Notes under the pieces: model-generated
Database searches by the model: none
Told to the model about the DNA's origin: nothing
The model's input: only the letters and a program-made list of their open reading frames with translations
Shown here: piece after piece, positions 1 through 64,000 of the stretch
How positions within the stretch are numbered: position 1 is the first letter of the stretch
How the letters are laid out: each line of letters opens with the position of its first letter
Source: Elusimicrobia bacterium GWD2_63_28
GTDB lineage: Bacteria > Elusimicrobiota > Elusimicrobia > Elusimicrobiales > UBA9959
NCBI GenBank assembly: GCA_001799895.1
Contig: MGUI01000007.1
Coordinates: 62,001 to 126,000, forward strand
Length of the DNA stretch: 64,000 nucleotides
Direction of reading: 5' to 3'
Made by a program: the position numbers and the translations under genes

Positions 1-299
1 GACGCCTGGACGGCCGGCAGCGGGACCAGTTCCTCGCGCCTGAAGCGCCCCGTCTCCACCGCTTCGCGCGCGGAATTCCAGGAGTCTTCGCTGTAGGAGA
101 AGGGCATGTCGCCGGAGAGGCCGGGGCTGTCGGCGGCGGTGGAGATTTCGGCGCCCGACAGCACCTTGGAGGGGTCCTGCCGGTCCAGCAGCAGGAAGCG
201 GCCCCCGGCGGGCGAGGGGGCGGCGAAATCGTCGGCGCGCGCGCCGGCGGCGCAGGCCAGGAGCAGCAGCAGGTAGAGTGGTGTCGCCTTTAAATTCAT
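1..299 (-). CDS. Secreted protein of unknown function, N-terminal part (cut by window edge)
   Basis: The ATG at 299-297 (reverse strand) opens a frame of 99 codons that runs off the left edge. The first ~22 residues are a clear signal peptide (MNLKATPLYLLLLLACAAGARA, cleavage expected after ARA), so the product is exported. The visible mature part is rich in Ser, Asp and Pro and shows no motif I recognise. It is divergent from lptF, with 181 bp between the two starts. Function cannot be assigned from this fragment. Confidence 0.6.
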   Translation of the reverse strand, partial: MNLKATPLYLLLLLACAAGARADDFAAPSPAGGRFLLLDRQDPSKVLSGAEISTAADSPGLSGDMPFSYSEDSWNSAREAVETGRFRREELVPLPAVQA

Positions 300-480
300 C
301 TTGTCGCGGCCCCGGCCGGGATCTTCCCGCCGGGCCGCAGCCATTTTGCCGAACAAAAAAACAGCCGCCCCGCCTTGGCCGGGCAAGCAAAAACTGCCCG
401 ACTTCGCCTGCAATTACCGGCGATTCGGGCTATGCCCCCTCCTCGTTACACGGGGCCGCAATATATAATAGAATAAATAA
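300..480. promoter_or_regulatory. Divergent intergenic region with lptF promoter
   Basis: This gap separates the leftward secreted-protein gene from lptF. On the + strand, TTACAC (446-451) and TAGAAT (469-474) are 17 bp apart and resemble a sigma70-type promoter. The -10-like box ends only six bases before the lptF ATG and no Shine-Dalgarno sequence lies between, so the lptF mRNA may start at or next to its start codon. A GC-rich hairpin (about 307-334) lies just upstream of the leftward ATG and would sit in that gene's leader. Nothing else is apparent here. Confidence 0.5.
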
Positions 481-1593
481 ATGGCCCTGCCTATAGCCCG
501 CCTTTATATCCTGAAGATCTTCGCGAAATTCCTGGGGCTTTCGCTTTTCGTCTTCGCCGCGCTGCTGATAATGCTGAACCTGGTGCAGGCCGTGCACCAG
601 GGCGCGCTGGCGGGCTTCTCCTTTTATTTCCTGGCCAAGAGCATGGTCTACCTGCTGCCCAACATCCTGGCCACGTCGCTGCCGCTGGCCTTCCTGCTGG
701 CGATGCTGCTCAGCCTCGGGCAGATGTCGCAGGACGGCGAGATCATCGCCCTGCGCGCCGGCGGCTTCTCTTTCTACGAGATACTTTCCTGCGTGTTCTA
801 CGCCGCGCTGCTGTCCTCGCTGCTGCTGCTGCTCGTTAACAACTGGCTCGGCCCCAAGTCCCTGAAGCGCTCCACCGATTACATGATCTCGATGATCAAC
901 CGGGTCACCAAGATAGAGCTGAAGCCGCGCACCTTCCAGCAGATCTCGGAATGGACGCTGTACGCCGACGGGGTGAACGCCCTTTCCGGCGAGATGCGGG
1001 GCGTGAAGCTGCTGCGCAGGATAAACAAGGGCGGGGCGCCGGCTTTCGTCAACAAGATCAGCGCCTCGGCGGGCCGTTACCGGAAGGCCGGCGAAAGCGG
1101 CCTGGAGCTGGAACTCGACGACGGCCAGCTCAGCCAGACCGACGCCAAAGATCCCGAGAAGATACTTTACGGGCGCTTCACCTCTTACAAGACGCTGCTG
1201 CCCTTTTTCAGCGAAAGCTCGGCCGGCCGCAAGCTGAACCAGCGGGAGATCTCCACTTCCGGCCTGCTGGCCCGGCTGAAGGCGGGCGTGCCGGACCCGC
1301 AGACCGCGGCGAAGTACCGCATCGAAGCCGCCTCGCGGTTCGCGCTGGCGCTGGCCCCGCTGGTGTTCTTCCTCGTCGGCGCCCCGCTGGGCGTGGCGCT
1401 GGACAAGCGCGGGCGCTCGGCCGGGTTCGGCCTGAGCCTGCTGATAATCTTCTTTTATTACGGCCTCACGGTGAGCGGCATGGTGCTTTCGCGGAAATAT
1501 CCCGGGCTTTTCCCGTGGGCCATTTTCGCGCCGGCCCTGCTGGCCGGGGGGACCGGGGCGTGGCTGTGGAAACGCAATCTTTACGCTAAATAA
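481..1593 (+). CDS. lptF: LptF/LptG-family permease (first of pair)
   Basis: This is a 370-residue member of the YjgP/YjgQ (LptF/LptG) family, the inner-membrane half of the Lpt system that moves lipopolysaccharide from the inner membrane to the cell surface. Three hydrophobic segments fall in about residues 10-115, a hydrophilic periplasmic region spans roughly 120-275, and three further hydrophobic segments follow (about 283-360), which is the family layout at normal length. The next gene is a paralogue seven bases on, as in the usual lptF-lptG pair. The partner ATPase LptB is not in the window. Which of the two is F and which is G rests on gene order only. Confidence 0.85.
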   Translation: MALPIARLYILKIFAKFLGLSLFVFAALLIMLNLVQAVHQGALAGFSFYFLAKSMVYLLPNILATSLPLAFLLAMLLSLGQMSQDGEIIALRAGGFSFYEILSCVFYAALLSSLLLLLVNNWLGPKSLKRSTDYMISMINRVTKIELKPRTFQQISEWTLYADGVNALSGEMRGVKLLRRINKGGAPAFVNKISASAGRYRKAGESGLELELDDGQLSQTDAKDPEKILYGRFTSYKTLLPFFSESSAGRKLNQREISTSGLLARLKAGVPDPQTAAKYRIEAASRFALALAPLVFFLVGAPLGVALDKRGRSAGFGLSLLIIFFYYGLTVSGMVLSRKYPGLFPWAIFAPALLAGGTGAWLWKRNLYAK

Positions 1594-1599
1594 CGGCTG

Positions 1600-2688
1600 A
1601 TGAACAAGACTTTCTACCGGTATATCGCTCGCAGTTTCTGGGCCCCTTTCGGCTTCGGGCTGGGGGTTTTCTGCCTGCTGCTGATCTTCGGCAGCCTTTT
1701 TGACAAGCTGAATTTCTTCATGAAGAGCGGGGCCGGCGCCGGGCTCTTTATAAAGTATATCCTCTACCAGGCGCCCTATTTCATCGTCAAGATGACGCCC
1801 ATCGCCACGCTGCTGGCGGTGCTGTTCACGCTGGGCGGCATGATGTCCAGGGGGGAGTGGAAGGCCGGCCTGGCCGGCGGCTGGCGCCCCTTCGACATGA
1901 TCAAGCCGCTGCTGGCCTGCGCGCTGCTGGCCGGGGCGGGGCAGTTCCTGCTGCAGGAAACCGCGGCGCCGGAGCTGTACATGCGTTCGGAGTACCTGTT
2001 CGAGGGCAAGATGCGCGGCCGCGACGACTGGCAGCGCCTGGTCAGGAAGGACGTGGTTTTCTCGGCGGGCGACGAAACTTTCGTCACGGCGCACGTCTTC
2101 GACGGGCGCCGGCGGGAGATGCTGAAGGTAATAGTCAGCGTTTACGAAGCCGGGCGCCTGGCGCTGGAGATCAACGCCGCTTCGGCCGTCTGGCGCCAGG
2201 GCGCGGGCCGCTGGGATTTCTTCGACGGCGTGACCATAAAATACGCCGGGGACGACAAGCCGGCCGTCTCCAAATTTAAAGAGTACCAGTCCGCCGTTTC
2301 CGTGCGGCCGGAAGACCTGGTGCTCGAGAAGCTGGTGCCCGACGGGGTTTCCTCGGCCGAGGTGCTGCGCAGGGTGCGCCGCCTCGAGGCGGTAGGCGCC
2401 CCGGCCGCCGCCGAGCGGACGCTGCTGTGGGTGAAGCTGGCGGCGCCGCTGTCCAACCTGGCCATGGCGCTGATAGGCGCGGCCATGGTGCTGCTGGCGA
2501 AAAAAAATAACCGGTATTTCAGCTTCGGCCTCGCGGTGGGTGTCGGCTTCTTCTTCTGGGCGGTGATCATACTGTCGCAGGAGGCCGGCAAGGCGGAGCT
2601 GCTGCCCCCTTACGCGGCGGGCCTGGCCCCGGCGCTGCTGTTCGCCGCCGCCTCGCTCTGGGGGCTGCGCCGCGCCCGGGCCGTCTGA
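1600..2688 (+). CDS. lptG: LptF/LptG-family permease (second of pair)
   Basis: This 362-residue protein has the same architecture as its neighbour: N-terminal membrane segments (about 15-115), a periplasmic beta-rich middle (about 120-270), and C-terminal membrane segments (about 275-358). It should pair with the upstream protein as the heterodimeric membrane unit of the LPS exporter. It starts six bases after the lptF stop and is surely cotranscribed. It ends one base before the stop of the convergent pgl gene, leaving no room for a dedicated terminator. Confidence 0.83.
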   Translation: MNKTFYRYIARSFWAPFGFGLGVFCLLLIFGSLFDKLNFFMKSGAGAGLFIKYILYQAPYFIVKMTPIATLLAVLFTLGGMMSRGEWKAGLAGGWRPFDMIKPLLACALLAGAGQFLLQETAAPELYMRSEYLFEGKMRGRDDWQRLVRKDVVFSAGDETFVTAHVFDGRRREMLKVIVSVYEAGRLALEINAASAVWRQGAGRWDFFDGVTIKYAGDDKPAVSKFKEYQSAVSVRPEDLVLEKLVPDGVSSAEVLRRVRRLEAVGAPAAAERTLLWVKLAAPLSNLAMALIGAAMVLLAKKNNRYFSFGLAVGVGFFFWAVIILSQEAGKAELLPPYAAGLAPALLFAAASLWGLRRARAV

Positions 2689-2689
2689 G

Positions 2690-3343
2690 CTATTCTTTAG
2701 GGCTGTAGAGCAGGTAGAGCTTCCCGCGCGGGTTTAAAAGCCCGGCGGGGATTTTTTTATCCCCGGCCGCGGCCCTGGCGAACATTTCCTTCTTGCCCGC
2801 CCCGGCGGCCATCAGGATCACCAGCGGGGCGCCGTTTATGGTTTTAAGGGTGAGCGTTACGCGCCGTCGGGTCTGCACTCCGGGCGGCGCGGTAACAAAA
2901 GAGGCCGGGGAGGTATTCTTCAGCGCCGGGGAGCCGGGGAAAAGCGAGGCCGTGTGGCCGTCGGCGCCCAGCCCCAGCACGACCAGGTCGGGGCTGCCGC
3001 CCGGGGCCGCGGCCGCCAGCCTGCGGGAAAAATCCCGGGCCTCCGCGCGCAGCAGATTGCGCCGCGGGATATTTACCCTGGAGAAGAACCTGGCCGCCGC
3101 GGCGCCGAAGTTGCTGCGCGGGGAGGAGGCCGAAACCAGCCTCTCGTCGGTCATCAGGAAAACAGCCCTGTCCCAGGGCAGCTCCATGCCGGCCAGCAGG
3201 TCGAAAAGCGGCAGGGGCGTGCTGCCGCCGGGCAGCGCCGCGGTGAAAAGGCCGGGCTTCTTCAACAGGGCCTTCTTAAAGATCCCCGCGGCGAAAGCCG
3301 CCATGGCCGAGGCCGTCCTGAACCGCCTGATCTCGCGCTTCAA
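2690..3343 (-). CDS. pgl: 6-phosphogluconolactonase
   Basis: The product (217 residues) hydrolyses 6-phosphogluconolactone to 6-phosphogluconate, the second step of the oxidative pentose phosphate pathway. Family motifs are visible: GGSTP (39-43), TDERLV (65-70) and GLGADGHTASLFPG (124-137). The length is at the short end for the DevB/SOL type. The start is TTG, chosen because TTGA overlaps the zwf stop and the upstream neighbour matches this pathway; no ATG gives a better N-terminus. It is the last gene of the nudix-tkt-gnd-zwf-pgl operon. Confidence 0.9.
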   Translation of the reverse strand: MKREIRRFRTASAMAAFAAGIFKKALLKKPGLFTAALPGGSTPLPLFDLLAGMELPWDRAVFLMTDERLVSASSPRSNFGAAAARFFSRVNIPRRNLLRAEARDFSRRLAAAAPGGSPDLVVLGLGADGHTASLFPGSPALKNTSPASFVTAPPGVQTRRRVTLTLKTINGAPLVILMAAGAGKKEMFARAAAGDKKIPAGLLNPRGKLYLLYSPKE

Positions 3344-4818
3344 AGCCAGCTCCTCCCGTCTTTCTTTATCAGCTCGGCCGCGGCGGCCGGGCCGGGGGTG
3401 CCGTCTGCGTAGGGGTGCAGCGGGCAGTCGCCGGGCTTACCCGCCCAGGCGGCCAGCAGCGGGGAGAGGAACTCCCAGAGAAAGCGGGTTTCAAAAGAGC
3501 TGAGGAACAGCGTCTGGTCGCCGGCCATGGCCTCCAGCAGCAGCCGCTCGTAATCCGAAGGGGCCGCGGCCCCCGGCTCTCCGCGGTACTCCAGGGTCAT
3601 CGAGCCCGGCGCGAAACAGAGCCTGGGGCCCGGGTGCTTGCCGATAAGCGAGAAGGTCACCGCGGCACCCGGCTGTATCGCGAAGGAAAAAACGTTGGGC
3701 CAGCCTATATCCATCCTGCTGAAGACGCCGCGCTCCGGCTTGCGGTAGACGATGTCGATGCTGGTCTTCTTGGGGCCGGCCTTCTTGCCGGCCCGGACGT
3801 AAAAAGGCACGCCGCGCCAGCGGTCGTTGTCGACGAAGAACCTGAAGGCCAGGAAGGTTTCCGCCGCCGAGCCCGGGGCGACCCCGGGTTCCGAGCGGTA
3901 GCCGGCGTATTGGCCGCGCACGGCCCGGCCCAGGGCTTCGTCCTTGTACAGCGGGCGTATGCTTTCAAAGAATTTGCGCTTCTCCGTCCTGAAATCGGCG
4001 TCGCGGAAGGTGTCGGGCAGGTCCATGGCGGTTATCGCGGCGAGCTGCAGCAGGTGGCTCATCATGTCGCGGGCCAGTCCGGTCTTTTCAAAGAAGGCGG
4101 CCCGGCCTTCCACGCCGAGCTCTTCGAGCGCCGTGATCTGCACGTGGTCCACGAACTCCCGGTTCCAGGTGGCGTCGAAGACCCGGTTGGCCGCGCGCAG
4201 CGCCAGCACGTTCTGCACGGTCTCCTTGCCGGTGAAATGGTCTATGCGGTAAACCTGCTTTTCGGCCGGGGAGTCCTTGAGGCCGGCGTCGAGGGCGAGC
4301 GCGTTTTCCAGGCTTGAGCCGTAAGGCTTTTCGATTATGAGCCTGGACCAGCAGGAGCAGTCCGCGGGGTCGGCGATCAGCCCGCGGTCTTTCAGGCTGG
4401 CCGTAATGGGGCCGAAGGCCTCCGGCGGGGTGGCCAGGTAGAAGAGGCGCTTGTTCTTTATGCCGCGCGCCGCGTCCAGCGCGGCCAGGCGCGCCGAGAG
4501 CGCGCTGAAAAAGGACGGGCTGGCGTAATCCGCGCGCAGGTACTCCAACCGCCCGAGGAAAGCGGCGAAGGCCGCCGGGGCAGGGGCCAAGCCCGCGCCG
4601 GCCAGGATCTCCCACAGGCGGGTTTCCAGGGCGGGGCGGTCCAGCGGGGTGCGCGCGGCCAGCAGTATGTAGAAATTAGAGGGAGCGAGTTTTTTTTCGC
4701 AGAGGCCGAACAGCGCCGGGATTATCTTCCTGGCGGCCAGGTCGCCGGTGGCGCCGAAAAGGACGAAGCCGCAGGCCTCGGGGCGCAGCTCCTCGCAGTA
4801 GCCGAGGGTCTCCGTCAT
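3340..4818 (-). CDS. zwf: Glucose-6-phosphate 1-dehydrogenase
   Basis: This 492-residue enzyme oxidises glucose 6-phosphate to 6-phosphogluconolactone and makes NAD(P)H. The nucleotide-binding motif GATGDLAARK is at 22-31, EKPYG at 163-167, and the substrate-binding and catalytic signature RIDHFTGKE at 191-199 with His194. The frame is open for 90 codons upstream, but the ATG at 4818 is chosen because it forms an ATGA overlap with the gnd stop and places the dinucleotide motif at the normal distance from the N-terminus. It overlaps pgl in the same way downstream. Confidence 0.95.
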   Translation of the reverse strand: MTETLGYCEELRPEACGFVLFGATGDLAARKIIPALFGLCEKKLAPSNFYILLAARTPLDRPALETRLWEILAGAGLAPAPAAFAAFLGRLEYLRADYASPSFFSALSARLAALDAARGIKNKRLFYLATPPEAFGPITASLKDRGLIADPADCSCWSRLIIEKPYGSSLENALALDAGLKDSPAEKQVYRIDHFTGKETVQNVLALRAANRVFDATWNREFVDHVQITALEELGVEGRAAFFEKTGLARDMMSHLLQLAAITAMDLPDTFRDADFRTEKRKFFESIRPLYKDEALGRAVRGQYAGYRSEPGVAPGSAAETFLAFRFFVDNDRWRGVPFYVRAGKKAGPKKTSIDIVYRKPERGVFSRMDIGWPNVFSFAIQPGAAVTFSLIGKHPGPRLCFAPGSMTLEYRGEPGAAAPSDYERLLLEAMAGDQTLFLSSFETRFLWEFLSPLLAAWAGKPGDCPLHPYADGTPGPAAAAELIKKDGRSWL

Positions 4819-5714
4819 TTTTTCAGCTCGTGCCCGCCGAATTCCCGCCGCAGCGCGGCCGAGAGGCGGTCCCCGAAGGAGTCTTTCATCTGGGAGCGGA
4901 AGCGCTTGAAGAGCGAGACCGAGATGGCCGGCAGCGGCACGCCCAGGCGCGCGGCTTCCTCCACCGTCCAGCGGCCTTCCCCGGAATCCGGCACCACGCC
5001 GGGAACCTTGTCCAGGCCCGGGTCCTTGTCGAAGGCGTTCTGCGCGAGCTCCAGCAGCCAGGAGCGGACCACGCTGCCGCGGTTCCACACGCGGGCCAGC
5101 GAGGCCAGGTCCATTTTGCCGAAGGGGGAGGCCTTCAGCAGTTCGAAGCCCTCGCCGTAAGCCTCCATCATGGCGTATTCTATGCCGTTATGCACCATCT
5201 TCGTGAAGTGGCCGGCCCCGGGCGCGCCGCAATGCATGTAGCCGCCCTCCTGGCAGAGGGCCTTGAGGAAAGGTTCAGCGTTTCTGAAAGCCGCTTCGGG
5301 GCCGCCGGTCATGATGCAGTAGCCGTTGGCCAGGCCCCAGATCCCGCCTGAGACACCGGCGTCCAGGAATTCAATTCCGGCGACGGCGGCTTTTTCGGCG
5401 CGCCGCGCGGCGTCGCGCCAGTGGCCGTTGGCGCCGTCAATTATCAGGTCTCCTTTTTCCAGGGAGGAGAGCAGGCCGAGGAAAAGTTTCTCCGTGGCTT
5501 CGCCGGCCGGGATCATCATCCAGACGGCGCGCGGGCCTTTCATCCCGGCGGTCAGTTCCGTTAGGGTCGCCGCGGTGACGGCGCCGGCGGCGGCCAGGGC
5601 GGGCAGCTTGCCCGGCTCGCGGTTCCAGACGTGAGGCTTTATCCCCTTGGCGATGAGGCGGCGGGCCATGTTGGAACCCATGCGGCCCATGCCAGCAATA
5701 GCGATAGAATGCAT
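4815..5714 (-). CDS. gnd: 6-phosphogluconate dehydrogenase, short (decarboxylating) type
   Basis: This 299-residue protein belongs to the short form of 6-phosphogluconate dehydrogenase, which converts 6-phosphogluconate to ribulose 5-phosphate and CO2. The Rossmann motif GMGRMGSNMA lies at 8-17, a substrate-binding GVSGGIWG near 120, and the catalytic KMVHNGIEY segment near 170. The ~300-residue length distinguishes it from the 470-residue E. coli type. An Arg (WNRE) follows the second strand; cofactor choice cannot be settled by eye. It overlaps zwf by four bases. Confidence 0.92.
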   Translation of the reverse strand: MHSIAIAGMGRMGSNMARRLIAKGIKPHVWNREPGKLPALAAAGAVTAATLTELTAGMKGPRAVWMMIPAGEATEKLFLGLLSSLEKGDLIIDGANGHWRDAARRAEKAAVAGIEFLDAGVSGGIWGLANGYCIMTGGPEAAFRNAEPFLKALCQEGGYMHCGAPGAGHFTKMVHNGIEYAMMEAYGEGFELLKASPFGKMDLASLARVWNRGSVVRSWLLELAQNAFDKDPGLDKVPGVVPDSGEGRWTVEEAARLGVPLPAISVSLFKRFRSQMKDSFGDRLSAALRREFGGHELKK

Positions 5715-5751
5715 TGTACCCCCTGTGCCCGGTTTCCGCTGGGGAACCGGA

Positions 5752-7719
5752 TCAGCCTTTTATAAGCTTCTTGGCGGCGTCGGCAATTTTCTGGGGAGTC
5801 AGGCCCAGCGCGGCGTAAACCTGGCCCGCAGGGGCCGACTTGCCGAAGCTTTCCACGCCGAGGACTTCCACGTCGCCGCCGATGAACTCCTTCCAGCCGG
5901 CGCCGCGCCCCGCCTCAACCGCCACCTTGGGCAGCTCGGGAATGAAGACCGAATCCCGGTAGGCTTTGTCCTGCTCGTTGAAGAGCTCGAAGGACGGGAC
6001 GGAGATTATGCGCGCGCCTATGCCTTCCTTCTCCAGGAGGGCGGCGGCCTCGAACAGCAGCGCCACTTCGGAGCCGGAGCCGGCGAGCTCCACCGACGGG
6101 ACGATGGACGGGCCGCGCAGCAGGTAGGCGCCGCGCTTCAGGCCCGCGGCTATCTTTTCGCGGTACTGCGTCATCAGCGGCAGCTTCTGCCGCGACAGCG
6201 CCAGGCATGCCGGGCGCTTGGAGCGCACCGCCGTTTCCCACGCGTAAAGGGTTTCCCAGGCGTCGGCCGGGCGCAGCACCAGCAGGCCCGGTATCAGGCG
6301 CAGGCTCATCAGGTGCTCCACGGGCTGGTGCGTGGGGCCGTCCTCGCCCACGCCGATGCTGTCGTGCGTGAACACGAACACCGCCGGGGTCTGCATGACC
6401 GCGGCCAGGCGCAGCGCCGGGCGCATGTAGTCCGAGAAGACCAGGAAGGTGGCCCCGAAGGGGATGAGCCCGCCGTGCAGGGCCAGGCCGTTGAGTATCG
6501 AGCCCATCGCGTGCTCGCGGATGCCGAAATGCAGCGTGCGCGCCGGTTCTTTGGTGAAGTCAGTTTTGGTGGAAGGGCCCAGGTCGGCCGAGCCGCCGGT
6601 CAGGCCGGGCAGCCGCTCCGCCATGAGGTTTATCACCTTGCCGCCGGCCTCGCGCGTGGCCACGGGCTTGTCGAAGAAGGACGCCTCGGGGTTGAACAGG
6701 TCGTCGGGGATCTCGCGGCCCAGCATGGCTTTGGCGAGCTCAGCCTTTTCAGGGTTGGCTTCGGAATAATTTTTCCAGAGCTTCAGCCAGCGCTTCTTGT
6801 CGCGCTCGCCGGCCTCGGCCTGCTCGGCGAAGCGGGCCCTGGCCTCTTCGGGCACGAAGAAGGACTCTTCGGAAGGCCAGCCGAGCGCCTTCTTGGTGGC
6901 CAGGATCTCGTCGGGCTTGAGCGGCTCGCCGTGCACCGAGTTCTTGTCCTGCTTGGGGCTGGCGAAGCCGATATGTGTACTGGCGATGATGATCGAGGGT
7001 TTTTCGGTTTCCCGCTTAGCCTTCTTCAGGGCCGCGTCCAGTTCGGCCAGGTCGTTGCCGTTTTCTACTTCTATCACCTGCCAGTCCTGCGCGAGGAAGC
7101 GCTTCTTCACGTCCTCGGTGAAGGCGAGCCCCGTGGAGCCTTCTATGGTGATGCCGTTGGAGTCGTAGAGGCAGATCAGCTTGCCCAGCTTCCACGTGCC
7201 GGCCAGCGAGGCGGCCTCGTAGGAGACGCCCTCCATCAGGTCCCCGTCGCCGCAGAGGATGTAGGTGTTGTGGTCCACCAGCTGGAATTCCGGAGTGTTG
7301 AGCTTTTCGCCCATCAGCTTTTCGGCGAGGGCCAGGCCCACGGCGGAGGCGAAGCCCTGGCCCAGCGGGCCGGTGGTCATCTCCACGCCTTTGGTGTGGC
7401 CGTATTCGGGGTGGCCCGGCGTGAGGCTGTCGAGCTGGCGGAAGGCCTTCAGGTCGTCCAGCTTGAGGCCGTAGCCGTACATGTGCAGTATGGAATAGAG
7501 CAGCGACGAGCCGTGGCCCGCCGACAGTACGAAACGGTCCCGGTCGAACCAGGCCGGGTCGGAGGGAGAGAATTTAAGGTGGCCCGACCAGACGGAGTAA
7601 GCCAGCGGGGCCGCGCCCAGGGGCAGGCCGGGGTGGCCGGAGTCGGCCTGGCCCACCATGTCTATGGACAGGGTCCTGAGGGTGTTCACGCAAAGCTCGT
7701 CGATATTGTCGAATTTCAT
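5752..7719 (-). CDS. tkt: Transketolase
   Basis: This full-length thiamine-diphosphate enzyme (655 residues) transfers two-carbon units between sugar phosphates in the non-oxidative pentose phosphate pathway. Visible motifs are GHPG with His at about 29, AGHGS near 67-71, GPLGQG at 117-122, and the cofactor motif GDGDLMEG at 157-164. The central pyrimidine-binding domain carries GIREHAMG, with the Glu that activates the cofactor. It lies 37 bp upstream of gnd and overlaps the Nudix gene by ATGA, so oxidative and non-oxidative branches share one operon. Confidence 0.96.
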   Translation of the reverse strand: MKFDNIDELCVNTLRTLSIDMVGQADSGHPGLPLGAAPLAYSVWSGHLKFSPSDPAWFDRDRFVLSAGHGSSLLYSILHMYGYGLKLDDLKAFRQLDSLTPGHPEYGHTKGVEMTTGPLGQGFASAVGLALAEKLMGEKLNTPEFQLVDHNTYILCGDGDLMEGVSYEAASLAGTWKLGKLICLYDSNGITIEGSTGLAFTEDVKKRFLAQDWQVIEVENGNDLAELDAALKKAKRETEKPSIIIASTHIGFASPKQDKNSVHGEPLKPDEILATKKALGWPSEESFFVPEEARARFAEQAEAGERDKKRWLKLWKNYSEANPEKAELAKAMLGREIPDDLFNPEASFFDKPVATREAGGKVINLMAERLPGLTGGSADLGPSTKTDFTKEPARTLHFGIREHAMGSILNGLALHGGLIPFGATFLVFSDYMRPALRLAAVMQTPAVFVFTHDSIGVGEDGPTHQPVEHLMSLRLIPGLLVLRPADAWETLYAWETAVRSKRPACLALSRQKLPLMTQYREKIAAGLKRGAYLLRGPSIVPSVELAGSGSEVALLFEAAALLEKEGIGARIISVPSFELFNEQDKAYRDSVFIPELPKVAVEAGRGAGWKEFIGGDVEVLGVESFGKSAPAGQVYAALGLTPQKIADAAKKLIKG

Positions 7720-8276
7720 TTTTTCTCCAGGAGTTTTATTTTCCAGGCCTGCAGGGCGATGACCGTTTTGGAGTCGCGGATGCGGCCGGTAAGCACCATG
7801 CGCCAGGCTTTTTCAAAGGGGATGGTCTCGAGGGTGAGGAACTCGTCCTCGTCGGGCTCGGGCTTGCCGCCGCGCAGGCCGGTGGCCGTGAAGACATGCA
7901 GGACTTCGGTGGAAAAGGCCGGGGTGGGCCAGTAGGAAAGCAGGGGCTTGATGGAGGCCGCGGTATAGCCGGTCTCTTCTTTTAGCTCGGCCTTGACGCG
8001 GGCGAGCGGCTTGTCGGCGGCGGAGTTGAGCTTGCCGGCGGGGATCTCCAGGGTGGCCACGCCGACGGGATAGCGGAACTGCCGCACGAAAATTATGCGC
8101 CCGTCGGGCAGCACCGGCAGCACAGCCACCGCCCCGGGATGGTCCACGAATTCCCTGGTGGACCGCTTCCCGTTCGGCAGCGTCACGGTATCGGCCCTGA
8201 AATTGACGGTCCCTGAAAAGACAAGCCGCCTTTTATGCTTTTTCTCGGTATAAGGATGCGCGGCGGGTTTACCCAT
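7716..8276 (-). CDS. Nudix hydrolase, ADP-ribose pyrophosphatase-like
   Basis: This 186-residue protein has the ADP-sugar pyrophosphatase fold: an N-terminal beta domain (about 18-55) and a Nudix region at about 81-104. The box is slightly degenerate. The metal-binding EE pair is present in AELKEETGY, but the usual Arg before the Glu is Ala and the first half has one extra residue. The likely substrate is ADP-ribose or an ADP-sugar, so a link to nucleotide-sugar or NAD turnover is possible. It heads the pentose-phosphate operon and overlaps tkt by four bases. Confidence 0.82.
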   Translation of the reverse strand: MGKPAAHPYTEKKHKRRLVFSGTVNFRADTVTLPNGKRSTREFVDHPGAVAVLPVLPDGRIIFVRQFRYPVGVATLEIPAGKLNSAADKPLARVKAELKEETGYTAASIKPLLSYWPTPAFSTEVLHVFTATGLRGGKPEPDEDEFLTLETIPFEKAWRMVLTGRIRDSKTVIALQAWKIKLLEKK

Positions 8277-8340
8277 TGGGTAAATTATATAATTTAGACG
8301 GCGGTCATGAGTTAATGCTTTTTCGGGGGCGGCATATTAT
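8277..8340. promoter_or_regulatory. Divergent promoter region nudix / esterase
   Basis: This 64-bp AT-rich gap separates divergent genes. On the minus strand, TATAAT (8289-8284) ends seven bases before the Nudix ATG and there is no Shine-Dalgarno sequence, which suggests a leaderless or near-leaderless mRNA. The surrounding ATTATATAAT is nearly palindromic and could also serve rightward transcription. No convincing -35 box is seen on either strand. Confidence 0.4.
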
Positions 8341-9552
8341 ATGGCTAAAATTTCAAGCGGTCGGGCCGGCATAGCGGTCAGGACTATCCTGGCGCTGGGC
8401 CTGCTGCTCTGCGCAGGGGGGGCCGGGCGCGCGCAGGAGACGGTTAAACTGAACATAAAGGCGGCCGCTCCGGCGGATACCCCGGAGTACGACGTTCTTT
8501 TCATAGCGGGCAACTGCCCGGAGCTTGGGAACTGGAACCCGGGCCTGGTGAGGCTGGTAAAAAAAGACGGCGTCCACAGCCTGGACCTGGAAGTCAGGGC
8601 CGGCGCTTCCCTGGAATATAAATACACGCGGGGAAACTGGGACACGGTAGAGAAAGGCGCTGATTTCTCCGAACTGGAGAACAGGCGCCTCACGCCCCTG
8701 GCCTCCGCCGAGATCAGCGACACGATACTGAACTGGGCGGACAAGAAGCCGTACCTGCCTGAGCAGCGCACGGTGACCGGGACCTTGCTGTATCATAAGG
8801 ACTTTTACTCCCGCGCCCTTAAAAACAAGCGGACGCTGGCGGTCTGGCTGCCTCCCTCGTACGCGGCGTCCAAGGAAAAACGCTACCCCGTGATCTACAT
8901 GCACGACGGGCAGAATCTCTTCGACAAGGCCACCGCCTTCATCGGCGAGGAGTGGGGGGCGGACGAGGCCGCGGCGGCCCTTGCGGCGCAGGATCCCTCC
9001 CTGGAGGCCATCGTGGTGGGGGTGTATAATACCGGCGACCGGCTGGCCGAATACACGCCGCACCGCGACGGAGCGCGCGGCGGAGGAAAAGGGCGGGACT
9101 ACGCCAAATTCATAGTAAAAGAAGTAAAGCCGTTCATCGATGGCGCTTACCGCACCCTTAAGGACAGGAATAACACTTCTACGGCTGGCTCTTCGCTCGG
9201 CGGCGTCATCTCGCTGTACCTGCTGCTTGAATATCCGAAGGTCTTTTCCAGGGCGGGAGCTCTTTCCCCGTCGCTGTACTGGGCGGACGGCGCCCTGCCC
9301 GCGCTGGCAGGCAAGAAGGCGGCCGCCGGCAAGATGAAGATCTGGCTCAGCATGGGGACGGAGGAGGGGAACAGCTCCGCTCCTGACCCCCTGGAACAGG
9401 CCCGCGGTCTGCGCTCCCGGCTGCTCGGCAAGGGCTTTGCAGAGAACAAGGACCTTGTTTATGTCGAGGACCAGGGCGCCCGGCACAGCGAAAAATACTG
9501 GGCCGGGCAGGTCCCCGCGCTGTTCAGGTTTCTCCTGCAAACCGGCCCCTGA
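8341..9552 (+). CDS. Secreted CBM20-esterase (enterochelin esterase-like)
   Basis: This 403-residue protein starts with a signal peptide (about 1-31, cleavage near GRA/QE). Next comes a starch-binding-type domain (about 34-130, with the CBM20-like GNCPELGNWNP segment), then an alpha/beta-hydrolase of the esterase D / enterochelin esterase group (about 143-400). The nucleophile is Ser285 in GSSLG, and His382 in ARHSE is the likely catalytic His. It probably acts outside the cytoplasm on an ester, perhaps on a carbohydrate. Substrate is unknown. A hairpin with a T-run follows. Confidence 0.8.
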   Translation: MAKISSGRAGIAVRTILALGLLLCAGGAGRAQETVKLNIKAAAPADTPEYDVLFIAGNCPELGNWNPGLVRLVKKDGVHSLDLEVRAGASLEYKYTRGNWDTVEKGADFSELENRRLTPLASAEISDTILNWADKKPYLPEQRTVTGTLLYHKDFYSRALKNKRTLAVWLPPSYAASKEKRYPVIYMHDGQNLFDKATAFIGEEWGADEAAAALAAQDPSLEAIVVGVYNTGDRLAEYTPHRDGARGGGKGRDYAKFIVKEVKPFIDGAYRTLKDRNNTSTAGSSLGGVISLYLLLEYPKVFSRAGALSPSLYWADGALPALAGKKAAAGKMKIWLSMGTEEGNSSAPDPLEQARGLRSRLLGKGFAENKDLVYVEDQGARHSEKYWAGQVPALFRFLLQTGP

Positions 9553-9615
9553 GCCCCGCGGCGCCTGAAAACGCCTTTCCAGGGCGGAAAATTCCATAAG
9601 GTGCTCTTTAATTTA

Positions 9616-9651
9616 TATAATTAAAGCCTGCGGCCGGTTTCCGCGGGCTTT
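9616..9651 (+). promoter_or_regulatory. TATAAT box and GC hairpin before dnaE
   Basis: TATAAT (9616-9621) sits in an AT-rich stretch 40 bases before the dnaE ATG. A hairpin follows at once: arms 9623-9633 and 9641-9651, 11 bp with one G-T pair and a 7-base loop, then TTCTATTT. The hairpin plus T-rich tail could end esterase transcription, or it could form in the dnaE leader. The two readings cannot be separated by eye. dnaE has no visible Shine-Dalgarno sequence. Confidence 0.45.
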
Positions 9652-9660
9652 TCTATTTAC

Positions 9661-12600
9661 ATGGCGCCTGAATTCATACATCTTCACAACCACTCCGAGT
9701 ACTCGCTGCTTGACGGCATGCTGCGCCTTTCTGACGGCCACGGCAATCCCTCCGAATTCCTCAAGGGCCTTGGCGCCCAGAAGGGCAACGCCCTCGCCAT
9801 CACCGACCACGGCAACATGTACGGCGCCATGGAGTTCTACTTCATGGCCAACGCGGCGGGCCTGAAGCCCATCATCGGCTGCGAATGCTACGTCACCCGC
9901 GGCTCCCGCAAGGACCGCGACAAGGGCACCAGCCGCCGCGACAACGGCCACATGACCGTCCTCGCCAAAAACGAGGCCGGCTACCGCAACCTGATGAAGA
10001 TGGTCTCCAACTCCTTCCTCGAGGGCTTCTACCACGACCCCCGCATAGATTCCGAGCTGCTCGCCAAACACGCCGACGGCCTCATCTGCCTGTCCGGCTG
10101 CCTCAAGTCCCATATCGCCCGCAACTGCGCCGAGGGCAAGATAGACGAGGCCGTGAAAATGGCCGCCGAGTACAACGACATCCTCGGCCGGGGAAATTTC
10201 TACCTCGAGCTGATGGACCACACCATCCCCGAGGAGCAGGCCGCGATGGCCGGCCTGATCGAGGTCGCCAAGCGCACCGGCATCCCGCTCGTGGCCACCA
10301 ACGACTGCCACTACCAGAAAAAAGAGGACTGGGAAGCCCACGAAGCCCATGTCTGCATCTCCACCGGCAAGACGCTCGACGACCCCGACCGGATGAGGCA
10401 GACCCAGCACGAGCTCTATTACAAATCCCCCGAAGAGATGATCAGGCTCTTCTCGCACACCCCCGAAGCTATAAAGAACACCCTCGTCATAGCCGAGCAG
10501 TGCAATATAAAGATCGACACCAGCAAGCTGCACCTGCCGGCCTTCGATATCCCTCCGGCGTATAAAGAGAAGCACCCGGAAGGGGATGGAGACTACTATT
10601 ATCTCAAGGACCTCTGCGACGCCGGCCTCAAGAAGAAAGTCCCGAACGCCGGGGACGACTACCGCAAGCGCCTCGAGTTCGAGCTGGATACCATCAAGAA
10701 GATGGGCTTCTCCAGCTACTTCCTGATCGTCATGGATTTCATCAACCACGGCCGCAGCATCGGCGTGCCCGTGGGCCCCGGCCGCGGCTCAGGCGCCGGC
10801 GCGCTGGTGGCCTACACGCTCGACATCACCCGCGTGGACCCGCTGCCCAACTCCCTGCTGTTCGAGCGCTTCCTCAACCCGGGCCGCAAGAGCATGCCCG
10901 ACCTCGACATCGACTTTTCCGACGACGGCCGCGAGAAGGTGGTGCAGTACGTCCGCGAGAAATACGGCGCCAGCCGCGTGGCCAACATCATCACCTACGG
11001 CACCATAAAGGCCAAGAGCGCCGTGCGCGACGTGGGCCGCGTGATGGGCATTCCCCTCTCCGACGTCAACGCCATCGCCAAGCTGGTGCCGTCCGACCTG
11101 GGCACCACCCTCTTCAAGGCCTTGAACGAGGTCAACGAGCTCAAGGAATACCAGCGCGACCCCAAGATCAAGAAGATGTTCGACATCGCCCTCAAGGTGG
11201 AGGGGCTGCGCCGCCAGACCGGAGTGCACGCGGCCGGCGTGGTGATCTCCAAGGACGACGTCACCGACTACGTGCCGCTGGCCAACCGCAACAACAAGGA
11301 CGTCATCACCACGCAGTACGACGGCAACATGCTCGGCGCCCTGGGCATGCTGAAGGTGGACTTCCTCGGCCTGCGCACGCTGACCATCATAGAGACGGCT
11401 TCCGAGTTCATCCGCAAGCTGCCCGGCCAGGAAACGTTCGACATCTACTCCGTGCAGATGGACGACAAGAAAACTTTCGACCTGCTGTGCGAAGGCAAGA
11501 CCACCGGCGTGTTCCAGCTGGAAAGCGAGGGCATGAAGAAGCTGGTGAAGGGCCTCAAGCCCACGGCCTTCAGCGACATCGCCGCCCTGGTGGCGCTGTA
11601 CCGCCCAGGCCCGATAGAGAGCGGCATGCTCGAGATGTTCGTCGAGCGCAAGCACGGCCGCAAGAAGATAGTCTACGACCACCCCCTGCTGGAGCCGATC
11701 CTCAAGGACACCTACGGCACCATGGTGTACCAGGAGCAGGTGATGGAAATTTCCAAGAGCCTGGCCAAGTTCACGCCCAGCGAGGCCGACGATTTCCGCA
11801 AGGCCATGGGCAAGAAGAAACTCGACGTCATGGAGAAGCTGCGCGTGAAGTTCGTGGACCAGTCCAAGCAGCACCACGCCATCCCCAATAAGCTCTCCAG
11901 CAAGATCTTCGACGACATGGCGAAATTCGCGGGCTATGGCTTCAACAAGTCCCACTCGGTCGCCTACGCCCTGGTGGCCTACCATACGGCCTGGCTGAAG
12001 GCCAACTACCCGGTGGAGTTCATGGCCGCCCTGCTCACGAGCGAGATCGGCAAGAGCGCCGTCAACTCCGAGGAGAAGGAGAACAAGCTGGTCACCTACA
12101 TCGGCGAGGCCCAGGACATGGAGATAGAGATAGCCGGGCCCAGCGTGAACCGCTCGTTCAAGAAATTTTCCATAGAGGACCACAGCGGCAAGCCGGCCAT
12201 CCGCTTCGCGCTGACCGCGGTGAAGAACGTGGGCGAGGGCGTCGTGGAGGCCATCGTGGCCGAGCGCGCCAAGAACGGCCCGTTCCGCTCTTTCGAGGAG
12301 TTCACGCTGCGCGTGGACTCCAAGCAGCTCAACAAGCGGGTCATAGAGTCGATGGCCAAGGGCGGCTGCTTCGACTGCTTCTACCCCGCGGAAAAGCCGG
12401 AGATCTCCCGCACCAGGGCTACGGAGGCCGTGGAGGCCTTCTGCGGCGGCAAGAACCGCGACTGCAACCAGACCATGCTCTTCGGCGAGGAGAAGAAGGC
12501 CGAGCCCGTGATGAACGAGCACACGCTGCTCAAGAACGAGCACGAGGTGCTGGGCTTCTATTTCTCGGGCCACCCGCTCAACAGCTACCGGCGCCACCTC

Positions 12601-13173
12601 GGCATGGTCTCGAACGCGCAGGTGGACAAACTGCTTGCCGGCGGCTTCGCCGAGGGCGCCATGGTGCGCGTGGCCGGCATCGTCTCGCAGTTCAAGAACA
12701 TGCAGACCAAGAAGACCGGCGAGGCCATGGCCAAGTTCGAGGTGGAGGACCTGACCGGCAATATAGGCGTCTGCCTCTTCCCCAAGAAATACAAGATCTA
12801 CGGCCCCCAGCTGGGCCTCAATAAAGTGGTGGTGGTGGCCGGCAAGGTGCAGAAATCCGATTTCGGAGAACAGAACTACGAGCTGATAGCCGAGGAGGCC
12901 TACAGCCTCTTCGACGCGATGAACAAGTGGGCCCGCGGCCTGCTGATCAGCCTGCCGGAGGGCCTGCTCTTCGACGAGAAGCAGCTGCACGAGCTGAAGA
13001 CGGCGCTCGGCAAAAACCACGGCATGTGCCCGGTGTATTTCCAGGTGAACACCAAGGGGCGCGGCACCTACATGATAGAGACCACTGAGCGCGTGGCGCT
13101 CAGCGACGCCCTGCTGCGCGAGATAGACAGACTGGTGGGAGACAAGACATGGAAAGTCGAAAGCGGATTCTGA
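9661..13173 (+). CDS. dnaE: DNA polymerase III alpha subunit
   Basis: This 1170-residue DnaE1-type replicative polymerase begins with the PHP domain (about 5-290; His8, His10, Asp49 and His50 in the HLHNH and ITDHGN motifs). The palm follows, with the catalytic signature PDLDIDF at 413-419 and PGRGSGAG at 373-380. Fingers and the helix-hairpin-helix region come next, then an OB-fold domain near 990-1050. Length is normal for the family. Its 3' end overlaps the receiver gene by 25 bases. No Shine-Dalgarno sequence is visible before the ATG. Confidence 0.97.
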   Translation: MAPEFIHLHNHSEYSLLDGMLRLSDGHGNPSEFLKGLGAQKGNALAITDHGNMYGAMEFYFMANAAGLKPIIGCECYVTRGSRKDRDKGTSRRDNGHMTVLAKNEAGYRNLMKMVSNSFLEGFYHDPRIDSELLAKHADGLICLSGCLKSHIARNCAEGKIDEAVKMAAEYNDILGRGNFYLELMDHTIPEEQAAMAGLIEVAKRTGIPLVATNDCHYQKKEDWEAHEAHVCISTGKTLDDPDRMRQTQHELYYKSPEEMIRLFSHTPEAIKNTLVIAEQCNIKIDTSKLHLPAFDIPPAYKEKHPEGDGDYYYLKDLCDAGLKKKVPNAGDDYRKRLEFELDTIKKMGFSSYFLIVMDFINHGRSIGVPVGPGRGSGAGALVAYTLDITRVDPLPNSLLFERFLNPGRKSMPDLDIDFSDDGREKVVQYVREKYGASRVANIITYGTIKAKSAVRDVGRVMGIPLSDVNAIAKLVPSDLGTTLFKALNEVNELKEYQRDPKIKKMFDIALKVEGLRRQTGVHAAGVVISKDDVTDYVPLANRNNKDVITTQYDGNMLGALGMLKVDFLGLRTLTIIETASEFIRKLPGQETFDIYSVQMDDKKTFDLLCEGKTTGVFQLESEGMKKLVKGLKPTAFSDIAALVALYRPGPIESGMLEMFVERKHGRKKIVYDHPLLEPILKDTYGTMVYQEQVMEISKSLAKFTPSEADDFRKAMGKKKLDVMEKLRVKFVDQSKQHHAIPNKLSSKIFDDMAKFAGYGFNKSHSVAYALVAYHTAWLKANYPVEFMAALLTSEIGKSAVNSEEKENKLVTYIGEAQDMEIEIAGPSVNRSFKKFSIEDHSGKPAIRFALTAVKNVGEGVVEAIVAERAKNGPFRSFEEFTLRVDSKQLNKRVIESMAKGGCFDCFYPAEKPEISRTRATEAVEAFCGGKNRDCNQTMLFGEEKKAEPVMNEHTLLKNEHEVLGFYFSGHPLNSYRRHLGMVSNAQVDKLLAGGFAEGAMVRVAGIVSQFKNMQTKKTGEAMAKFEVEDLTGNIGVCLFPKKYKIYGPQLGLNKVVVVAGKVQKSDFGEQNYELIAEEAYSLFDAMNKWARGLLISLPEGLLFDEKQLHELKTALGKNHGMCPVYFQVNTKGRGTYMIETTERVALSDALLREIDRLVGDKTWKVESGF

Positions 13174-13523
13174 TAGCGGATGACGACCCGGACCTGATAG
13201 ACCTGCTGGAATCCTTTTTCCGGGGGCAGGGCTACGACGTGACCGCGAAGGTCAACGGCAAGGACGCCCTGCAGGCGGCGGAAACGGAGAAGTTCGACCT
13301 GGTGCTGCTCGACGTGATGATGCCCTATATAGACGGCTACCACGTGGCCAGCGAGATCTCCTCGCGCCTGGGCACCGAGGCCCCCAAGATAATAATCATG
13401 ACCTCCCGCGACACCGCCAGCGAAAAGGGGATAGCCCTGCTCAGCGGCGCCAACGACGTGGTGCAGAAGCCGTTTTCCCTGGAGGACATAGAGTCCAAGG
13501 TGAAGGCCGCGCTCGCGCCCTGA
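13149..13523 (+). CDS. Single-domain response regulator (receiver only)
   Basis: This 124-residue protein is a stand-alone CheY-like receiver. The acidic pocket lies at residues 11-13 (ADDD), the phosphoacceptor is Asp55 in LVLLDVMMP, the switch Thr is 85, and the conserved Lys is 107 in QKPF. No output domain follows. Its ATG lies inside the last codons of dnaE, with GGGAGA a few bases upstream acting as Shine-Dalgarno, so translation is probably coupled. The partner kinase is not adjacent. Confidence 0.88.
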   Translation: MESRKRILIADDDPDLIDLLESFFRGQGYDVTAKVNGKDALQAAETEKFDLVLLDVMMPYIDGYHVASEISSRLGTEAPKIIIMTSRDTASEKGIALLSGANDVVQKPFSLEDIESKVKAALAP

Positions 13524-13557
13524 TTTTCGGTATTGACTGACATTCAAGGAAGGAAAG

Positions 13558-14307
13558 ATGAAAAAACTTAAAGTTGTGATAGCGCTGCTGCTGCTGGCCC
13601 CGGCGTTCCCGCTGGCCGCCAAGGACAAGGACGGGGGGGAGGCCGTGGTGGTCCCCGACGTGGAGATGATAGACATCCCGACCGCGGGCATACTGGACTA
13701 TTACGGCTTCATGCTCAAGACCCGCTTTTATTCAGGCGGCGGCGTACAGGGCGGCCTCAACTTCGGCGTGCAGGAGCGCCTGAACCTCGGCGCCTCCATG
13801 ACCGTGGACAGGCTGGTCGGCTCGGATTCGCCGGTAAAAATGCGCCGCCCGGAGATACAGGTGAAATTCCGCTTCTTCGACGGCGGCTATTACATCCCGG
13901 CGGTGGCGGTAGGCTACGACGGGCAGGGCTACTATTACGACCCGGTCGACAAGAAATACCTGGAGAAGGGCAAGGGCCTTTACCTGGTGGGCTCCAAGGA
14001 GATCGGCGTGCCCGGCCTGGCCCTGCACGGCGGCTTCAACGTCTCCGATTTCGACAAGAACTACCTGTTCGCCTTCCTCGGCCTCAACTACACGCTGGAG
14101 GACAAGGTGGCCTTCATGCTGGAACTGGACAACATGTTCCACGAGGACGACCCCAAGCGCTTCAACTCCGGCATCCGCTTCTACGTGACGCCGTATTTCC
14201 AGCTGGACATGGCCGTGCGCGGCATAGGCCGCACCGGGGAATTCTCCAACGGCGAGGACCGCAAGGCCGAGCGCATCGCCCAGATGCGCTACACCACCAG
14301 TTTTTAA
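13558..14307 (+). CDS. Outer-membrane beta-barrel-like protein
   Basis: This 249-residue protein has a signal peptide (about 1-21, ending PLAA). After it come alternating aromatic/hydrophobic stretches typical of beta-barrel strands (FMLKTRFYSG, LNFGVQERLNLG, FRFFDGGYYIP, FYVTPYFQLDMAVRG). The pattern resembles the YjbH-like family of exopolysaccharide-associated or unassigned outer-membrane proteins, though I cannot confirm the family. It is preceded by AAGGAAGGAAAG and lies 34 bp after the receiver gene and 21 bp before pfk. Confidence 0.6.
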   Translation: MKKLKVVIALLLLAPAFPLAAKDKDGGEAVVVPDVEMIDIPTAGILDYYGFMLKTRFYSGGGVQGGLNFGVQERLNLGASMTVDRLVGSDSPVKMRRPEIQVKFRFFDGGYYIPAVAVGYDGQGYYYDPVDKKYLEKGKGLYLVGSKEIGVPGLALHGGFNVSDFDKNYLFAFLGLNYTLEDKVAFMLELDNMFHEDDPKRFNSGIRFYVTPYFQLDMAVRGIGRTGEFSNGEDRKAERIAQMRYTTSF

Positions 14308-14328
14308 CTTAACCTCAAAGGAGACAAC

Positions 14329-15363
14329 ATGAAAAAGAAGATAGGAATTTTAACCGGCGGCGGCGACTGCCCCGGGCTCAACCCGGCCATCCGCGGCTGC
14401 GTGTACGCCGCGGAGAAGTTCGGCTACCAGTGCGTGGGCCTGCAGGACGGCTGGAAGGGCCTGGTGAACGGCGTCACCATGCCGCTCGACCGCGAGACGG
14501 TGGAGTACGCCATCATGAAGGGCGGCACGATGCTGGGCACCTCCCGCACCAACCCGTTCAAGGAAGAGGCCAACGTGAAGAAATGCCTGGCTAATTTCAA
14601 GAAGCTCGGCCTCCACGCCCTGGTGGCGATGGGCGGCGAGGACACGCTGGGCGTGGCCACCCGCCTCTACGGCGAGCACAAGCTCAATGTCGTAGGCGTG
14701 CCCAAGACCATGGACAATGATCTGAACGCGACCGACTACACCTTCGGTTTCGATACCTCCGTGACCAAGGCCATGGAGGGCGCCGAGGCGCTGATAGACA
14801 CCGGGCGCAGCCACCGCCGCGTGATGGTGCTCGAGGTGATGGGCCGCCACGCCGGCTGGGTGGCGCTGTTCACCGGCATAGCCTCCGCCGCGGACTACGT
14901 CTGCCTGCCCGAGCGCAAGATCAACACGATAGAGATGATAGAGAAGATCAAGGCCGCCTACGCCCGCAAGCGCTTCGCGCTGGTGGTCACCAGCGAGGCC
15001 TCCGTGCTGCCGGCCGAGAAGGCCGACGAGAACAAGCACGAGCTCGACCAGTTCGGCCACCACATCCTCAAGGACCGCGGCATGGGCGAGCATATCGCCG
15101 GCTTCATCCAGAAGCAGACCGGTTTCGAGACCCGCTCGGCCGTGATAGGCCACCTGCAGCGCGGCGGGGCGCCGACGCTCTTCGACCGCATCCTCGGCAC
15201 CCGCGTGGGCATCAAGGCCGCGGAGCTGGTGCGCGACGGGCAGTGGGGGCAGATGAGCGCCCTCGTCGGCAATAACGTGGTCGGAGTGCCCCTGGCGAAG
15301 GCCACCGGCGAGCTCAAGACCGTGTCCAAGGAATGGTTCGACCTGATGGAAGTGCTGTTCTAA
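14329..15363 (+). CDS. pfp: 6-phosphofructokinase, probably pyrophosphate-dependent
   Basis: This 344-residue enzyme phosphorylates fructose 6-phosphate. It has GGGDCPGLN (10-18), GGED (102-105), PKTMDND (125-131) and MGRHAGWVA (171-179). In this family an Asp following the Gly-Gly-acidic triplet (Asp105 here, aligned with Gly104 of the E. coli ATP enzyme), together with a Lys in PKT-DND (aligned with E. coli Gly124), marks pyrophosphate use; the GGEDTLGVA wording matches the actinobacterial PPi type. A PPi enzyme would make the step reversible. A clear AAGGAG precedes the ATG. Confidence 0.88.
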   Translation: MKKKIGILTGGGDCPGLNPAIRGCVYAAEKFGYQCVGLQDGWKGLVNGVTMPLDRETVEYAIMKGGTMLGTSRTNPFKEEANVKKCLANFKKLGLHALVAMGGEDTLGVATRLYGEHKLNVVGVPKTMDNDLNATDYTFGFDTSVTKAMEGAEALIDTGRSHRRVMVLEVMGRHAGWVALFTGIASAADYVCLPERKINTIEMIEKIKAAYARKRFALVVTSEASVLPAEKADENKHELDQFGHHILKDRGMGEHIAGFIQKQTGFETRSAVIGHLQRGGAPTLFDRILGTRVGIKAAELVRDGQWGQMSALVGNNVVGVPLAKATGELKTVSKEWFDLMEVLF

Positions 15364-15380
15364 AACAGCCCGGCGGTTAC

Positions 15381-15454
15381 GGGGTTTTGGAAGGCGGAGT
15401 TCCTCACCTTCCAAACCCCTTAACGCGGGGACCAGCAGACAGTTTAAGGGGTTT
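15381..15454 (+). promoter_or_regulatory. Two mutually exclusive hairpins ahead of the HAMP gene
   Basis: Three segments can pair in two ways. Segment A (15381-15394) pairs with B (15407-15419), 13 bp with one bulged T. Segment B extended (15413-15423) also pairs perfectly over 11 bp with C (15444-15454). C contains the AAGGGG that is the only Shine-Dalgarno candidate for the ATG at 15456. The A-B fold would leave the ribosome site free; the B-C fold would hide it. A plain terminator for pfk is less likely, since no T-run follows the A-B stem. Confidence 0.5.
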
Positions 15455-15455
15455 T

Positions 15456-16001
15456 ATGACTGAAAATACTCAAGCTAAGGCGCCGGCGCAGTTCCAGCGC
15501 AAGACCATACTGATAAAGAAGCACCTGCAGTACCGCTACATGGCGCTGATCTTCTTCAGCGTGCTTCTGGCCTTCCTCGTTTTCGGCCTGGAGGCGATCT
15601 GGACCGTGTCCAAGGTGGTCAACGAGAACCCGTACCTGATGCCGCTGCTGGACATTATCAAGCAGATGGCGCCGCTGTTCGCGATAAAGATCGTCATGTA
15701 CATGGTCGTCGTGACCATCGTGGCCGCCGTCATTTCGCACCGCATGGCCGGGCCCATCTTCAAGTTCGAGAAGAGCTGTTCCACCGTGGCCGAGGGCGAC
15801 CTGACGCACCGCGTCTACCTGCGCCAGGGCGACCAGTTGACCGACCTGCAGGACCACTTCAACAACATGGTCGGGGCGGTCAACGAGGTAGTGAAAGAAT
15901 ATGAACAGCTGCGCGCGGCCGACGAGGGCGGGCCGTCCGCCGAAAAGGCCGCGGCGGTAAAAGCCAAGGTAGCGGAAATAATGCCCAAGTTCAAGATATG
16001 A
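15456..16001 (+). CDS. Membrane HAMP-domain protein without output domain
   Basis: This 181-residue protein has two transmembrane segments (about 28-50 and 72-94) with a short loop between them. A HAMP domain follows (about 95-147, with the P of AGPIF and the GD-L linker), then a charged tail. No kinase, cyclase or chemoreceptor output is attached, so it may relay signals by contact with another protein. The ATG at 15456 is chosen over an upstream in-frame start because the longer frame would run through pfk and the hairpins. It overlaps the TolC gene by ATGA. Confidence 0.75.
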   Translation: MTENTQAKAPAQFQRKTILIKKHLQYRYMALIFFSVLLAFLVFGLEAIWTVSKVVNENPYLMPLLDIIKQMAPLFAIKIVMYMVVVTIVAAVISHRMAGPIFKFEKSCSTVAEGDLTHRVYLRQGDQLTDLQDHFNNMVGAVNEVVKEYEQLRAADEGGPSAEKAAAVKAKVAEIMPKFKI

Positions 16002-17281
16002 GATCCTTAGCCGCCGCTCTGGCCCTGGCGCTGGCCGCCGGGCCGGCAGCGGCACAAAAGAACGGCGAAGCCGTTACCATAGAACAAGCCGCGGCGATAG
16101 CCGTAAAGAACAGCCCCGCCGCCCTGGCGGCGGAGCAGGACATCATCATAGCGAGGCAGCGCGTCCGGGAGGCCCGCTTCATGGCGCTGCCGCAATTGTC
16201 GCTGTCGGGCACGCTGAGCCGCCTCGACCTGGAATACCCGGCCCTGCTCGGCTCAGACCTGGGGGACCGCTACGTAGACCCAGCAGCGGGCAACTCCTTC
16301 TACAGCCTGCGGGCTCAGGCCCTGCAGCCGCTCTATACCGGCGGCAAGAACAGCAACACGCTGAAGCTGGCGAAGACCTCCCATAACCAGGCGAAGGTTA
16401 ACTTTGAAACCGTCAGGTCCGACGCCGCGCTGGCGGCGAAGAAGGCTTTTTACACTCTTTTATATCAGCGCCGGCTGAAGGAAGCTACGTCTTACTGGCT
16501 GGCCCGCGCACGCGCGCAGGCCGCGCAGCTGCCCAAAGACGCCTTCGAAGAGCTGGAGGCCGCCATCCTCGTTTCCGGGCTTACCGGCCGCAACCGCCAG
16601 GCCGAGGGCGCGCTTGAGGCGTCGAACACGGAACTGCTGAAGGTGATGAACCGGGAGCCCGGCCACCCCGTGGAGGCCGACGGCAGGTTCGAGGTGATTC
16701 CCGTGGAGAGCGGGACGGGCAGCAGCCTGGTCACGGCCATGGAGGCCCGCTCCGAACTGAAGAGCGAGCTGTACAAGGCCCAGATGGACGACATAGCGGT
16801 GAACATGGCCATGATACGCCGCTATCCCACCATTTACCTGGGCGCGAGCTACGACGTGAACGCCTACAGGTTTTCCTCCATGATGGAGTCCGCGGAGCGC
16901 ACGGGCAGCTGGCTGGCTTCCATCGCCATCCACTTCCCGCTTTCCTACGACATCTGGACGCAGGTGCAGCAGCGCCGGGCCCAGCAGCGGCAGGGCGAGC
17001 TGAAGCGCGCCGAGCTGCAGGACAGGATACGCTTCGAGATAGTCTCCGCGCACAAAGAGTCGGCCGCCAGGCAGGAGGAGGCCGCCAGGCTCGGCGAGGA
17101 ATTCAGCCGCCTGAAGGAAGGCTATGAGGCCGCCGCGCGGACCGCCAAGCCGTCCCTGCCGGCGCTGCGCGCCCTCTGCGCGCTCAGCGAGCTGGAAGAG
17201 CGGCACGCGGCCGCCGTCTACGCGCAGCTGCTGGCCCGCATAAAGCTGGAGTGGGCCCGGGGCCGGGATTTCTCCAGGTGA
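15998..17281 (+). CDS. TolC-family outer-membrane efflux protein
   Basis: This 427-residue protein has a signal peptide (about 1-19, ending AAA/QK) and two internally similar helical halves typical of TolC-like channels. Telling features are VTIEQAAAIAVKNSP near 24-40, long coiled-coil-like helices, and QPLYTGGKN near 110. It would form an outer-membrane duct for efflux or type I secretion. No adaptor (HlyD-like) or inner-membrane pump lies next to it; its neighbours are the HAMP protein and a patatin, which is unusual. Confidence 0.85.
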   Translation: MRSLAAALALALAAGPAAAQKNGEAVTIEQAAAIAVKNSPAALAAEQDIIIARQRVREARFMALPQLSLSGTLSRLDLEYPALLGSDLGDRYVDPAAGNSFYSLRAQALQPLYTGGKNSNTLKLAKTSHNQAKVNFETVRSDAALAAKKAFYTLLYQRRLKEATSYWLARARAQAAQLPKDAFEELEAAILVSGLTGRNRQAEGALEASNTELLKVMNREPGHPVEADGRFEVIPVESGTGSSLVTAMEARSELKSELYKAQMDDIAVNMAMIRRYPTIYLGASYDVNAYRFSSMMESAERTGSWLASIAIHFPLSYDIWTQVQQRRAQQRQGELKRAELQDRIRFEIVSAHKESAARQEEAARLGEEFSRLKEGYEAAARTAKPSLPALRALCALSELEERHAAAVYAQLLARIKLEWARGRDFSR

Positions 17282-17299
17282 CGCCGCCCAGGATTTAAC

Positions 17300-18289
17300 A
17301 TGCGTTTCTTTCTGACCATACTACTGTTCGCCGCCGCGCTATGCCCCGGGGCTTCAGCTCAGGCGGCCGGGCCGGGGGCTTCCTCCTCCGCGCCGTCAGC
17401 CGCCGGCGAGACGGACGACGAGATATTGCGCGAGGCCCTGTGGACCCGGCTGGCCTCCTCCAAACCGCCCGCCCGGCCCTCGGTAGGGCTGGCCCTTTCG
17501 GGCGGCGGCGCCCGCGGCTTCGCCCACGCCGGGGTGCTGGAAGCCCTGGAATACACGGGCTTCCCGGTGGATTATGTCTCGGGCACTTCCATGGGCTCGG
17601 TGATAGGCTCCCTCTACGCCGCGGGCACCCCGGTCTCGGAGATCTGGGACTTCGGGCGGGAGGCCGCGGAGCTCAAGATTTCCAGAGATTTCACGAGCAT
17701 AAAAATGATCAGCCTGCTGATGACCGACAGGCTGATAACCCCCACGCATATCACCAATTTTATCGAGGGCAGGCTGGGCGGCCAGACCTTCGAGGGGCTG
17801 AAAAAACCTTTCGCCTGCTCGGCCATGGACCTGCGCACCGGGGAGAAGATCATCTTCGCCGAGGGCCCGCTGGCTATCGCGGTGCGCGCCAGCGTCAACC
17901 TGCCCGGCATCTTCGCGCCGGTGCAGTACCGGCACCGCCACCTGGTGGACGGCGGCGTGGTGGATTTTATCCCGATAGGCGCGGCCAAACAGCTGGGCGC
18001 GGACTGGGTGCTGGCCAGCGTGACCGGCACCGTGTCGGGGCGCATGCCGGAGAACGTGCTGATGTCCCTGCTGCAGGTGATAGACATCCGGGGCTCGCTG
18101 CTGGCCGGGGCGGCGGAAAAAGAGGCCGGCTTTGTGATAAGGCCGGAGGTCGGGGATATCGGCGTGGCGGATTTTAACAGGTGCGAAGAGGCCGGGGAGA
18201 CCGGCCTGGTGGAGGCCACGCGCCGCATGGACGCGGCCCGCGAGGCGCTGCTGATTTACTCCGCGCCGAGGATGGCCGAAAAGCTATGA
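17300..18289 (+). CDS. Secreted patatin-like phospholipase (RssA-like)
   Basis: This 329-residue protein has a signal peptide (about 1-20, ending ASA) and a patatin domain (about 60-270). The oxyanion motif GGGARG is at 68-73, Ser97 in GTSMG is the nucleophile, and Asp217 in VDGG completes the catalytic dyad. It should hydrolyse acyl chains of phospholipids in the periplasm or outside. Its place between TolC and TPR genes suggests an envelope role. It lies 18 bp after the TolC stop and overlaps the TPR gene by ATGA. Confidence 0.87.
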   Translation: MRFFLTILLFAAALCPGASAQAAGPGASSSAPSAAGETDDEILREALWTRLASSKPPARPSVGLALSGGGARGFAHAGVLEALEYTGFPVDYVSGTSMGSVIGSLYAAGTPVSEIWDFGREAAELKISRDFTSIKMISLLMTDRLITPTHITNFIEGRLGGQTFEGLKKPFACSAMDLRTGEKIIFAEGPLAIAVRASVNLPGIFAPVQYRHRHLVDGGVVDFIPIGAAKQLGADWVLASVTGTVSGRMPENVLMSLLQVIDIRGSLLAGAAEKEAGFVIRPEVGDIGVADFNRCEEAGETGLVEATRRMDAAREALLIYSAPRMAEKL

Positions 18290-19257
18290 GGCTCCTTTTC
18301 GCGTTGCTGCTGCTGGCCGCCGCCCCCGCGGAGGCTTTTCTGTTCGGCCGTTCTTCCGACAAGAACGCGGCCGACAGCCTGGGCGGGATGCGCTCCGCTT
18401 TTAACGGGGGCGACTGCGTTACGGTCCTTGCCCTTTCCGAAAACTTCCTGAAAGAAAAACCGCCGGCGGCCATGCGCGAGGAGGCCTACGGCTACATGGG
18501 GCGCTGCTACGAGGCCGCGGGCTCTACCGACAAGGCGATAAGCTTCTACAAGGTGGCGCTGGGACTTTACCCGGAGAACTCTCTTTTCTCGTCGAGCCTG
18601 GCGCAGATATACAACCAGGCCGGCTTCCCGGAGAACGCCGCCCCGCTCTTCCTGCAAGTGCTCTCCCTGTCCCCGGACGACCTGCCTGCCAATTTGGGCC
18701 TGGCCCGCGCCTACGCGGCGCTGGGCTTCTTTTCGCGCGCCGCCGAGTTCTACGCCAAAGGCGCGGCGCTGCAGAATTACGCGGACCTCCCGGCGCTGGA
18801 AGAATACGCCCGCTGCCTGCTGCGCAAGCGCGACTGGGGAGGAGCTGCTTTTATTTCCGCCAAAGGCCGGGCCGCCGCCCCGCGGTCGGCGCTCTGGCCT
18901 CTGCTGGAGGCCAGGGCATGGGCCGGGCGCGGGGACTACTACAAGGCGGTAGAGGCCCTCGACGCCGCGCTGCGCTACGAATCCAACAGGCGCCTGCGGC
19001 TGGAGCGGGCCCTCTACCTGCTGCTGGGAGGGCTGCCGCGGCGCGCTGCCGAGGCCGCCGACGCCGAGCTGGCGCTGGCCGCCGGGGACCCGCTGGCTTC
19101 GGCGGTGAAAGGCATGGCCTTATATTCGCTCGGCGAGAAAACGGCCGCGGCGCCTTATTTTGCCGCGGCGCGCTCGGGCGGACCCTTCGTCTCAAAAATA
19201 GCCGGCGCCTTCCTCAACGGCTCGGCCCCGGGTCCGGAGGACGCGTGCAAAAAATAA
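18286..19257 (+). CDS. Secreted TPR-repeat protein
   Basis: This 323-residue protein starts with a signal peptide (MRLLFALLLLAAAPAEA). The rest consists of tetratricopeptide-like helix pairs, with repeats visible from about 45 to 300 (for example YGYMGRCYEAAGSTDKAISFY and LGLARAYAALGFFSRAAEFY). TPR domains bind partner proteins, so this is probably a periplasmic scaffold. The ATG overlaps the patatin stop (ATGA), so a longer upstream reading is rejected. Its last 13 bases overlap the dapF start. Confidence 0.78.
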   Translation: MRLLFALLLLAAAPAEAFLFGRSSDKNAADSLGGMRSAFNGGDCVTVLALSENFLKEKPPAAMREEAYGYMGRCYEAAGSTDKAISFYKVALGLYPENSLFSSSLAQIYNQAGFPENAAPLFLQVLSLSPDDLPANLGLARAYAALGFFSRAAEFYAKGAALQNYADLPALEEYARCLLRKRDWGGAAFISAKGRAAAPRSALWPLLEARAWAGRGDYYKAVEALDAALRYESNRRLRLERALYLLLGGLPRRAAEAADAELALAAGDPLASAVKGMALYSLGEKTAAAPYFAAARSGGPFVSKIAGAFLNGSAPGPEDACKK

Positions 19258-20051
19258 AATTCTGGAAGCTGTCGGGGGCGGGCAACGATTTCGTGCTGCT
19301 CGCGGGCGGCCGGCCCGGAGGGGCGGCTCTTAAAAAGCTGGCCCTCAGGCTCTGCGCCAGGAAACTGGGCGTCGGGGCGGACGGGCTGCTGCACGTCGGC
19401 GCGGACGGCCGCGGCGCTCTGGCCGTGCGCTATTTCAATTCCGACGGCTCCGAGGCCTTCTGCGGCAACGGCTCCCGCTGCGCGGCCTGGTGGGCTTACG
19501 CCTCCGGCCTGCTGAAGGCCAGGGCTTTCACGCTCCGGACGATAGCCGGGGATCTGCCCGCCGCGATAATGGGCCCGGGGATAGTTAAAATGCGGATGCC
19601 CGACGTGCCGGCGGTTAAGCTGGGCCTGCGCGGGGATTTCCCGGCCGGCGCCGGACAGGTTCATTTTCTGAATACCGGCGTTCCGCACGCGGTGGTACCG
19701 GTTAAGGACCTGGAGAAGACAGACGTAGAGAGGCTCGGCGCCGCGTTACGACATGACAAAGCCTTCGGGCCGGCCGGAACCAACGTCAATTTCGTGCAGA
19801 TCAAAAAGGGGCGGGTTTTCGTCCGCACCTACGAAAGGGGAGTGGAGGGGGAAACCCTGGCCTGCGGCACCGGCCTCACCGCGAGCGCGGTAGCGCTGGC
19901 GCTGTCCGGGCGCGTGCGGCCCCCGGTTTCACTGGTTTCCCGCAGCGGGGAAAAATTCATTGTCTGGCTGCGGCCGTCGAGCGCCGGGGCTTCCGAAATA
20001 CACATACAGGGGCCGGCTAAAATAGTATTCGAAGGAGAGATCAAATGCTGA
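19245..20051 (+). CDS. dapF: Diaminopimelate epimerase
   Basis: This 268-residue enzyme interconverts LL- and meso-diaminopimelate for lysine and peptidoglycan synthesis. The two catalytic cysteines are Cys73 in FCGNGSRC and Cys207 in ACGTG, and the N-terminal FWKLSGAGNDF (6-16) is typical. The start is GTG at 19245, chosen because it places the N-terminal motif correctly and sits just inside the TPR gene's end. An ATG upstream would lie deep in the TPR gene. It overlaps dapA by seven bases. Confidence 0.93.
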   Translation: MQKIKFWKLSGAGNDFVLLAGGRPGGAALKKLALRLCARKLGVGADGLLHVGADGRGALAVRYFNSDGSEAFCGNGSRCAAWWAYASGLLKARAFTLRTIAGDLPAAIMGPGIVKMRMPDVPAVKLGLRGDFPAGAGQVHFLNTGVPHAVVPVKDLEKTDVERLGAALRHDKAFGPAGTNVNFVQIKKGRVFVRTYERGVEGETLACGTGLTASAVALALSGRVRPPVSLVSRSGEKFIVWLRPSSAGASEIHIQGPAKIVFEGEIKC

Positions 20052-20935
20052 AACTCAAAGGCTGCTTCACCGCGATAGTCACCCCGTTCAAGAACGGCAA
20101 AGTCGATTTCGAATCGCTCAGGAAGGTGGTAAAGTTCCAGGTGGAGGGCGGCGTCAGCGGCCTGGTGCCCTGCGGCTCCACCGGCGAGGCGGCTACACTG
20201 GCCCCCGAGGAATACCTGGCGGTCATCAAGGCCGTGGTAGCGGCCGCGAAAGGCAAAGTCCCCGTGGTCCCCGGAGTCGGGACCAACTCCACGGAGAAGT
20301 CGGCGGCCATGGTAAAAAAAGTCTCGGCCCTGGGCGTAGACGGCCTTCTGGCCATCGTGCCCTACTACAACAAGCCTACTCAGGACGGTATGACGCTGCA
20401 TTTCTCTGAGCTGGCCAAGGCCACCCGCCTGCCTATCGTCCTCTACAATATCCCCGGGCGCACCGGCGTGAACATGCTGCCGGCCACGGCGCTGGGCCTG
20501 CGCCGCAAATTCTCCAACATAATAGGCATCAAGGAAGCCTCAGGCAGCCTCGACCAGGTGAGCGAAATAGTCAACGGGGCCGACGAGGATTTCGCCGTGA
20601 TGAGCGGCGACGACTCGCTGACCCTGCCCATGATGTCGGTAGGCGCGCGGGGCGTTATCTCCGTGACCTCCAACGTGGCCCCCGCCGAAATGCAGCGCAT
20701 GTGCGAGCTCTTCCTGAAGGGCGACACGGTCGGCGCCGCGGCCGTGCACCATAATCTTTTCCTGCTGGAAAAATCCCTGTTCACCGAGACCAACCCGATA
20801 CCGGTAAAATACGCGGCCTCGCTGCTGGGGCTCTGCCTGCCGGAGCCGCGCCTGCCGCTCACCCCGCTGACCGAGAAGAACCGGGAGGCGCTTAAAAAAG
20901 CGCTGACCGCCGCCGGCATAGGCCGCGGCAAGTAG
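20045..20935 (+). CDS. dapA: 4-hydroxy-tetrahydrodipicolinate synthase
   Basis: This 296-residue class I aldolase condenses pyruvate with aspartate semialdehyde at the entry to the diaminopimelate pathway. GSTGEA is at 44-49, the catalytic Tyr is about 134 (VLYN), Arg139 is in PGRT, and the Schiff-base Lys163 is in GIKEASG. Length and motifs are standard. It ends the plus-strand run that started at pfk, and faces the convergent mtgA gene across 30 bases holding only a weak hairpin (about 20951-20967). Confidence 0.95.
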   Translation: MLKLKGCFTAIVTPFKNGKVDFESLRKVVKFQVEGGVSGLVPCGSTGEAATLAPEEYLAVIKAVVAAAKGKVPVVPGVGTNSTEKSAAMVKKVSALGVDGLLAIVPYYNKPTQDGMTLHFSELAKATRLPIVLYNIPGRTGVNMLPATALGLRRKFSNIIGIKEASGSLDQVSEIVNGADEDFAVMSGDDSLTLPMMSVGARGVISVTSNVAPAEMQRMCELFLKGDTVGAAAVHHNLFLLEKSLFTETNPIPVKYAASLLGLCLPEPRLPLTPLTEKNREALKKALTAAGIGRGK

Positions 20936-20965
20936 GTCTGGTCCGGCTTAAAAGCTGCCCGGGCT

Positions 20966-21802
20966 TTATTGAGTTATAGCGGGGCCTGAACTCAGGCCCA
21001 CCTGCGGCGCCGTAGACGCCGCTATTTCCGTGAAAGCCTCTATCGCTTCTTCGGACGCCTCCTCCGGCAGGTAGCCGGAGGCCCGCATCCTGGAAACTAT
21101 CCTGCTCTTCTGGCGCTCCATGAAGCGGGTGCCCCTTACCGGGCTGTAACGGCGCGGGCTGGGCAGCACCGCGGCCAGGGCGGCCGCTTCCTCCGGCGTA
21201 AGCTCGGCGGCGCTTTTGCCGAAATAGGCGCGGGCGGCGGCCTCGGCGCCGTAGAGGCCGCGGCCCCATTCGGCCACGTTGAGGTAAAGCTCCAGGATGC
21301 GGCGCTTGCCGAGCTGATCCTCCAGGCGCCGCGCTATCAGCATTTCCTTGACCTTGCGCAGGGGGTTCTTGGAGGGGGAAAGGTAGAGGTTGCGGGCCAG
21401 CTGCTGGGTGATGGTGCTGCCGCCCTTGGCGAAGCGCTTCTCTTTCCAATCCGTTTCCAGGGCTTTGCGGGTGCTCTCCCAGTCTATCCCCTTGTGGCGG
21501 TAGAAGCCGCCGTCCTCGGCCACCAGCACCGCGTGCCTGAGGTGGCCGGAGATCTCGTCGAGGCCCTTCCAGACGATGACGCGCGGCAGTTTCTTGCCCT
21601 GCGCGCGGGCCTGCCTTTCCTTGAGGAGCATGAAGGAAGTCACCTTCGGGTTTTTCTTCTTCAGCTCCGAAACGTCCGGCAGCCAGACCACGTAGAGGGC
21701 GCTGACCAGCAGCAGCACTCCGAACAACCACGCCAGCCACGCCAGCTCCCTGCCCCGCAGCAGGCGGTAGGAGAAAAATTCTGATATGAGGTCTGTCTGC
21801 AT
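20966..21802 (-). CDS. mtgA: Monofunctional peptidoglycan transglycosylase
   Basis: This 278-residue glycosyltransferase family 51 enzyme polymerises lipid II into glycan strands without a transpeptidase domain. One membrane anchor lies at about 20-40. The catalytic Glu96 lies in the EDGGFYRHKGID motif, and GGSTITQQLARNLYLS at 127-142 is the second family block. No classical Shine-Dalgarno sequence precedes the ATG. The glycan cluster ends about 70 bp upstream of it; it may have its own promoter in the AT-rich gap 21803-21871. Confidence 0.92.
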   Translation of the reverse strand: MQTDLISEFFSYRLLRGRELAWLAWLFGVLLLVSALYVVWLPDVSELKKKNPKVTSFMLLKERQARAQGKKLPRVIVWKGLDEISGHLRHAVLVAEDGGFYRHKGIDWESTRKALETDWKEKRFAKGGSTITQQLARNLYLSPSKNPLRKVKEMLIARRLEDQLGKRRILELYLNVAEWGRGLYGAEAAARAYFGKSAAELTPEEAAALAAVLPSPRRYSPVRGTRFMERQKSRIVSRMRASGYLPEEASEEAIEAFTEIAASTAPQVGLSSGPAITQ

Positions 21803-21871
21803 TTGAAATATCTGACTTCTAGAGCTGCTGGGCCAGCGGGTTGGAAAAGGACGGCAAGCCCGGGGAGGATG

Positions 21872-23170
21872 TTAACGGCGGAGGATATTGCGGGCGGCTT
21901 CGAGGCCCTCTTTCACGCTCTCTTCCATGAAAGAGTATTTCCAGTTCCCGTAGCGGCCGATGGACTGCGCTTTCCTGGACTTGAGCCAGTCGAAGATCAC
22001 AGGGAGGGCCTCGGCCCGCTCGCGGTTGTAGACCACGTAGGCGCAGGGGATCTTGAGCCAGAGTCGCTCTACCACCTGCGAGGCGCTCTTTATCAGGCCG
22101 CAGGCTTTCAGGCCTTTCAGTATGGCCGCCTCCGAAGAGGCCAGGTCCAGCGCCGCGCCGGAGGTGGCCAGCTCGATGTAGAACGAGGCGCAGCCGCGGG
22201 GGGCCAGCGCCTTCGAGAAATTAGTGGCGATGCCGGCCCGGTAGAAAGGGAACTCGGCGCCCGGGAAATAGCCCCAGTGCATGTCCGACTGCACGCCCTT
22301 CACGCCCAGGTTCAGGACATAGACCGTATTGTGACGCAGCCGCGCCGCGGCGCGCCGCACCGCGACCGGCGCGTCTTCGGCCGAAGCTATGAATTCGTCC
22401 AGCGGGGAAGTGTTTATCAGGCGGCGGAAATGGATAGGGCCGAAATGGCGGATGTTGGCCACGCCTTTTTTAAGGTTTACGCTTTCGGCCTCCAGGCCCA
22501 GCCGCAGGCCGTCCAGGCCGCGCGCCAGGGCGTTGGCCAGTGTCCCTATGCCCCCGGTTTTGGGGTAATGAAAAACGGTGTTGTAGCCCAGCCCCTCGGA
22601 TTTTTTGCCGTAGGCTCCCTCTATCACTTCCTCCGGCCTGGGCAGCGGCACGAAGGGCGCGCACCATTCCGTGGTGAGCCGCCCCAGCGGGTACTGCCAG
22701 AGCTTGGCGTTATAGGGCAGCATGAAGTGCCTGGAAATGCCTTCGCCGAAGACCCGCCTGGTCCAGGCGGAAAAAGCCTCCGCGCCGTCGGGGGCCGGCT
22801 TGCGGGCGTTAAAGGCCGCCAGGAAGCCGCTGACGCACTCCGCCTTAACCCTGGCCGGCATGCCGGACAGGTTGGCCTGGAAAGGGTAGGGGGTCCAGCT
22901 CTTGTGCGCGAAGATGCGCGCGTCGCGCTTGATCCTGGCGCAGTTGGAGCCCAGCGCGCCGAGTATGAGGCGCGTGGTTTCGGGCCAGCGCAGGTGCAGC
23001 AGGTGGCCCGAATAGTCGAACTGAAAGCCGCCTTTCTTCAGGGTGGCGGCCAGCCCGCCGGGGCGGCTCTCCCGCTCGGCTACCAGGTAGTCTTTTTTAC
23101 CTTGCAGGGCCTGCGCCGCGGCCAGGCCCGCCAGGCCGCCGCCTATAATAAGGGTGTCGGTTTTAAACAT
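21872..23170 (-). CDS. FAD-dependent oxidoreductase, protoporphyrinogen oxidase/amine oxidase-like
   Basis: This 432-residue protein has the dinucleotide-binding GGGLAGL at 10-16 and the following acidic strand end with RPGGL (36-40), as in NAD(P)-binding Rossmann amine-oxidase and UDP-galactopyranose mutase-like proteins. Such proteins often occur in polysaccharide clusters, where they may act on a sugar or lipid-linked sugar. The true substrate is unknown, and a heme role is unlikely here. It is the last gene of the minus-strand glycan run, 13 bp after the methyltransferase. Confidence 0.72.
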   Translation of the reverse strand: MFKTDTLIIGGGLAGLAAAQALQGKKDYLVAERESRPGGLAATLKKGGFQFDYSGHLLHLRWPETTRLILGALGSNCARIKRDARIFAHKSWTPYPFQANLSGMPARVKAECVSGFLAAFNARKPAPDGAEAFSAWTRRVFGEGISRHFMLPYNAKLWQYPLGRLTTEWCAPFVPLPRPEEVIEGAYGKKSEGLGYNTVFHYPKTGGIGTLANALARGLDGLRLGLEAESVNLKKGVANIRHFGPIHFRRLINTSPLDEFIASAEDAPVAVRRAAARLRHNTVYVLNLGVKGVQSDMHWGYFPGAEFPFYRAGIATNFSKALAPRGCASFYIELATSGAALDLASSEAAILKGLKACGLIKSASQVVERLWLKIPCAYVVYNRERAEALPVIFDWLKSRKAQSIGRYGNWKYSFMEESVKEGLEAARNILRR

Positions 23171-23183
23171 CGTAAATATTGAA

Positions 23184-23957
23184 CTACTTTTTCCGCCCGG
23201 CTGTCTTTTTCGCCAGCACCAGGTAGCCGTCCCCGAGGTCCGTGCGGAGGAACAGGCGCTGCAGCAGGTAGGCAGGGTACAGCAGGAAGTCGTTGAAGAG
23301 GTATTTGCCGAGGCTCCAGAAGACCAGCCCCTGCCCTATCTCCTTGCTGCGCTCCTCCATGCTGCCGGCCTCCGAAACCTTTTTGCCGCCGAGCGCCATG
23401 CGCACCTTGCGCGAGAGGTTTATCAGCGGGAAGCCGTAGCAGTAAAATTTGAGGACCTCGAACCCCGCCCCGGCAAGCTTGGCCTCCAGGTCCGCCCGCT
23501 CGTAGCGGCGGGCGTGGCCGGCCAGGCGGTCCTCGTCGTTATAGGCGTCGGCGTGGGCCGGCACCGACAGCAGCAAATGGCCGCCGTCGGCCGTCAGGGA
23601 ATACCAGCGCTTCAGCGCGGCCCGGTCGTCCTCTATGTGCTCCAGCACTTCAAAGGCCATCACCAGGCCGAACTTCTCGCCGCGCTCGTCCAGCCCGGCT
23701 TCGGACATGGCAGCTATCTTGAAATTGAATTCCCGGCCCTCGTGCTGGTCCTGCAGGTGCCTGCAGGCCGCCTCGCTGAAGTCCACGCCGGCGCCGCTGT
23801 AGCCCTTTTGGTTGAGTATGCGCAGCAGGTCGCCGCCGCCGAAGCCTATCTCCAGCACGCCCTGCGGCTTCAGGTCGTCGATCAGGCCAAGCACCAGGTG
23901 CCGCCTGCAGAGGTGGGCGGGGCCGGGCATCCAGTTGTAGCCGCTTTTCGCGCTCAT
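23184..23957 (-). CDS. SAM-dependent methyltransferase
   Basis: This 257-residue class I methyltransferase has motif I (VLEIGFGGG) at 34-42, an acidic residue after strand 2 (VDFSE), and FEVLEHIEDD near 120. The C-terminal third has two hydrophobic stretches that may contact the membrane. In this setting it may methylate a sugar or a lipid-linked intermediate. The frame is open far upstream into the epimerase gene; the ATG at 23957 is chosen because motif I then falls at a normal distance. Confidence 0.78.
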   Translation of the reverse strand: MSAKSGYNWMPGPAHLCRRHLVLGLIDDLKPQGVLEIGFGGGDLLRILNQKGYSGAGVDFSEAACRHLQDQHEGREFNFKIAAMSEAGLDERGEKFGLVMAFEVLEHIEDDRAALKRWYSLTADGGHLLLSVPAHADAYNDEDRLAGHARRYERADLEAKLAGAGFEVLKFYCYGFPLINLSRKVRMALGGKKVSEAGSMEERSKEIGQGLVFWSLGKYLFNDFLLYPAYLLQRLFLRTDLGDGYLVLAKKTAGRKK

Positions 23958-23980
23958 TTCTATCCTTTCGCCGCGGGCCT

Positions 23981-24982
23981 TCAGGCTTTCTTGCGCCAGC
24001 TGGGGGGCAGATTCCTTTCGATCTCGATATTCCCGAACTCGGTGCTGGCGCGGCTGCCCGCCTTCTTCGCCCAGTCCGCCATGGCCTGCACGCCCTCGGC
24101 CAGGCCGTACTTCGGGGTATAGCCGAAAACTTTCTTCAGCCGGTCGTGGGAGGAAAAAGCGTGCACCACCTCGTTGCGGGCCTCCAGGTGCTTTATCGGG
24201 TGGGCGGGAGCGCCCATGGCCTCGCGCACGCGCTCGGCGAGCTCGTTGACGGTGAAGGGCTGCTCGGAGCCGATATTGAAGACCTGGTTGTAGGCCTCGG
24301 GGCGGAAGGCGGAGTCGGCGATGATGGGCGAGACGTCCTTGATGTAGGTGAAGGCGCGCGTCTGCTCGCCGTCGCCGAAGATGCTCATCGGCTGGCCCAG
24401 CAGGATCTGGTTCATGAAGATGCCGGCCACGTTGCGGTAGCGGTCGCCGATATTCTGGCGCTCGCCGTAGACATTGTGCGGGCGGAACACCACGAAATCC
24501 AGGCCGAACATCTTCTGGGCGGCGTGCAGGTCGTGCTCGACGGCCAGCTTGGAGGCGCCGTAGGGATCCTCGGGCATGGGGGCCATGTCCTCGGTCAGGG
24601 GCAGCTGGCCCGCGCCGTAGACGGCGATGGAGGAGGTAAAGACGAAGCATTTCACGCCGTTGTTGACGGAGGCGTTAACCAGGTTGACGCTGCCTATCAG
24701 GTTGTTCTCGTAGTTGAACTTGCGGATGAAGTGGCTGAGGCCCTCGGCGGCGTAGGCGGCCAGGTGGAAGACGTGCTCGAACTTGCCTTCCGCGAAGAGC
24801 CCGTTCACCAGGGCGGCGTCGGTGACGCTCCCTTTCACGAACTTCGCGCCGGCGGGGACATTGTCCTCGAAGCCGCCGCTGAGGTCGTCTAGCACCGTGA
24901 CGGTATGCCCCGCCTTGAGCAGGTCTTCCGCCACGTGCGAGCCGATGAAGCCGGCGCCGCCGGTCACGAGACATTTAGCCAT
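23981..24982 (-). CDS. NAD-dependent sugar-nucleotide epimerase/dehydratase (GalE-like)
   Basis: This 333-residue extended short-chain dehydrogenase has GGAGFIG at 8-14, catalytic Ser at about 117-118 (TSSIAVYG) and the Tyr141-Lys145 pair in YGASK. It should act on an NDP-sugar, most likely as a C4 epimerase, to supply the glycosyltransferases around it. Exact substrate cannot be read from the sequence. A GGAGG-type Shine-Dalgarno precedes the ATG. Confidence 0.85.
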   Translation of the reverse strand: MAKCLVTGGAGFIGSHVAEDLLKAGHTVTVLDDLSGGFEDNVPAGAKFVKGSVTDAALVNGLFAEGKFEHVFHLAAYAAEGLSHFIRKFNYENNLIGSVNLVNASVNNGVKCFVFTSSIAVYGAGQLPLTEDMAPMPEDPYGASKLAVEHDLHAAQKMFGLDFVVFRPHNVYGERQNIGDRYRNVAGIFMNQILLGQPMSIFGDGEQTRAFTYIKDVSPIIADSAFRPEAYNQVFNIGSEQPFTVNELAERVREAMGAPAHPIKHLEARNEVVHAFSSHDRLKKVFGYTPKYGLAEGVQAMADWAKKAGSRASTEFGNIEIERNLPPSWRKKA

Positions 24983-24997
24983 AGTTCCTCCGACCGC

Positions 24998-26116
24998 CTA
25001 AACGGTCCTTATAAGTTCCGCGATCTCCGCGCCCAGCACGGCCGCGCTGGCGCGCTTGCTGAAAAGTTCCTGCCCGCCCGCGGCGATCTTCTCCGCCAGG
25101 GCCGGGTCGGCCTTCAGCCGCCGCACCGCCGCCGCCAGGGCGGGGGCGCTCGCCATCCCGCAGAGCAGGCAGTCCTGCCCGTCGGTCAGCAGTTCGTCCG
25201 CCGCCGGCGACCCGCCGGTGACTACCGGCCTGCGCATGGCCATCGCCTCGAAAACCTTGTTGGGGATCACGCGGCGGGCTTTTTCGGTGTCGCCGAAGAT
25301 GCCCAGGCAGACGTCCGCCGCCGCTATGTGGTTTACCAGTTCGTCCGGGGGCATGAACTCCGTGAACTCGGAATTTTTAAGGCCGAGCTCTTTGGCGAGG
25401 GCCAGGGTCGATTCCAGCTCCTCGCCGGCGCCGATGAACTTGAAATGCACCCCGTCGGCCTCCAGCTCTTTGGCCGCCCTTACGATGTACTTGAGGCCGT
25501 GCAGCGGAATGTAGCGGCCGAAATGCAGCACGGTGTAGGGGCCTTTCTCCGCCGGCGCCGGGCGCGGGTAGAACCTGTCCTCGCTGGCGCCTATGAAGCT
25601 GCGGCGGAATTTCTCCGCGCGCAGGCCGAACTCTTCGCAGAAATATTTTATGTGGTCGCCGGTGTCGAGCAGCACCAGGTCGGCGAGGGCGCAGGAATAC
25701 TTGTCCACCAGCCACAGCAGGCGCGCCTTGAGCGATCCCTTCTTTATGGCGGGCCTGTCGAAGACGAAGGCTTCGTAGAGGGACAGGAAGGCGTCGAAGA
25801 TTACCGGGACGCCTTTGAGCTTGCCCAGCAGCCAGGCCGGGAACATGTCGAAATGCCCGGAGTAGCCCACCAGGAGGCAGTCGACGTCCTTCTCGCGCAA
25901 CAGGCGCAGGCCCAGGCGGGCGTAGATGGCGAGCCAGCGCAGCAGCAGGCCCGGCGCGAACCAGCCGGCCGAGGCGCGGGCCAGCTTGTCCCGGGTGCTC
26001 GCCCAGAGCGGCTCGTGCAGTTCCACCACGTCGACGCCGGCTTTGCGCAGCCCGGCTATGACGGTGATATTGCGGGGATAGGCCCTGTCGTAGGTGCCCC
26101 AGTAGCAGACCTTCAT
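24998..26116 (-). CDS. Glycosyltransferase family 4/1-like
   Basis: This 372-residue GT-B glycosyltransferase has an N-terminal acceptor domain and a C-terminal donor domain. Late in the protein (about 295-315) lies VFEAMAMRRPVV, the Glu-rich donor-binding motif of GT4-type enzymes. It lacks membrane segments and would work at the cytoplasmic face, adding a sugar from an NDP donor to a lipid-linked glycan. It overlaps the upstream membrane protein gene by four bases. Confidence 0.82.
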   Translation of the reverse strand: MKVCYWGTYDRAYPRNITVIAGLRKAGVDVVELHEPLWASTRDKLARASAGWFAPGLLLRWLAIYARLGLRLLREKDVDCLLVGYSGHFDMFPAWLLGKLKGVPVIFDAFLSLYEAFVFDRPAIKKGSLKARLLWLVDKYSCALADLVLLDTGDHIKYFCEEFGLRAEKFRRSFIGASEDRFYPRPAPAEKGPYTVLHFGRYIPLHGLKYIVRAAKELEADGVHFKFIGAGEELESTLALAKELGLKNSEFTEFMPPDELVNHIAAADVCLGIFGDTEKARRVIPNKVFEAMAMRRPVVTGGSPAADELLTDGQDCLLCGMASAPALAAAVRRLKADPALAEKIAAGGQELFSKRASAAVLGAEIAELIRTV

Positions 26117-27417
26117 CGCGGGGCCCCCGCTTTGCCCGGGAAGAGCCTGGCCAGCAGAACGGCCGAGAAATAGAGCATGAGCGGTTGCACCGCGCCGCGG
26201 TAGCGGGCCAGGCCCTCGTTGGCGAAGGAACTGACCAGGGCTATATAAGCGACTATTCCTATGGAGTAGAGGAAGAAGAGGTCGCCCTCGGCGGCCAGGC
26301 GCCGCCAGTTAAGCGCCAGGAACCAGGCGAAGAGCCCGGCGACTCCCCAGTAGAACGGGTGCAAACTGACGGCCATCTTCAGCAGGAAGCCGCCGAGATC
26401 GCCGGAGCCGAGGCCGGCTTCGGCGGAGGCCGGCAATTTGTCCTTAAGGGCGAACTTGGCGTAGAGGTTATGCGCCGAGAAGAAGAAATAGAAAAGCTCG
26501 GTGAGGCTTTCGTTTAGGTACGCGAAGGGGCGGCGCAATATGCTCAGGCGGAAGATGTCCCGGAACTCTTCGTCCATCGTCTCCGTCTTTATGCCGTCGC
26601 GGCGCATGGCGGCTTCCGCGCCGTGGATCACGGCGGCGCGGCGGTTGCGCGGGACGCTCCCGCCGGGCATCTGCTCCCTGAAATATTTTTCCGAAACGCT
26701 GCCGGCCGGGAACTCTATGTGGTTCACCACGCGGCCGATGTAGTGATAGGACTCCATGGGCAGCATGGAGTAGCGGCCGGTCTCCCGGTAGTTGCGCCAG
26801 CTCCACAGGTTTACGGCCAGCAGCGGCAGGATCAGGAAAGCCGCGGCGTAGCGGAGCTTGCCCTTGAGCGGGCCGGGGCCAGGCAGGAAGAAGGGCAGGA
26901 TGAAGAACGGAAAGAGCTTGAGCGCCGGCTTGGTGAGCAGGCCGGCGGCCACGAACAGGCCGCAGAGCAGGGCCCCGGAAAGGCGGCGCTCCCCCCTGGG
27001 CCAGCCGGCGCCCAGCGCGCCGGCGCACAGCAGGAAGGAGAAGAGAAAATCAGAAAGCAGCGCGTGCTGGTAACTGGAATACAGCAGGTCCAGGGCGAAC
27101 AGGCCTGTGAAAAGCATCTTTTGCCTGTCCGTCTGCAGGCGGCTCGCCAGGAGGAACCAGAGCAGCAGGCCCAGGAGATGCTGGGTTATCACTACCGGCA
27201 GGTCGGCCTGGCCGAAGGGCAGGTAGAGGGCGGCGAGGAAGGCCGGGTAGCCGGGCAGCCGCGTCTCGGCGGAGAAGCCGCCGGTCTGCGCGGCCTGCGC
27301 CGCCACCGCGATGAAGCTGGCCGAGTCGGGCTCGCGCACCGGGGGGAAGAACAGTATGAAAGCCAGCTGCTGGGCGGCCAGCAGCAGCAGCAGCTTCAGC
27401 AGCAGTTTGTCTCTCAT
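26113..27417 (-). CDS. Multi-spanning membrane glycosyltransferase (ArnT/PMT-like GT-C)
   Basis: This 434-residue protein has many hydrophobic segments. After the first, it carries REPDS (about 28-32), an acidic loop motif at the position where GT-C enzymes keep catalytic acids. A soluble insert (about 200-300) and a further membrane block follow. GT-C enzymes use polyprenyl-phosphate sugars outside the membrane, matching the DPM1-like gene upstream. The start at 27417 overlaps the GT2 stop as ATGA; a longer frame exists but would run into GT2. Confidence 0.65.
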   Translation of the reverse strand: MRDKLLLKLLLLLAAQQLAFILFFPPVREPDSASFIAVAAQAAQTGGFSAETRLPGYPAFLAALYLPFGQADLPVVITQHLLGLLLWFLLASRLQTDRQKMLFTGLFALDLLYSSYQHALLSDFLFSFLLCAGALGAGWPRGERRLSGALLCGLFVAAGLLTKPALKLFPFFILPFFLPGPGPLKGKLRYAAAFLILPLLAVNLWSWRNYRETGRYSMLPMESYHYIGRVVNHIEFPAGSVSEKYFREQMPGGSVPRNRRAAVIHGAEAAMRRDGIKTETMDEEFRDIFRLSILRRPFAYLNESLTELFYFFFSAHNLYAKFALKDKLPASAEAGLGSGDLGGFLLKMAVSLHPFYWGVAGLFAWFLALNWRRLAAEGDLFFLYSIGIVAYIALVSSFANEGLARYRGAVQPLMLYFSAVLLARLFPGKAGAPR

Positions 27418-28370
27418 TTCAAATTCTTCTGCTGCTGCACCAGTATCTTCTCGAGGAGCTTGCGGTTGGTGTAGATGAGGTGCGATACCACCCCCATCAG
27501 CAGCATGAAGATGCCGATGACGAAGAGGGCCGTGCCTATGGTCAGGGACTGCTCGTAGCCGGAGGGGATGCCGCGCATTACGGTTAGGATGACGTAGTAA
27601 TAGAGGAAGCGCAGGATCAGGAACAGGCCCGGCAGGCCGAAGACGGCGCCGAGGAAGAGGAACAGTTTCAGCGGGGAGTAGATGTAGAAAAGGGTCAGGA
27701 TGTCGCCGGCGGAGCGGAAGACGTACTCGACGCTGCTCTTCATCAGCCGGGAGTCGCGCACGGGCGGGTTCACCTCTATCTCCAGCACGGCTATGCGCAC
27801 CTTGCGCGAGGCCAGCCGTATCAGCGTCTCGAGGGTGTAGGTGTAGTCGCTGGCTATCACGTCCAGCCACAGCGCGGCGCCGCGGCTGAAGGCGCGGAAG
27901 CCCGAGGTGACGTCGGGCACCTGCTGGCGGCAGATGGCCGAGACCACCCGGCTGCCCAGGCGCTGGGCCACCTTCTTCATAAAGGAGAAATGCGCGATGC
28001 CCTCTATGTTGCGGCAGCCGATCACGAACTCGGCCTTGCCCTCCAGGATGGGGCGGATGAGGTCCTTGACGCGCTCCGCGGGGTACTGGTTGTCGGCGTC
28101 GGTGTTGACGATGATGTCGGCGCCGAGCTCCAGCGAGGCCTCGATGCCGGCCTTGAAAGCGGAGGCCAGGCCCTGGTGGTAGGGCAGGCGCACCACGCGC
28201 TCCACCAGCGGGTGGGCTTTCGCCGCCTCGGCCGTGCGGTCGGAGCTGCCGTCGTCGATAACGACGGCGGACACGCTGTCCACCCCGGCTATAGAGCGGG
28301 GCAGCGCGTCGAGCGCCGCCTTTATGAACTCCTCTTCGTTATAGCAGGGGATCTGGATTACCAGTTTCAT
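27414..28370 (-). CDS. GT2 polyprenyl-phosphate sugar synthase (DPM1/ArnC-like) with membrane tail
   Basis: This 318-residue family 2 glycosyltransferase opens with IPCYNEEEF (7-15), has IDDGSSD (38-44) and the metal-binding DADNQ (91-95). Two hydrophobic segments follow after about residue 230. The layout matches polyprenyl-phosphate mannose/glucose or aminoarabinose-phosphate synthases, which charge lipid carriers for GT-C enzymes. It sits directly upstream of a GT-C-like gene, a pairing that supports the idea. Confidence 0.83.
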   Translation of the reverse strand: MKLVIQIPCYNEEEFIKAALDALPRSIAGVDSVSAVVIDDGSSDRTAEAAKAHPLVERVVRLPYHQGLASAFKAGIEASLELGADIIVNTDADNQYPAERVKDLIRPILEGKAEFVIGCRNIEGIAHFSFMKKVAQRLGSRVVSAICRQQVPDVTSGFRAFSRGAALWLDVIASDYTYTLETLIRLASRKVRIAVLEIEVNPPVRDSRLMKSSVEYVFRSAGDILTLFYIYSPLKLFLFLGAVFGLPGLFLILRFLYYYVILTVMRGIPSGYEQSLTIGTALFVIGIFMLLMGVVSHLIYTNRKLLEKILVQQQKNLK

Positions 28371-30259
28371 TCTTCCACCAGGCCGCGGAATTTATTTACC
28401 CACTCCAAGAAGCAAATTATACTAAAAATCTTGAAGCTGTTATCGACGGAGCCGCCCTGGTGGGCGGCGAAGATCCGCTCCAGCTCGCCGCGGCGGAAAT
28501 AGCGGTCCGCGTCCCCGCCCGAGAAGAGGTAGTCAGCGGCCCAGCCCTTCAGCTCGCCGCGCAGCCACTCCGCCATCGGCAGGTGGAAGCCCATCTTGGC
28601 CTGCCCGACGATATAGTCCGGCAGCTTGTCCTTGTAGCAGTACCTGAAGAAACTCTTGGTCTGGAAGCCCTTCAGCCTGACAGACAGCGGCAGCGAGAAG
28701 AGGAATTCCGCCAGCTCGTTCTCCAGCAGCGGCGGGCGCAGCTCCAGCGAGCTGCACATCGTGAAGGTGTCGGACTGCAGGTGTCCCATGTTGGCCAGCC
28801 AGACCTTCACATCCGCGAAGGAGGCCCGCTCCAGCCGGTCCCAGGCGGCCGGGGCGTCCGCGAAGGCGCGCTCGTAGGCCGCCGCGCTGTCGCGGCGGGC
28901 CGCCGCGAAGAATTCCGGGGACAGCAGGGAGTCCTTCTCGGATTCGCTGTAGATGGTGCGCCAGGAATAATGCGCCTTCTCGAAATGGAAGAAGAGCCCT
29001 TCCGAGAACTTCTTGAGCTTGTAGCCGGGCGAGATCCTGCCGGGGGGGTGGGGCAGCGCGCCGGCGGCCGCGGCCAGCGCGGTCTTCAGGAAGGCCGGCA
29101 GGCGGCTGAAATATTTCCAGAGCCTGTCGGCCTGGTAGGTGGGGTAGCCCATCAGCAGTTCGTCCCCGCCGCTGCCGCTGAGCACCACCTTCAGGTCCTT
29201 GGCGGCCGCCTCGCTCAGGCGCGCCAGGGCCAGGAAGGCCGGCGTGATGGCCAGCGAGTCGTGGAAGCCAGCCAGCCGGGAGAAATTATCCTTCGTCCAG
29301 CCGGGGGTGACGGTCATGAAGGTCGCTTTGAGGTCCTGCTCGGCGGCCAGCCTGCGCACCAGGGAGGCCTCGTCGAAATGCCCGCTCTCGAAGCCGACGG
29401 TGTAGGTGGAGATCCGCCCCGCCATGTGTTTGCGGGCCTCGTGCAGGATGATGTTGGAGTCCAGGCCGCCGCTGAGGAAAAGGCCCACCGGCACATCGCT
29501 GCGCAGCGAGAGCTTTACCGCGTTCTCCACCTTGCTGAAATAGATCTCCTTAGCCTCGCCGGGCGAGAGCTTGCCCCATTCGGGCTTGCGCTCCAGCTGG
29601 CTGTAGCGCTCCCGCGCGACTTTGCCCCCGGCGGAGATCCTGAGGGCGCAGCCGGGCGGCAGCAGGCTCACCCCCTGCAGCAGCGTCTCCTCGGCCGGCA
29701 GGTAGCCGTAGCTGAAATAATCCCAGAGGGCGGCCCTGTTCAGTTTGAACCGGCGGCCGAGCGCGCCGAAGACCTTGATCTCGGAGCCGAAGGCGAAAAG
29801 GTCCGGCTGCGCGAAATAAAAAACCGGCTTTATGCCCCAGCGGTCCCGGACCACCCGCAGCTCGCCCGAGGCTCCGTCGTGGATGGCGAAGGCGAAGAAG
29901 CCGTTGAGCATGGCGAAGGCCGCGTCCCCGAATTCTTCGTAGAGGTGCAGGACCACCTCGGTGTCGGAGGTGGTGGCGAAGCGGTGGCCCCTGGCGAGGA
30001 GGGCCTCGCGCAGTTCCAGATAGTTGTAGATCTCGCCGTTCATCACTATGGCGAGCCGCCGGTCCTCGTTGAAGAGGGGCTGGTCGCCGGTGGCCAGGTC
30101 GATGATGGAGAGGCGGCGCATGCCGAGGCCCGCGGGGCCGGCGGCATACAGGCCCTCGGAATCGGGGCCGCGGTGGGCCATCAGGCCGCACATGCGGCCC
30201 AGCAGCTCTTTTTGGGCTGGGCGCCCGTTGAAGTTATAAGTTCCGCAGATGCCGCACAT
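28367..30259 (-). CDS. asnB: Asparagine synthetase (glutamine-hydrolysing) family protein
   Basis: This 630-residue protein has the glutaminase N-terminus with Cys2 (MCGICG) as nucleophile, MNGEIYNY near 73-80, and the synthetase domain with the ATP pyrophosphatase loop SGGLDS at 263-268. The usual reaction is amidation of aspartate. AsnB copies inside polysaccharide clusters are often thought to amidate sugar or amino acid carboxylates, and that is a fair alternative here. It overlaps its neighbours by four bases on one side and one base on the other. Confidence 0.87.
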   Translation of the reverse strand: MCGICGTYNFNGRPAQKELLGRMCGLMAHRGPDSEGLYAAGPAGLGMRRLSIIDLATGDQPLFNEDRRLAIVMNGEIYNYLELREALLARGHRFATTSDTEVVLHLYEEFGDAAFAMLNGFFAFAIHDGASGELRVVRDRWGIKPVFYFAQPDLFAFGSEIKVFGALGRRFKLNRAALWDYFSYGYLPAEETLLQGVSLLPPGCALRISAGGKVARERYSQLERKPEWGKLSPGEAKEIYFSKVENAVKLSLRSDVPVGLFLSGGLDSNIILHEARKHMAGRISTYTVGFESGHFDEASLVRRLAAEQDLKATFMTVTPGWTKDNFSRLAGFHDSLAITPAFLALARLSEAAAKDLKVVLSGSGGDELLMGYPTYQADRLWKYFSRLPAFLKTALAAAAGALPHPPGRISPGYKLKKFSEGLFFHFEKAHYSWRTIYSESEKDSLLSPEFFAAARRDSAAAYERAFADAPAAWDRLERASFADVKVWLANMGHLQSDTFTMCSSLELRPPLLENELAEFLFSLPLSVRLKGFQTKSFFRYCYKDKLPDYIVGQAKMGFHLPMAEWLRGELKGWAADYLFSGGDADRYFRRGELERIFAAHQGGSVDNSFKIFSIICFLEWVNKFRGLVEE

Positions 30260-32055
30260 TAGTTGACGCTCCCGGCCGCTTTAAGCAGGACGAGCTTGTT
30301 TCCGCCGTAGTCGAAGAGGCGCTCCACCGCGAATTCCCCGGAGGCTTTCAGCTGCCCGGACACGCCCGTAAAATCCACCGGCACGCCGGGAAAAGGGCTG
30401 CAGGGCAGCAGCATGAAATCGTAAGCGCCGTCTTTAAAAGCCTTCGAGGCCGTAGCGGCCGTAAAAACAGCCGGCAGCGTGCGGTCCCAGGTGAGCCTGC
30501 CCGCCAGGCCGTATTTGGCCAGGTAGAAGTGGCTGGGCTCCACCTCCATCGGCGCGTAGATTTTTAAGCCGTCCCGGCGCAGGCCCCGGAGGTATTGCGC
30601 CGTTTCGCCGTACGGGAAGGCGTACTCGCGGAAATTAAAGGCGGTCTTGCGCTGGTAGGGCGCTTTGGCGAAGACGGACTGGAAAAAGAGCAGCGCCAGC
30701 AGGGCGGCCCAGAGGGCCGGGAAACGGCGCGCGGCGTGCGCGGCCCAGAGGGCCAGCAGCAGGACGGGGGCTATATAGAAGGGCTGCGCGTGCCTGATAT
30801 AGCCGACGGCGGCGGAGGCGCTTATCATCACGTGGTAGGCCGCCGCCAGGTAGAGCAGCAGCCACAGCTCCGGCCCCCTGCGGCGGTATACCGCCCAGCC
30901 CGACGAGAGCGCCAGCAGGCCGGTCAGGACCGGGCCCGCCGTATCGTAGAGGTTCACGAAATTCAGGAACATCAGGCGCGGCTCCAGCAGGTTCTGCAGC
31001 ATCAGGGCCGCGTTCCTGATATCCAGGGCCGCGCTGATAGCTATGAAGGGCAGCCCGACGGCGGCCGGGATCAGCAGGGTCTTGAGGCCGTAGGCCCAGG
31101 CCGGGCGCCGCTGCGGGTAAATGTACCAGAGGGCCGCCAGCGCGGGCAGGAAGGAGAGCATCAGCCCGAGCGGCAGCTGCTTGTAGAAGAAGCCCGCCGC
31201 GGTCCAGAAAGCGCATTTCAGGAACTGCGCGCGGTCGCCGCCGGAGGCGGCCTTTATGAAATGGCAGATGGCGGCGGTGAAGAAGAAGACCGTGCCGGCC
31301 TCCAGCTCGGCGCTTATCGAGAGGTTGAAGAAGGTGGGGAAGAAGGCCACCAGCAGGAAGGTCAGGCGCGGCGGGGGGGAGGCCTTCAGGAATTTAAGCA
31401 GGCGCAGCAGGTACACCGCGGTCAGCGCGATGAAGAGGAACTGCACGGCGCGGGGCGCGGGCTCGCGGATGCCGATGAGCAGGTAGGCGGGCAGGTAGAG
31501 GAACTTGCTCAACGCCGGATAGCGCAGGACGGTCTCGTAGCGGCCTATGGCGTCGGCCAGGCCGAAGCGGGCCGAGGCGAAGAACCAGGCATTGCCCGCC
31601 GCAACCAGGGCCAGCGCGGCGGCGGCGCGGCTTGGGGCGCGCAGGCGGCCTTTCAGGTAATAGGCCGCGGCCCCCAGGGCGGCGGCCGCGGGCAGCGTGA
31701 ACAGCGGCAGCAGGGGGGCGTCTATACCCAGCGCGGCGGCGGCGCGGCCCAGCAGCCAGGCCGGCGGGCCGGCGTGGGACTGGTCGTCGGAGCCGGTAGG
31801 CAGCGGGGTGAGCCAGAAAGGCAGGCAGGCCGCCGCGGCCAGCAGCAGCGCCGGCCAGAGGTCTTTCAGCTCGGGCAGGGAGGCGTCCAGGGAAACTTCG
31901 TCGAGGGGGCTGTACAGGACGGCCGCGGAGAGCAGGATGAAGAGGTTGAGCAGGGCCCACTGGGCCGCCGGCGAAAAGGGCAGGTGCCAGACCGGGTAAA
32001 AGACATAGGACGCCGCCGTCAGCAGGAAAAGCGCCCAGTTGAGTTTTATCTTCAT
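30259..32055 (-). CDS. Large multi-spanning membrane protein, possible GT-C glycosyltransferase
   Basis: This 598-residue protein has about a dozen hydrophobic segments from residue 5 to about 500, then a soluble C-terminal tail. An acidic loop (TGSDDQS, near 106-112) sits between early membrane segments where GT-C enzymes carry catalytic acids. I cannot name the family with certainty. Within the cluster it could transfer a lipid-linked sugar or act in glycan assembly. Its TAATG overlap with asnB shows tight operon coupling. Confidence 0.55.
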   Translation of the reverse strand: MKIKLNWALFLLTAASYVFYPVWHLPFSPAAQWALLNLFILLSAAVLYSPLDEVSLDASLPELKDLWPALLLAAAACLPFWLTPLPTGSDDQSHAGPPAWLLGRAAAALGIDAPLLPLFTLPAAAALGAAAYYLKGRLRAPSRAAAALALVAAGNAWFFASARFGLADAIGRYETVLRYPALSKFLYLPAYLLIGIREPAPRAVQFLFIALTAVYLLRLLKFLKASPPPRLTFLLVAFFPTFFNLSISAELEAGTVFFFTAAICHFIKAASGGDRAQFLKCAFWTAAGFFYKQLPLGLMLSFLPALAALWYIYPQRRPAWAYGLKTLLIPAAVGLPFIAISAALDIRNAALMLQNLLEPRLMFLNFVNLYDTAGPVLTGLLALSSGWAVYRRRGPELWLLLYLAAAYHVMISASAAVGYIRHAQPFYIAPVLLLALWAAHAARRFPALWAALLALLFFQSVFAKAPYQRKTAFNFREYAFPYGETAQYLRGLRRDGLKIYAPMEVEPSHFYLAKYGLAGRLTWDRTLPAVFTAATASKAFKDGAYDFMLLPCSPFPGVPVDFTGVSGQLKASGEFAVERLFDYGGNKLVLLKAAGSVN

Positions 32056-32068
32056 TCTTCCCGGGGGA

Positions 32069-34431
<2,363 letters not shown>

Positions 34432-35568
34432 TTACTTCGCCGCGCCCACGGAAAGGGAAGCCTTTACCGCGTCGGTGACGGTTTTGATCTGCTCGTCGGA
34501 GAGCTCCGGGTACATCGGCAGCGAGAACACGGTGTCCATCACCGCGTCGCAGACGGGCAGGTCGCCCTTCTTGCCGCCCAGGTGCGCGTAGGCCTCCTGG
34601 AGGTGCAGGGCGATCGGGTAGTAGATCTGGTTGGCGATCTGCTGCTCGGTCAGGTACTTCTGCGCGTTGTCGCGCTTGGCCTTGGTGTCGAAGCGCAGGG
34701 TGTAATAGTTGAACGAGTGGCGCGCGTTGTCCGGAACCACGGGGCACACGCAGACGCCCTTGAGGGCCTCGGCGTACTTGGCCGCCACGGCGTTGCGCAT
34801 CTCGGTCCATTTCTCTACGTGTTTGAGGCGCACGGAGAGCACGGCGGCCTGCACGGTGTCGAGGCGGCTGTTGAAGCCCTCCATCTCGTGGTGGTAGCGC
34901 ACCTTGCTGCCGTGGTTGCGCAGCTGCTTGAGCGTCTCGTAGATCTTGTCGTCGTTGGTGGTGATGGCCCCGCCGTCGCCGAAGGCGCCGAGGTTCTTGG
35001 CCGGGAAGAAACTGTAGGTGCCGCAGTGGCCGATGGAGCCCAGCATCTTCCAGTCCTTGCCGCCCAGCTTGTACTTGCCGGTGAAGGCCTGGGCGGTGTC
35101 CTCGATGACGAGCAGGTTGTGCTTCTGCGCGATCGCCATGAGGGCGTCCATATCGCAGGGCATGCCGTACAGGTGCACCGGCACTATGGCGCGGGTCTTC
35201 GGGGTAATCTTCTTTTCGACCGACTTGGGGTCGAGGTTGTACGTGACCGGGTCGATGTCGGCGAACACCGGGGTGGCGCCCACCTGGGAGATGGTCTCGG
35301 AGGTGGCGATGAAGGTGAAGGGGGAGGTGATGACCTCGTCGCCCTTCTTCACGCCGCTGGCGATGAGGGCCATCCGGATGGCGTCGGTGCCGTTGGCCAC
35401 GCCGACGGCGTACTTGGTGCCGTTATGGGCGGCGAATTCCTTTTCGAACTTCGTCACTTCCTCGCCCAGGATGAAATTAGCTTTGTTGAATACGTTCTTG
35501 ACCGCCGTTTCTATCTCCTCGCGTATGGGGGGATAGCCGGCCAGCATGTCTACCATAGGTACTTTCAT
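34432..35568 (-). CDS. DegT/DnrJ/EryC1-family sugar aminotransferase
   Basis: This 378-residue PLP enzyme shows the sugar aminotransferase pattern: GVANGTDAI near 56-64, EDTAQAF (156-162) with the pyridine-binding Asp, and PLP-binding Lys191 in AKNLGAFGDGG. It should aminate a keto-sugar nucleotide to make an amino sugar for the cluster's glycan. It is the first gene of the minus-strand operon, with a good GGAGG Shine-Dalgarno. Confidence 0.88.
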   Translation of the reverse strand: MKVPMVDMLAGYPPIREEIETAVKNVFNKANFILGEEVTKFEKEFAAHNGTKYAVGVANGTDAIRMALIASGVKKGDEVITSPFTFIATSETISQVGATPVFADIDPVTYNLDPKSVEKKITPKTRAIVPVHLYGMPCDMDALMAIAQKHNLLVIEDTAQAFTGKYKLGGKDWKMLGSIGHCGTYSFFPAKNLGAFGDGGAITTNDDKIYETLKQLRNHGSKVRYHHEMEGFNSRLDTVQAAVLSVRLKHVEKWTEMRNAVAAKYAEALKGVCVCPVVPDNARHSFNYYTLRFDTKAKRDNAQKYLTEQQIANQIYYPIALHLQEAYAHLGGKKGDLPVCDAVMDTVFSLPMYPELSDEQIKTVTDAVKASLSVGAAK

Positions 35569-35697
35569 GTTTCCTCCGTTAACCGCTATTGATATCTATT
35601 ATATTAAAACACGGGCGCCGGAGGAAGGCCGGCGCGGCTCTCCCCGGCCGCCCGCCTTCTTTTGGCTTTCTTATCTTTGTTATAATTTCAAGCAGTA
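35569..35697. promoter_or_regulatory. Divergent promoter region between two glycan gene runs
   Basis: This 129-bp gap starts both glycan runs. Leftward, TATAAT (35603-35598) precedes a GGAGG site (35569-35577 region) and the aminotransferase ATG. Rightward, TATAAT (35681-35686) ends 11 bases before the GT2 ATG, with no strong Shine-Dalgarno in between. No clear -35 boxes were found. Shared control of both runs is possible from this arrangement. Confidence 0.45.
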
Positions 35698-36411
35698 ATG
35701 AAAACCACCATTGTCATCCCTTCCTATAACGAGATGAAGACGCTTCCTGCCGTGCTGAAGGCGATAGCCGGGCTGCCGCTCGACAAGGAAGTCATCGTGG
35801 TGGACGACGGGTCGAGGGACGGCACCCGCGAGTGGCTGGAGGGTGCCATAGCGGCGCGTGAGTTCGCCTGCGACCTGAAACTGATCAAGCACGAGGTTAA
35901 CAAGGGCAAGGGCGGGGCGCTGATCACCGGTTTCAACGCCGCCGCCGGCGACATCGCCATAGTGCAGGACGCGGACCTGGAGTACGACCCCGCGCAGATT
36001 CCCGATATCGTCCGGCCCATAGAGGAAGGCCGCGCCGACGCGGTCTTCGGTTCGCGGATGCTGACGGCACGGACTTACACATACAGCCGCATCTACCTGG
36101 CCGGCAACAAGCTGCTCACCTTCCTGGTGCACCTGCTGTTCGGGCTGAAGGTAACGGATTCCTATACCTGCTACAAGGCCTTTCGCACGCCGCTGCTGCG
36201 CAGCATGAAACTGACTTCCACCGGCTTCGAAATCGAGGCCGAGCTCTCCTGCAAGACCGCCTTCCTGGACCTGCGCTTCCTGGAGCTGCCGATAAAGTAT
36301 ACCTCCCGCTCCCGGCAGGAGGGGAAGAAGATCAATTACAAGGACGCCGTGAAAGGCGTGCTGAAAATTTTGAAGCTGCGCCTCACCCTGCGGTCTTCGG
36401 ATTTTAACTGA
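35698..36411 (+). CDS. GT2 family glycosyltransferase (dolichol-phosphate-sugar synthase-like)
   Basis: This 237-residue family 2 glycosyltransferase has VIPSYNE (6-12), VVDDGSRDGT (34-43) and the metal site DADLEYDP (91-98). It has no clear membrane segment, unlike the cluster's other DPM1-like protein. The short size and the EYDP continuation fit a polyprenyl-phosphate sugar synthase of the DPM1 soluble type. It heads the plus-strand run and overlaps rfbD by one base (TGATG). Confidence 0.82.
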   Translation: MKTTIVIPSYNEMKTLPAVLKAIAGLPLDKEVIVVDDGSRDGTREWLEGAIAAREFACDLKLIKHEVNKGKGGALITGFNAAAGDIAIVQDADLEYDPAQIPDIVRPIEEGRADAVFGSRMLTARTYTYSRIYLAGNKLLTFLVHLLFGLKVTDSYTCYKAFRTPLLRSMKLTSTGFEIEAELSCKTAFLDLRFLELPIKYTSRSRQEGKKINYKDAVKGVLKILKLRLTLRSSDFN

Positions 36412-37280
36412 TGAAAGCCCTCATAATCGGCGCCTCCGGGCAGGTGGGCAGCGCGCTGTCCTCGCTCTGCGTGCGCCGCAAGATAGAGGTTTACGGCACC
36501 TCCCGCAAGGGCCAGGGCTTCCTGTACCTGGACCTGGCCGCCCCCGAAACCATAGCTCCCGTTTTCGAGAAGTCCGCCCCGGACCTGGTGCTGCTCTGCG
36601 CCGCGCAGACGCACGTGGACGGCTGCGAGCGCGACCCCGCGCGGGCCCGCGCGGTGAACGCCGAAGGGCCGGCGCTGGTGGCCGCGGAATGCGCGAAGGC
36701 CGGCGCGCAGCTGGTGTATTTTTCCACGGAGTACGTTTTCGACGGGGCGGCGGGGCCCTACGGCGAGGACGACGGGCCTGACCCCGTCAGCGTCTACGGC
36801 CGCACCAAGCTGGAGGGGGAGCGAGCCTGCCTGGCGGTGCCCGGCGCTCTGGCGGCGCGCACCACGGTGGTGTACAGCCACGACCCGGACTCCGACAATT
36901 TCGTGATGCAGCTGATAAGCAGCCACCGCGCCGGGGCCAAACTGCGGGTGGCGACCGACCAGTATTCCACCCCTACCTACGCCCCCGAGCTGGCGGCCGC
37001 CGTGCTGGACCTGGCCGGGAAAGGCGCCGCCGGGATCTTCAACGTGGCGGGGCCCGACTGCCTCAGCCGCTACGAGTTCGCGCTGAAGGCCTGCGGCGCT
37101 TTCGGTTTCGACCCGGCCTTCCTGGAGCCCAGGCTGACCGCGGAACTTGGCCAGGTTGCGGCCCGCCCGCTGCGGGCCGGGCTGAAGACGGAGAAGCTGG
37201 CCCGCGAGCTGGGGCGCGGCCTGCCGCCGGCCGAAGAGAGCCTGCGCAAGATCGCCGGCATCCTGAAACAATATGAATGA
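36411..37280 (+). CDS. rfbD: dTDP-4-dehydrorhamnose reductase-like (RfbD/RmlD)
   Basis: This 289-residue extended short-chain dehydrogenase has GASGQVG (7-13), STEYVFDGAAGPYGEDD near 104-120 and YGRTKLEGE near 126-134, the RmlD pattern including the catalytic Tyr and Lys. It would reduce a 4-keto-6-deoxy sugar nucleotide, classically to dTDP-L-rhamnose. The rmlB and rmlC partners are not seen in the window. It overlaps the next gene by eight bases. Confidence 0.82.
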   Translation: MKALIIGASGQVGSALSSLCVRRKIEVYGTSRKGQGFLYLDLAAPETIAPVFEKSAPDLVLLCAAQTHVDGCERDPARARAVNAEGPALVAAECAKAGAQLVYFSTEYVFDGAAGPYGEDDGPDPVSVYGRTKLEGERACLAVPGALAARTTVVYSHDPDSDNFVMQLISSHRAGAKLRVATDQYSTPTYAPELAAAVLDLAGKGAAGIFNVAGPDCLSRYEFALKACGAFGFDPAFLEPRLTAELGQVAARPLRAGLKTEKLARELGRGLPPAEESLRKIAGILKQYE

Positions 37281-38310
37281 CCTGCTGGATAATTTCAAGC
37301 TCTACCTGCTGGCCTTCGCCCTGCCGCTGCTGCTGTCGCTGGGGCTGACGCCGCTGCTGCGCGCGCTGGCGGTGAGGTTCGGGCACCTGGACAAGCCGAC
37401 GGACATCAAGACGCACAAGATCCCGACGCCGCTGCTGGGCGGGACGGCGGTCTTCCTGGCTTTCGCGGCCTCGCTGGTGTTCATGCGCCTCTACACCTCT
37501 TTCCCCACCGGCACGCTGCGCGACCTGCGCGTGATACTTTTCGGCGGCGCGGTGATGTTCCTGCTGGGCTTCATAGACGACATGCGCAAGCCGCACGGCC
37601 TGGGCGTGAAGACCAAGTTCGCGGTGCAGTTCGCCGTGGCGGCTTTTGTGGTCTTCTACGGGATACGGATAAATTTCATACACCCGGGTTACCTGGGCTT
37701 CGCGCTGAGCGTGATCTGGATAGTGGGGGTGTCAAACGCCTTCAATATCATAGACATCATGGACGGGCTGTCGGCGGGGCAGGCGGCGCTGGCCGCCTTC
37801 GGCTTCCTGCTGATAGCTTTCCCGTCGGAGTCCATCTACGTGAACTTCGCGTCGGCGGCGCTGGCGGGGGCGGTGCTGGGTTTCCTGCCTTACAACCTGT
37901 CCAAAAAGTTCAAGATCTTCATGGGGGATTCGGGGAGCCTGCTGTGCGGCTTCGTGCTGGCGGTTGTGGCGCTGGGGACGCGCTATACCGACGTGAACCC
38001 GCTGGGCGTCTACGCGCCGCTGTTCATCCTGGCGGTGCCGATCTACGACACTTTCTTCGTCTCTTTCCTGCGGCTGCGCCGCGGGCATTCTCCGTTCATC
38101 GGCAGCAAGGACCACTTCGCGCTGCGCCTCGAGAAGATAGGCTTCTCGCGCCGCCGCATCGTCGGGCTGGCCTCGCTGACCACGCTGGGCCTGTCCACCT
38201 TCGCCTGGCTGATAACCCAGGTCCCGCTCGTCTGGGGCGTGGTAATCATAGTCGTGCTCGCCTCCGAATTCCTCCTCGTCAGCCGCGCCATCGCCAAAAT
38301 CAAAATATAG
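37273..38310 (+). CDS. Undecaprenyl-phosphate sugar-1-phosphate transferase (WecA/TagO-like)
   Basis: This 345-residue membrane enzyme belongs to the MraY/WecA/TagO superfamily, which starts glycan chains by moving a sugar phosphate onto undecaprenyl phosphate. About ten hydrophobic segments are present. The signature cytoplasmic loops are visible: LDKPTDIKTHKIPTPLLGG near 39-57, GFIDDMRKP near 98-106, NAFNIIDIMDG near 156-166 and FMGDSGS near 216-222. WecA/TagO type is favoured over MraY by the glycan context. It ends at the inverted repeat. Confidence 0.87.
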   Translation: MNDLLDNFKLYLLAFALPLLLSLGLTPLLRALAVRFGHLDKPTDIKTHKIPTPLLGGTAVFLAFAASLVFMRLYTSFPTGTLRDLRVILFGGAVMFLLGFIDDMRKPHGLGVKTKFAVQFAVAAFVVFYGIRINFIHPGYLGFALSVIWIVGVSNAFNIIDIMDGLSAGQAALAAFGFLLIAFPSESIYVNFASAALAGAVLGFLPYNLSKKFKIFMGDSGSLLCGFVLAVVALGTRYTDVNPLGVYAPLFILAVPIYDTFFVSFLRLRRGHSPFIGSKDHFALRLEKIGFSRRRIVGLASLTTLGLSTFAWLITQVPLVWGVVIIVVLASEFLLVSRAIAKIKI

Positions 38311-38315
38311 TAGAT

Positions 38316-38398
38316 GGGGACGCTGATGACTATATGACTATTTGCTCCCATCAAAGATTGAATTATCCGTAATTAGGAATATAGTCATCAGCGTCCCC
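38316..38398. repeat. 83-bp element with perfect 20-bp inverted repeats
   Basis: The arms GGGGACGCTGATGACTATAT (38316-38335) and its exact reverse complement (38379-38398) enclose a 43-base AT-rich centre unlike the surrounding DNA. The element sits between the convergent WecA-like and OsmC genes. GGGGACGCTGAT-type termini recall REP/MITE-like intergenic elements mobilised by REP-associated tyrosine transposases, but no transposase is in the window. The long stem may also work as a terminator for both neighbours. Confidence 0.65.
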
Positions 38399-38411
38399 TA
38401 CGCCTGACGCT

Positions 38412-38801
38412 TTAACCCGCGGTGATCTCGAAGACGGGGGGATTGTCCATGGTGCGTTTGACCAGGCACTGCTCGGCGGACTTTATCAGGGCCGGCAGGT
38501 ACTTGGCGGGGAAGTCTTTGGGCGGGGTGATCTTCATGATAGCCTTGGAGAGCAGGTGCGTCTCCGGGTTCACCTCGAAGGAGACGGCGATGCCCAGGCC
38601 CTCGGAACTGAGGCCGCGGCTCTGCACGAAGCCCAGCGCGAAGATGCCCGCGCAGGTGCCCAGCGAAGCCAGGAACAGGTCGAAAGGCGTCGGGGCCGAG
38701 CCCTCGCCCGAGGGCGCCGGCTGGTCGGTGGCGATGTTGAAGCCGTGCCACTGCGCGTTCACCTTCTTGTTGCCCGGAAAAGTTATTTGCATGTCGCTCA
38801 T
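38412..38801 (-). CDS. OsmC-family protein
   Basis: This 129-residue protein resembles the OsmC/YhfA group of small stress and redox proteins. The helix motif PTPFDLFLASLGTCAGIFA (about 53-71) carries the conserved Cys (GTC). The second cysteine, expected in the later helix, is Cys in AEQCLVKRT near 111. Members reduce hydroperoxides or have unknown thiol roles. The ATG at 38801 is chosen over one 16 codons upstream because AAGGAGA lies just before it. Confidence 0.82.
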   Translation of the reverse strand: MSDMQITFPGNKKVNAQWHGFNIATDQPAPSGEGSAPTPFDLFLASLGTCAGIFALGFVQSRGLSSEGLGIAVSFEVNPETHLLSKAIMKITPPKDFPAKYLPALIKSAEQCLVKRTMDNPPVFEITAG

Positions 38802-38854
38802 GATGGTCTCCTTGTAAACCGCATTTCCCTGTCCGCTAATTAGATGCAAAAAAA

Positions 38855-38873
38855 GGCCTGAAAGTTTCAGGCC
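38855..38873 (-). terminator. Intrinsic terminator of the HD-GYP gene
   Basis: On the minus strand, a 7-bp perfect stem (GGCCTGA/TCAGGCC) with a five-base loop is followed directly by a run of seven T residues (38854-38848). This is a classical intrinsic terminator placed 26 bases after the HD-GYP stop and before the OsmC gene. Confidence 0.8.
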
Positions 38874-38898
38874 CTTACCGGTGCGGAGTGCCGGCGGC

Positions 38899-40059
38899 TC
38901 AGATGTTGTGGCGGTGCAGCTCTTTGGTGATGCCCGGGATGATGGTAGTCTTGCCGTCGCCCAGCGCGTGCATCTTCAGGATCTCGCCGTAGACCTTTTC
39001 GAAAGCGCCAACCACTTCCGGGTCGAAAGCCTTGCCGCTCTCTTCCAGTATATATTCGCGGGCCTTCTGCGGGTCCCACTTGGGCTTGTAGACGCGCTGC
39101 GCGCAGAGCGCGTCGAACACGTCCGCCACCGAAACGATGCGCGCGTAAACCGGGATCTGCGAGGACTTGAGGCGCGCCGGGTAGCCGGTGCCGTCGAAGC
39201 GCTCGTGGTGCGAGCCGGCCACCTTGCAGGCTATCTGCAGCAGCGTGCTTTCGGCGTTGGAGAGGATCTTCGCGCCGTAGACCGTGTGCTTCTTCATCTC
39301 CTCGAATTCCTCGGTGGTCAGCTTGCCGGGCTTCAGGAGGATGGCGTCGGCGATGCCCACCTTGCCGATGTCGTGCAGGGGGCTGGCGTAGCGCAGGTTC
39401 TCCACCTCGCGCTCGGGCAGGCCGAGGCCCTGCGCTATCAGCGCGGAATACTCGCTGATGTGGCGCAGGTGGATGGCGGTGTCGTGCTGGTCGCGGTATT
39501 CGGCCGTGACGGCCAGGCGGTAAATGGTTTCGAGCTGGGACTTGGAAAGGCTCTCGTAAAGCTGCGCGTTCTCGATGCCCGAGGCCGCCAGCGAGCTGAT
39601 GAGCTGCAGGATGCCCTCGTCGTCGATGTTGAAGGGGCCGCCCACCTTGTTCATGGCCTCGAAGACGCCTATGATGTGGCCGCTGACGTTCTTGAGCGGC
39701 ACGGCCAGGATGCTGCGGCTGCGGTAGCCGGTGAGGCGGTCTATCTCGTGGGTAAAGCGCTCGTCCTTGTAGGCGTCCTGGATGTTCAGGGTAAGGCCGG
39801 AAGAGGCCACGTGCCCCACTATGCCCTTGCCGAAAGGCACGCGGATCTCGGTGTGCTGCATGCCGAGGGCCACCTTGCTCCAGAGCTCGTTGGTCTGCCG
39901 GTCCAGGATGAAGACGCTGCAGCGGTCGCAGACCAGAATGGTCCGGACCTGCTCGGCTATTATCTCGAGGAGCTTCGGCAGGTTGGTCTCTTTGGACACC
40001 ACGCCGCCGAAATTCACAAGCAGCCTTAAGCGGTTTTCCAGTTCTTCGGCCCGTGTCAT
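38899..40059 (-). CDS. GAF-HD-GYP cyclic-di-GMP phosphodiesterase-like protein
   Basis: This 386-residue protein has an N-terminal GAF sensor domain (about 10-170) and a C-terminal HD-GYP domain (about 188-375). The metal-binding HD is at 229-230 (LHDIGK) and the GYP at 292-294 in HHERFDGTGYP. It likely degrades cyclic di-GMP in answer to a small ligand or redox state. No GGDEF partner is in the window. TAAAAT ends six bases before the ATG with no Shine-Dalgarno sequence, so the mRNA may be leaderless. A terminator follows the gene. Confidence 0.9.
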   Translation of the reverse strand: MTRAEELENRLRLLVNFGGVVSKETNLPKLLEIIAEQVRTILVCDRCSVFILDRQTNELWSKVALGMQHTEIRVPFGKGIVGHVASSGLTLNIQDAYKDERFTHEIDRLTGYRSRSILAVPLKNVSGHIIGVFEAMNKVGGPFNIDDEGILQLISSLAASGIENAQLYESLSKSQLETIYRLAVTAEYRDQHDTAIHLRHISEYSALIAQGLGLPEREVENLRYASPLHDIGKVGIADAILLKPGKLTTEEFEEMKKHTVYGAKILSNAESTLLQIACKVAGSHHERFDGTGYPARLKSSQIPVYARIVSVADVFDALCAQRVYKPKWDPQKAREYILEESGKAFDPEVVGAFEKVYGEILKMHALGDGKTTIIPGITKELHRHNI

Positions 40060-40071
40060 AGCGTTATTTTA
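40060..40071 (-). promoter_or_regulatory. -10-like box right before the HD-GYP start
   Basis: TAAAAT (40071-40066, minus strand) is followed by six bases and then the ATG. There is no Shine-Dalgarno sequence in between. No -35 box is seen at the right distance, so this is a weak prediction that relies on the same spacing seen at other gene starts here. Confidence 0.35.
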
Positions 40072-40093
40072 GCATTAAGAGTTCAAGAACCGG

Positions 40094-41539
40094 TCAGGTT
40101 TTTTCCGCGACTTCGTCAATGAAGACGCTGTAGTGTACGGCCCTGGCGGAAGGGTAGGCCGCGCGCAGGCCGGCGTTTATCTGGGCCAGGCAGGAAGTGG
40201 CGCCCACCACCACGGTGCCGGCCTGCACGGAGGCGATATTGCGCAGCTTGCGGTCCAGCACCTTGTTCGAAAGCTCAGGCTGGGTGAAGGCGAAGGCCCC
40301 GGCCCCGCCGCAGCACCAGTCGCTCTCGGGCAGCTCCCGGAAATTCTTGCCGGCCAGCTTGTGCAGCACGGCGCGCGGCTCCTGGCGGATGCCCTGGCCG
40401 TGGCAGGCCCGGCAGGAATCGTGGTAGGTGACCGTGCCAGCCGCGGCGAGCGCGGCCGGGTCGGCGCGGCCGGCTTTCTCCGCGGGGATGAATTCCAGGA
40501 TGTCCTTCACGGCCGCCGCGAAGGCTTTCGCCCGCGGGCGCCAGTCGGCGTCGCCGGTGAAGAGCTGCTCGTAGCCCTTCATGAAGGCCGTGCAGGAGGC
40601 GCAGTCCGCTATCACCGGGAAGTCCCCGTGTTCGGCCTTCAGCTCCTCGTAGCGCAGGATGTTGCGCCGGGCGAACTCGCGCGCGTCGTCCAGGCGGCCG
40701 TAGTTGTGGGCCATCAGGCCGCAGCACTGGTTATCCACGAAGATCCCGGGGCCGGAGGTCTTTTTCAGGATGCGCACCGTGGCCTGCGCCACCTCGGTGA
40801 AAAGGAAATTGGGGCCGCAGGCGGCGAAGTACGCCCAGCCCAGCTGCTTCTTCCCTTCCGTGCCGAGCTCCGGGTCGCGCCGCAGGAGCTCCGAAGCGAA
40901 GCGCAGCGGCACCTTGTTCACGGCGCCTTCCGCCTCGGCCAGGCCGGGCATGCCGATAAAGTCGTAAAGCCCCATCTTGGCCGCCAGGCGCGGCAGACCG
41001 GTCAGCTTGGCCAGGTAGGCCAGCTTCAGCCAGAAGGCGAAGAGGCGCGGCGCGTTGAGCAGGGTGTTGACGGCGGCCCTCGCGAAGAAATTGTCGCCGT
41101 AGCCGGTCAGCGAGCGCCGGCCCTCCAGCACGATGTCGGGCGTGGGGACCTTGGCGTAGCAGGCGCTGGAGCAGGCGCCGCACAGCAGGCAGGTGGAGAA
41201 AGATTCGGCGGCGGCGTCCGGGCTCTTGGTGCGGCCCTCCACCAGCATGCGCACGAACTGGTTGCGCCCGCGCGCGGAGATGGTTTCCCTGCCGGTCAGC
41301 ATGTAGGTGGGGCAGGAGGTTTCGCAGTAGCCGCAGCGGTTGCACTGCGCGGCCGCGTCGTAGAGATTGCGCTCTCCCAGGTCGGTCAGCAGCGCCGTCA
41401 GGTGGCGGCCGGCCTGCTCGTGGCCGTAAAGCTCGTTGACCTCGCTGCGGAAATGCGCGCCGCCGGCCGCGCCTTCGTGCTCTGGCTCCCAGGAGGCCTT
41501 CGGCTGCTCTCCGGGTTCAAACTGGTTATTGTCGCTCAT
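40094..41539 (-). CDS. glcF: Glycolate oxidase iron-sulfur subunit
   Basis: This 481-residue protein has two 4Fe-4S ferredoxin-like motifs, CNRCGYCETSCP (66-77) and CLLCGACSSACY (117-128). Two cysteine-rich CCG domains follow, marked by DNQCCG and DWCCGG. It passes electrons from a flavin dehydrogenase to the respiratory chain, as in glycolate or lactate oxidation. The length exceeds the usual ~410 residues by an N-terminal extension of ~45 residues. It lies seven bases after the GlcD-GlcE fusion. Confidence 0.87.
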   Translation of the reverse strand: MSDNNQFEPGEQPKASWEPEHEGAAGGAHFRSEVNELYGHEQAGRHLTALLTDLGERNLYDAAAQCNRCGYCETSCPTYMLTGRETISARGRNQFVRMLVEGRTKSPDAAAESFSTCLLCGACSSACYAKVPTPDIVLEGRRSLTGYGDNFFARAAVNTLLNAPRLFAFWLKLAYLAKLTGLPRLAAKMGLYDFIGMPGLAEAEGAVNKVPLRFASELLRRDPELGTEGKKQLGWAYFAACGPNFLFTEVAQATVRILKKTSGPGIFVDNQCCGLMAHNYGRLDDAREFARRNILRYEELKAEHGDFPVIADCASCTAFMKGYEQLFTGDADWRPRAKAFAAAVKDILEFIPAEKAGRADPAALAAAGTVTYHDSCRACHGQGIRQEPRAVLHKLAGKNFRELPESDWCCGGAGAFAFTQPELSNKVLDRKLRNIASVQAGTVVVGATSCLAQINAGLRAAYPSARAVHYSVFIDEVAEKT

Positions 41540-41546
41540 GTTTGCC

Positions 41547-43607
41547 TTAGATGTTCCTGTAGACCCACGGGTTAAGCAGGTTCTGCGGGTCGAATTCCTT
41601 CTTCAGCCTGCGGTGTATGTCGCCCGGTTCAAAATCGTCCCAGCCCGCCGGCTCGGCGAAAGGGGCCCGCTCGCGGTCCTTGCCGGCCGAGAGGGCGAAG
41701 GTGGCGGAAATTATGACTCCGTAGGCGCCCAGCGAGCCGCAGAACAGGCGGACGGCGTCGTAGCCGGCCACGTTCTTCACGGTCTTGCCGCCGAGCTCCA
41801 GCAGCTCGCCGGAGGCGGTGGCCACCTCCAGCCCCAGCAGCAGCCCGCGTATGCCGGGGCAGACCTTGGAGGCTATCAGGCCGCCGACGCTGCCCTTCAG
41901 CTCCGGCAGGTCCAGGCTGAAGCCGGCCTCGCCGAGCTGGCGGCGGAACTCCTCGAGGGACAGGCCCGCCTCGGCCCTGGCGGTCAGGTTCTCGCGGTCG
42001 ATCTCGGCCCGGCCCGCCAGCTGCGCCAGGTCCAGGGGTTTGGCGCCTTCCATGATGCGCGCCGGCTTCAGCCTGGTGCCGAGGCCGGTGACGGCCGTGC
42101 GGGTGCCGGAAGCCGCGCGCAGGCGTATCTCGTCGATGACGCCGCGCGCCTCGGGGCTCAGCCCGGATTTGCCGGGGAAGACGAAGGCGCCGGCCAGGTC
42201 GGGCTTGGAGGGAGACCGGTCGGAGGCCACCGGCAGTATCTTGTCGGGGTTGGCCAGGCCTGCCGGGTCGAAGGCGCGCTTCATGGAGTGGAAGAAGGCC
42301 AGTTCGCCCTTGCCGTAAAGCCAGTTCATGGCCACGCGCTTCTCCACGCCGATGCCGTGCTCTCCGGAGATGGTGCCGCCCAGCCTGATGCAGGACTTCA
42401 GCATCTCGTAGCCGGCTTTCTTCACGCGCTTGACTTCCTCTATGTCGCGCCGGTCGAAGATGACGTTCGGGTGCAGGTTGCCGTCCCCGGCGTGGAACAG
42501 CAGGCCGGCGGTCAGCTTGTACTTTGAAATTATCTCACGCGTCTCGCGCAGCGCCTCGGGCAGGCGGGGGCGCGGCACCACGCCGTCCTCCACCAGCACG
42601 TCGGGCGCCAGCCTGGCCATGGCCGGGTAGGCGCCCTTGCGCGCCTGCCAGAGGAGCGCGCGCTCGCCCTCGTCGCCGGCTACTTTGAAGGCCTCGCAGC
42701 CGTTGTCCGAGCAGATCTTATGCACCGTCTCGAGCTCGGTCTTGACGCGCACGGCGTCGGCCCCGTCGAGCTCTATGATCAGCACCGCCTCGGTGCCGGC
42801 CGGGAAGGGATTGGCCTTGCCGCTCAGGGCGGCGTCCATGGAGACCTTGTCCATGGCCTCCAGCGCGCGCGGCAGTATGCCGGCGCTGATAATGCGCGTG
42901 ACGGCCCGCATGGCCGAGTCGAGGGAGGGGAAAGCCGCCGAGGCGGTCTTGATATGGGCCGGCAGCGGCAGGATCTTCAGCCAGGCGTGCGTAACTATGC
43001 CCAGGGTGCCTTCCGAGCCTATCATTACGCTCATGAGGTCGGGGCCCTGGTCGCGGTAGGAAAGAGTCCGCACCTCGCCCTCGGGGGTCACTACTTCCAG
43101 CTTCTCCACGTTGTCGGCCGTGACGCCGTACTTGAGGCAGAGCGGGCCGCCCGCGTTCTCGCCGATGTTGCCGCCGATGGTGGAGACCTTCTGGCTGGCC
43201 GGGTCCGGGGCGTAAAAATAGCCGAACGGCTCCAGCGCCTTCTGCAGTTCCAGGTTGACCACGCCGGGCTCCACCAGCGCCAGCCCCGCCGCGGTGTCTA
43301 TCTGCCGGATCTTCTTGAGGCGCGACAGGTTGAGGATGGCTCCGCCCTTCAGCGGTATGGTGCCGCCCGAGAGGTTGGTGCCGGCCAGGCGCGGCAGGAA
43401 AGGGATCCCGGCCCGGAAAAGTATCTTCACTACGGGGGCCACCTGCCCGGTGGCGGTGAAGTTTATCACCACCTCCGGCCTGGCGCGCGCCATGCCGGCG
43501 TCGTAGGAGTACATCAGTATCTCGCCCTCGTCGGTGCGGACGTTCTCCGCCCCTACCAGGGCCTCCAGTTCCGGGCGTATGGCGCTGATCCGATCTTTTT
43601 TGAACAT
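41547..43607 (-). CDS. glcD: GlcD-GlcE fusion, FAD-linked glycolate/lactate dehydrogenase
   Basis: This 686-residue protein joins two FAD_binding_4-type parts. Residues 1 to about 455 match GlcD, with the FAD-binding LAGTNLSGGT near 75-84 and the C-terminal HxxxHGIG-like SGEHGIGVEKR. Residues from about 465 match GlcE, with RTAVTGLGTRLKP and KTVKNVAGYDAVRLFCGS. Separate glcD and glcE genes are usual; here one polypeptide precedes glcF. It should oxidise a 2-hydroxy acid. The ATG at 43607 is preferred over one seven codons upstream. Confidence 0.85.
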   Translation of the reverse strand: MFKKDRISAIRPELEALVGAENVRTDEGEILMYSYDAGMARARPEVVINFTATGQVAPVVKILFRAGIPFLPRLAGTNLSGGTIPLKGGAILNLSRLKKIRQIDTAAGLALVEPGVVNLELQKALEPFGYFYAPDPASQKVSTIGGNIGENAGGPLCLKYGVTADNVEKLEVVTPEGEVRTLSYRDQGPDLMSVMIGSEGTLGIVTHAWLKILPLPAHIKTASAAFPSLDSAMRAVTRIISAGILPRALEAMDKVSMDAALSGKANPFPAGTEAVLIIELDGADAVRVKTELETVHKICSDNGCEAFKVAGDEGERALLWQARKGAYPAMARLAPDVLVEDGVVPRPRLPEALRETREIISKYKLTAGLLFHAGDGNLHPNVIFDRRDIEEVKRVKKAGYEMLKSCIRLGGTISGEHGIGVEKRVAMNWLYGKGELAFFHSMKRAFDPAGLANPDKILPVASDRSPSKPDLAGAFVFPGKSGLSPEARGVIDEIRLRAASGTRTAVTGLGTRLKPARIMEGAKPLDLAQLAGRAEIDRENLTARAEAGLSLEEFRRQLGEAGFSLDLPELKGSVGGLIASKVCPGIRGLLLGLEVATASGELLELGGKTVKNVAGYDAVRLFCGSLGAYGVIISATFALSAGKDRERAPFAEPAGWDDFEPGDIHRRLKKEFDPQNLLNPWVYRNI

Positions 43608-43716
43608 AGTCGTAGTCCGAGTGGGCAACAGAAAGCAATGCAGACCGCGGAGAGCGTCCGGGGGCGAAGTTTGGCAGAGCTCTTATTTCCCGGCTCTCCC
43701 GCCTTCCCGCTCCCTC
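43608..43716. other. 109-bp gap between tnaA-like and glcD genes
   Basis: No gene is seen here. On the minus strand the region runs from the lyase stop to the glcDE start. It has no convincing terminator, no clear -35/-10 pair and no strong Shine-Dalgarno before the glcDE ATG. It may hold a promoter I cannot define. Confidence 0.3.
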
Positions 43717-45102
43717 TCACTTCGCCGGCTTGAGCTTGGCGGTGAAATGCGGCAGTATCTCCGGGGCCTCCACTATCTCCAGGCCCTTTATGGATTTCTT
43801 GCGCCTGGCCAGCCAGGCGAAAACCTCTATCACGTAATCGATGTGGCTCTGCGTGTAGACCCGGCGCGGGATGGCCAGCCGCACCAGCTCCATCGGCGCC
43901 GCCTGGAACTTGCCGTCCTTGCCGCGTTTGCCGAACATAAGCGTGCCTATCTCCACGCCGCGGATGCCGCCTTCCAGGTACAGCGCGCAGGCCAGCGCCT
44001 GGGCGGGGAAATTCTGCGGCTTTATGTGCGGCAGGAATTTCTTGGCGTTCACGTAGACGCCGTGGCCGCCGGGGGGATTGATGATCGGCACACCGTGCTT
44101 GAGCAGCCCTTCGCCCAGGTAGGCCGAAGAGCGGATGCGGTACTGCAGGTAATTCTCGTCGAGCACCTCGCGCAGGCCTATGGCGATGGCCTCCAGGTCG
44201 CGGCCGGCCAGGCCGCCGTAGGTGTTGAAGCCCTCGGTAAGGATCAGCATCTGCCGGGCCTTCGCCGACCACTCTTTGTTGTTCAGCGCCAGGAAGCCGC
44301 CGATGTTGACTAGGGCGTCCTTCTTGGAGCTCATCCAGGCCCCGTCGGCCAGCTCGAACATAGCCTCGGCTATCTCGCGCACCGGGCAGCCGGCGTAGCC
44401 CTTCTCGCGCAGTTTTATGAAATAGGCGTTCTCGGCGAAGCGGGCGCAGTCGAGGAACATCGGAATGCCGTGCCTGGTGCAGAGCTCGCGCACGGCCTTC
44501 AGGTTCTCCATGGAGACCGGCTGCCCGCCGAGAGAGTTGTTGGTGACGGTCATCACGCAGAGGGGGATGTTTTTGGCGCCCTTCTCCTTGATGAATTTGG
44601 CCATCGCTTCCACGTCGGCGTTGCCCTTGAACGGGGCCGGCTTGTCGAAGTCCAGCGCGCCTTTCGCGGGAAAATCATGGGCCTCGGCGCCGGAGAATTC
44701 CACGTTGGCGCGCGTCGTGTCGAAGTGGGAGTTGGAGATGATGCACTTGCCCTTGCCGGCGATCACGCCGAACAGGATCTTCTCGGCGGCGCGGCCCTGG
44801 TGCACCGGGATCACCTCGGCGAAGCCGGTCAGGTCCTTTATCTCCGTCTCAAAATTGTAGTAGCTGCGGGCGCCGGCGTAGGACTCGTCGCCCACCATGA
44901 TGCCGCCCCACTGCGCCGCGCTCATGGCGCCGGTGCCGGAATCGGTCAGCAGGTCTATCAGCACCTTTTCGGCCCGGATGTTGAAGAGGTTGTAATGCGC
45001 CTGCTCCAGCGCCGTCGCGCGCTCGGCGCGGGTGGTGATGCCCAGCGGCTCCACGCTCTTTATCTTGAAGGGCTCAATGATAGTTTTCCAGTTCCATTCC
45101 AT
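43717..45102 (-). CDS. tnaA: Beta-eliminating lyase, tryptophanase type
   Basis: This 461-residue PLP enzyme belongs to the tryptophanase / tyrosine phenol-lyase family. The PLP Lys is 261 in SSKKDALVNIGG, HQGR lies at 101-104 and TNNSLGGQP at 187-195. Two positions favour tryptophanase: FDTT (127-130) has the Asp that tyrosine phenol-lyase replaces with Thr, and VEIG replaces MERG late in the protein. The LVNIGG block is more like tyrosine phenol-lyase, so substrate is not settled. It lies 12 bp after a transporter gene and has AAGGAG upstream. Confidence 0.83.
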   Translation of the reverse strand: MEWNWKTIIEPFKIKSVEPLGITTRAERATALEQAHYNLFNIRAEKVLIDLLTDSGTGAMSAAQWGGIMVGDESYAGARSYYNFETEIKDLTGFAEVIPVHQGRAAEKILFGVIAGKGKCIISNSHFDTTRANVEFSGAEAHDFPAKGALDFDKPAPFKGNADVEAMAKFIKEKGAKNIPLCVMTVTNNSLGGQPVSMENLKAVRELCTRHGIPMFLDCARFAENAYFIKLREKGYAGCPVREIAEAMFELADGAWMSSKKDALVNIGGFLALNNKEWSAKARQMLILTEGFNTYGGLAGRDLEAIAIGLREVLDENYLQYRIRSSAYLGEGLLKHGVPIINPPGGHGVYVNAKKFLPHIKPQNFPAQALACALYLEGGIRGVEIGTLMFGKRGKDGKFQAAPMELVRLAIPRRVYTQSHIDYVIEVFAWLARRKKSIKGLEIVEAPEILPHFTAKLKPAK

Positions 45103-45114
45103 GGGTTTCTCCTT

Positions 45115-46164
45115 TTATTTCACCAGCAGGGTCATCAGTACGAAATACACGAGCATCAGCACGCCGCCGAAGGGCAGCGCGGCTTTAGCCCATTCGCCGG
45201 ACTTTATGCCGAGCTTGGCCGAGCTGATGATGTTGGGGATATTGCCCGGGATCAGCATGCCGCCCGAGACCAGCAGGCCCATCAGTATGAAGGTTATCTG
45301 GCGGTCGGTCATCACAGGGGCTATCTCGGCGGCGGCCAGCGTGGCGTTGTCGAGGATGGCCGAGATGGAATTGACCCAGTACAGGGCCCAGGTTGGGATC
45401 TTGGCCACGAAGCGCTCGGCCAGCGGCGTGAGGCCGGCTCCGAGGAAGATCAGCGCCATCACGAACAGGTAAACCTTGCCGGCGCGTATGAAGTTGACCT
45501 TCACCGAATCCTGCGCGTCCTCGTGCAGGCCGCCGTCTTTGGACTTCGCGGCCCCGGCGCCCCGCGCGGCCAGGGCGGCGCAGAGCAGCACGCCGGGGAT
45601 TATCCAGGCGCCCACCTGCTTGAAGAGGTAAAAAAAATCGGCGTAATGCGGGGGGCCTTTCAGCTTGGCGACTACTATCGTGGACAGCGGCTCGCCCAGC
45701 GGCGTCAGGGCCGCGCCCAGGCCGATGGCGTAGCAGGCGTAAACGGTGAGCTTCACCTCGTATTCACGGTTCAGCTTTAGCAGCGTAACTATCTCCGCCA
45801 GCATGATGGCCGCTATGATGGCGGTGAAGAAGCTGGAGCCCAGGCCCAGCACCACAACCAGCAGGAAGATAGTCGTAGAAAGGCCGAACTTTTTGGTCAG
45901 CGAGCTCATCCAGCCCTTAAGCCGGTGCCGCACTTTGCGGAAAATGAGGCCTACTATGGCCACCGTGAAGGTTATAGCCAGGGGCTCTTTAAGGGCCTCT
46001 TTAATCAGGTGCAGGCTCCAGAGCCCGGAGATGCTGACCGCCGCGAGGCCCATCACGAAAAGGAAAGCCTCCAGGTCCTCCTCCACGCGCTTGACCGAAA
46101 AGGGCAGCACCAGGGTCAGGCCCATTACAACTGCAAGGCCGGCTATTATCAGGTAATCGGACAT
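45115..46164 (-). CDS. DUF1646 family membrane transporter
   Basis: This 349-residue integral membrane protein matches the DUF1646 family, related to cation or anion transporters of the arsenite/Na-H antiporter type. About ten hydrophobic segments are seen, with GLGAALTPLGEPLS near 150-163 and SISAILDNATLAAAEI near 265-280 as re-entrant-like motifs. Lying directly upstream of the lyase, it may import the amino acid or export a product. The ATG at 46164 follows GGAG; an upstream start 12 codons earlier is less likely. Confidence 0.72.
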   Translation of the reverse strand: MSDYLIIAGLAVVMGLTLVLPFSVKRVEEDLEAFLFVMGLAAVSISGLWSLHLIKEALKEPLAITFTVAIVGLIFRKVRHRLKGWMSSLTKKFGLSTTIFLLVVVLGLGSSFFTAIIAAIMLAEIVTLLKLNREYEVKLTVYACYAIGLGAALTPLGEPLSTIVVAKLKGPPHYADFFYLFKQVGAWIIPGVLLCAALAARGAGAAKSKDGGLHEDAQDSVKVNFIRAGKVYLFVMALIFLGAGLTPLAERFVAKIPTWALYWVNSISAILDNATLAAAEIAPVMTDRQITFILMGLLVSGGMLIPGNIPNIISSAKLGIKSGEWAKAALPFGGVLMLVYFVLMTLLVK

Positions 46165-46247
46165 GTTGAAACTCCGTTGCGCCGCCGCGCGGCGCGTCAT
46201 TTGCTACAATAATATTCTATTATTTTATAAAGGGGCGATAAAAGGAA
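46165..46247. promoter_or_regulatory. AT-rich divergent region DUF1646 / patatin
   Basis: An AT-rich core (about 46201-46231) divides the two divergent genes. Rightward, TTGCTA (46201-46206) and TTTATA (46224-46229) are 17 bp apart, and AAAAGGAA before the patatin ATG is a Shine-Dalgarno site. Leftward, a GC-rich near-palindrome (about 46181-46196) lies between the AT core and the DUF1646 GGAG site and could fold in its leader. Confidence 0.4.
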
Positions 46248-47180
46248 ATGTTCAAGTTCAGGCGGCCCGTGGGCCTTTTCCTTTGCGGCGGCGGCGCGCT
46301 GGGGGCCTGGCAGTCCGGCGTGCTGGCCGAGCTGGTCAGGCAGGGCCTGCATTTCGACGCGCTCGCCGGCTTCAGCATCGGCTCGCTCAACGGCGCGGCC
46401 TACTGCTACAACAAGACCGGGGAACTGGGCCAGATCTGGCGGAACATGAAGCCCTCCACGATCCTGGAGCTGAAGCCCCGGTTCTACAATATCCCCCTGG
46501 AGCTTTACCAGCAGGACAGCGGCAGCCTGGCCAACAAGGTCAACTTCTTCTTCCAGAACCGCCTTTCCCGCCTCACGCTTTTCTCCAATAAGCCGGTCTA
46601 CGAGTTCCTGAACGGCTGGCTGGCGCGCAGCGGCCCGCAGTTCCCGCGCAATATAAAGTTTTACGTCATCAGCCACGCCGTCGAGATGAAGCTGCCCTAT
46701 GTAGTTCGTTTCGACGGCTCCACGCAGAGCCATAACCTGTCTTTCGTGGACTCGCTGATGGCCAGCTGCTCCATCCCGATGATCTTCCCGCCGGTGCCGG
46801 TAGAGGAGCACGGCCGCCGCTACAATTTGGTGGACGGCGGCGTGATAGGCATCGCCACCATAAACCTGAGCCTCTTCGAGGGCTGCCGCACGGTGATCAT
46901 GATAGGCAACTCCCGCCCCGAGGATATGGACTTTCCGGCCCTCGGGCCTTTCGGCTATTTCGAGCGCAAGGCCCGGCGGATGCTGGCGCTGCATACCCAG
47001 AAGATCTACGAGTCCCGCGTGTTCATAAAGTCCGAGCCCGAAGTTTACCTGATCAAGCCGCCGACGGACCTGGGCGTGAACCTGCTGGAATTCGACGGGG
47101 TCAAGTGCGGCAAAGCCTACGACATCGGCGAGGCCGAGGCCAGGATCTTCCTGCGCAACGCGGAGCGGACCAACAGCTGA
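46248..47180 (+). CDS. Cytoplasmic patatin-like phospholipase
   Basis: This 310-residue protein has a patatin domain with oxyanion motif GGGALG (14-19), nucleophile Ser43 in GFSIG, and Asp196 in LVDGG. There is no signal peptide, unlike the other patatin at 17.3 kb, so it should act in the cytoplasm or on the inner leaflet. It is followed one base later by the TauE-family gene. A good Shine-Dalgarno (AAAAGGAA) precedes it. Confidence 0.85.
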   Translation: MFKFRRPVGLFLCGGGALGAWQSGVLAELVRQGLHFDALAGFSIGSLNGAAYCYNKTGELGQIWRNMKPSTILELKPRFYNIPLELYQQDSGSLANKVNFFFQNRLSRLTLFSNKPVYEFLNGWLARSGPQFPRNIKFYVISHAVEMKLPYVVRFDGSTQSHNLSFVDSLMASCSIPMIFPPVPVEEHGRRYNLVDGGVIGIATINLSLFEGCRTVIMIGNSRPEDMDFPALGPFGYFERKARRMLALHTQKIYESRVFIKSEPEVYLIKPPTDLGVNLLEFDGVKCGKAYDIGEAEARIFLRNAERTNS

Positions 47181-47181
47181 C

Positions 47182-48024
47182 ATGTTTGAACTGACGGCAT
47201 TAAATTTCTTTATCCTGGCGGCCTTCGGCGTCTTCATAGGCCTGCTCGGTTCCGCGCTGGGCATCGGCGGGGGCATCTTCATGGTGCCCTTCCTGGTGCT
47301 GGCGCTGGACCTCCCCATACACCAGGCGGTGGCCGCCTCGCTGGTGGCGATAGTGGCCACCTCCAGCGCCGTCGCCGCGGTCAACGTCGAGCGGGGCCTG
47401 GCCAATATCCGGCTGGGGGTGACGCTGGAAGTTACCACGGCGCTGGGCTCCATCCTGGGCGCGCTCGTGGCGCACCGGCTGCCGGCCCAGGCGGTGCAGC
47501 TGCTGTTCGCGTTTACGCTTTTCCCGGTTTCGGCCCTGATGTTCCTGAAGGGCCGCCGGGGCTTGTCCGCCCCGCGGCGCCCTGCTCCGGCGGCCGCAGG
47601 CCCGTCGGCTTTCGATTCTTCTTTCTTCGACCCCGCGGCAGGGGCCCAGACTCCGTACGCGGTCAAGAACATGGCCCCGGCCTCCGCCGTCTCTTTCTTT
47701 GCCGGCTCTCTTTCGGGCCTGCTCGGCATTGGCGGCGGCATAGTGCAGGTGCCGCTGATGAACCTGCTGTGCGGCGTGCCCATGAAGGCCGCGGCGGCTA
47801 CCAGCAATTTCATCATCGGGGTTTCCGCGGCGGCCAGCGCCTATGTCTATTTCCGCAAAGGCCTGGTGCCGCTGGAGCTGACGGCGGTGATAGTCGTAGG
47901 AGTGCTGCTGGGTTCTTTCCTCGGCATCTACGCGCTGTACAGGGCCAGGTCGGAGAAACTGCAGCTGGTGTTCGCCGCGCTGACGCTGCTGGTGGCGGTA
48001 AAGATGCTGCTGAAGGCGCTTTGA
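47182..48024 (+). CDS. TauE/SafE family membrane exporter
   Basis: This 280-residue protein has two related halves of four or so membrane segments each, with GSALGIGGGIFMVP near 24-37 and GLLGIGGGIVQVP near 182-194, the repeat signature of TauE/SafE (COG0730) proteins. These are thought to export sulfite, sulfoacetate or other small anions. It lies two bases before the DUF1634 gene, its usual partner. A Pro/Ala-rich insert (about 130-160) separates the halves. Confidence 0.87.
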   Translation: MFELTALNFFILAAFGVFIGLLGSALGIGGGIFMVPFLVLALDLPIHQAVAASLVAIVATSSAVAAVNVERGLANIRLGVTLEVTTALGSILGALVAHRLPAQAVQLLFAFTLFPVSALMFLKGRRGLSAPRRPAPAAAGPSAFDSSFFDPAAGAQTPYAVKNMAPASAVSFFAGSLSGLLGIGGGIVQVPLMNLLCGVPMKAAAATSNFIIGVSAAASAYVYFRKGLVPLELTAVIVVGVLLGSFLGIYALYRARSEKLQLVFAALTLLVAVKMLLKAL

Positions 48025-48025
48025 T

Positions 48026-48301
48026 ATGTTCTCGGAAAAAACTTTCGCCAAACTCATACAGCGCACGCTGCTGGCCGGCGTGTTCCTGAGCCTTTTTTTG
48101 CTCCTGGCCGGTTTCGGCCTGTCGCTGACCGGCTCTCCCGCCGGGGGGGCCCTGCTGCGGGCAGGACTGCTGGCCCTGCTGCTGACCCCGGCCGCCCGCG
48201 TGACCATGCTGGTCTACGGCTACTGGCGCTGCGGGGAATATTATTTCGCGCTGGCCTCCTTCGTAGTGCTGGGGCTGTTGGGAGTTTCGATTCTTATTTA
48301 G
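48026..48301 (+). CDS. DUF1634 small membrane protein
   Basis: This 91-residue protein has three hydrophobic segments (about 13-34, 44-62, 70-90). It matches the small DUF1634 family that commonly follows TauE/SafE genes, as here. It may be an accessory subunit of that exporter. No motif reveals a catalytic role. Confidence 0.75.
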   Translation: MFSEKTFAKLIQRTLLAGVFLSLFLLLAGFGLSLTGSPAGGALLRAGLLALLLTPAARVTMLVYGYWRCGEYYFALASFVVLGLLGVSILI

Positions 48302-48309
48302 GACACCTA

Positions 48310-49554
48310 ATGAAAAACCTCCTGCTCTGTTCGCTGTTGATCTGCGCCCCGGCCGCGGCCGGGGCCCTGCCGTCGCTGGCCTCTTCTTTCGCCGAAGATG
48401 AGCTGGGGCCCGCGCTGGTGGACCTGAAAGCCTCCACCCGGCCCTTTACGCTGAGCCGCGGCGCCGACGAGCGCTATGACCGCGGCATAGCCCTGATGTA
48501 CCGCCTGGAGTTCGACCGGTCCGAGAAGGAATTCAGGGAAATAATCGCCGCTTCGCCGGAAGACCCGGCGGGCTATTTCGCGCTGGCGGCGCTGGCCTGG
48601 TGGCGCTATTCGCAGAATTTCGACATGGAAGGCAGCCTGGGCGGGGTGGAAAAAGAGTTCATGGTCAACGCGGACAAGACCATAGCGCTGGCGAAGAAGA
48701 TGGTTGACGGGGGGCGCGACCTGGACCAGGCCTACTTCTTCATGGGCAGCGCCTACGGCCTGCAGGGCCGCTGGTACGCCGTGAAGCGCAGCTGGTGGCG
48801 CGCCTACACGCACGGCCGGAAGGGGCGTAAATTTCTCAAGAAATGCGTCGAGGCGAACCCGGCGGTTTACGACGCCTACCTCGGGCTGGGGATCTTCGAC
48901 TATTACGCGGCCACGCTGCCCGGCGCCCTCGGGCTGGGCGCCAAGCTGTTCGCCGGCGGGGACAGGCAGCGCGGCATGGAGTACGTGCAGATAGCCAGGA
49001 ACAAGGGGCGCTTCTTCAAGATGGAGGCGCGCTTCTTCCTGATAGAGATCTACTCCATGCACGAGCACGATTTCAAGGCGGCTTACGCCGAGACGGAAGA
49101 GCTGAAGGCGGTGGACCCGTCCAACATGCTGTTCCGCGTCGGCGAGATCATGACCCACATACAGGCCGAGGACTGGAAGGGCGTGCTGGCCGAGTGCGAG
49201 GCCTTCCTCGGGGCCTGGCAGGTACGGCCGCAGAAGGGCCTGGAGCAGCAGCTGGCCATGATCTACCTTTCGGCCGGGGACGCGCTGATAGCCATGAAGC
49301 GCTACGAAGAGGCCGTGGCCTGGCTGACCACGGGCATCGAAAAGACCGGCTACAGCCAGAAAGGCTGGGTGACTTACTGCTACCTGCGCCGGGCGCAGGC
49401 CCTGGACCTGCTGGGCCGGCGGCTGGACGCGCTGCCGGATTACCGGCGCGCGGAGACCCGCCCTAATTTCTGGGATTCCAAAAAATACGCCAAGGCCGGG
49501 CTGAAGGCGTCCCCGGACTACAGGGAAGTCTACCGCCAGATGACAGTGGACTAG
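48310..49554 (+). CDS. Secreted TPR-like protein of unknown function
   Basis: This 414-residue protein has a signal peptide (about 1-19, ending AAAGA). It then shows helical repeats resembling tetratricopeptides, such as GIALMYRLEFDRSEKEFREI (about 58-77) and LAMIYLSAGDALIAMKRYEEAVAWL (about 317-341). A long WYAVKRSWWRAYTHGRKGRKF segment near 157-177 is unusually aromatic and basic. I do not recognise a named family. It starts eight bases after DUF1634, so it is likely in the same operon. Confidence 0.65.
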   Translation: MKNLLLCSLLICAPAAAGALPSLASSFAEDELGPALVDLKASTRPFTLSRGADERYDRGIALMYRLEFDRSEKEFREIIAASPEDPAGYFALAALAWWRYSQNFDMEGSLGGVEKEFMVNADKTIALAKKMVDGGRDLDQAYFFMGSAYGLQGRWYAVKRSWWRAYTHGRKGRKFLKKCVEANPAVYDAYLGLGIFDYYAATLPGALGLGAKLFAGGDRQRGMEYVQIARNKGRFFKMEARFFLIEIYSMHEHDFKAAYAETEELKAVDPSNMLFRVGEIMTHIQAEDWKGVLAECEAFLGAWQVRPQKGLEQQLAMIYLSAGDALIAMKRYEEAVAWLTTGIEKTGYSQKGWVTYCYLRRAQALDLLGRRLDALPDYRRAETRPNFWDSKKYAKAGLKASPDYREVYRQMTVD

Positions 49555-49576
49555 AAAAACCGGAAGCTTAAAATCC

Positions 49577-49582
49577 TATAAT
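49577..49582 (+). promoter_or_regulatory. -10 box of the nucleotidyltransferase gene
   Basis: TATAAT lies 18 bases before the ATG at 49601, with GAGGTG (about 49590-49595) as the Shine-Dalgarno site in between. A matching -35 box is not clear. Confidence 0.4.
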
Positions 49583-49600
49583 TCCCAGCGAGGTGCTAAT

Positions 49601-50608
49601 ATGAAAAGAACTGAATTTACGGCGGTGGTGCCGGTGGCCGGAGCGGGGACGCGGTTGCGCCCCCACACGCATACTTATCCCAAGGTGCTGCTTACCGTGG
49701 GGGACAAGCCGATAATAGGCCACATCCTCGACGACATCTCCGCCGCGGGGATTAAAAAGGTCTGCCTGGTGGTGGGCTACCTGGGCGAGAAGATAAAGGA
49801 GTACGTCTCCGGGAACTACAAGGGCCTTGAGGTGACTTACGTGGAGCAGCCCGAGCCCAAGGGCCTGGGCCACGCCATCTGGCTGACCCGCCGCGCGGTG
49901 ACCGGGCCGGTGGTGGTGATGCTGGGCGACACCATACTCGACGCCGATCTTTCCAAGTTCCTGGGTTCGAAAGAAGACTGCATAGCGGTGAAGGAAGTGG
50001 CGGACCCGCGCCGCTTCGGCGTGGTGGAGGTGAAGGGGGGGCATATCTCGGCCATGGTGGAGAAGCCCGAGCATCCGAAGACGAAGCTGGCCATCGTCGG
50101 CATCTACTCCTTCCGCAACTCGGCCCTGCTCTACAACAGCCTGGAGCGGCTGGTGGAGTCGGGCAGGACCACCAAGGGCGAGATACAGTTCACCGACGCG
50201 CTGGCGATGCTGGTGAAGGGCGGACACAAGATAAAGCCGGTGCCGATAGAGGGCTGGTATGACTGCGGCAAGCCCGAGACGCTGCTGGAGACCAACCGCC
50301 ACATACTCGACAAGAAAAAATTCTCCCCGAAGGCGAAGAACTCGCTGATAATCCCGCCGGTCTACATCTCCCCTACGGCGAGGGTTGAGAACTCCATCGT
50401 CGGGCCGTACGCCTCCATAGGCGACGGCGCCAGGATCGATTCCTCCATCATCTCGGATTCCATCGTCAACGAGAACGCCCAGATAATGAACATCAACCTG
50501 GGCGGTTCGCTGGTGGGCCCGAGCGCCACCGTCATCGGGCGCAAGGACCAGCTCAACGTCGGGGAAAACTCCGAAATAAGGTTCGACAAGACTATCTGCG
50601 AGCCTTAG
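49601..50608 (+). CDS. Sugar-1-phosphate nucleotidyltransferase with left-handed beta-helix tail
   Basis: This 335-residue protein has the nucleotidyl-binding signature GAGTRLRPHT followed by YPKVLL (about 12-30) and a Rossmann-like core to about 235. Its tail (about 250-325) is made of hexapeptide-like repeats. It makes an NDP-sugar from NTP and sugar-1-phosphate; the glucose-1-phosphate thymidylyl- or uridylyltransferase type is most likely. It may feed the glycan clusters 15-28 kb away. Its last four bases overlap the end of the convergent kinase gene. Confidence 0.83.
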   Translation: MKRTEFTAVVPVAGAGTRLRPHTHTYPKVLLTVGDKPIIGHILDDISAAGIKKVCLVVGYLGEKIKEYVSGNYKGLEVTYVEQPEPKGLGHAIWLTRRAVTGPVVVMLGDTILDADLSKFLGSKEDCIAVKEVADPRRFGVVEVKGGHISAMVEKPEHPKTKLAIVGIYSFRNSALLYNSLERLVESGRTTKGEIQFTDALAMLVKGGHKIKPVPIEGWYDCGKPETLLETNRHILDKKKFSPKAKNSLIIPPVYISPTARVENSIVGPYASIGDGARIDSSIISDSIVNENAQIMNINLGGSLVGPSATVIGRKDQLNVGENSEIRFDKTICEP

Positions 50609-53112
50609 GCGGCTCCCGCCCTTATCTCGGCGGCGGGCAGCGTGAAGTAGAAGGTGGTCCCTTTGCCGTCCGCGCTGTCCACCCACACCCTGCCGCCGTG
50701 CAGCTCGATAAAATCTTTGACTATGACCAGCCCCAGGCCCACGCCCTCCTGCGTGTCGTAGGACGCGACCTGGACGAACTTCTTGAAGATCTTGTCCAGG
50801 TTCTCCTTGGGTATGCCGTGGCCGGTATCCCGCACCCCGAACAGCACCCCTCCGTCCGCCGCGGGGTTAGGCCCGGCGGCCACCGTGATGGTGCCTCCCT
50901 CCGGCGTGGCTTTTATGGCGTTGGAGATCAGGTTCGTCAGCACCTGCACTATGCGCGGCGGGTCGGCCAGGGCGCAAAGGTCTTCCGCCACGGGGCGCAC
51001 GCTCAGCGTTATCCCCTTGGTCTTGGCCCAGGGGACCAGCCCGTCGGCGGTTTCCGCCAGGATGGGCGCCACCAGCGAGGGCTGAGGGTGCATGTCCATT
51101 TTGCCGGCCTGGAGTTTTGAGAAGTCCAGGATCCCCTTGATCATCTGGCTGAGCCGGTGGCTGTTGCGGATGCTGATGTCGAGGAACTTGTTCTCCGTCT
51201 GATCCAGCTTCTGCCCGGCCCCGTCGTTCAGCATCTCCAGGGCGGCGGTTATGGAGGACAGCGGGGATTGCAGGTCGTGGGTGATGCGCGAAAGGAACTC
51301 CTCCTGCATCTTCTGCGCTTCTTTGTACTTGGTGATCTCGGGCAGGGTGGTGTAGGTGCCCAGCACGCGGCCCTCGTCGTCTTCCAGCAGGGCCACCGAC
51401 CGGCGCAGCGCCCGGCCCATGCGCTCGTCGCCCTGCACGTCCACCTCGCCGGAAACGGGGTTGTCCCCGGTAAGGTCCATGTCCTTGGAGAGGGTGAGGA
51501 AATGCTCGCCCGGCCTCATGTGCTCGGAGATATGCTTGCCCACGGCGTCGGCCAGCTTGGTGCCGGCTATCTCCTCGGCCACGGGGTTCATCATCAGGAT
51601 CCTGCCGTCCTTGTCCACTATAACCTTGCCTTCCGCCACCCGCGACAGCACGTGCTCGGTGCGGCTGCGGGTTTTCAGGGCCTGCTCCTTTTCCGCGGCC
51701 AGCGCCCTTGTGGATTCGGCGATCTGCTGCTCCATCGTCTCTTTGAGCATCTTCATCGCGTCCTCATAGGCGTGTACGCGGTCCCTGGGATCTTTCACGG
51801 TGGATTCCACCAGCCCTTTCAAGATGCCGCCGAAACTCATATTGGCCAGCGCGCTGGCCTGCTGCTGGTCTTCCGTTTTTTTCTCGGCTTCCGCCGGGGC
51901 CGCCTGTTCCTGCTTTGCGGCCGCGGCCGGCGCCGGCTCGAAAATAGAATCCATAGCCGACTTTGGCAGAGGCGTATTCGCCGCTGCGCCCCGGGGGGCC
52001 GGCCTGGCCGGGCCGAAAATAGCGTCGCAATCGACGGTGGAACCTGTGCAATGGCCCTGCTCTGTGCTGCCGGAAACAGCGCCGCGTCCCTGGCCGGTGC
52101 CGCCGGAGCCCTGGCCCGTACCGCCGCGTCCCTGGCCGGTGCCGCCGGAGCCTCCCGAGCCCTGGCCCGTGCCGTGTCCGCCCGAACCGCCGGAACCCTG
52201 TCCTGTGCCCGGAGCCGCGGCTGGCCCGCGGCCGGTGCCGGTTCCGGCAACCGCGGCGCCTCCCGTGGCCCTCTCGATCGTATGTGCCGTTGCGGGCGCC
52301 GGCGCGGCTTGCCTCGGGGGAGGAGCCGCAGCGGGCCTCGCTGCCTGTGCCGGCGCGGCCTGCCTGGGAGGCGGAGCCGCAGCGGGTCTCGCGGCCGGTG
52401 CCGGGGCGGCGCTGCGTATCGGCTGCGCGGCCTGCGCGGTCGTCCCGGGCGAGGCCGCGGTCCTCGCGGGCGGAGCATACGCGGCCGACCGCGGAGCTTG
52501 CGCCGGGGGCGCCTGCCGGGGCTGCTGCTGCGGCGCCGCGCGGGCCGGCCGGGTTTCCTGTTCCTCCGCCGGCTCATACCTGTAGCCCTGCTGCTGCCGC
52601 GAATAACCTGCTTCCTTTATGTAATGCGTCGATTCGGACCTGATATTCGTCACGCCTTTCGCGGCGAAGAACTCGTCTATGGAACCGGGGCGGTTCCTGG
52701 CCGGGGTGGAGAGGAATTCGCACAGTATGCCGAGTTCGAAAGACTGCAGCTTGTTCAGGAAGGTGAGGCCGGTCAGGTTGTGCGCCTTCAGGAAGGCGTT
52801 CAGGTTCTGGGATTCCTGCGTGAGGGCCGGCACCGGGGCGTCGTTGAAAAGCCACGCGTCGTTGGCGAAGGAGATCGTCAGGGAATCGTCTTTCCTGGCC
52901 TTAAGGATCATGCCGATCAGGGTCATGTTCTTGTGCACGGAGTCTATTACGACGGGATGGGACAGACCGTATAGCGCCGTGTTCTTGATGGCCTTGGCGA
53001 GCGCCGTCAGCAGGGTGGAGCAGAGCTCCGTGTAGGACATCTCGTAGCTGGAATAGTCCGGGGCGTACTGGGCCACGCTTTGATCCAGGCCATTATCTTC
53101 AAGCGGTTCCAT
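50605..53112 (-). CDS. PAS-containing sensor histidine kinase with novel N-terminal domain
   Basis: This 835-residue kinase has no membrane segment. Residues about 20-165 form a helical domain I do not recognise. A Pro/Ala/Gln-rich stretch (about 190-280) and a Gly/Thr/Gln repeat (about 290-346) follow. Next are a helix (about 440-485), a PAS domain (about 487-600), a HisKA box with His612 in THDLQSP, and an ATPase domain (N box about 727-740, DTGHGIP, GVGLGLVIV). The ATG at 53112 is chosen because GGGG lies about eight bases upstream; a GTG at 53121 is the alternative. It follows the receiver-ATPase gene. Confidence 0.85.
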   Translation of the reverse strand: MEPLEDNGLDQSVAQYAPDYSSYEMSYTELCSTLLTALAKAIKNTALYGLSHPVVIDSVHKNMTLIGMILKARKDDSLTISFANDAWLFNDAPVPALTQESQNLNAFLKAHNLTGLTFLNKLQSFELGILCEFLSTPARNRPGSIDEFFAAKGVTNIRSESTHYIKEAGYSRQQQGYRYEPAEEQETRPARAAPQQQPRQAPPAQAPRSAAYAPPARTAASPGTTAQAAQPIRSAAPAPAARPAAAPPPRQAAPAQAARPAAAPPPRQAAPAPATAHTIERATGGAAVAGTGTGRGPAAAPGTGQGSGGSGGHGTGQGSGGSGGTGQGRGGTGQGSGGTGQGRGAVSGSTEQGHCTGSTVDCDAIFGPARPAPRGAAANTPLPKSAMDSIFEPAPAAAAKQEQAAPAEAEKKTEDQQQASALANMSFGGILKGLVESTVKDPRDRVHAYEDAMKMLKETMEQQIAESTRALAAEKEQALKTRSRTEHVLSRVAEGKVIVDKDGRILMMNPVAEEIAGTKLADAVGKHISEHMRPGEHFLTLSKDMDLTGDNPVSGEVDVQGDERMGRALRRSVALLEDDEGRVLGTYTTLPEITKYKEAQKMQEEFLSRITHDLQSPLSSITAALEMLNDGAGQKLDQTENKFLDISIRNSHRLSQMIKGILDFSKLQAGKMDMHPQPSLVAPILAETADGLVPWAKTKGITLSVRPVAEDLCALADPPRIVQVLTNLISNAIKATPEGGTITVAAGPNPAADGGVLFGVRDTGHGIPKENLDKIFKKFVQVASYDTQEGVGLGLVIVKDFIELHGGRVWVDSADGKGTTFYFTLPAAEIRAGAA

Positions 53113-53117
53113 ATAGA

Positions 53118-55229
53118 TCACCCCATCATTATCTTGAACGCCTCGGACAGGGAGGTCTGGCCCTGCCTGACCGCGTCAAGGACCGACTGGCGCAGCGAGG
53201 TCATGCCCTCGCTGACGGCCAGCGCGTTCAATTTGTCCACGTCGTTGCTGGTGGTTATCATCTGCCTCATAGCGGTAGATTCCACCGGCATCACCTCGAA
53301 AACGGCCCTGCGCCCGGAGAAGCCGCCGTTGCAGCTGTGGCAGCCCACGGGGTGGTATACTATTTTTAGGGAAGCTATCTCCTCCTCGGTCAGGAACTTT
53401 TTATCGTCTTCGGTAACCCCGCCCTTGCCGCGGCAGTGCGGGCAGAGGGTGCGCACCAGGCGCTGGGCGACCACCAGTTTTACGCTGGCGGCCACCAGGT
53501 AGGGGGCTACGCCCATGTGCGTGAGCCGGATGATCGTGCCGGGCGCGCTGTTGGTATGCAGCGTGGAGAAGACCAAGTGGCCGGTGATGGAGGCCTTGAT
53601 GGCAATCTCGGCGGTCTCCATGTCGCGGATCTCGCCCACCAGCATGATGTCGGGGTCCTGGCGCAGGAAGGCGCGCAGCGTGGATTCGAAGGTGAGGCCG
53701 ATGCTGGAGAGGATCTTCACCTGGTTGACGTTGGGGACCTCGTACTCGACGGGGTCCTCGGCCGTCATGATGTTGACGTCGGGCTTGTTCAGCACGTTGA
53801 TCATCGTGTAGAGGGTGGTGGTCTTGCCGCTGCCGGTGGGCCCGGTCACCAAAATGAGGCCGTTGGAGCTTTTTAGCGCGCCTTCCACGCAGGTGTGTTC
53901 GCGCGGGGAGAGGGTAAGCTTGGACAGGTCGCTGTTGAGCTTGCTCTGGCCCAGCACGCGCATCACTATCTTCTCGCCTTTGATGCAGGGCACCGTGCTG
54001 ACGCGGAACTCTATCTTGTTGCCGCGTATCACTACCCGGAACTGCCCGTCCTGCGGCAGGCGGCGCTCGGTGATGACCAGGCTGCTCATGATCTTTATGC
54101 GCGCGGTAAGCCGCTGGTGGATGGAGATCGGGAGCGTGGTGAGCAGCCGCAGCACGCCGTCCACGCGGACGCGCACCACGACGCGGTTCTCGAAGGGCTC
54201 TATGTGTATGTCCGAGGCCCGCATTTCCACGGCCGCCATCAGGATCTTGTTCACGCGTTGTATCAGCGGCGAGTCGTGGCTGAGGTTCTCGAGGCCCTGG
54301 TTATCCTGGGGCTCATCCTTGCCGAAGCCGCCGCTTTCCAGCATCTCCAGCTCGGCATTGTCCTCGCCGAGCATCGCGTCCATGTCCACGCCCTCGGCCT
54401 CAGGCTCCGGCTCCGGCGCGGGGGCCGGCGGTTCCGGCTGGGCGATCAGCTCCGGGCCCGACTCCGGCTCCGCCACCGGTTCTGGCTGGCGCGCTTCGGT
54501 AGGCAGCTCAACCTGCACAGGTTCAGGCGGAAGTTCTTCCTGTGGCAGCGGCTCTTCCGGCTGCGCCGGCGCCGCCGCGGCCGGCAGCGCCGAGGCTTTT
54601 TCAAAGCGCTCTATGGCCAGCGAAGGCGGCTCCAGCTCTACCTCCTCGGGCAGCTCCACGCTCTCCTGTTTCGGCTCCGGCCTGGGCTCCGGTTTAGGCT
54701 CCGGCCTGTGAGGGGCCTGCTGGGGCACGCTGCCGAAAGCCCGGTAGATGCTGTCTAAAAGCTTGGCGTTGGAAACCGGCTTCTCCAGGAAATCCGTGAT
54801 GTCCATGTTCAGGGTGCGCAGCTGGGCCCGGTTGGTGGCCCCGGTGAACATTATTATCCTCAGTTTGCGGGTTTCGTAGTTGCTGCGGATCTCTTGTATC
54901 AGCTCGTACCCGTTCATCTTGGGCATATTGAAGTCGACCAGCACCAGGTCAGGGACCTGCCTGTTTATAACCTCCATGGCCTCCTGGCCATTGCCGGCCT
55001 CCAAGACAGTGTAATGGTTGACCATCAGCAGGTGTTTTACCAGCTCCCTGTAATCCCTGTTGTCGTCCACCACCAGCACGGTTCTCGCGGCATTGGCGGG
55101 GCGCTGCGCAGACGCCGGCGCGGGCTTAGCGGCGGGGAGCGACTGAGCCCGCGCCGGAGATACTGCCGGCGCCATCGCGGACTTCGTCCCGAAGTCCGCA
55201 CCCTGCTTGCTGGGAGCATACATCGTCAT
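53118..55229 (-). CDS. Receiver-GspE/PilB ATPase fusion
   Basis: This 703-residue protein starts with a receiver domain (about 48-165; acidic pair Asp55-Asp56, phosphoacceptor Asp99 in VLVDFNMP, Lys150 in EKPV). A Pro/Glu-rich linker (about 170-280) follows, then a type II secretion / type IV pilus assembly ATPase (about 315-700). The ATPase is complete: Walker A GPTGSGKT (463-470), GEIRD (532-536), and four zinc-type cysteines (596, 599, 630, 633). The usual N-terminal GspE domain is replaced by the receiver. A sensor kinase gene follows directly. Confidence 0.9.
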   Translation of the reverse strand: MTMYAPSKQGADFGTKSAMAPAVSPARAQSLPAAKPAPASAQRPANAARTVLVVDDNRDYRELVKHLLMVNHYTVLEAGNGQEAMEVINRQVPDLVLVDFNMPKMNGYELIQEIRSNYETRKLRIIMFTGATNRAQLRTLNMDITDFLEKPVSNAKLLDSIYRAFGSVPQQAPHRPEPKPEPRPEPKQESVELPEEVELEPPSLAIERFEKASALPAAAAPAQPEEPLPQEELPPEPVQVELPTEARQPEPVAEPESGPELIAQPEPPAPAPEPEPEAEGVDMDAMLGEDNAELEMLESGGFGKDEPQDNQGLENLSHDSPLIQRVNKILMAAVEMRASDIHIEPFENRVVVRVRVDGVLRLLTTLPISIHQRLTARIKIMSSLVITERRLPQDGQFRVVIRGNKIEFRVSTVPCIKGEKIVMRVLGQSKLNSDLSKLTLSPREHTCVEGALKSSNGLILVTGPTGSGKTTTLYTMINVLNKPDVNIMTAEDPVEYEVPNVNQVKILSSIGLTFESTLRAFLRQDPDIMLVGEIRDMETAEIAIKASITGHLVFSTLHTNSAPGTIIRLTHMGVAPYLVAASVKLVVAQRLVRTLCPHCRGKGGVTEDDKKFLTEEEIASLKIVYHPVGCHSCNGGFSGRRAVFEVMPVESTAMRQMITTSNDVDKLNALAVSEGMTSLRQSVLDAVRQGQTSLSEAFKIMMG

Positions 55230-55288
55230 AACCCCGCCTTATCTTCCGCCGGTTCCGGCTGCTGGCCGGCCCGGCCTCCTGCAACTAT

Positions 55289-55317
55289 AGTATAGGCCCG
55301 GGCGCCGGAATTTACAA
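55289..55317 (-). promoter_or_regulatory. Sigma70-type promoter of the receiver-ATPase gene
   Basis: On the minus strand TTGTAA (55317-55312) and TATACT (55294-55289) are exactly 17 bp apart. They lie about 60 bases upstream of the ATG at 55229, in an otherwise GC-rich gap. Confidence 0.6.
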
Positions 55318-55372
55318 TTGCCGGAATCCCAGTTTTATTGACTTTTATCCACTGCGGGGCTGTGCGGCGTGG

Positions 55373-56092
55373 TCAGGGGCGGCGCTTTTGCGCGCGCCTG
55401 TAGGAGGAAGGGGTGGTGCCGGCTATTTTTTCGAATTGCCGGATGAAAGATTCGGCGTTGGCGTAGCCGAGCTTGGCCGAGATCTGCTTGACGCTGCCGC
55501 CGGTGGTTTTCAGCAGCTTTTTGGCCTGCGCCATTTTTACTTTCAGCCTGTATTCGTTGAAGCCCATGCCGGTATGCTCCCTGAACACGCGGCTCAGGTA
55601 TTTAGGGGCCAGGTAAACCGTGCGCGCGGCGTCCTGCAGGGTTATCTTCTTGAAGCAGTTGCCCTCGAGGAACCAGCGGACATGCTCTATCTTCCCGTCG
55701 AGGTCCATCTCGCCGGGGCTCGCCTCCCCGCGGAGGCGCGACAGCTCCTTCTCTATGGCTTCGCGCATCGTCTTAAGTTCGAAGGGCTTCTCTATGTAAT
55801 TGTCGGCTTTGCCTTTCAGGGCGCGGATGGCCGAATCCTTGGTGCTGAAGCCGGTCATGATGATGACGCTTTTACCAGGCGCGGCCGCCTTCACTTTGTC
55901 TAGGGCGGTCAGGCCGTCCATGCCGGGCATCTGCACATCCATGATGACCAGCTGCAGCTCGTTGGGTTTTTTGAGGATGGCCAGGGCCTCCTGGGCGCTG
56001 CCGGCCTCGGTTATGTCGTAATCTTCGTACCAGAGCTTGAAATCGGTACGCAAATCCGCGTTGTCGTCTACCAGCAGTATCTTGCCGCGCAT
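55373..56092 (-). CDS. Response regulator with AraC-type DNA-binding domain
   Basis: This 239-residue protein has a receiver (1-118; Asp9-Asp10, phosphoacceptor Asp52 in VIMDVQMP, Thr80, Lys102 in EKPF). A C-terminal AraC-family helix-turn-helix pair follows (about 135-235, with KYLSRVFREHTGMGFNEY). It should bind DNA and control transcription on phosphorylation. The kinase 2.3 kb downstream is a plausible partner but not proven. A hairpin covers its ribosome-binding region. Confidence 0.9.
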   Translation of the reverse strand: MRGKILLVDDNADLRTDFKLWYEDYDITEAGSAQEALAILKKPNELQLVIMDVQMPGMDGLTALDKVKAAAPGKSVIIMTGFSTKDSAIRALKGKADNYIEKPFELKTMREAIEKELSRLRGEASPGEMDLDGKIEHVRWFLEGNCFKKITLQDAARTVYLAPKYLSRVFREHTGMGFNEYRLKVKMAQAKKLLKTTGGSVKQISAKLGYANAESFIRQFEKIAGTTPSSYRRAQKRRP

Positions 56093-56096
56093 AATC

Positions 56097-56122
56097 CCCC
56101 GCCAGCCGGGAGGCTGACGGGG
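56097..56122 (-). promoter_or_regulatory. RBS-overlapping hairpin ahead of the AraC-type regulator
   Basis: On the minus strand, an 11-bp stem with one G-U pair and a four-base TCCC loop spans 56122-56097. Its 3' arm contains GGGG of the GGGGG site that precedes the ATG at 56092. The fold could lower translation of the regulator. It could also serve as a terminator for dapL, but no T-run follows. Confidence 0.4.
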
Positions 56123-56142
56123 TTATTGTACCTTATTACCGT

Positions 56143-57318
56143 CTATTTTAGAGCGCTCCAGTCCAGGGCTTTCAGCCTGCGCACGGCCTGCGCCAGTTTG
56201 GCGTCGGGCTCGGTGAGGGAGAAGCGCACGAAGCCTTCCCCGTACTTGCCGAAGCCGGAGCCGGGCGCGGTCAGGATGGCGGCCTTCTCCAGCATGAAGT
56301 AGACCGCGTCTATCGAAGTGCAGTCCACGGGGGGCCTGGCCCAGACGAAACAGCTGCCGCCGGGGCGCTTGAAGCGCCAGCCGGCGGCTTCCAGCGCGGA
56401 GCAGAAGCGGTCGGCGCGCGCCTTGAAATGCGCCCTGATGGGGGGAACGATCTTTTCGTGGTGCTTCAGGCCGAAGGCCACCGCGTTCTGTATGGCGTTG
56501 AAAGGCCCGGAGTCTATGTTCTCCTTGAGCTTGTTCAGCGCGCAGACCAGCTTTGAATTGCCCACCACCCAGCCTATGCGCCAGCCGGCCATGCAGTAGG
56601 TCTTGGACGAAGAGTAGAATTCCACGGCCACGTCGCGCGCGCCGGGCACCTGCAGCAGGCTCGGCGCGGGCTTGCCGAAATAGATATCGCAGTAGGCGGC
56701 GTCCTGGGCGATGACCACGCCGTTCTTCTTCGCCCATTTCACGAGGTCTTTGTAAAAATCCAGGGTTGCGTCCGCGCCGGTGGGGTTGTTCGGGTAGTTC
56801 AGGAAAAACAGTTTTGTCTTTTCCACCACTTTGCGGGGGAGTTTGCCCAGGTCGGGCAGAAAACCGTTCTTCTCCTCCAGCGGCACGTCGTGGATGCGGC
56901 CCCCGGACAGTACGACGCCGGTCCTGTACGTGGGATACGTCGGGTCGGGGATCAGGCAGTAATCCCCCGGGTTCATCACTACGAAAGGGAGGTGCGCTAT
57001 GCCTTCCTTTGAGCCTATAAGGATAGAGACCTCTTCGCCGGGGTGGAAGCTGAGCCCGTGCCTGCGCTTGTGCCAGGCGGAGATCTCGCCGCGTAAATTC
57101 TCGTTGCCCTTGGTGTTCGGGTAGCGGTGGTTGGCGCCTTTGCGCACTTCGCGCACGGCGCAGTCCACGATGGGCCCGGCGGTGGGGAGGTCAGGGTCTC
57201 CGACCGCGAGGCTGATGATATCCTTGCCCTTGGCCCTCTCGGCCCGCTCTTTGCGGTAAAGTTCTTCGAAAAGGAAAGGCTTGAACGATTTGAGTTTTTC
57301 GCTTAGCTCTATATTCAT
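56143..57318 (-). CDS. dapL: LL-diaminopimelate aminotransferase-like aminotransferase
   Basis: This 391-residue class I/II PLP aminotransferase resembles the DapL group, which turns tetrahydrodipicolinate directly into LL-diaminopimelate. Motifs are NYPNNPTGA near 174-182, the PLP Lys in SSSKTYCMAGWRIGW near 231-245, and GSGFGKYGEGFVRFS near 356-370. With dapA and dapF in this window it would complete a short diaminopimelate route. Other aspartate-family aminotransferase roles are possible. A promoter TTGCCT-17-TATACT precedes it. Confidence 0.75.
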   Translation of the reverse strand: MNIELSEKLKSFKPFLFEELYRKERAERAKGKDIISLAVGDPDLPTAGPIVDCAVREVRKGANHRYPNTKGNENLRGEISAWHKRRHGLSFHPGEEVSILIGSKEGIAHLPFVVMNPGDYCLIPDPTYPTYRTGVVLSGGRIHDVPLEEKNGFLPDLGKLPRKVVEKTKLFFLNYPNNPTGADATLDFYKDLVKWAKKNGVVIAQDAAYCDIYFGKPAPSLLQVPGARDVAVEFYSSSKTYCMAGWRIGWVVGNSKLVCALNKLKENIDSGPFNAIQNAVAFGLKHHEKIVPPIRAHFKARADRFCSALEAAGWRFKRPGGSCFVWARPPVDCTSIDAVYFMLEKAAILTAPGSGFGKYGEGFVRFSLTEPDAKLAQAVRRLKALDWSALK

Positions 57319-57326
57319 GATTATCT

Positions 57327-57355
57327 AGTATAGCCGTCTGCGGCCGCGGAGGCAA
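57327..57355 (-). promoter_or_regulatory. Sigma70-type promoter of dapL-like gene
   Basis: On the minus strand TTGCCT (57355-57350) and TATACT (57332-57327) are exactly 17 bp apart. The -10 box ends eight bases before the dapL ATG and there is no Shine-Dalgarno sequence, so the mRNA leader would be absent or only a few bases long. Confidence 0.6.
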
Positions 57356-57461
57356 GACCCCCGGCAAGCTCAGACCGGTCCCTTTAGCCCCAGCCGTCAC
57401 TAGGTCCTCTTACCGCGGCGGTCTGGGCCTTAAGCCTGATGTGGCGCCGCGCCCTTACTGT

Positions 57462-57467
57462 TAGAAT
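57462..57467 (+). promoter_or_regulatory. -10-like box before the deiminase gene
   Basis: TAGAAT lies six bases before the ATG at 57474 and 36 bases before the preferred start at 57504. If it is a true -10 box, transcription starts near 57474, giving either a leaderless longer protein or a 30-base leader for the start at 57504. No -35 box is clear. Confidence 0.35.
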
Positions 57468-57503
57468 ATAAACATGAAAGCAAGCGCAGCCAAGGGACAA
57501 AAA

Positions 57504-58688
57504 ATGAAAAAACTTTTTAATTTGATCGCAGCGGCCGCGGTACTGGCCGCCTCCGCCGGAACGCTCAGCGCCGCCGGCTCGCCCTTCGATTCCGCCGGCG
57601 CGGCCTTCCCCGAGTTCAGCGCGCAGGCTCCCGCCCCGGCCCTGTCGGCCGACGAGCCGGAAAACAATTTCGCCGCGGTTCCCGCCCACGGCTACACCTC
57701 CGAACAGCGCAGCGCCATGCGCGCCCACAACGACGGCCTGGGCCGCTCGGCGTCCAAGGGCCTCGGCTTCGGCGAAGAAGAGCGCGTCGAGCGCAAATAC
57801 CGCCCCTATGCCGATTACGAAACCCCCGGCTACCTTATCATGAGCGCCGATTTCGTCTTCAATTCCCGCCAGGCCAAGCTGCTGATGGCCAGCAAGCTGC
57901 CGGCCGGCGCCACGCTGGTCATCTTCACCGAGTACAACGATTCCGGCACCAAGGAAAACATCCTGCGCACCTTCGAGACCGTGGTGCCCCGCTCCCGCAT
58001 AAAGGTAATAGCCCTCCCCAGGGCCAGCAGGGGCTTCTGGGCCCGCGACGGCATCCCGGTGCCCGCCATGGATAAGGGCGGCAATCTGGTGGTAGTGGAC
58101 GCCGTTTACGGCCACGGCTTCGAGCCCGACGCCGAGATCGCCCGCATGTTCGGCGCCGGCCTCGAGAAGCATCAGTACTACTTCGAAGGCGGCAACTACA
58201 TGGCCAACCACGCCGGCGACTGCATCATGGTCAACCACGGCGCGCACGTCCAGATCCCCGACAGCGTCTTCACCGGCCAGTACGGCTGCCGCCAGATGAT
58301 CCGCCTGCCCTTCGTGGACGGCATCGGCCACATCGACGAGCACGTCCGCTTCATCAGCGAGAAAGTGCTGGTGACCGACCTGCCCCAGTACAAGGACGTC
58401 CTGCAGGGCAAGGGCTTTACCGTGCACATGCTGCCCAAGCCTTCCGGCCCCTACGAGACCTACGTGAACTCGCTGATCATGAACGATAACGTTATCGTGC
58501 CCGTGTTCGGACGCTCCACCGACGCGCAGGCCCTGGCCGTTTACGAGCGCCTCGGCCTCAAGGCCAGCGGCGCCGATTCCAAAGCCCTCTCCAACCAGGG
58601 CCAGGGTTCGGTGCACTGCATCACCATGACCTACCCCCCGGTTCCCGCCGCCGACCTGATGAAGGCCCTCGGCGCGAAAGAGCTGTAA
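57504..58688 (+). CDS. Secreted agmatine/peptidylarginine deiminase-family protein
   Basis: This 394-residue protein has a signal peptide (MKKLFNLIAAAAVLAASAGTLSA) and the guanidine-group deiminase fold. Motifs are WARD (179-182), FEGGN (227-231), GHIDEH (275-280) and the catalytic Cys372 in SVHC; Asp182, His276, Asp278 and Cys372 would be the active site. Agmatine deiminases are usually cytoplasmic; an exported form suggests action on extracellular arginine compounds or peptides. The ATG at 57504 follows AGGGA; an upstream ATG (57474) behind TAGAAT is possible. Confidence 0.8.
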   Translation: MKKLFNLIAAAAVLAASAGTLSAAGSPFDSAGAAFPEFSAQAPAPALSADEPENNFAAVPAHGYTSEQRSAMRAHNDGLGRSASKGLGFGEEERVERKYRPYADYETPGYLIMSADFVFNSRQAKLLMASKLPAGATLVIFTEYNDSGTKENILRTFETVVPRSRIKVIALPRASRGFWARDGIPVPAMDKGGNLVVVDAVYGHGFEPDAEIARMFGAGLEKHQYYFEGGNYMANHAGDCIMVNHGAHVQIPDSVFTGQYGCRQMIRLPFVDGIGHIDEHVRFISEKVLVTDLPQYKDVLQGKGFTVHMLPKPSGPYETYVNSLIMNDNVIVPVFGRSTDAQALAVYERLGLKASGADSKALSNQGQGSVHCITMTYPPVPAADLMKALGAKEL

Positions 58689-58703
58689 GCGTTCCGGGAC
58701 GAA

Positions 58704-58750
58704 CAAAGAAAAACCCCCGCAGGGCTTAGCCCCGCGGGGGTTTTTCTTTG
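58704..58750. terminator. Bidirectional intrinsic terminator
   Basis: A perfect 17-bp inverted repeat (58704-58720 and 58734-58750) surrounds a 13-base loop that can pair further. The arms carry A-runs and T-runs, so the hairpin ends transcription in both directions. It sits between the convergent deiminase and dctM genes. Confidence 0.85.
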
Positions 58751-58760
58751 GGGCTTGCGG

Positions 58761-60023
58761 CTAGGGCTGGCTGCCGATGAGGCTGAGGCCGGGCAGGTAG
58801 GTGACCAGGGCCAGCATGGCCAGCAGGATCAGCAGGAAGGGGCCGGTAGCCCGGTAGAGGGTCGGCAGCTTCTTATGGAAGCGCGAGCTGGCGAGGAAGA
58901 GGTTCAGCCCCAGCGGCGGCAGCATGTAGCCGATCTCGAGGTTCAGCAGGAAGATGATGCCCAGGTGCACCGGGTCTATGCCGTACTGCGAGGCCACCGG
59001 CACGATGATCGGCACGACGATGATGATCGCCGAGAAGATCTCTATCATGTTGATGACGAGCAGGAAGGCGTTGAGCAGGATGAGGAAGATGACCTTGCTG
59101 GAGACGTAGGTGTGCAGCCAGGCGAAGATCTGGTCCGGGATCTGGGCGTCTATCAGGTAATTGGTGAAGCCGAGCGCCGTACCCAGCACCATGAAGATGG
59201 CGCCCACCAGCAGCATGCTCTTCACGGCCACGCGGGGGATGTCGCGGAAGAAATTCAGGTCCTTGTAGATGAAGACTTCAGTGATGATGACATAGAAGGC
59301 CATCACGGAGGCGGCCTCGCTGGCCGTGAACAGGCCCTGGTAGATGCCCCCTATTATAAGGAAGGGCAGCGGCAGCTCCCAGGCGATCTCCCGCACCGCT
59401 TTCTTGAGCGCCGCTTTGGAGAAAGGGATATTCTTGACCCCGGCCTTGCGCGCGGTGAAGAAGGCGTAGACCGACAGCGCGCCCAGCAGCAGCAGGCCCG
59501 GCAGCAGGCCGGCCTTGAACAGGCGGTCTATGTCTATCTTGGCCACTATGCCGTAAAGGATGATGGGCAGGCTGGGAGGGAAAAGCAGGCCCAGGCTGCC
59601 GGTGGTGGTCAGCAGGCCCAGCGTGAACTTCTCGGGGTAGCCCTGCTTTTCGAGCATGGGGTAGAGCAGGCCGCCCAGCGCGATGATGGTGACGCCGGAG
59701 GCGCCGGTGAAAGCCGTGAACAGCGCGGTGGTGAACAGCGCCACTATGGCCAGGCCGCCGGGCATGGTGCCGAACATGGCTTCGGCCAGGTTCAGCATGC
59801 GGTGCGGCGCCTTGCTTTCGGCGAGGATGTAGCCCGAGAAGGTGAAGAGGGGGATGGCGATCAGCGCTGGCAGGGAGGCCAGGCGCAGCATCTCCACGAT
59901 GACGGCGGAGGAGTCGATGCCGGCCGCGGCGAAGAGGAAGATGGCGCCGCCGCCTATCAGCGTGAACACCGGCGAGCCCAGGAAGGCTAGCAGGACGATC
60001 AGCAGGCCTATCACGAAGCCCAT
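58761..60023 (-). CDS. dctM: TRAP transporter large membrane subunit (DctM)
   Basis: This 420-residue membrane protein matches the DctM large permease of tripartite ATP-independent periplasmic transporters. About 12 hydrophobic segments are seen, with the family blocks GASGVTIIALGGLLYP near 101-116, LLFPPSLPII near 141-150 and GYMLPPLGLNLFL near 378-390. It uses the sodium or proton gradient to import carboxylates or related solutes. The start at 60023 overlaps dctQ by one base (TGATG). A substrate-binding protein gene is not in the window. Confidence 0.92.
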   Translation of the reverse strand: MGFVIGLLIVLLAFLGSPVFTLIGGGAIFLFAAAGIDSSAVIVEMLRLASLPALIAIPLFTFSGYILAESKAPHRMLNLAEAMFGTMPGGLAIVALFTTALFTAFTGASGVTIIALGGLLYPMLEKQGYPEKFTLGLLTTTGSLGLLFPPSLPIILYGIVAKIDIDRLFKAGLLPGLLLLGALSVYAFFTARKAGVKNIPFSKAALKKAVREIAWELPLPFLIIGGIYQGLFTASEAASVMAFYVIITEVFIYKDLNFFRDIPRVAVKSMLLVGAIFMVLGTALGFTNYLIDAQIPDQIFAWLHTYVSSKVIFLILLNAFLLVINMIEIFSAIIIVVPIIVPVASQYGIDPVHLGIIFLLNLEIGYMLPPLGLNLFLASSRFHKKLPTLYRATGPFLLILLAMLALVTYLPGLSLIGSQP

Positions 60024-60523
60024 CAGAACGGGCCCTCCTGGTGGTCCTTGGGCCGGAAGATGCCTATCAGCGTGTGGACCCCGATCAGGGCGAAAGAGAT
60101 AGGGATGATCATCTCCGCCCAGCCGCCTTTCACGCCGAAGTGACCGATATAGAAGGCCACGGAGCCGGCCTCGAACTCGTCGCGGATGAACTTGTAGGAG
60201 GCGTAGAACAGCAGGGCCGAGGCCGCCGCGGTGAACAGGGCCGCGAAGACGTCGAGCGGGCGGTGCATGTATTTGGGGGCGAATTTGACGAAGGCCTCCA
60301 GCGCGAAGTGGTGCGCGTAGCGCGCCGCCAGCGCCGCGCCGATGAGCCCGGCCCACAGCACCATGTGCCGCAGCAACGGGTCCAGCCAGACTATGCCGGA
60401 GTGGAAGATCAGGCGCAGCAGCACCTGCATGAAGGACAGCGCCACCATCGCGAAGATGAGCGTAACGACGGCCGCCTTCTCGGTCTTGACGAGGTACTCT
60501 TCGGCTTTGAACACTGGGCGCAT
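60023..60523 (-). CDS. dctQ: TRAP transporter small membrane subunit (DctQ)
   Basis: This 166-residue protein has four hydrophobic segments (about 18-38, 52-70, 90-108, 135-155) and the DctQ motif VWLDPLLRHMVLWAGLIGAALAARY near 45-69. It pairs with DctM in the membrane. It is the first gene of the two-gene unit. GATAAT ends six bases before the ATG with no Shine-Dalgarno sequence. Confidence 0.9.
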   Translation of the reverse strand: MRPVFKAEEYLVKTEKAAVVTLIFAMVALSFMQVLLRLIFHSGIVWLDPLLRHMVLWAGLIGAALAARYAHHFALEAFVKFAPKYMHRPLDVFAALFTAAASALLFYASYKFIRDEFEAGSVAFYIGHFGVKGGWAEMIIPISFALIGVHTLIGIFRPKDHQEGPF

Positions 60524-60634
60524 ATTTTTATTATCCTAAATGCCTGCCCCGCTCCGCAAGGGCGGGGGTATTTTTGTATCATAACCGTAGGTTTCGGGCC
60601 GGCGGCCCTTATACATTTAAAGCCGGGAGGCAGC
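60524..60634. promoter_or_regulatory. Divergent region dctQ / ferritin
   Basis: On the minus strand TTGCGG (60559-60554) and GATAAT (60535-60530) are 18 bp apart, and the ATG follows six bases later, so the dctQ mRNA may lack a leader. A GC hairpin (CCCCGC/GCGGGG, about 60547-60567) followed by a T-run lies rightward. The ferritin ATG is preceded by GGGAGG. No clear promoter pair was found for ferritin. Confidence 0.4.
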
Positions 60635-61165
60635 ATGAAAATAAATAAAAAAGTCGAAGAGGCTATCAACAAGCAGGTCAACGCCGAGATCTATTCGGCC
60701 TACCTCTACCTGGGCATGTCGGCCAAGTGCGCCGAGCTCAACCTGAAAGGCATGGCCAACTGGTTCTACGTGCAGGCGCAGGAAGAGATGACCCACGCGA
60801 TGAAGTTCTACAAGTTCGTGCTGGAGCGCGGCGGGCACCCCGTGCTGCCCGCCATAGAGGGCGTGCGCACCGACTGGAAGGCCCCCCTCGAGATGTTCGA
60901 GGCCGCCTACGAGCACGAGCAGAAGGTCTCCGCGCTGATCAACAATATCATGGACATAGCCATGGCGGAGCGCGACCACGCCACGGCCAGCATGCTCAAC
61001 TGGTTCATAGACGAGCAGGTGGAAGAGGAAGCCAACGCCTCCGAGATAGCCGAGAAGCTCAAGCTCATCGGCGACTCCAAAGAAGGCCTGTTCATGCAGG
61101 ACAAGGAGCTCTCCACCCGCGTGTTCGTGGACAGCACCCAGCCCGCCGGCGGCGCGCAGGCTTAA
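60635..61165 (+). CDS. ftnA: Ferritin (non-heme, FtnA-like)
   Basis: This 176-residue ferritin would store iron as a mineral core in a 24-subunit shell. Ferroxidase-type ligands are visible: Glu18, Glu51, His54, Glu95 and Gln127 with Glu130-131, at the positions of bacterial FtnA. No heme-binding Met of bacterioferritin type is evident. The ATG is chosen for its GGGAGG Shine-Dalgarno; the open frame extends upstream into the intergenic region only by chance. A strong terminator follows. Confidence 0.94.
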   Translation: MKINKKVEEAINKQVNAEIYSAYLYLGMSAKCAELNLKGMANWFYVQAQEEMTHAMKFYKFVLERGGHPVLPAIEGVRTDWKAPLEMFEAAYEHEQKVSALINNIMDIAMAERDHATASMLNWFIDEQVEEEANASEIAEKLKLIGDSKEGLFMQDKELSTRVFVDSTQPAGGAQA

Positions 61166-61174
61166 GGGCGCAAG

Positions 61175-61207
61175 AGGACAGGCCGCCCCGCGCGGCCTGT
61201 CCTTTTT
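61175..61207 (+). terminator. Intrinsic terminator after ferritin
   Basis: A 12-bp perfect stem (61175-61186 with 61192-61203) with a five-base loop is followed by a T-run (61203-61207). It isolates ferritin from the radical SAM gene. Confidence 0.85.
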
Positions 61208-61230
61208 CTTTCCTCGCGGCAAAATTCCCG

Positions 61231-62190
61231 ATGGCCACTGCTAAAAAACTCAGCTGGGTACTGCGGCTCAACGGCGTCACGCTGCGCCTGCGGGACCTCT
61301 CGCGGCGGCTCTTCCCGTTCCTGCTCGACCCGCTGAAGATACGGGCCGTAGCGCTGGAGACCACCACCGCCTGCACCCGCAATTGCCCCTACTGCCCGCC
61401 GCATTCCAACATGGCCATCCCGCCGCTGAAGATGTCCCGGGAAATTTTCACCCGCGCTGTCTCCTCGCTGGGGGCGCGCGGCTACGCCGGGGACATCTTC
61501 TTCAGCCTCTACGGCGAGTCCCTCGCCGACGACAGGCTGGGCAGCCTGCTGGCCGAGGCCAAGGCGGCCGCGCCGGCAGCCCGGCTGGTGGTTTTCACCA
61601 ACGGCGACCTGCTGACCGTGGAGCGCTTCCTCAGCCTCAGGGCGGCCGGGCTGGACGTCATGTTTATTTCCCTGCATTCGCCGGAACCCGGCGAGGCCCT
61701 TGCCGGCACCCTGGAAAAGATCAAGCGGGACTGTCCCGGGCCGGACTGCGTGGGGCTGGTGGATTATTACAGCCAGTACCTGCCCGGCAACGACGTGGGG
61801 CTGCTCAACAACAAGGGCGGCCTGGCCGACGTGCACCGGCGGCCTTTCCTCAGCTGCTGCGATATAGAGTCGGCCTGCGTGGACTGCCTGGGCAATGTGC
61901 TGCTTTGCAACAACGACTGCACTTCCTCCTACGTCTTCGGCAATGTGCTGGAGAAGGATTTCTACGAGATCTGGGAGGCCCCCGCCTTCGTACTGGCCCG
62001 CCGCAAGATAACGCGCGGGAAGTGGATCTTCGAGATCTGCCGACGCTGCATGAGCCGCGGCGGGCTGACTACGCCGGTGCCGCGGGGCAAGGCGGCGCGG
62101 CTGCCCCCCGCTTTTAACGACATGGCGGCAACCCTGAAGAAACTGGAAGAAGAGGCCGCCGCGAAGAAAAAGGGGGGGCGCCGGGCATGA
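61231..62190 (+). CDS. Radical SAM protein with SPASM-like cysteine tail
   Basis: This 319-residue protein has the radical SAM cluster motif CTRNCPYC (Cys48, Cys52, Cys55). Cysteine-rich segments lie late in the protein (CCDIESACVDCLG, CNNDC, ICRRC), as in SPASM proteins that hold extra iron-sulfur clusters. The reaction is unknown; SPASM enzymes modify peptides, proteins or sugars. It overlaps the next gene by ATGA, so the pair probably works together. No precursor peptide gene is seen nearby. Confidence 0.82.
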   Translation: MATAKKLSWVLRLNGVTLRLRDLSRRLFPFLLDPLKIRAVALETTTACTRNCPYCPPHSNMAIPPLKMSREIFTRAVSSLGARGYAGDIFFSLYGESLADDRLGSLLAEAKAAAPAARLVVFTNGDLLTVERFLSLRAAGLDVMFISLHSPEPGEALAGTLEKIKRDCPGPDCVGLVDYYSQYLPGNDVGLLNNKGGLADVHRRPFLSCCDIESACVDCLGNVLLCNNDCTSSYVFGNVLEKDFYEIWEAPAFVLARRKITRGKWIFEICRRCMSRGGLTTPVPRGKAARLPPAFNDMAATLKKLEEEAAAKKKGGRRA

Positions 62191-62936
62191 GCTTCTACGC
62201 TATCGTCTTCATCCTCTGGGGCGCCGCCGCGCTGGCCGTGTCGGCCGCGCTGGTGATCCTCCCCGCTTATTATCTCTATTGCCTGCACAGGCTCAGGGCC
62301 CTCTCCTCCGGAAGCCTGGCGGAAACCGCGGACTTTGTATTCGGCCGGGGCTCCAGGCTGGCGGGGGCGCTGCAGCACCGCGCCGAGATCATGGCCTTCC
62401 TGGCCTCGCTGCCGGAAGCGCCCAGGACCGCGGCCGAGATAGGCCGCGCTCAGGGCGGCACGCTGGCGCTGCTCTGCCGGGCCGCCGCCCCGGACGCTTT
62501 GATCATCAGCCTGGACCTGCCCGGCGGCAGCTGGGCCGGCGAGTTCCCTTTCCTTAACAAGGGTTTCTGGCGCCGGCCCCTGCTGGAGGCCCTGCGCGGG
62601 CCCGGGCAGGAACTGCGGCTGATAGACGGGGATTCAAAGGCGCCCGCCTCGCTGGAGCTTTTCAGGCAGGCGCTGGGCGGCAGGAAACTGGACCTGCTCT
62701 TCATAGACGGCGACCATACCTACGACGGGGTGAAGGCGGACTACGAGCTTTATTCCGGCTTCGTGAAGCCGGGCGGCGTCATAGCTTTCCACGACATACA
62801 GCCCGGCTATACACAGGACGGCGTGGAAGTCAGCCGCTTCTGGAAGGAATACCCGCTGCCGGGCGCGCGCAGCGAATATATAGCCGATCCGGCGCAGGTC
62901 AGCCTCGGCATAGGCGCGGTGCGCCTGCCGGAATAA
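62187..62936 (+). CDS. Class I methyltransferase (cephalosporin hydroxylase/Methyltransferase_24-like)
   Basis: This 249-residue protein has an N-terminal membrane anchor (about 5-28) and a methyltransferase-like domain from about 60. The [14 protein letters not shown] segment near 83-96 forms the cofactor loop, [14 protein letters not shown] near 173-186 and PGGVIAFHD near 194-202 are family blocks. Such proteins often modify sugars or lipids in glycan pathways. It overlaps the radical SAM gene by four bases. Confidence 0.75.
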
Positions 62937-62968
62937 TTTTCAGCAACGCGGTAAAAGGGGATGGGAAT

Positions 62969-64000
62969 ATGCCTACAGACATAGAGATAGCGAGGACCAT
63001 AAAGCTCGAGCCCGTTAAGGACATAGCCGCCAAGCTCGGCGTGGCCGAGGACGACCTGTCGCTCTACGGCAAGTACAAGGCCAAGCTGCCGCTGAAGCTG
63101 ATAGACCTGGAGAAGGCTAAAAAGAGCAAGCTCATACTCGTATCCGCCATCTCCCCCACGCCCGCCGGCGAAGGCAAGACCACGGTGTCCATCGGCCTTA
63201 CGCTGGGGCTCAATAAGATCGGGCGCAAGACCACGGTGGTGCTGCGCGAGCCGTCCATGGGCCCGGTGTTCGGCATCAAGGGCGGCGCCACGGGCGGCGG
63301 CTGGTCGCAGGTGCTGCCCATGGAGGACATCAACCTGCATTTTACCGGGGACTTCGCCGCCATCGAAAAAGCGCATAACCTGCTGGCGGCGCTTATAGAC
63401 AACAATGTGCAGAACAAGAAAAGCAACCTGGGCCTGGACCCGCGCACCGTTACCTGGAAGCGGGTGATGGACATGAACGACCGCTCGCTCAGGAAGATCA
63501 TTGTAGGCCTCGGCGGCACCATGAGCGGCGTGCCCCGCGAGACCGGCTTCGACATCGTGGCCGCTTCCGAGGTGATGGCCATCTTCTGTCTTTCTAACGA
63601 CCTGCAGCACCTCAAGGAGAAACTGGGCAACATCTTCGTCGGTTACACCTACGACCGCAAGCCGGTCTATGCCCGGGACCTGAAGGCCAACGGCGCCATG
63701 GCCGCCCTGCTGAAAGACGCGCTGATGCCGAACCTGGTGCAGACCTCCGAGGGCACGCCGGCCATCATCCACGGCGGGCCTTTCGCCAACATCGCCCACG
63801 GCTGCAACTCCATCATCGCCACCCGCCTGGGACTTTCCCTGTCGGACTATGTCGTCACCGAGGCCGGCTTCGCCTTCGAGCTCGGCGCCGAGAAGTTCCT
63901 GGATATCAAGTGCCGCTACGCCGGGCTCTGCCCGAGCGCTGCCGTGCTGGTGGCCACCATAAGGGCCCTCAAGTACCACGGCGGCGTGGGACTCAAGGAG
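62969..64000 (+). CDS. fhs: Formate-tetrahydrofolate ligase, N-terminal part (cut by window edge)
   Basis: The ATG at 62969 (after AGGGGATGGGAAT) opens 344 codons that run off the right edge. The product matches formate-tetrahydrofolate ligase, which makes 10-formyl-tetrahydrofolate from formate, ATP and tetrahydrofolate, a step of one-carbon metabolism and of the Wood-Ljungdahl pathway. The ATP-binding [10 protein letters not shown] lies at about 66-75, followed by [16 protein letters not shown] near 92-107. About 60% of the usual ~555 residues is present. An acetogenic role cannot be judged from this gene alone. Confidence 0.95.

Follow-up and report, generated by a model that had tools for sequence, protein, structure and literature searches.

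A candidate phosphorylation-gated pilus motor in Elusimicrobiota: a receiver domain stands where a PilB/GspE-type ATPase normally carries its N1 domain

Results

Organization of the locus

The window analysed here, a stretch of 64,000 nucleotides, corresponds to positions 62001–126000 of contig C7 in a genome of 3.29 Mb and 74 contigs whose nearest records are Elusimicrobia MAGs. On its minus strand lie, in the direction of transcription, a gene for a receiver-AraC-type regulator, which the first-pass annotation of this DNA had not mentioned, a gene fusing a receiver to an assembly ATPase 143 bp further on, and a histidine kinase gene (Table 1). No other pilus genes were found within the window.

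Table 1. Coordinates of the features at the fusion locus (window positions)
Feature	Position	Strand	Details
REC-linker-PilB/GspE ATPase fusion gene	53118..55229	-	703 aa
Receiver (CheY-like) domain	54747..55079	-	residues 51-161; Response_reg (PF00072) 91.8 bits (cut-off 30.2); active site conserved
Phospho-acceptor Asp99 codon	54933-54935	-	within receiver
Pro/Glu/Ala-rich low-complexity linker	54282..54737	-	residues 165-316 (about 153 residues); low pLDDT 168-314
PilB/GspE-type ATPase (N2 + C domains, zinc tetracysteine)	53136..54281	-	residues 317-698; T2SSE (PF00437) 433 bits (cut-off 24.9), model positions 3-369/370; nearest solved structures PilB
Soluble histidine kinase	50605..53112	-	835 aa: new N-terminal domain, low-complexity linker, PAS, HisKA, HATPase_c
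Kinase N-terminal domain (conserved)	52594..53052	-	~150 aa; alignment, pLDDT 90.8
Receiver-AraC-type DNA-binding response regulator	55373..56092	-	Pfam + synteny
Sigma-70-like promoter match	55289..55317	-	upstream of fusion; weak: 1 found vs 0.5 expected by chance

An intact receiver joined to an intact assembly ATPase

The Pfam families reported in the fusion protein were Response_reg, T2SSE and two sub-threshold AAA/NTPase families. MshEN/N1 (PF05157), which four other ATPases of the same genome carry (on contigs C31, C35, C4 and C58), was not found in it by Pfam, and nothing was recognised between the receiver and T2SSE. The first-pass annotation had described a complete receiver, with Asp99 and Lys150, in place of the usual N-terminal domain of a full-length GspE/PilB-type ATPase, joined by a Pro/Glu-rich linker; every element of this description held, the linker being rich in Ala as well.

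The receiver shows a canonical active site (Asp55/Asp56, Asp99, Thr129, Phe147 and Lys150-Pro151). Across all fusion receivers aligned, Asp56, Asp99 and Lys150 are invariant, residue 55 is Asp or Glu, and residue 129 is Thr or Ser with the exception of two loci discussed below. A degenerate receiver is ruled out by this invariance, and the fused receiver is very likely phosphorylatable.

With regard to the ATPase, the Walker A motif, the Asp box, the Walker B motif and the His box are all present, as are the zinc ligands C596, C599, C630 and C633, and all of them are invariant in 22 relatives. The linker measures between 60 and 161 aa among relatives, and within the GTDB family of the window a conserved IERFE motif is found in it, along with an acidic patch ahead of the ATPase. 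This spread in length, together with the very low model confidence of the linker in the window protein, is more in keeping with a tethered docking module than with a rigid lever. The AlphaFold model of the whole fusion, with a mean pLDDT of 58.5, is poor across the ATPase core and uninformative on contacts between receiver and ATPase.

Distribution and origin of the fusion

A database search for receiver-GspE fusions, which had been proposed as a check, recovered about 39 independent loci, all of them within one class of Elusimicrobiota; an assembly error or a chance open reading frame is ruled out by this number of conserved loci. In particular, 21 of the 59 genomes in the window's family carry the fusion, which is also present in four further families of that class, and the phylum-wide receiver search did not reveal it in family f2 of the same order nor in other classes. 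In that search, fusion receivers gave E values from 1e-69 to about 1e-26 and were clearly set off from ordinary receivers, at 1e-23 and weaker. Scanning GTDB genome contigs yielded 21 loci that contain the fusion in full, their sources being Elusimicrobiota MAGs or other bacterial records. Among the 5000 best matches to plasmid records, none covered 80% of the fusion query. In one genome (G015; loci L118 and L148), the receiver part and the ATPase part were found on separate contigs, and the receiver match contains a TGA in frame; contig ends or a splitting of the gene probably account for this.

A tree of ATPase domains placed 21 fusion representatives in one clade with a support of 100/100, separate from PilB, from the remaining assembly ATPases of the window's genome and from the PilBs of other phyla, which argues for a single origin. 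Repeated independent fusion as the source of these loci is thus unsupported.

The window's genome encodes a second receiver-bearing assembly ATPase, a MshEN-GspE-REC protein with an intact C-terminal receiver on contig C4 (L009:7872-10052, minus strand); 22 bp downstream begins a histidine-kinase-like gene (HATPase_c, FHDIIN motif). Of the 59 family genomes, 23 have strong relatives of this ATPase, and in at least eight of them a related kinase-like gene comes next. It shares with the fusion the succession of an assembly ATPase with a receiver and then a histidine-kinase-like gene; it differs in that MshEN is kept, the receiver sits at the other end and the ATPase falls outside the fusion clade. 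On its domain order and phylogenetic position, it arose independently as a fusion and is another case of a kinase paired with a putative motor. Furthermore, contig C48 (L014:7820-10039, minus strand) encodes a 739-aa TadA-type ATPase with what looks like a P-loop (CpaE/TadZ-like) domain at its N terminus, and TadA-type frames of similar length occur in genomes related to the one that carries this contig.

A soluble histidine kinase is retained together with the fusion

Pfam recognised PAS, HisKA (PF00512) and HATPase_c (PF02518) in the kinase, the latter two above cut-off, and its phosphoacceptor His is invariant in 20 relatives. No membrane-helix-like stretch was found in it, the best Kyte-Doolittle mean over 19 residues being 1.04. 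The fusion stop and the kinase start are separated by five bases if the kinase begins at the ATG at 53112; a GTG at 53121 would overlap the stop of the ATPase gene. The earlier proposal of a cytoplasmic kinase encoded five bases behind the ATPase gene was therefore borne out, given the start at 53112.

For the N-terminal domain of the kinase, Pfam gave no match above cut-off and the PDB no clear relative, and fold searches yielded no Foldseek match at E <= 0.001; the best fold match, a two-helix Asp-phosphatase (Z 4.3 over 52 residues), is uninformative. The kinase linker contains a Gly/Gln/Thr-rich repeat stretch (GTGQGSGGSGG) and DAIF/DSIF motifs, which resemble the N-terminal DAMF motif of many fusions and are possible docking peptides.

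In 37 of 39 distinct loci (21 in the window's family and 18 outside it), the fusion is followed, immediately or nearby, by a kinase that shares the N-terminal domain described above. As these are draft genomes with contig ends, three of the 37 kinase genes are cut by such ends. The adjacency, whose persistence across homologues the first-pass annotation had singled out for checking, is hence kept. When the fusion-linked kinase type was defined at E <= 1e-40 in a family search, it was present in exactly those 21 of the 59 genomes of the window's family that carry the fusion and was missing from all 38 others. A more distant paralogue is present in almost all genomes of the family. This soluble kinase with the same new N-terminal domain was observed, for instance, at L016:4760-6745 (plus strand), where a PilT-like gene lies about 1.4 kb away on the other strand.

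The kinase is absent from the two remaining loci, L182 (= L039) and L183, which are sister sequences in the ATPase tree, and it is solely in these two that Thr/Ser129 of the receiver is replaced by Met or Ala. This coincidence of kinase loss with the exchange of residue 129 is a natural experiment, if a small one, linking the function of the receiver to the kinase. On the strength of these patterns of conservation, the downstream kinase is very probably the phosphate donor of the fused receiver.

Affiliation of the putative motor to a machine

Several observations bear on the machine that the fusion would serve. The NCBIfam equivalog models scored it at 516.8 bits for PilB (cut-off 675.65) and 487 bits for GspE (cut-off 630.25), neither cut-off being reached; the canonical PilB of the same genome also stayed below the PilB cut-off (647 vs 675.65). 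The nearest homologues beyond the phylum are PilBs, many of them within pilB-pilT-pilC operons, and no receiver was detected in the closest of these homologues with a receiver profile. Within the phylum, four loci from families f14 and f15 (L172, L173, L179 and L181) have pilT as the gene immediately upstream of the fusion, and the two of these upstream PilTs that were scanned reached 439 and 453 bits with TIGR01420 (cut-off 319). A TPR gene follows the fusion in 16 of the 18 loci outside the window's family, and operons of the order pilT - REC-pilB - TPR - kinase occur in other families.

The host genome itself encodes T4P components at several places: contig C31 has at its end a pilB with MshEN and a c-di-GMP motif, the end of contig C12 carries pilT and pilC, and a pilin and a prepilin peptidase are encoded on contig C35. 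The fusion thus coexists with an ordinary MshEN-type PilB in the same genome. The suggestion of an orphan motor in the first-pass annotation stands in so far as the window has no pilus genes and the fusion no platform (PilC/GspF) gene beside it; it does not extend to the genome, which has T4P genes elsewhere, nor to the relatives with pilT beside the fusion. A genome that is 99% complete (G217) is instructive in this respect: it has three assembly-type ATPases, on contigs C18 and C37 plus the fusion on its C35, vs two non-Tad platform genes (C18, C37), each adjoining a MshEN-bearing ATPase, so that the receiver-bearing motor, if it is one, must share a platform. Taken as a whole, the protein is likely to be a T4P-type extension motor.

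The same phospho-gated motor could instead power a T2SS-like pseudopilus or another secretion filament rather than a retractile T4P, as the closeness of the PilB and GspE profile scores and a second locus with GspE, GspF, secretin and PilM- and PilO-like genes on contig C58 of the genome would allow; we consider this unlikely in view of the pilT neighbours in four relatives, the PilB structures as best solved matches and the homologues in pilB-pilT-pilC operons. More improbable still is that the protein is a signalling hexamer, that is, a sensor of nucleotide or phosphate that regulates, for example, polysaccharide, and no motor. PilB of Myxococcus xanthus regulates EPS independently of pilus assembly (PMC5544727), and both the missing platform gene and the adjacent DNA-binding regulator would suit such a role, to which the invariance of all catalytic and zinc motifs and the linkage to pilT in relatives are opposed.

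The upstream regulator as an exchangeable output

In the window's family, almost every locus has the AraC-type regulator next to the fusion, and the regulator is of this type in that family only; elsewhere, an OmpR-type regulator takes this position in one genus of another family, and the gene is absent from most other loci. Since the receiver-ATPase and the kinase are kept together whether the regulator is AraC-type, OmpR-type or absent, the regulator appears to be an exchangeable extra output and the fusion the constant partner of the kinase. That the receiver is a phosphate sink or kinase tether, the neighbouring DNA-binding regulator being the true output and the ATPase ungated, would match the regulator's near-constancy in the window's family, and is the least probable of the readings considered, given that in other families the kinase and the fusion stay paired where the regulator is OmpR-type or missing.

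The first-pass annotation had inferred control of the motor "directly, without transcription". Direct control of the motor remains the simplest reading, as it follows from an intact receiver, an intact assembly ATPase and a kinase that is conserved, co-inherited and co-lost; the exclusion of transcription has to be relaxed, because a gene for a DNA-binding response regulator lies just upstream in the window's lineage and the kinase may also drive transcription.

Discussion

Known control of extension motors operates either through c-di-GMP at the N-terminal domain or in trans, by way of response regulators and adaptors (PMC11656802, PMC7690835), c-di-GMP acting on PilB-type motors through N1/MshEN (PMC11656802). 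The fusion shares with PilB and MshE ATPases the N2 and C-terminal domains, the Walker motifs, the Asp and His boxes and the zinc tetracysteine, homologues in pilB-pilT-pilC operons and, if our reading is right, regulation via the N-terminal domain. It departs from them in lacking the c-di-GMP-binding N1/MshEN, in bearing a receiver on a long flexible linker instead, and in being encoded with a histidine kinase and not with pilC.

Two systems described previously approach this arrangement. PixE of Synechocystis, a PATAN-CheY response regulator, has been proposed to bind the pilus motor PilB1 (cited in PMC7690835); here too, receiver-based control is aimed at the extension ATPase itself, but PixE acts in trans via PATAN and a blue-light receptor, whereas the fusion receiver is in cis and accompanied by a soluble kinase. 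In Myxococcus, SgmX (TPR) and FrzS (pseudo-receiver) recruit PilB (PMC11580455). The analogy lies in a receiver-like and a TPR element acting on PilB recruitment, a TPR gene being present in the Elusimicrobiota operons outside the window's family; in contrast, FrzS has no phosphorylation residues, and that system consists of separate proteins and the MglA GTPase. A combination of MshEN with REC is mentioned by Wang 2016, with no detail in the main text (PMC5013675). No receiver-PilB/GspE fusion appeared in the titles and abstracts searched, a scope that leaves most subscription papers outside, and the word 'receiver' is absent from a 2024 review of PilB (PMC11656802). Unrelated fusions of the same layout may exist in other phyla.

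The reading that we favour, and hold to be somewhat better than evenly supported, is that of an accessory pilus extension motor, gated by phosphorylation, driven by the kinase and working on a shared T4P-type platform. A phosphorylatable receiver would have taken over the place of N1 (MshEN), the domain that binds c-di-GMP or partners. Through its novel N-terminal domain and PAS, the soluble kinase would sense an internal signal, and it would phosphorylate Asp99 of the fused receiver. On its long flexible tether, the phosphorylated receiver would then license or block the engagement of the ATPase ring with a platform protein common to the receiver-bearing motor and the ordinary PilB of the cell. 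Phosphotransfer, the use of a T4P platform, the mode of recruitment and the sign of the effect are points that we infer, and a recruitment or docking switch seems the better bet over rigid allostery. A further, more tentative idea is that two alternative extension motors serve one T4P platform, an ordinary PilB under c-di-GMP control via MshEN and a receiver-PilB controlled by a dedicated cytoplasmic phosphorelay, and that these two unrelated signals compete or cooperate there.

If this phosphorylation-gated motor exists, an internal signal in members of this little-studied phylum could switch surface filaments on or off with no delay for gene expression, and a motor-borne receiver that is inherited together with its kinase would amount to direct two-component control of a filament motor in cis. 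The pair of loci with kinase loss and receiver decay and the accessory-motor arrangement provide concrete predictions, and a single Asp would offer a simple handle on how N-terminal domains gate PilB-type hexamers.
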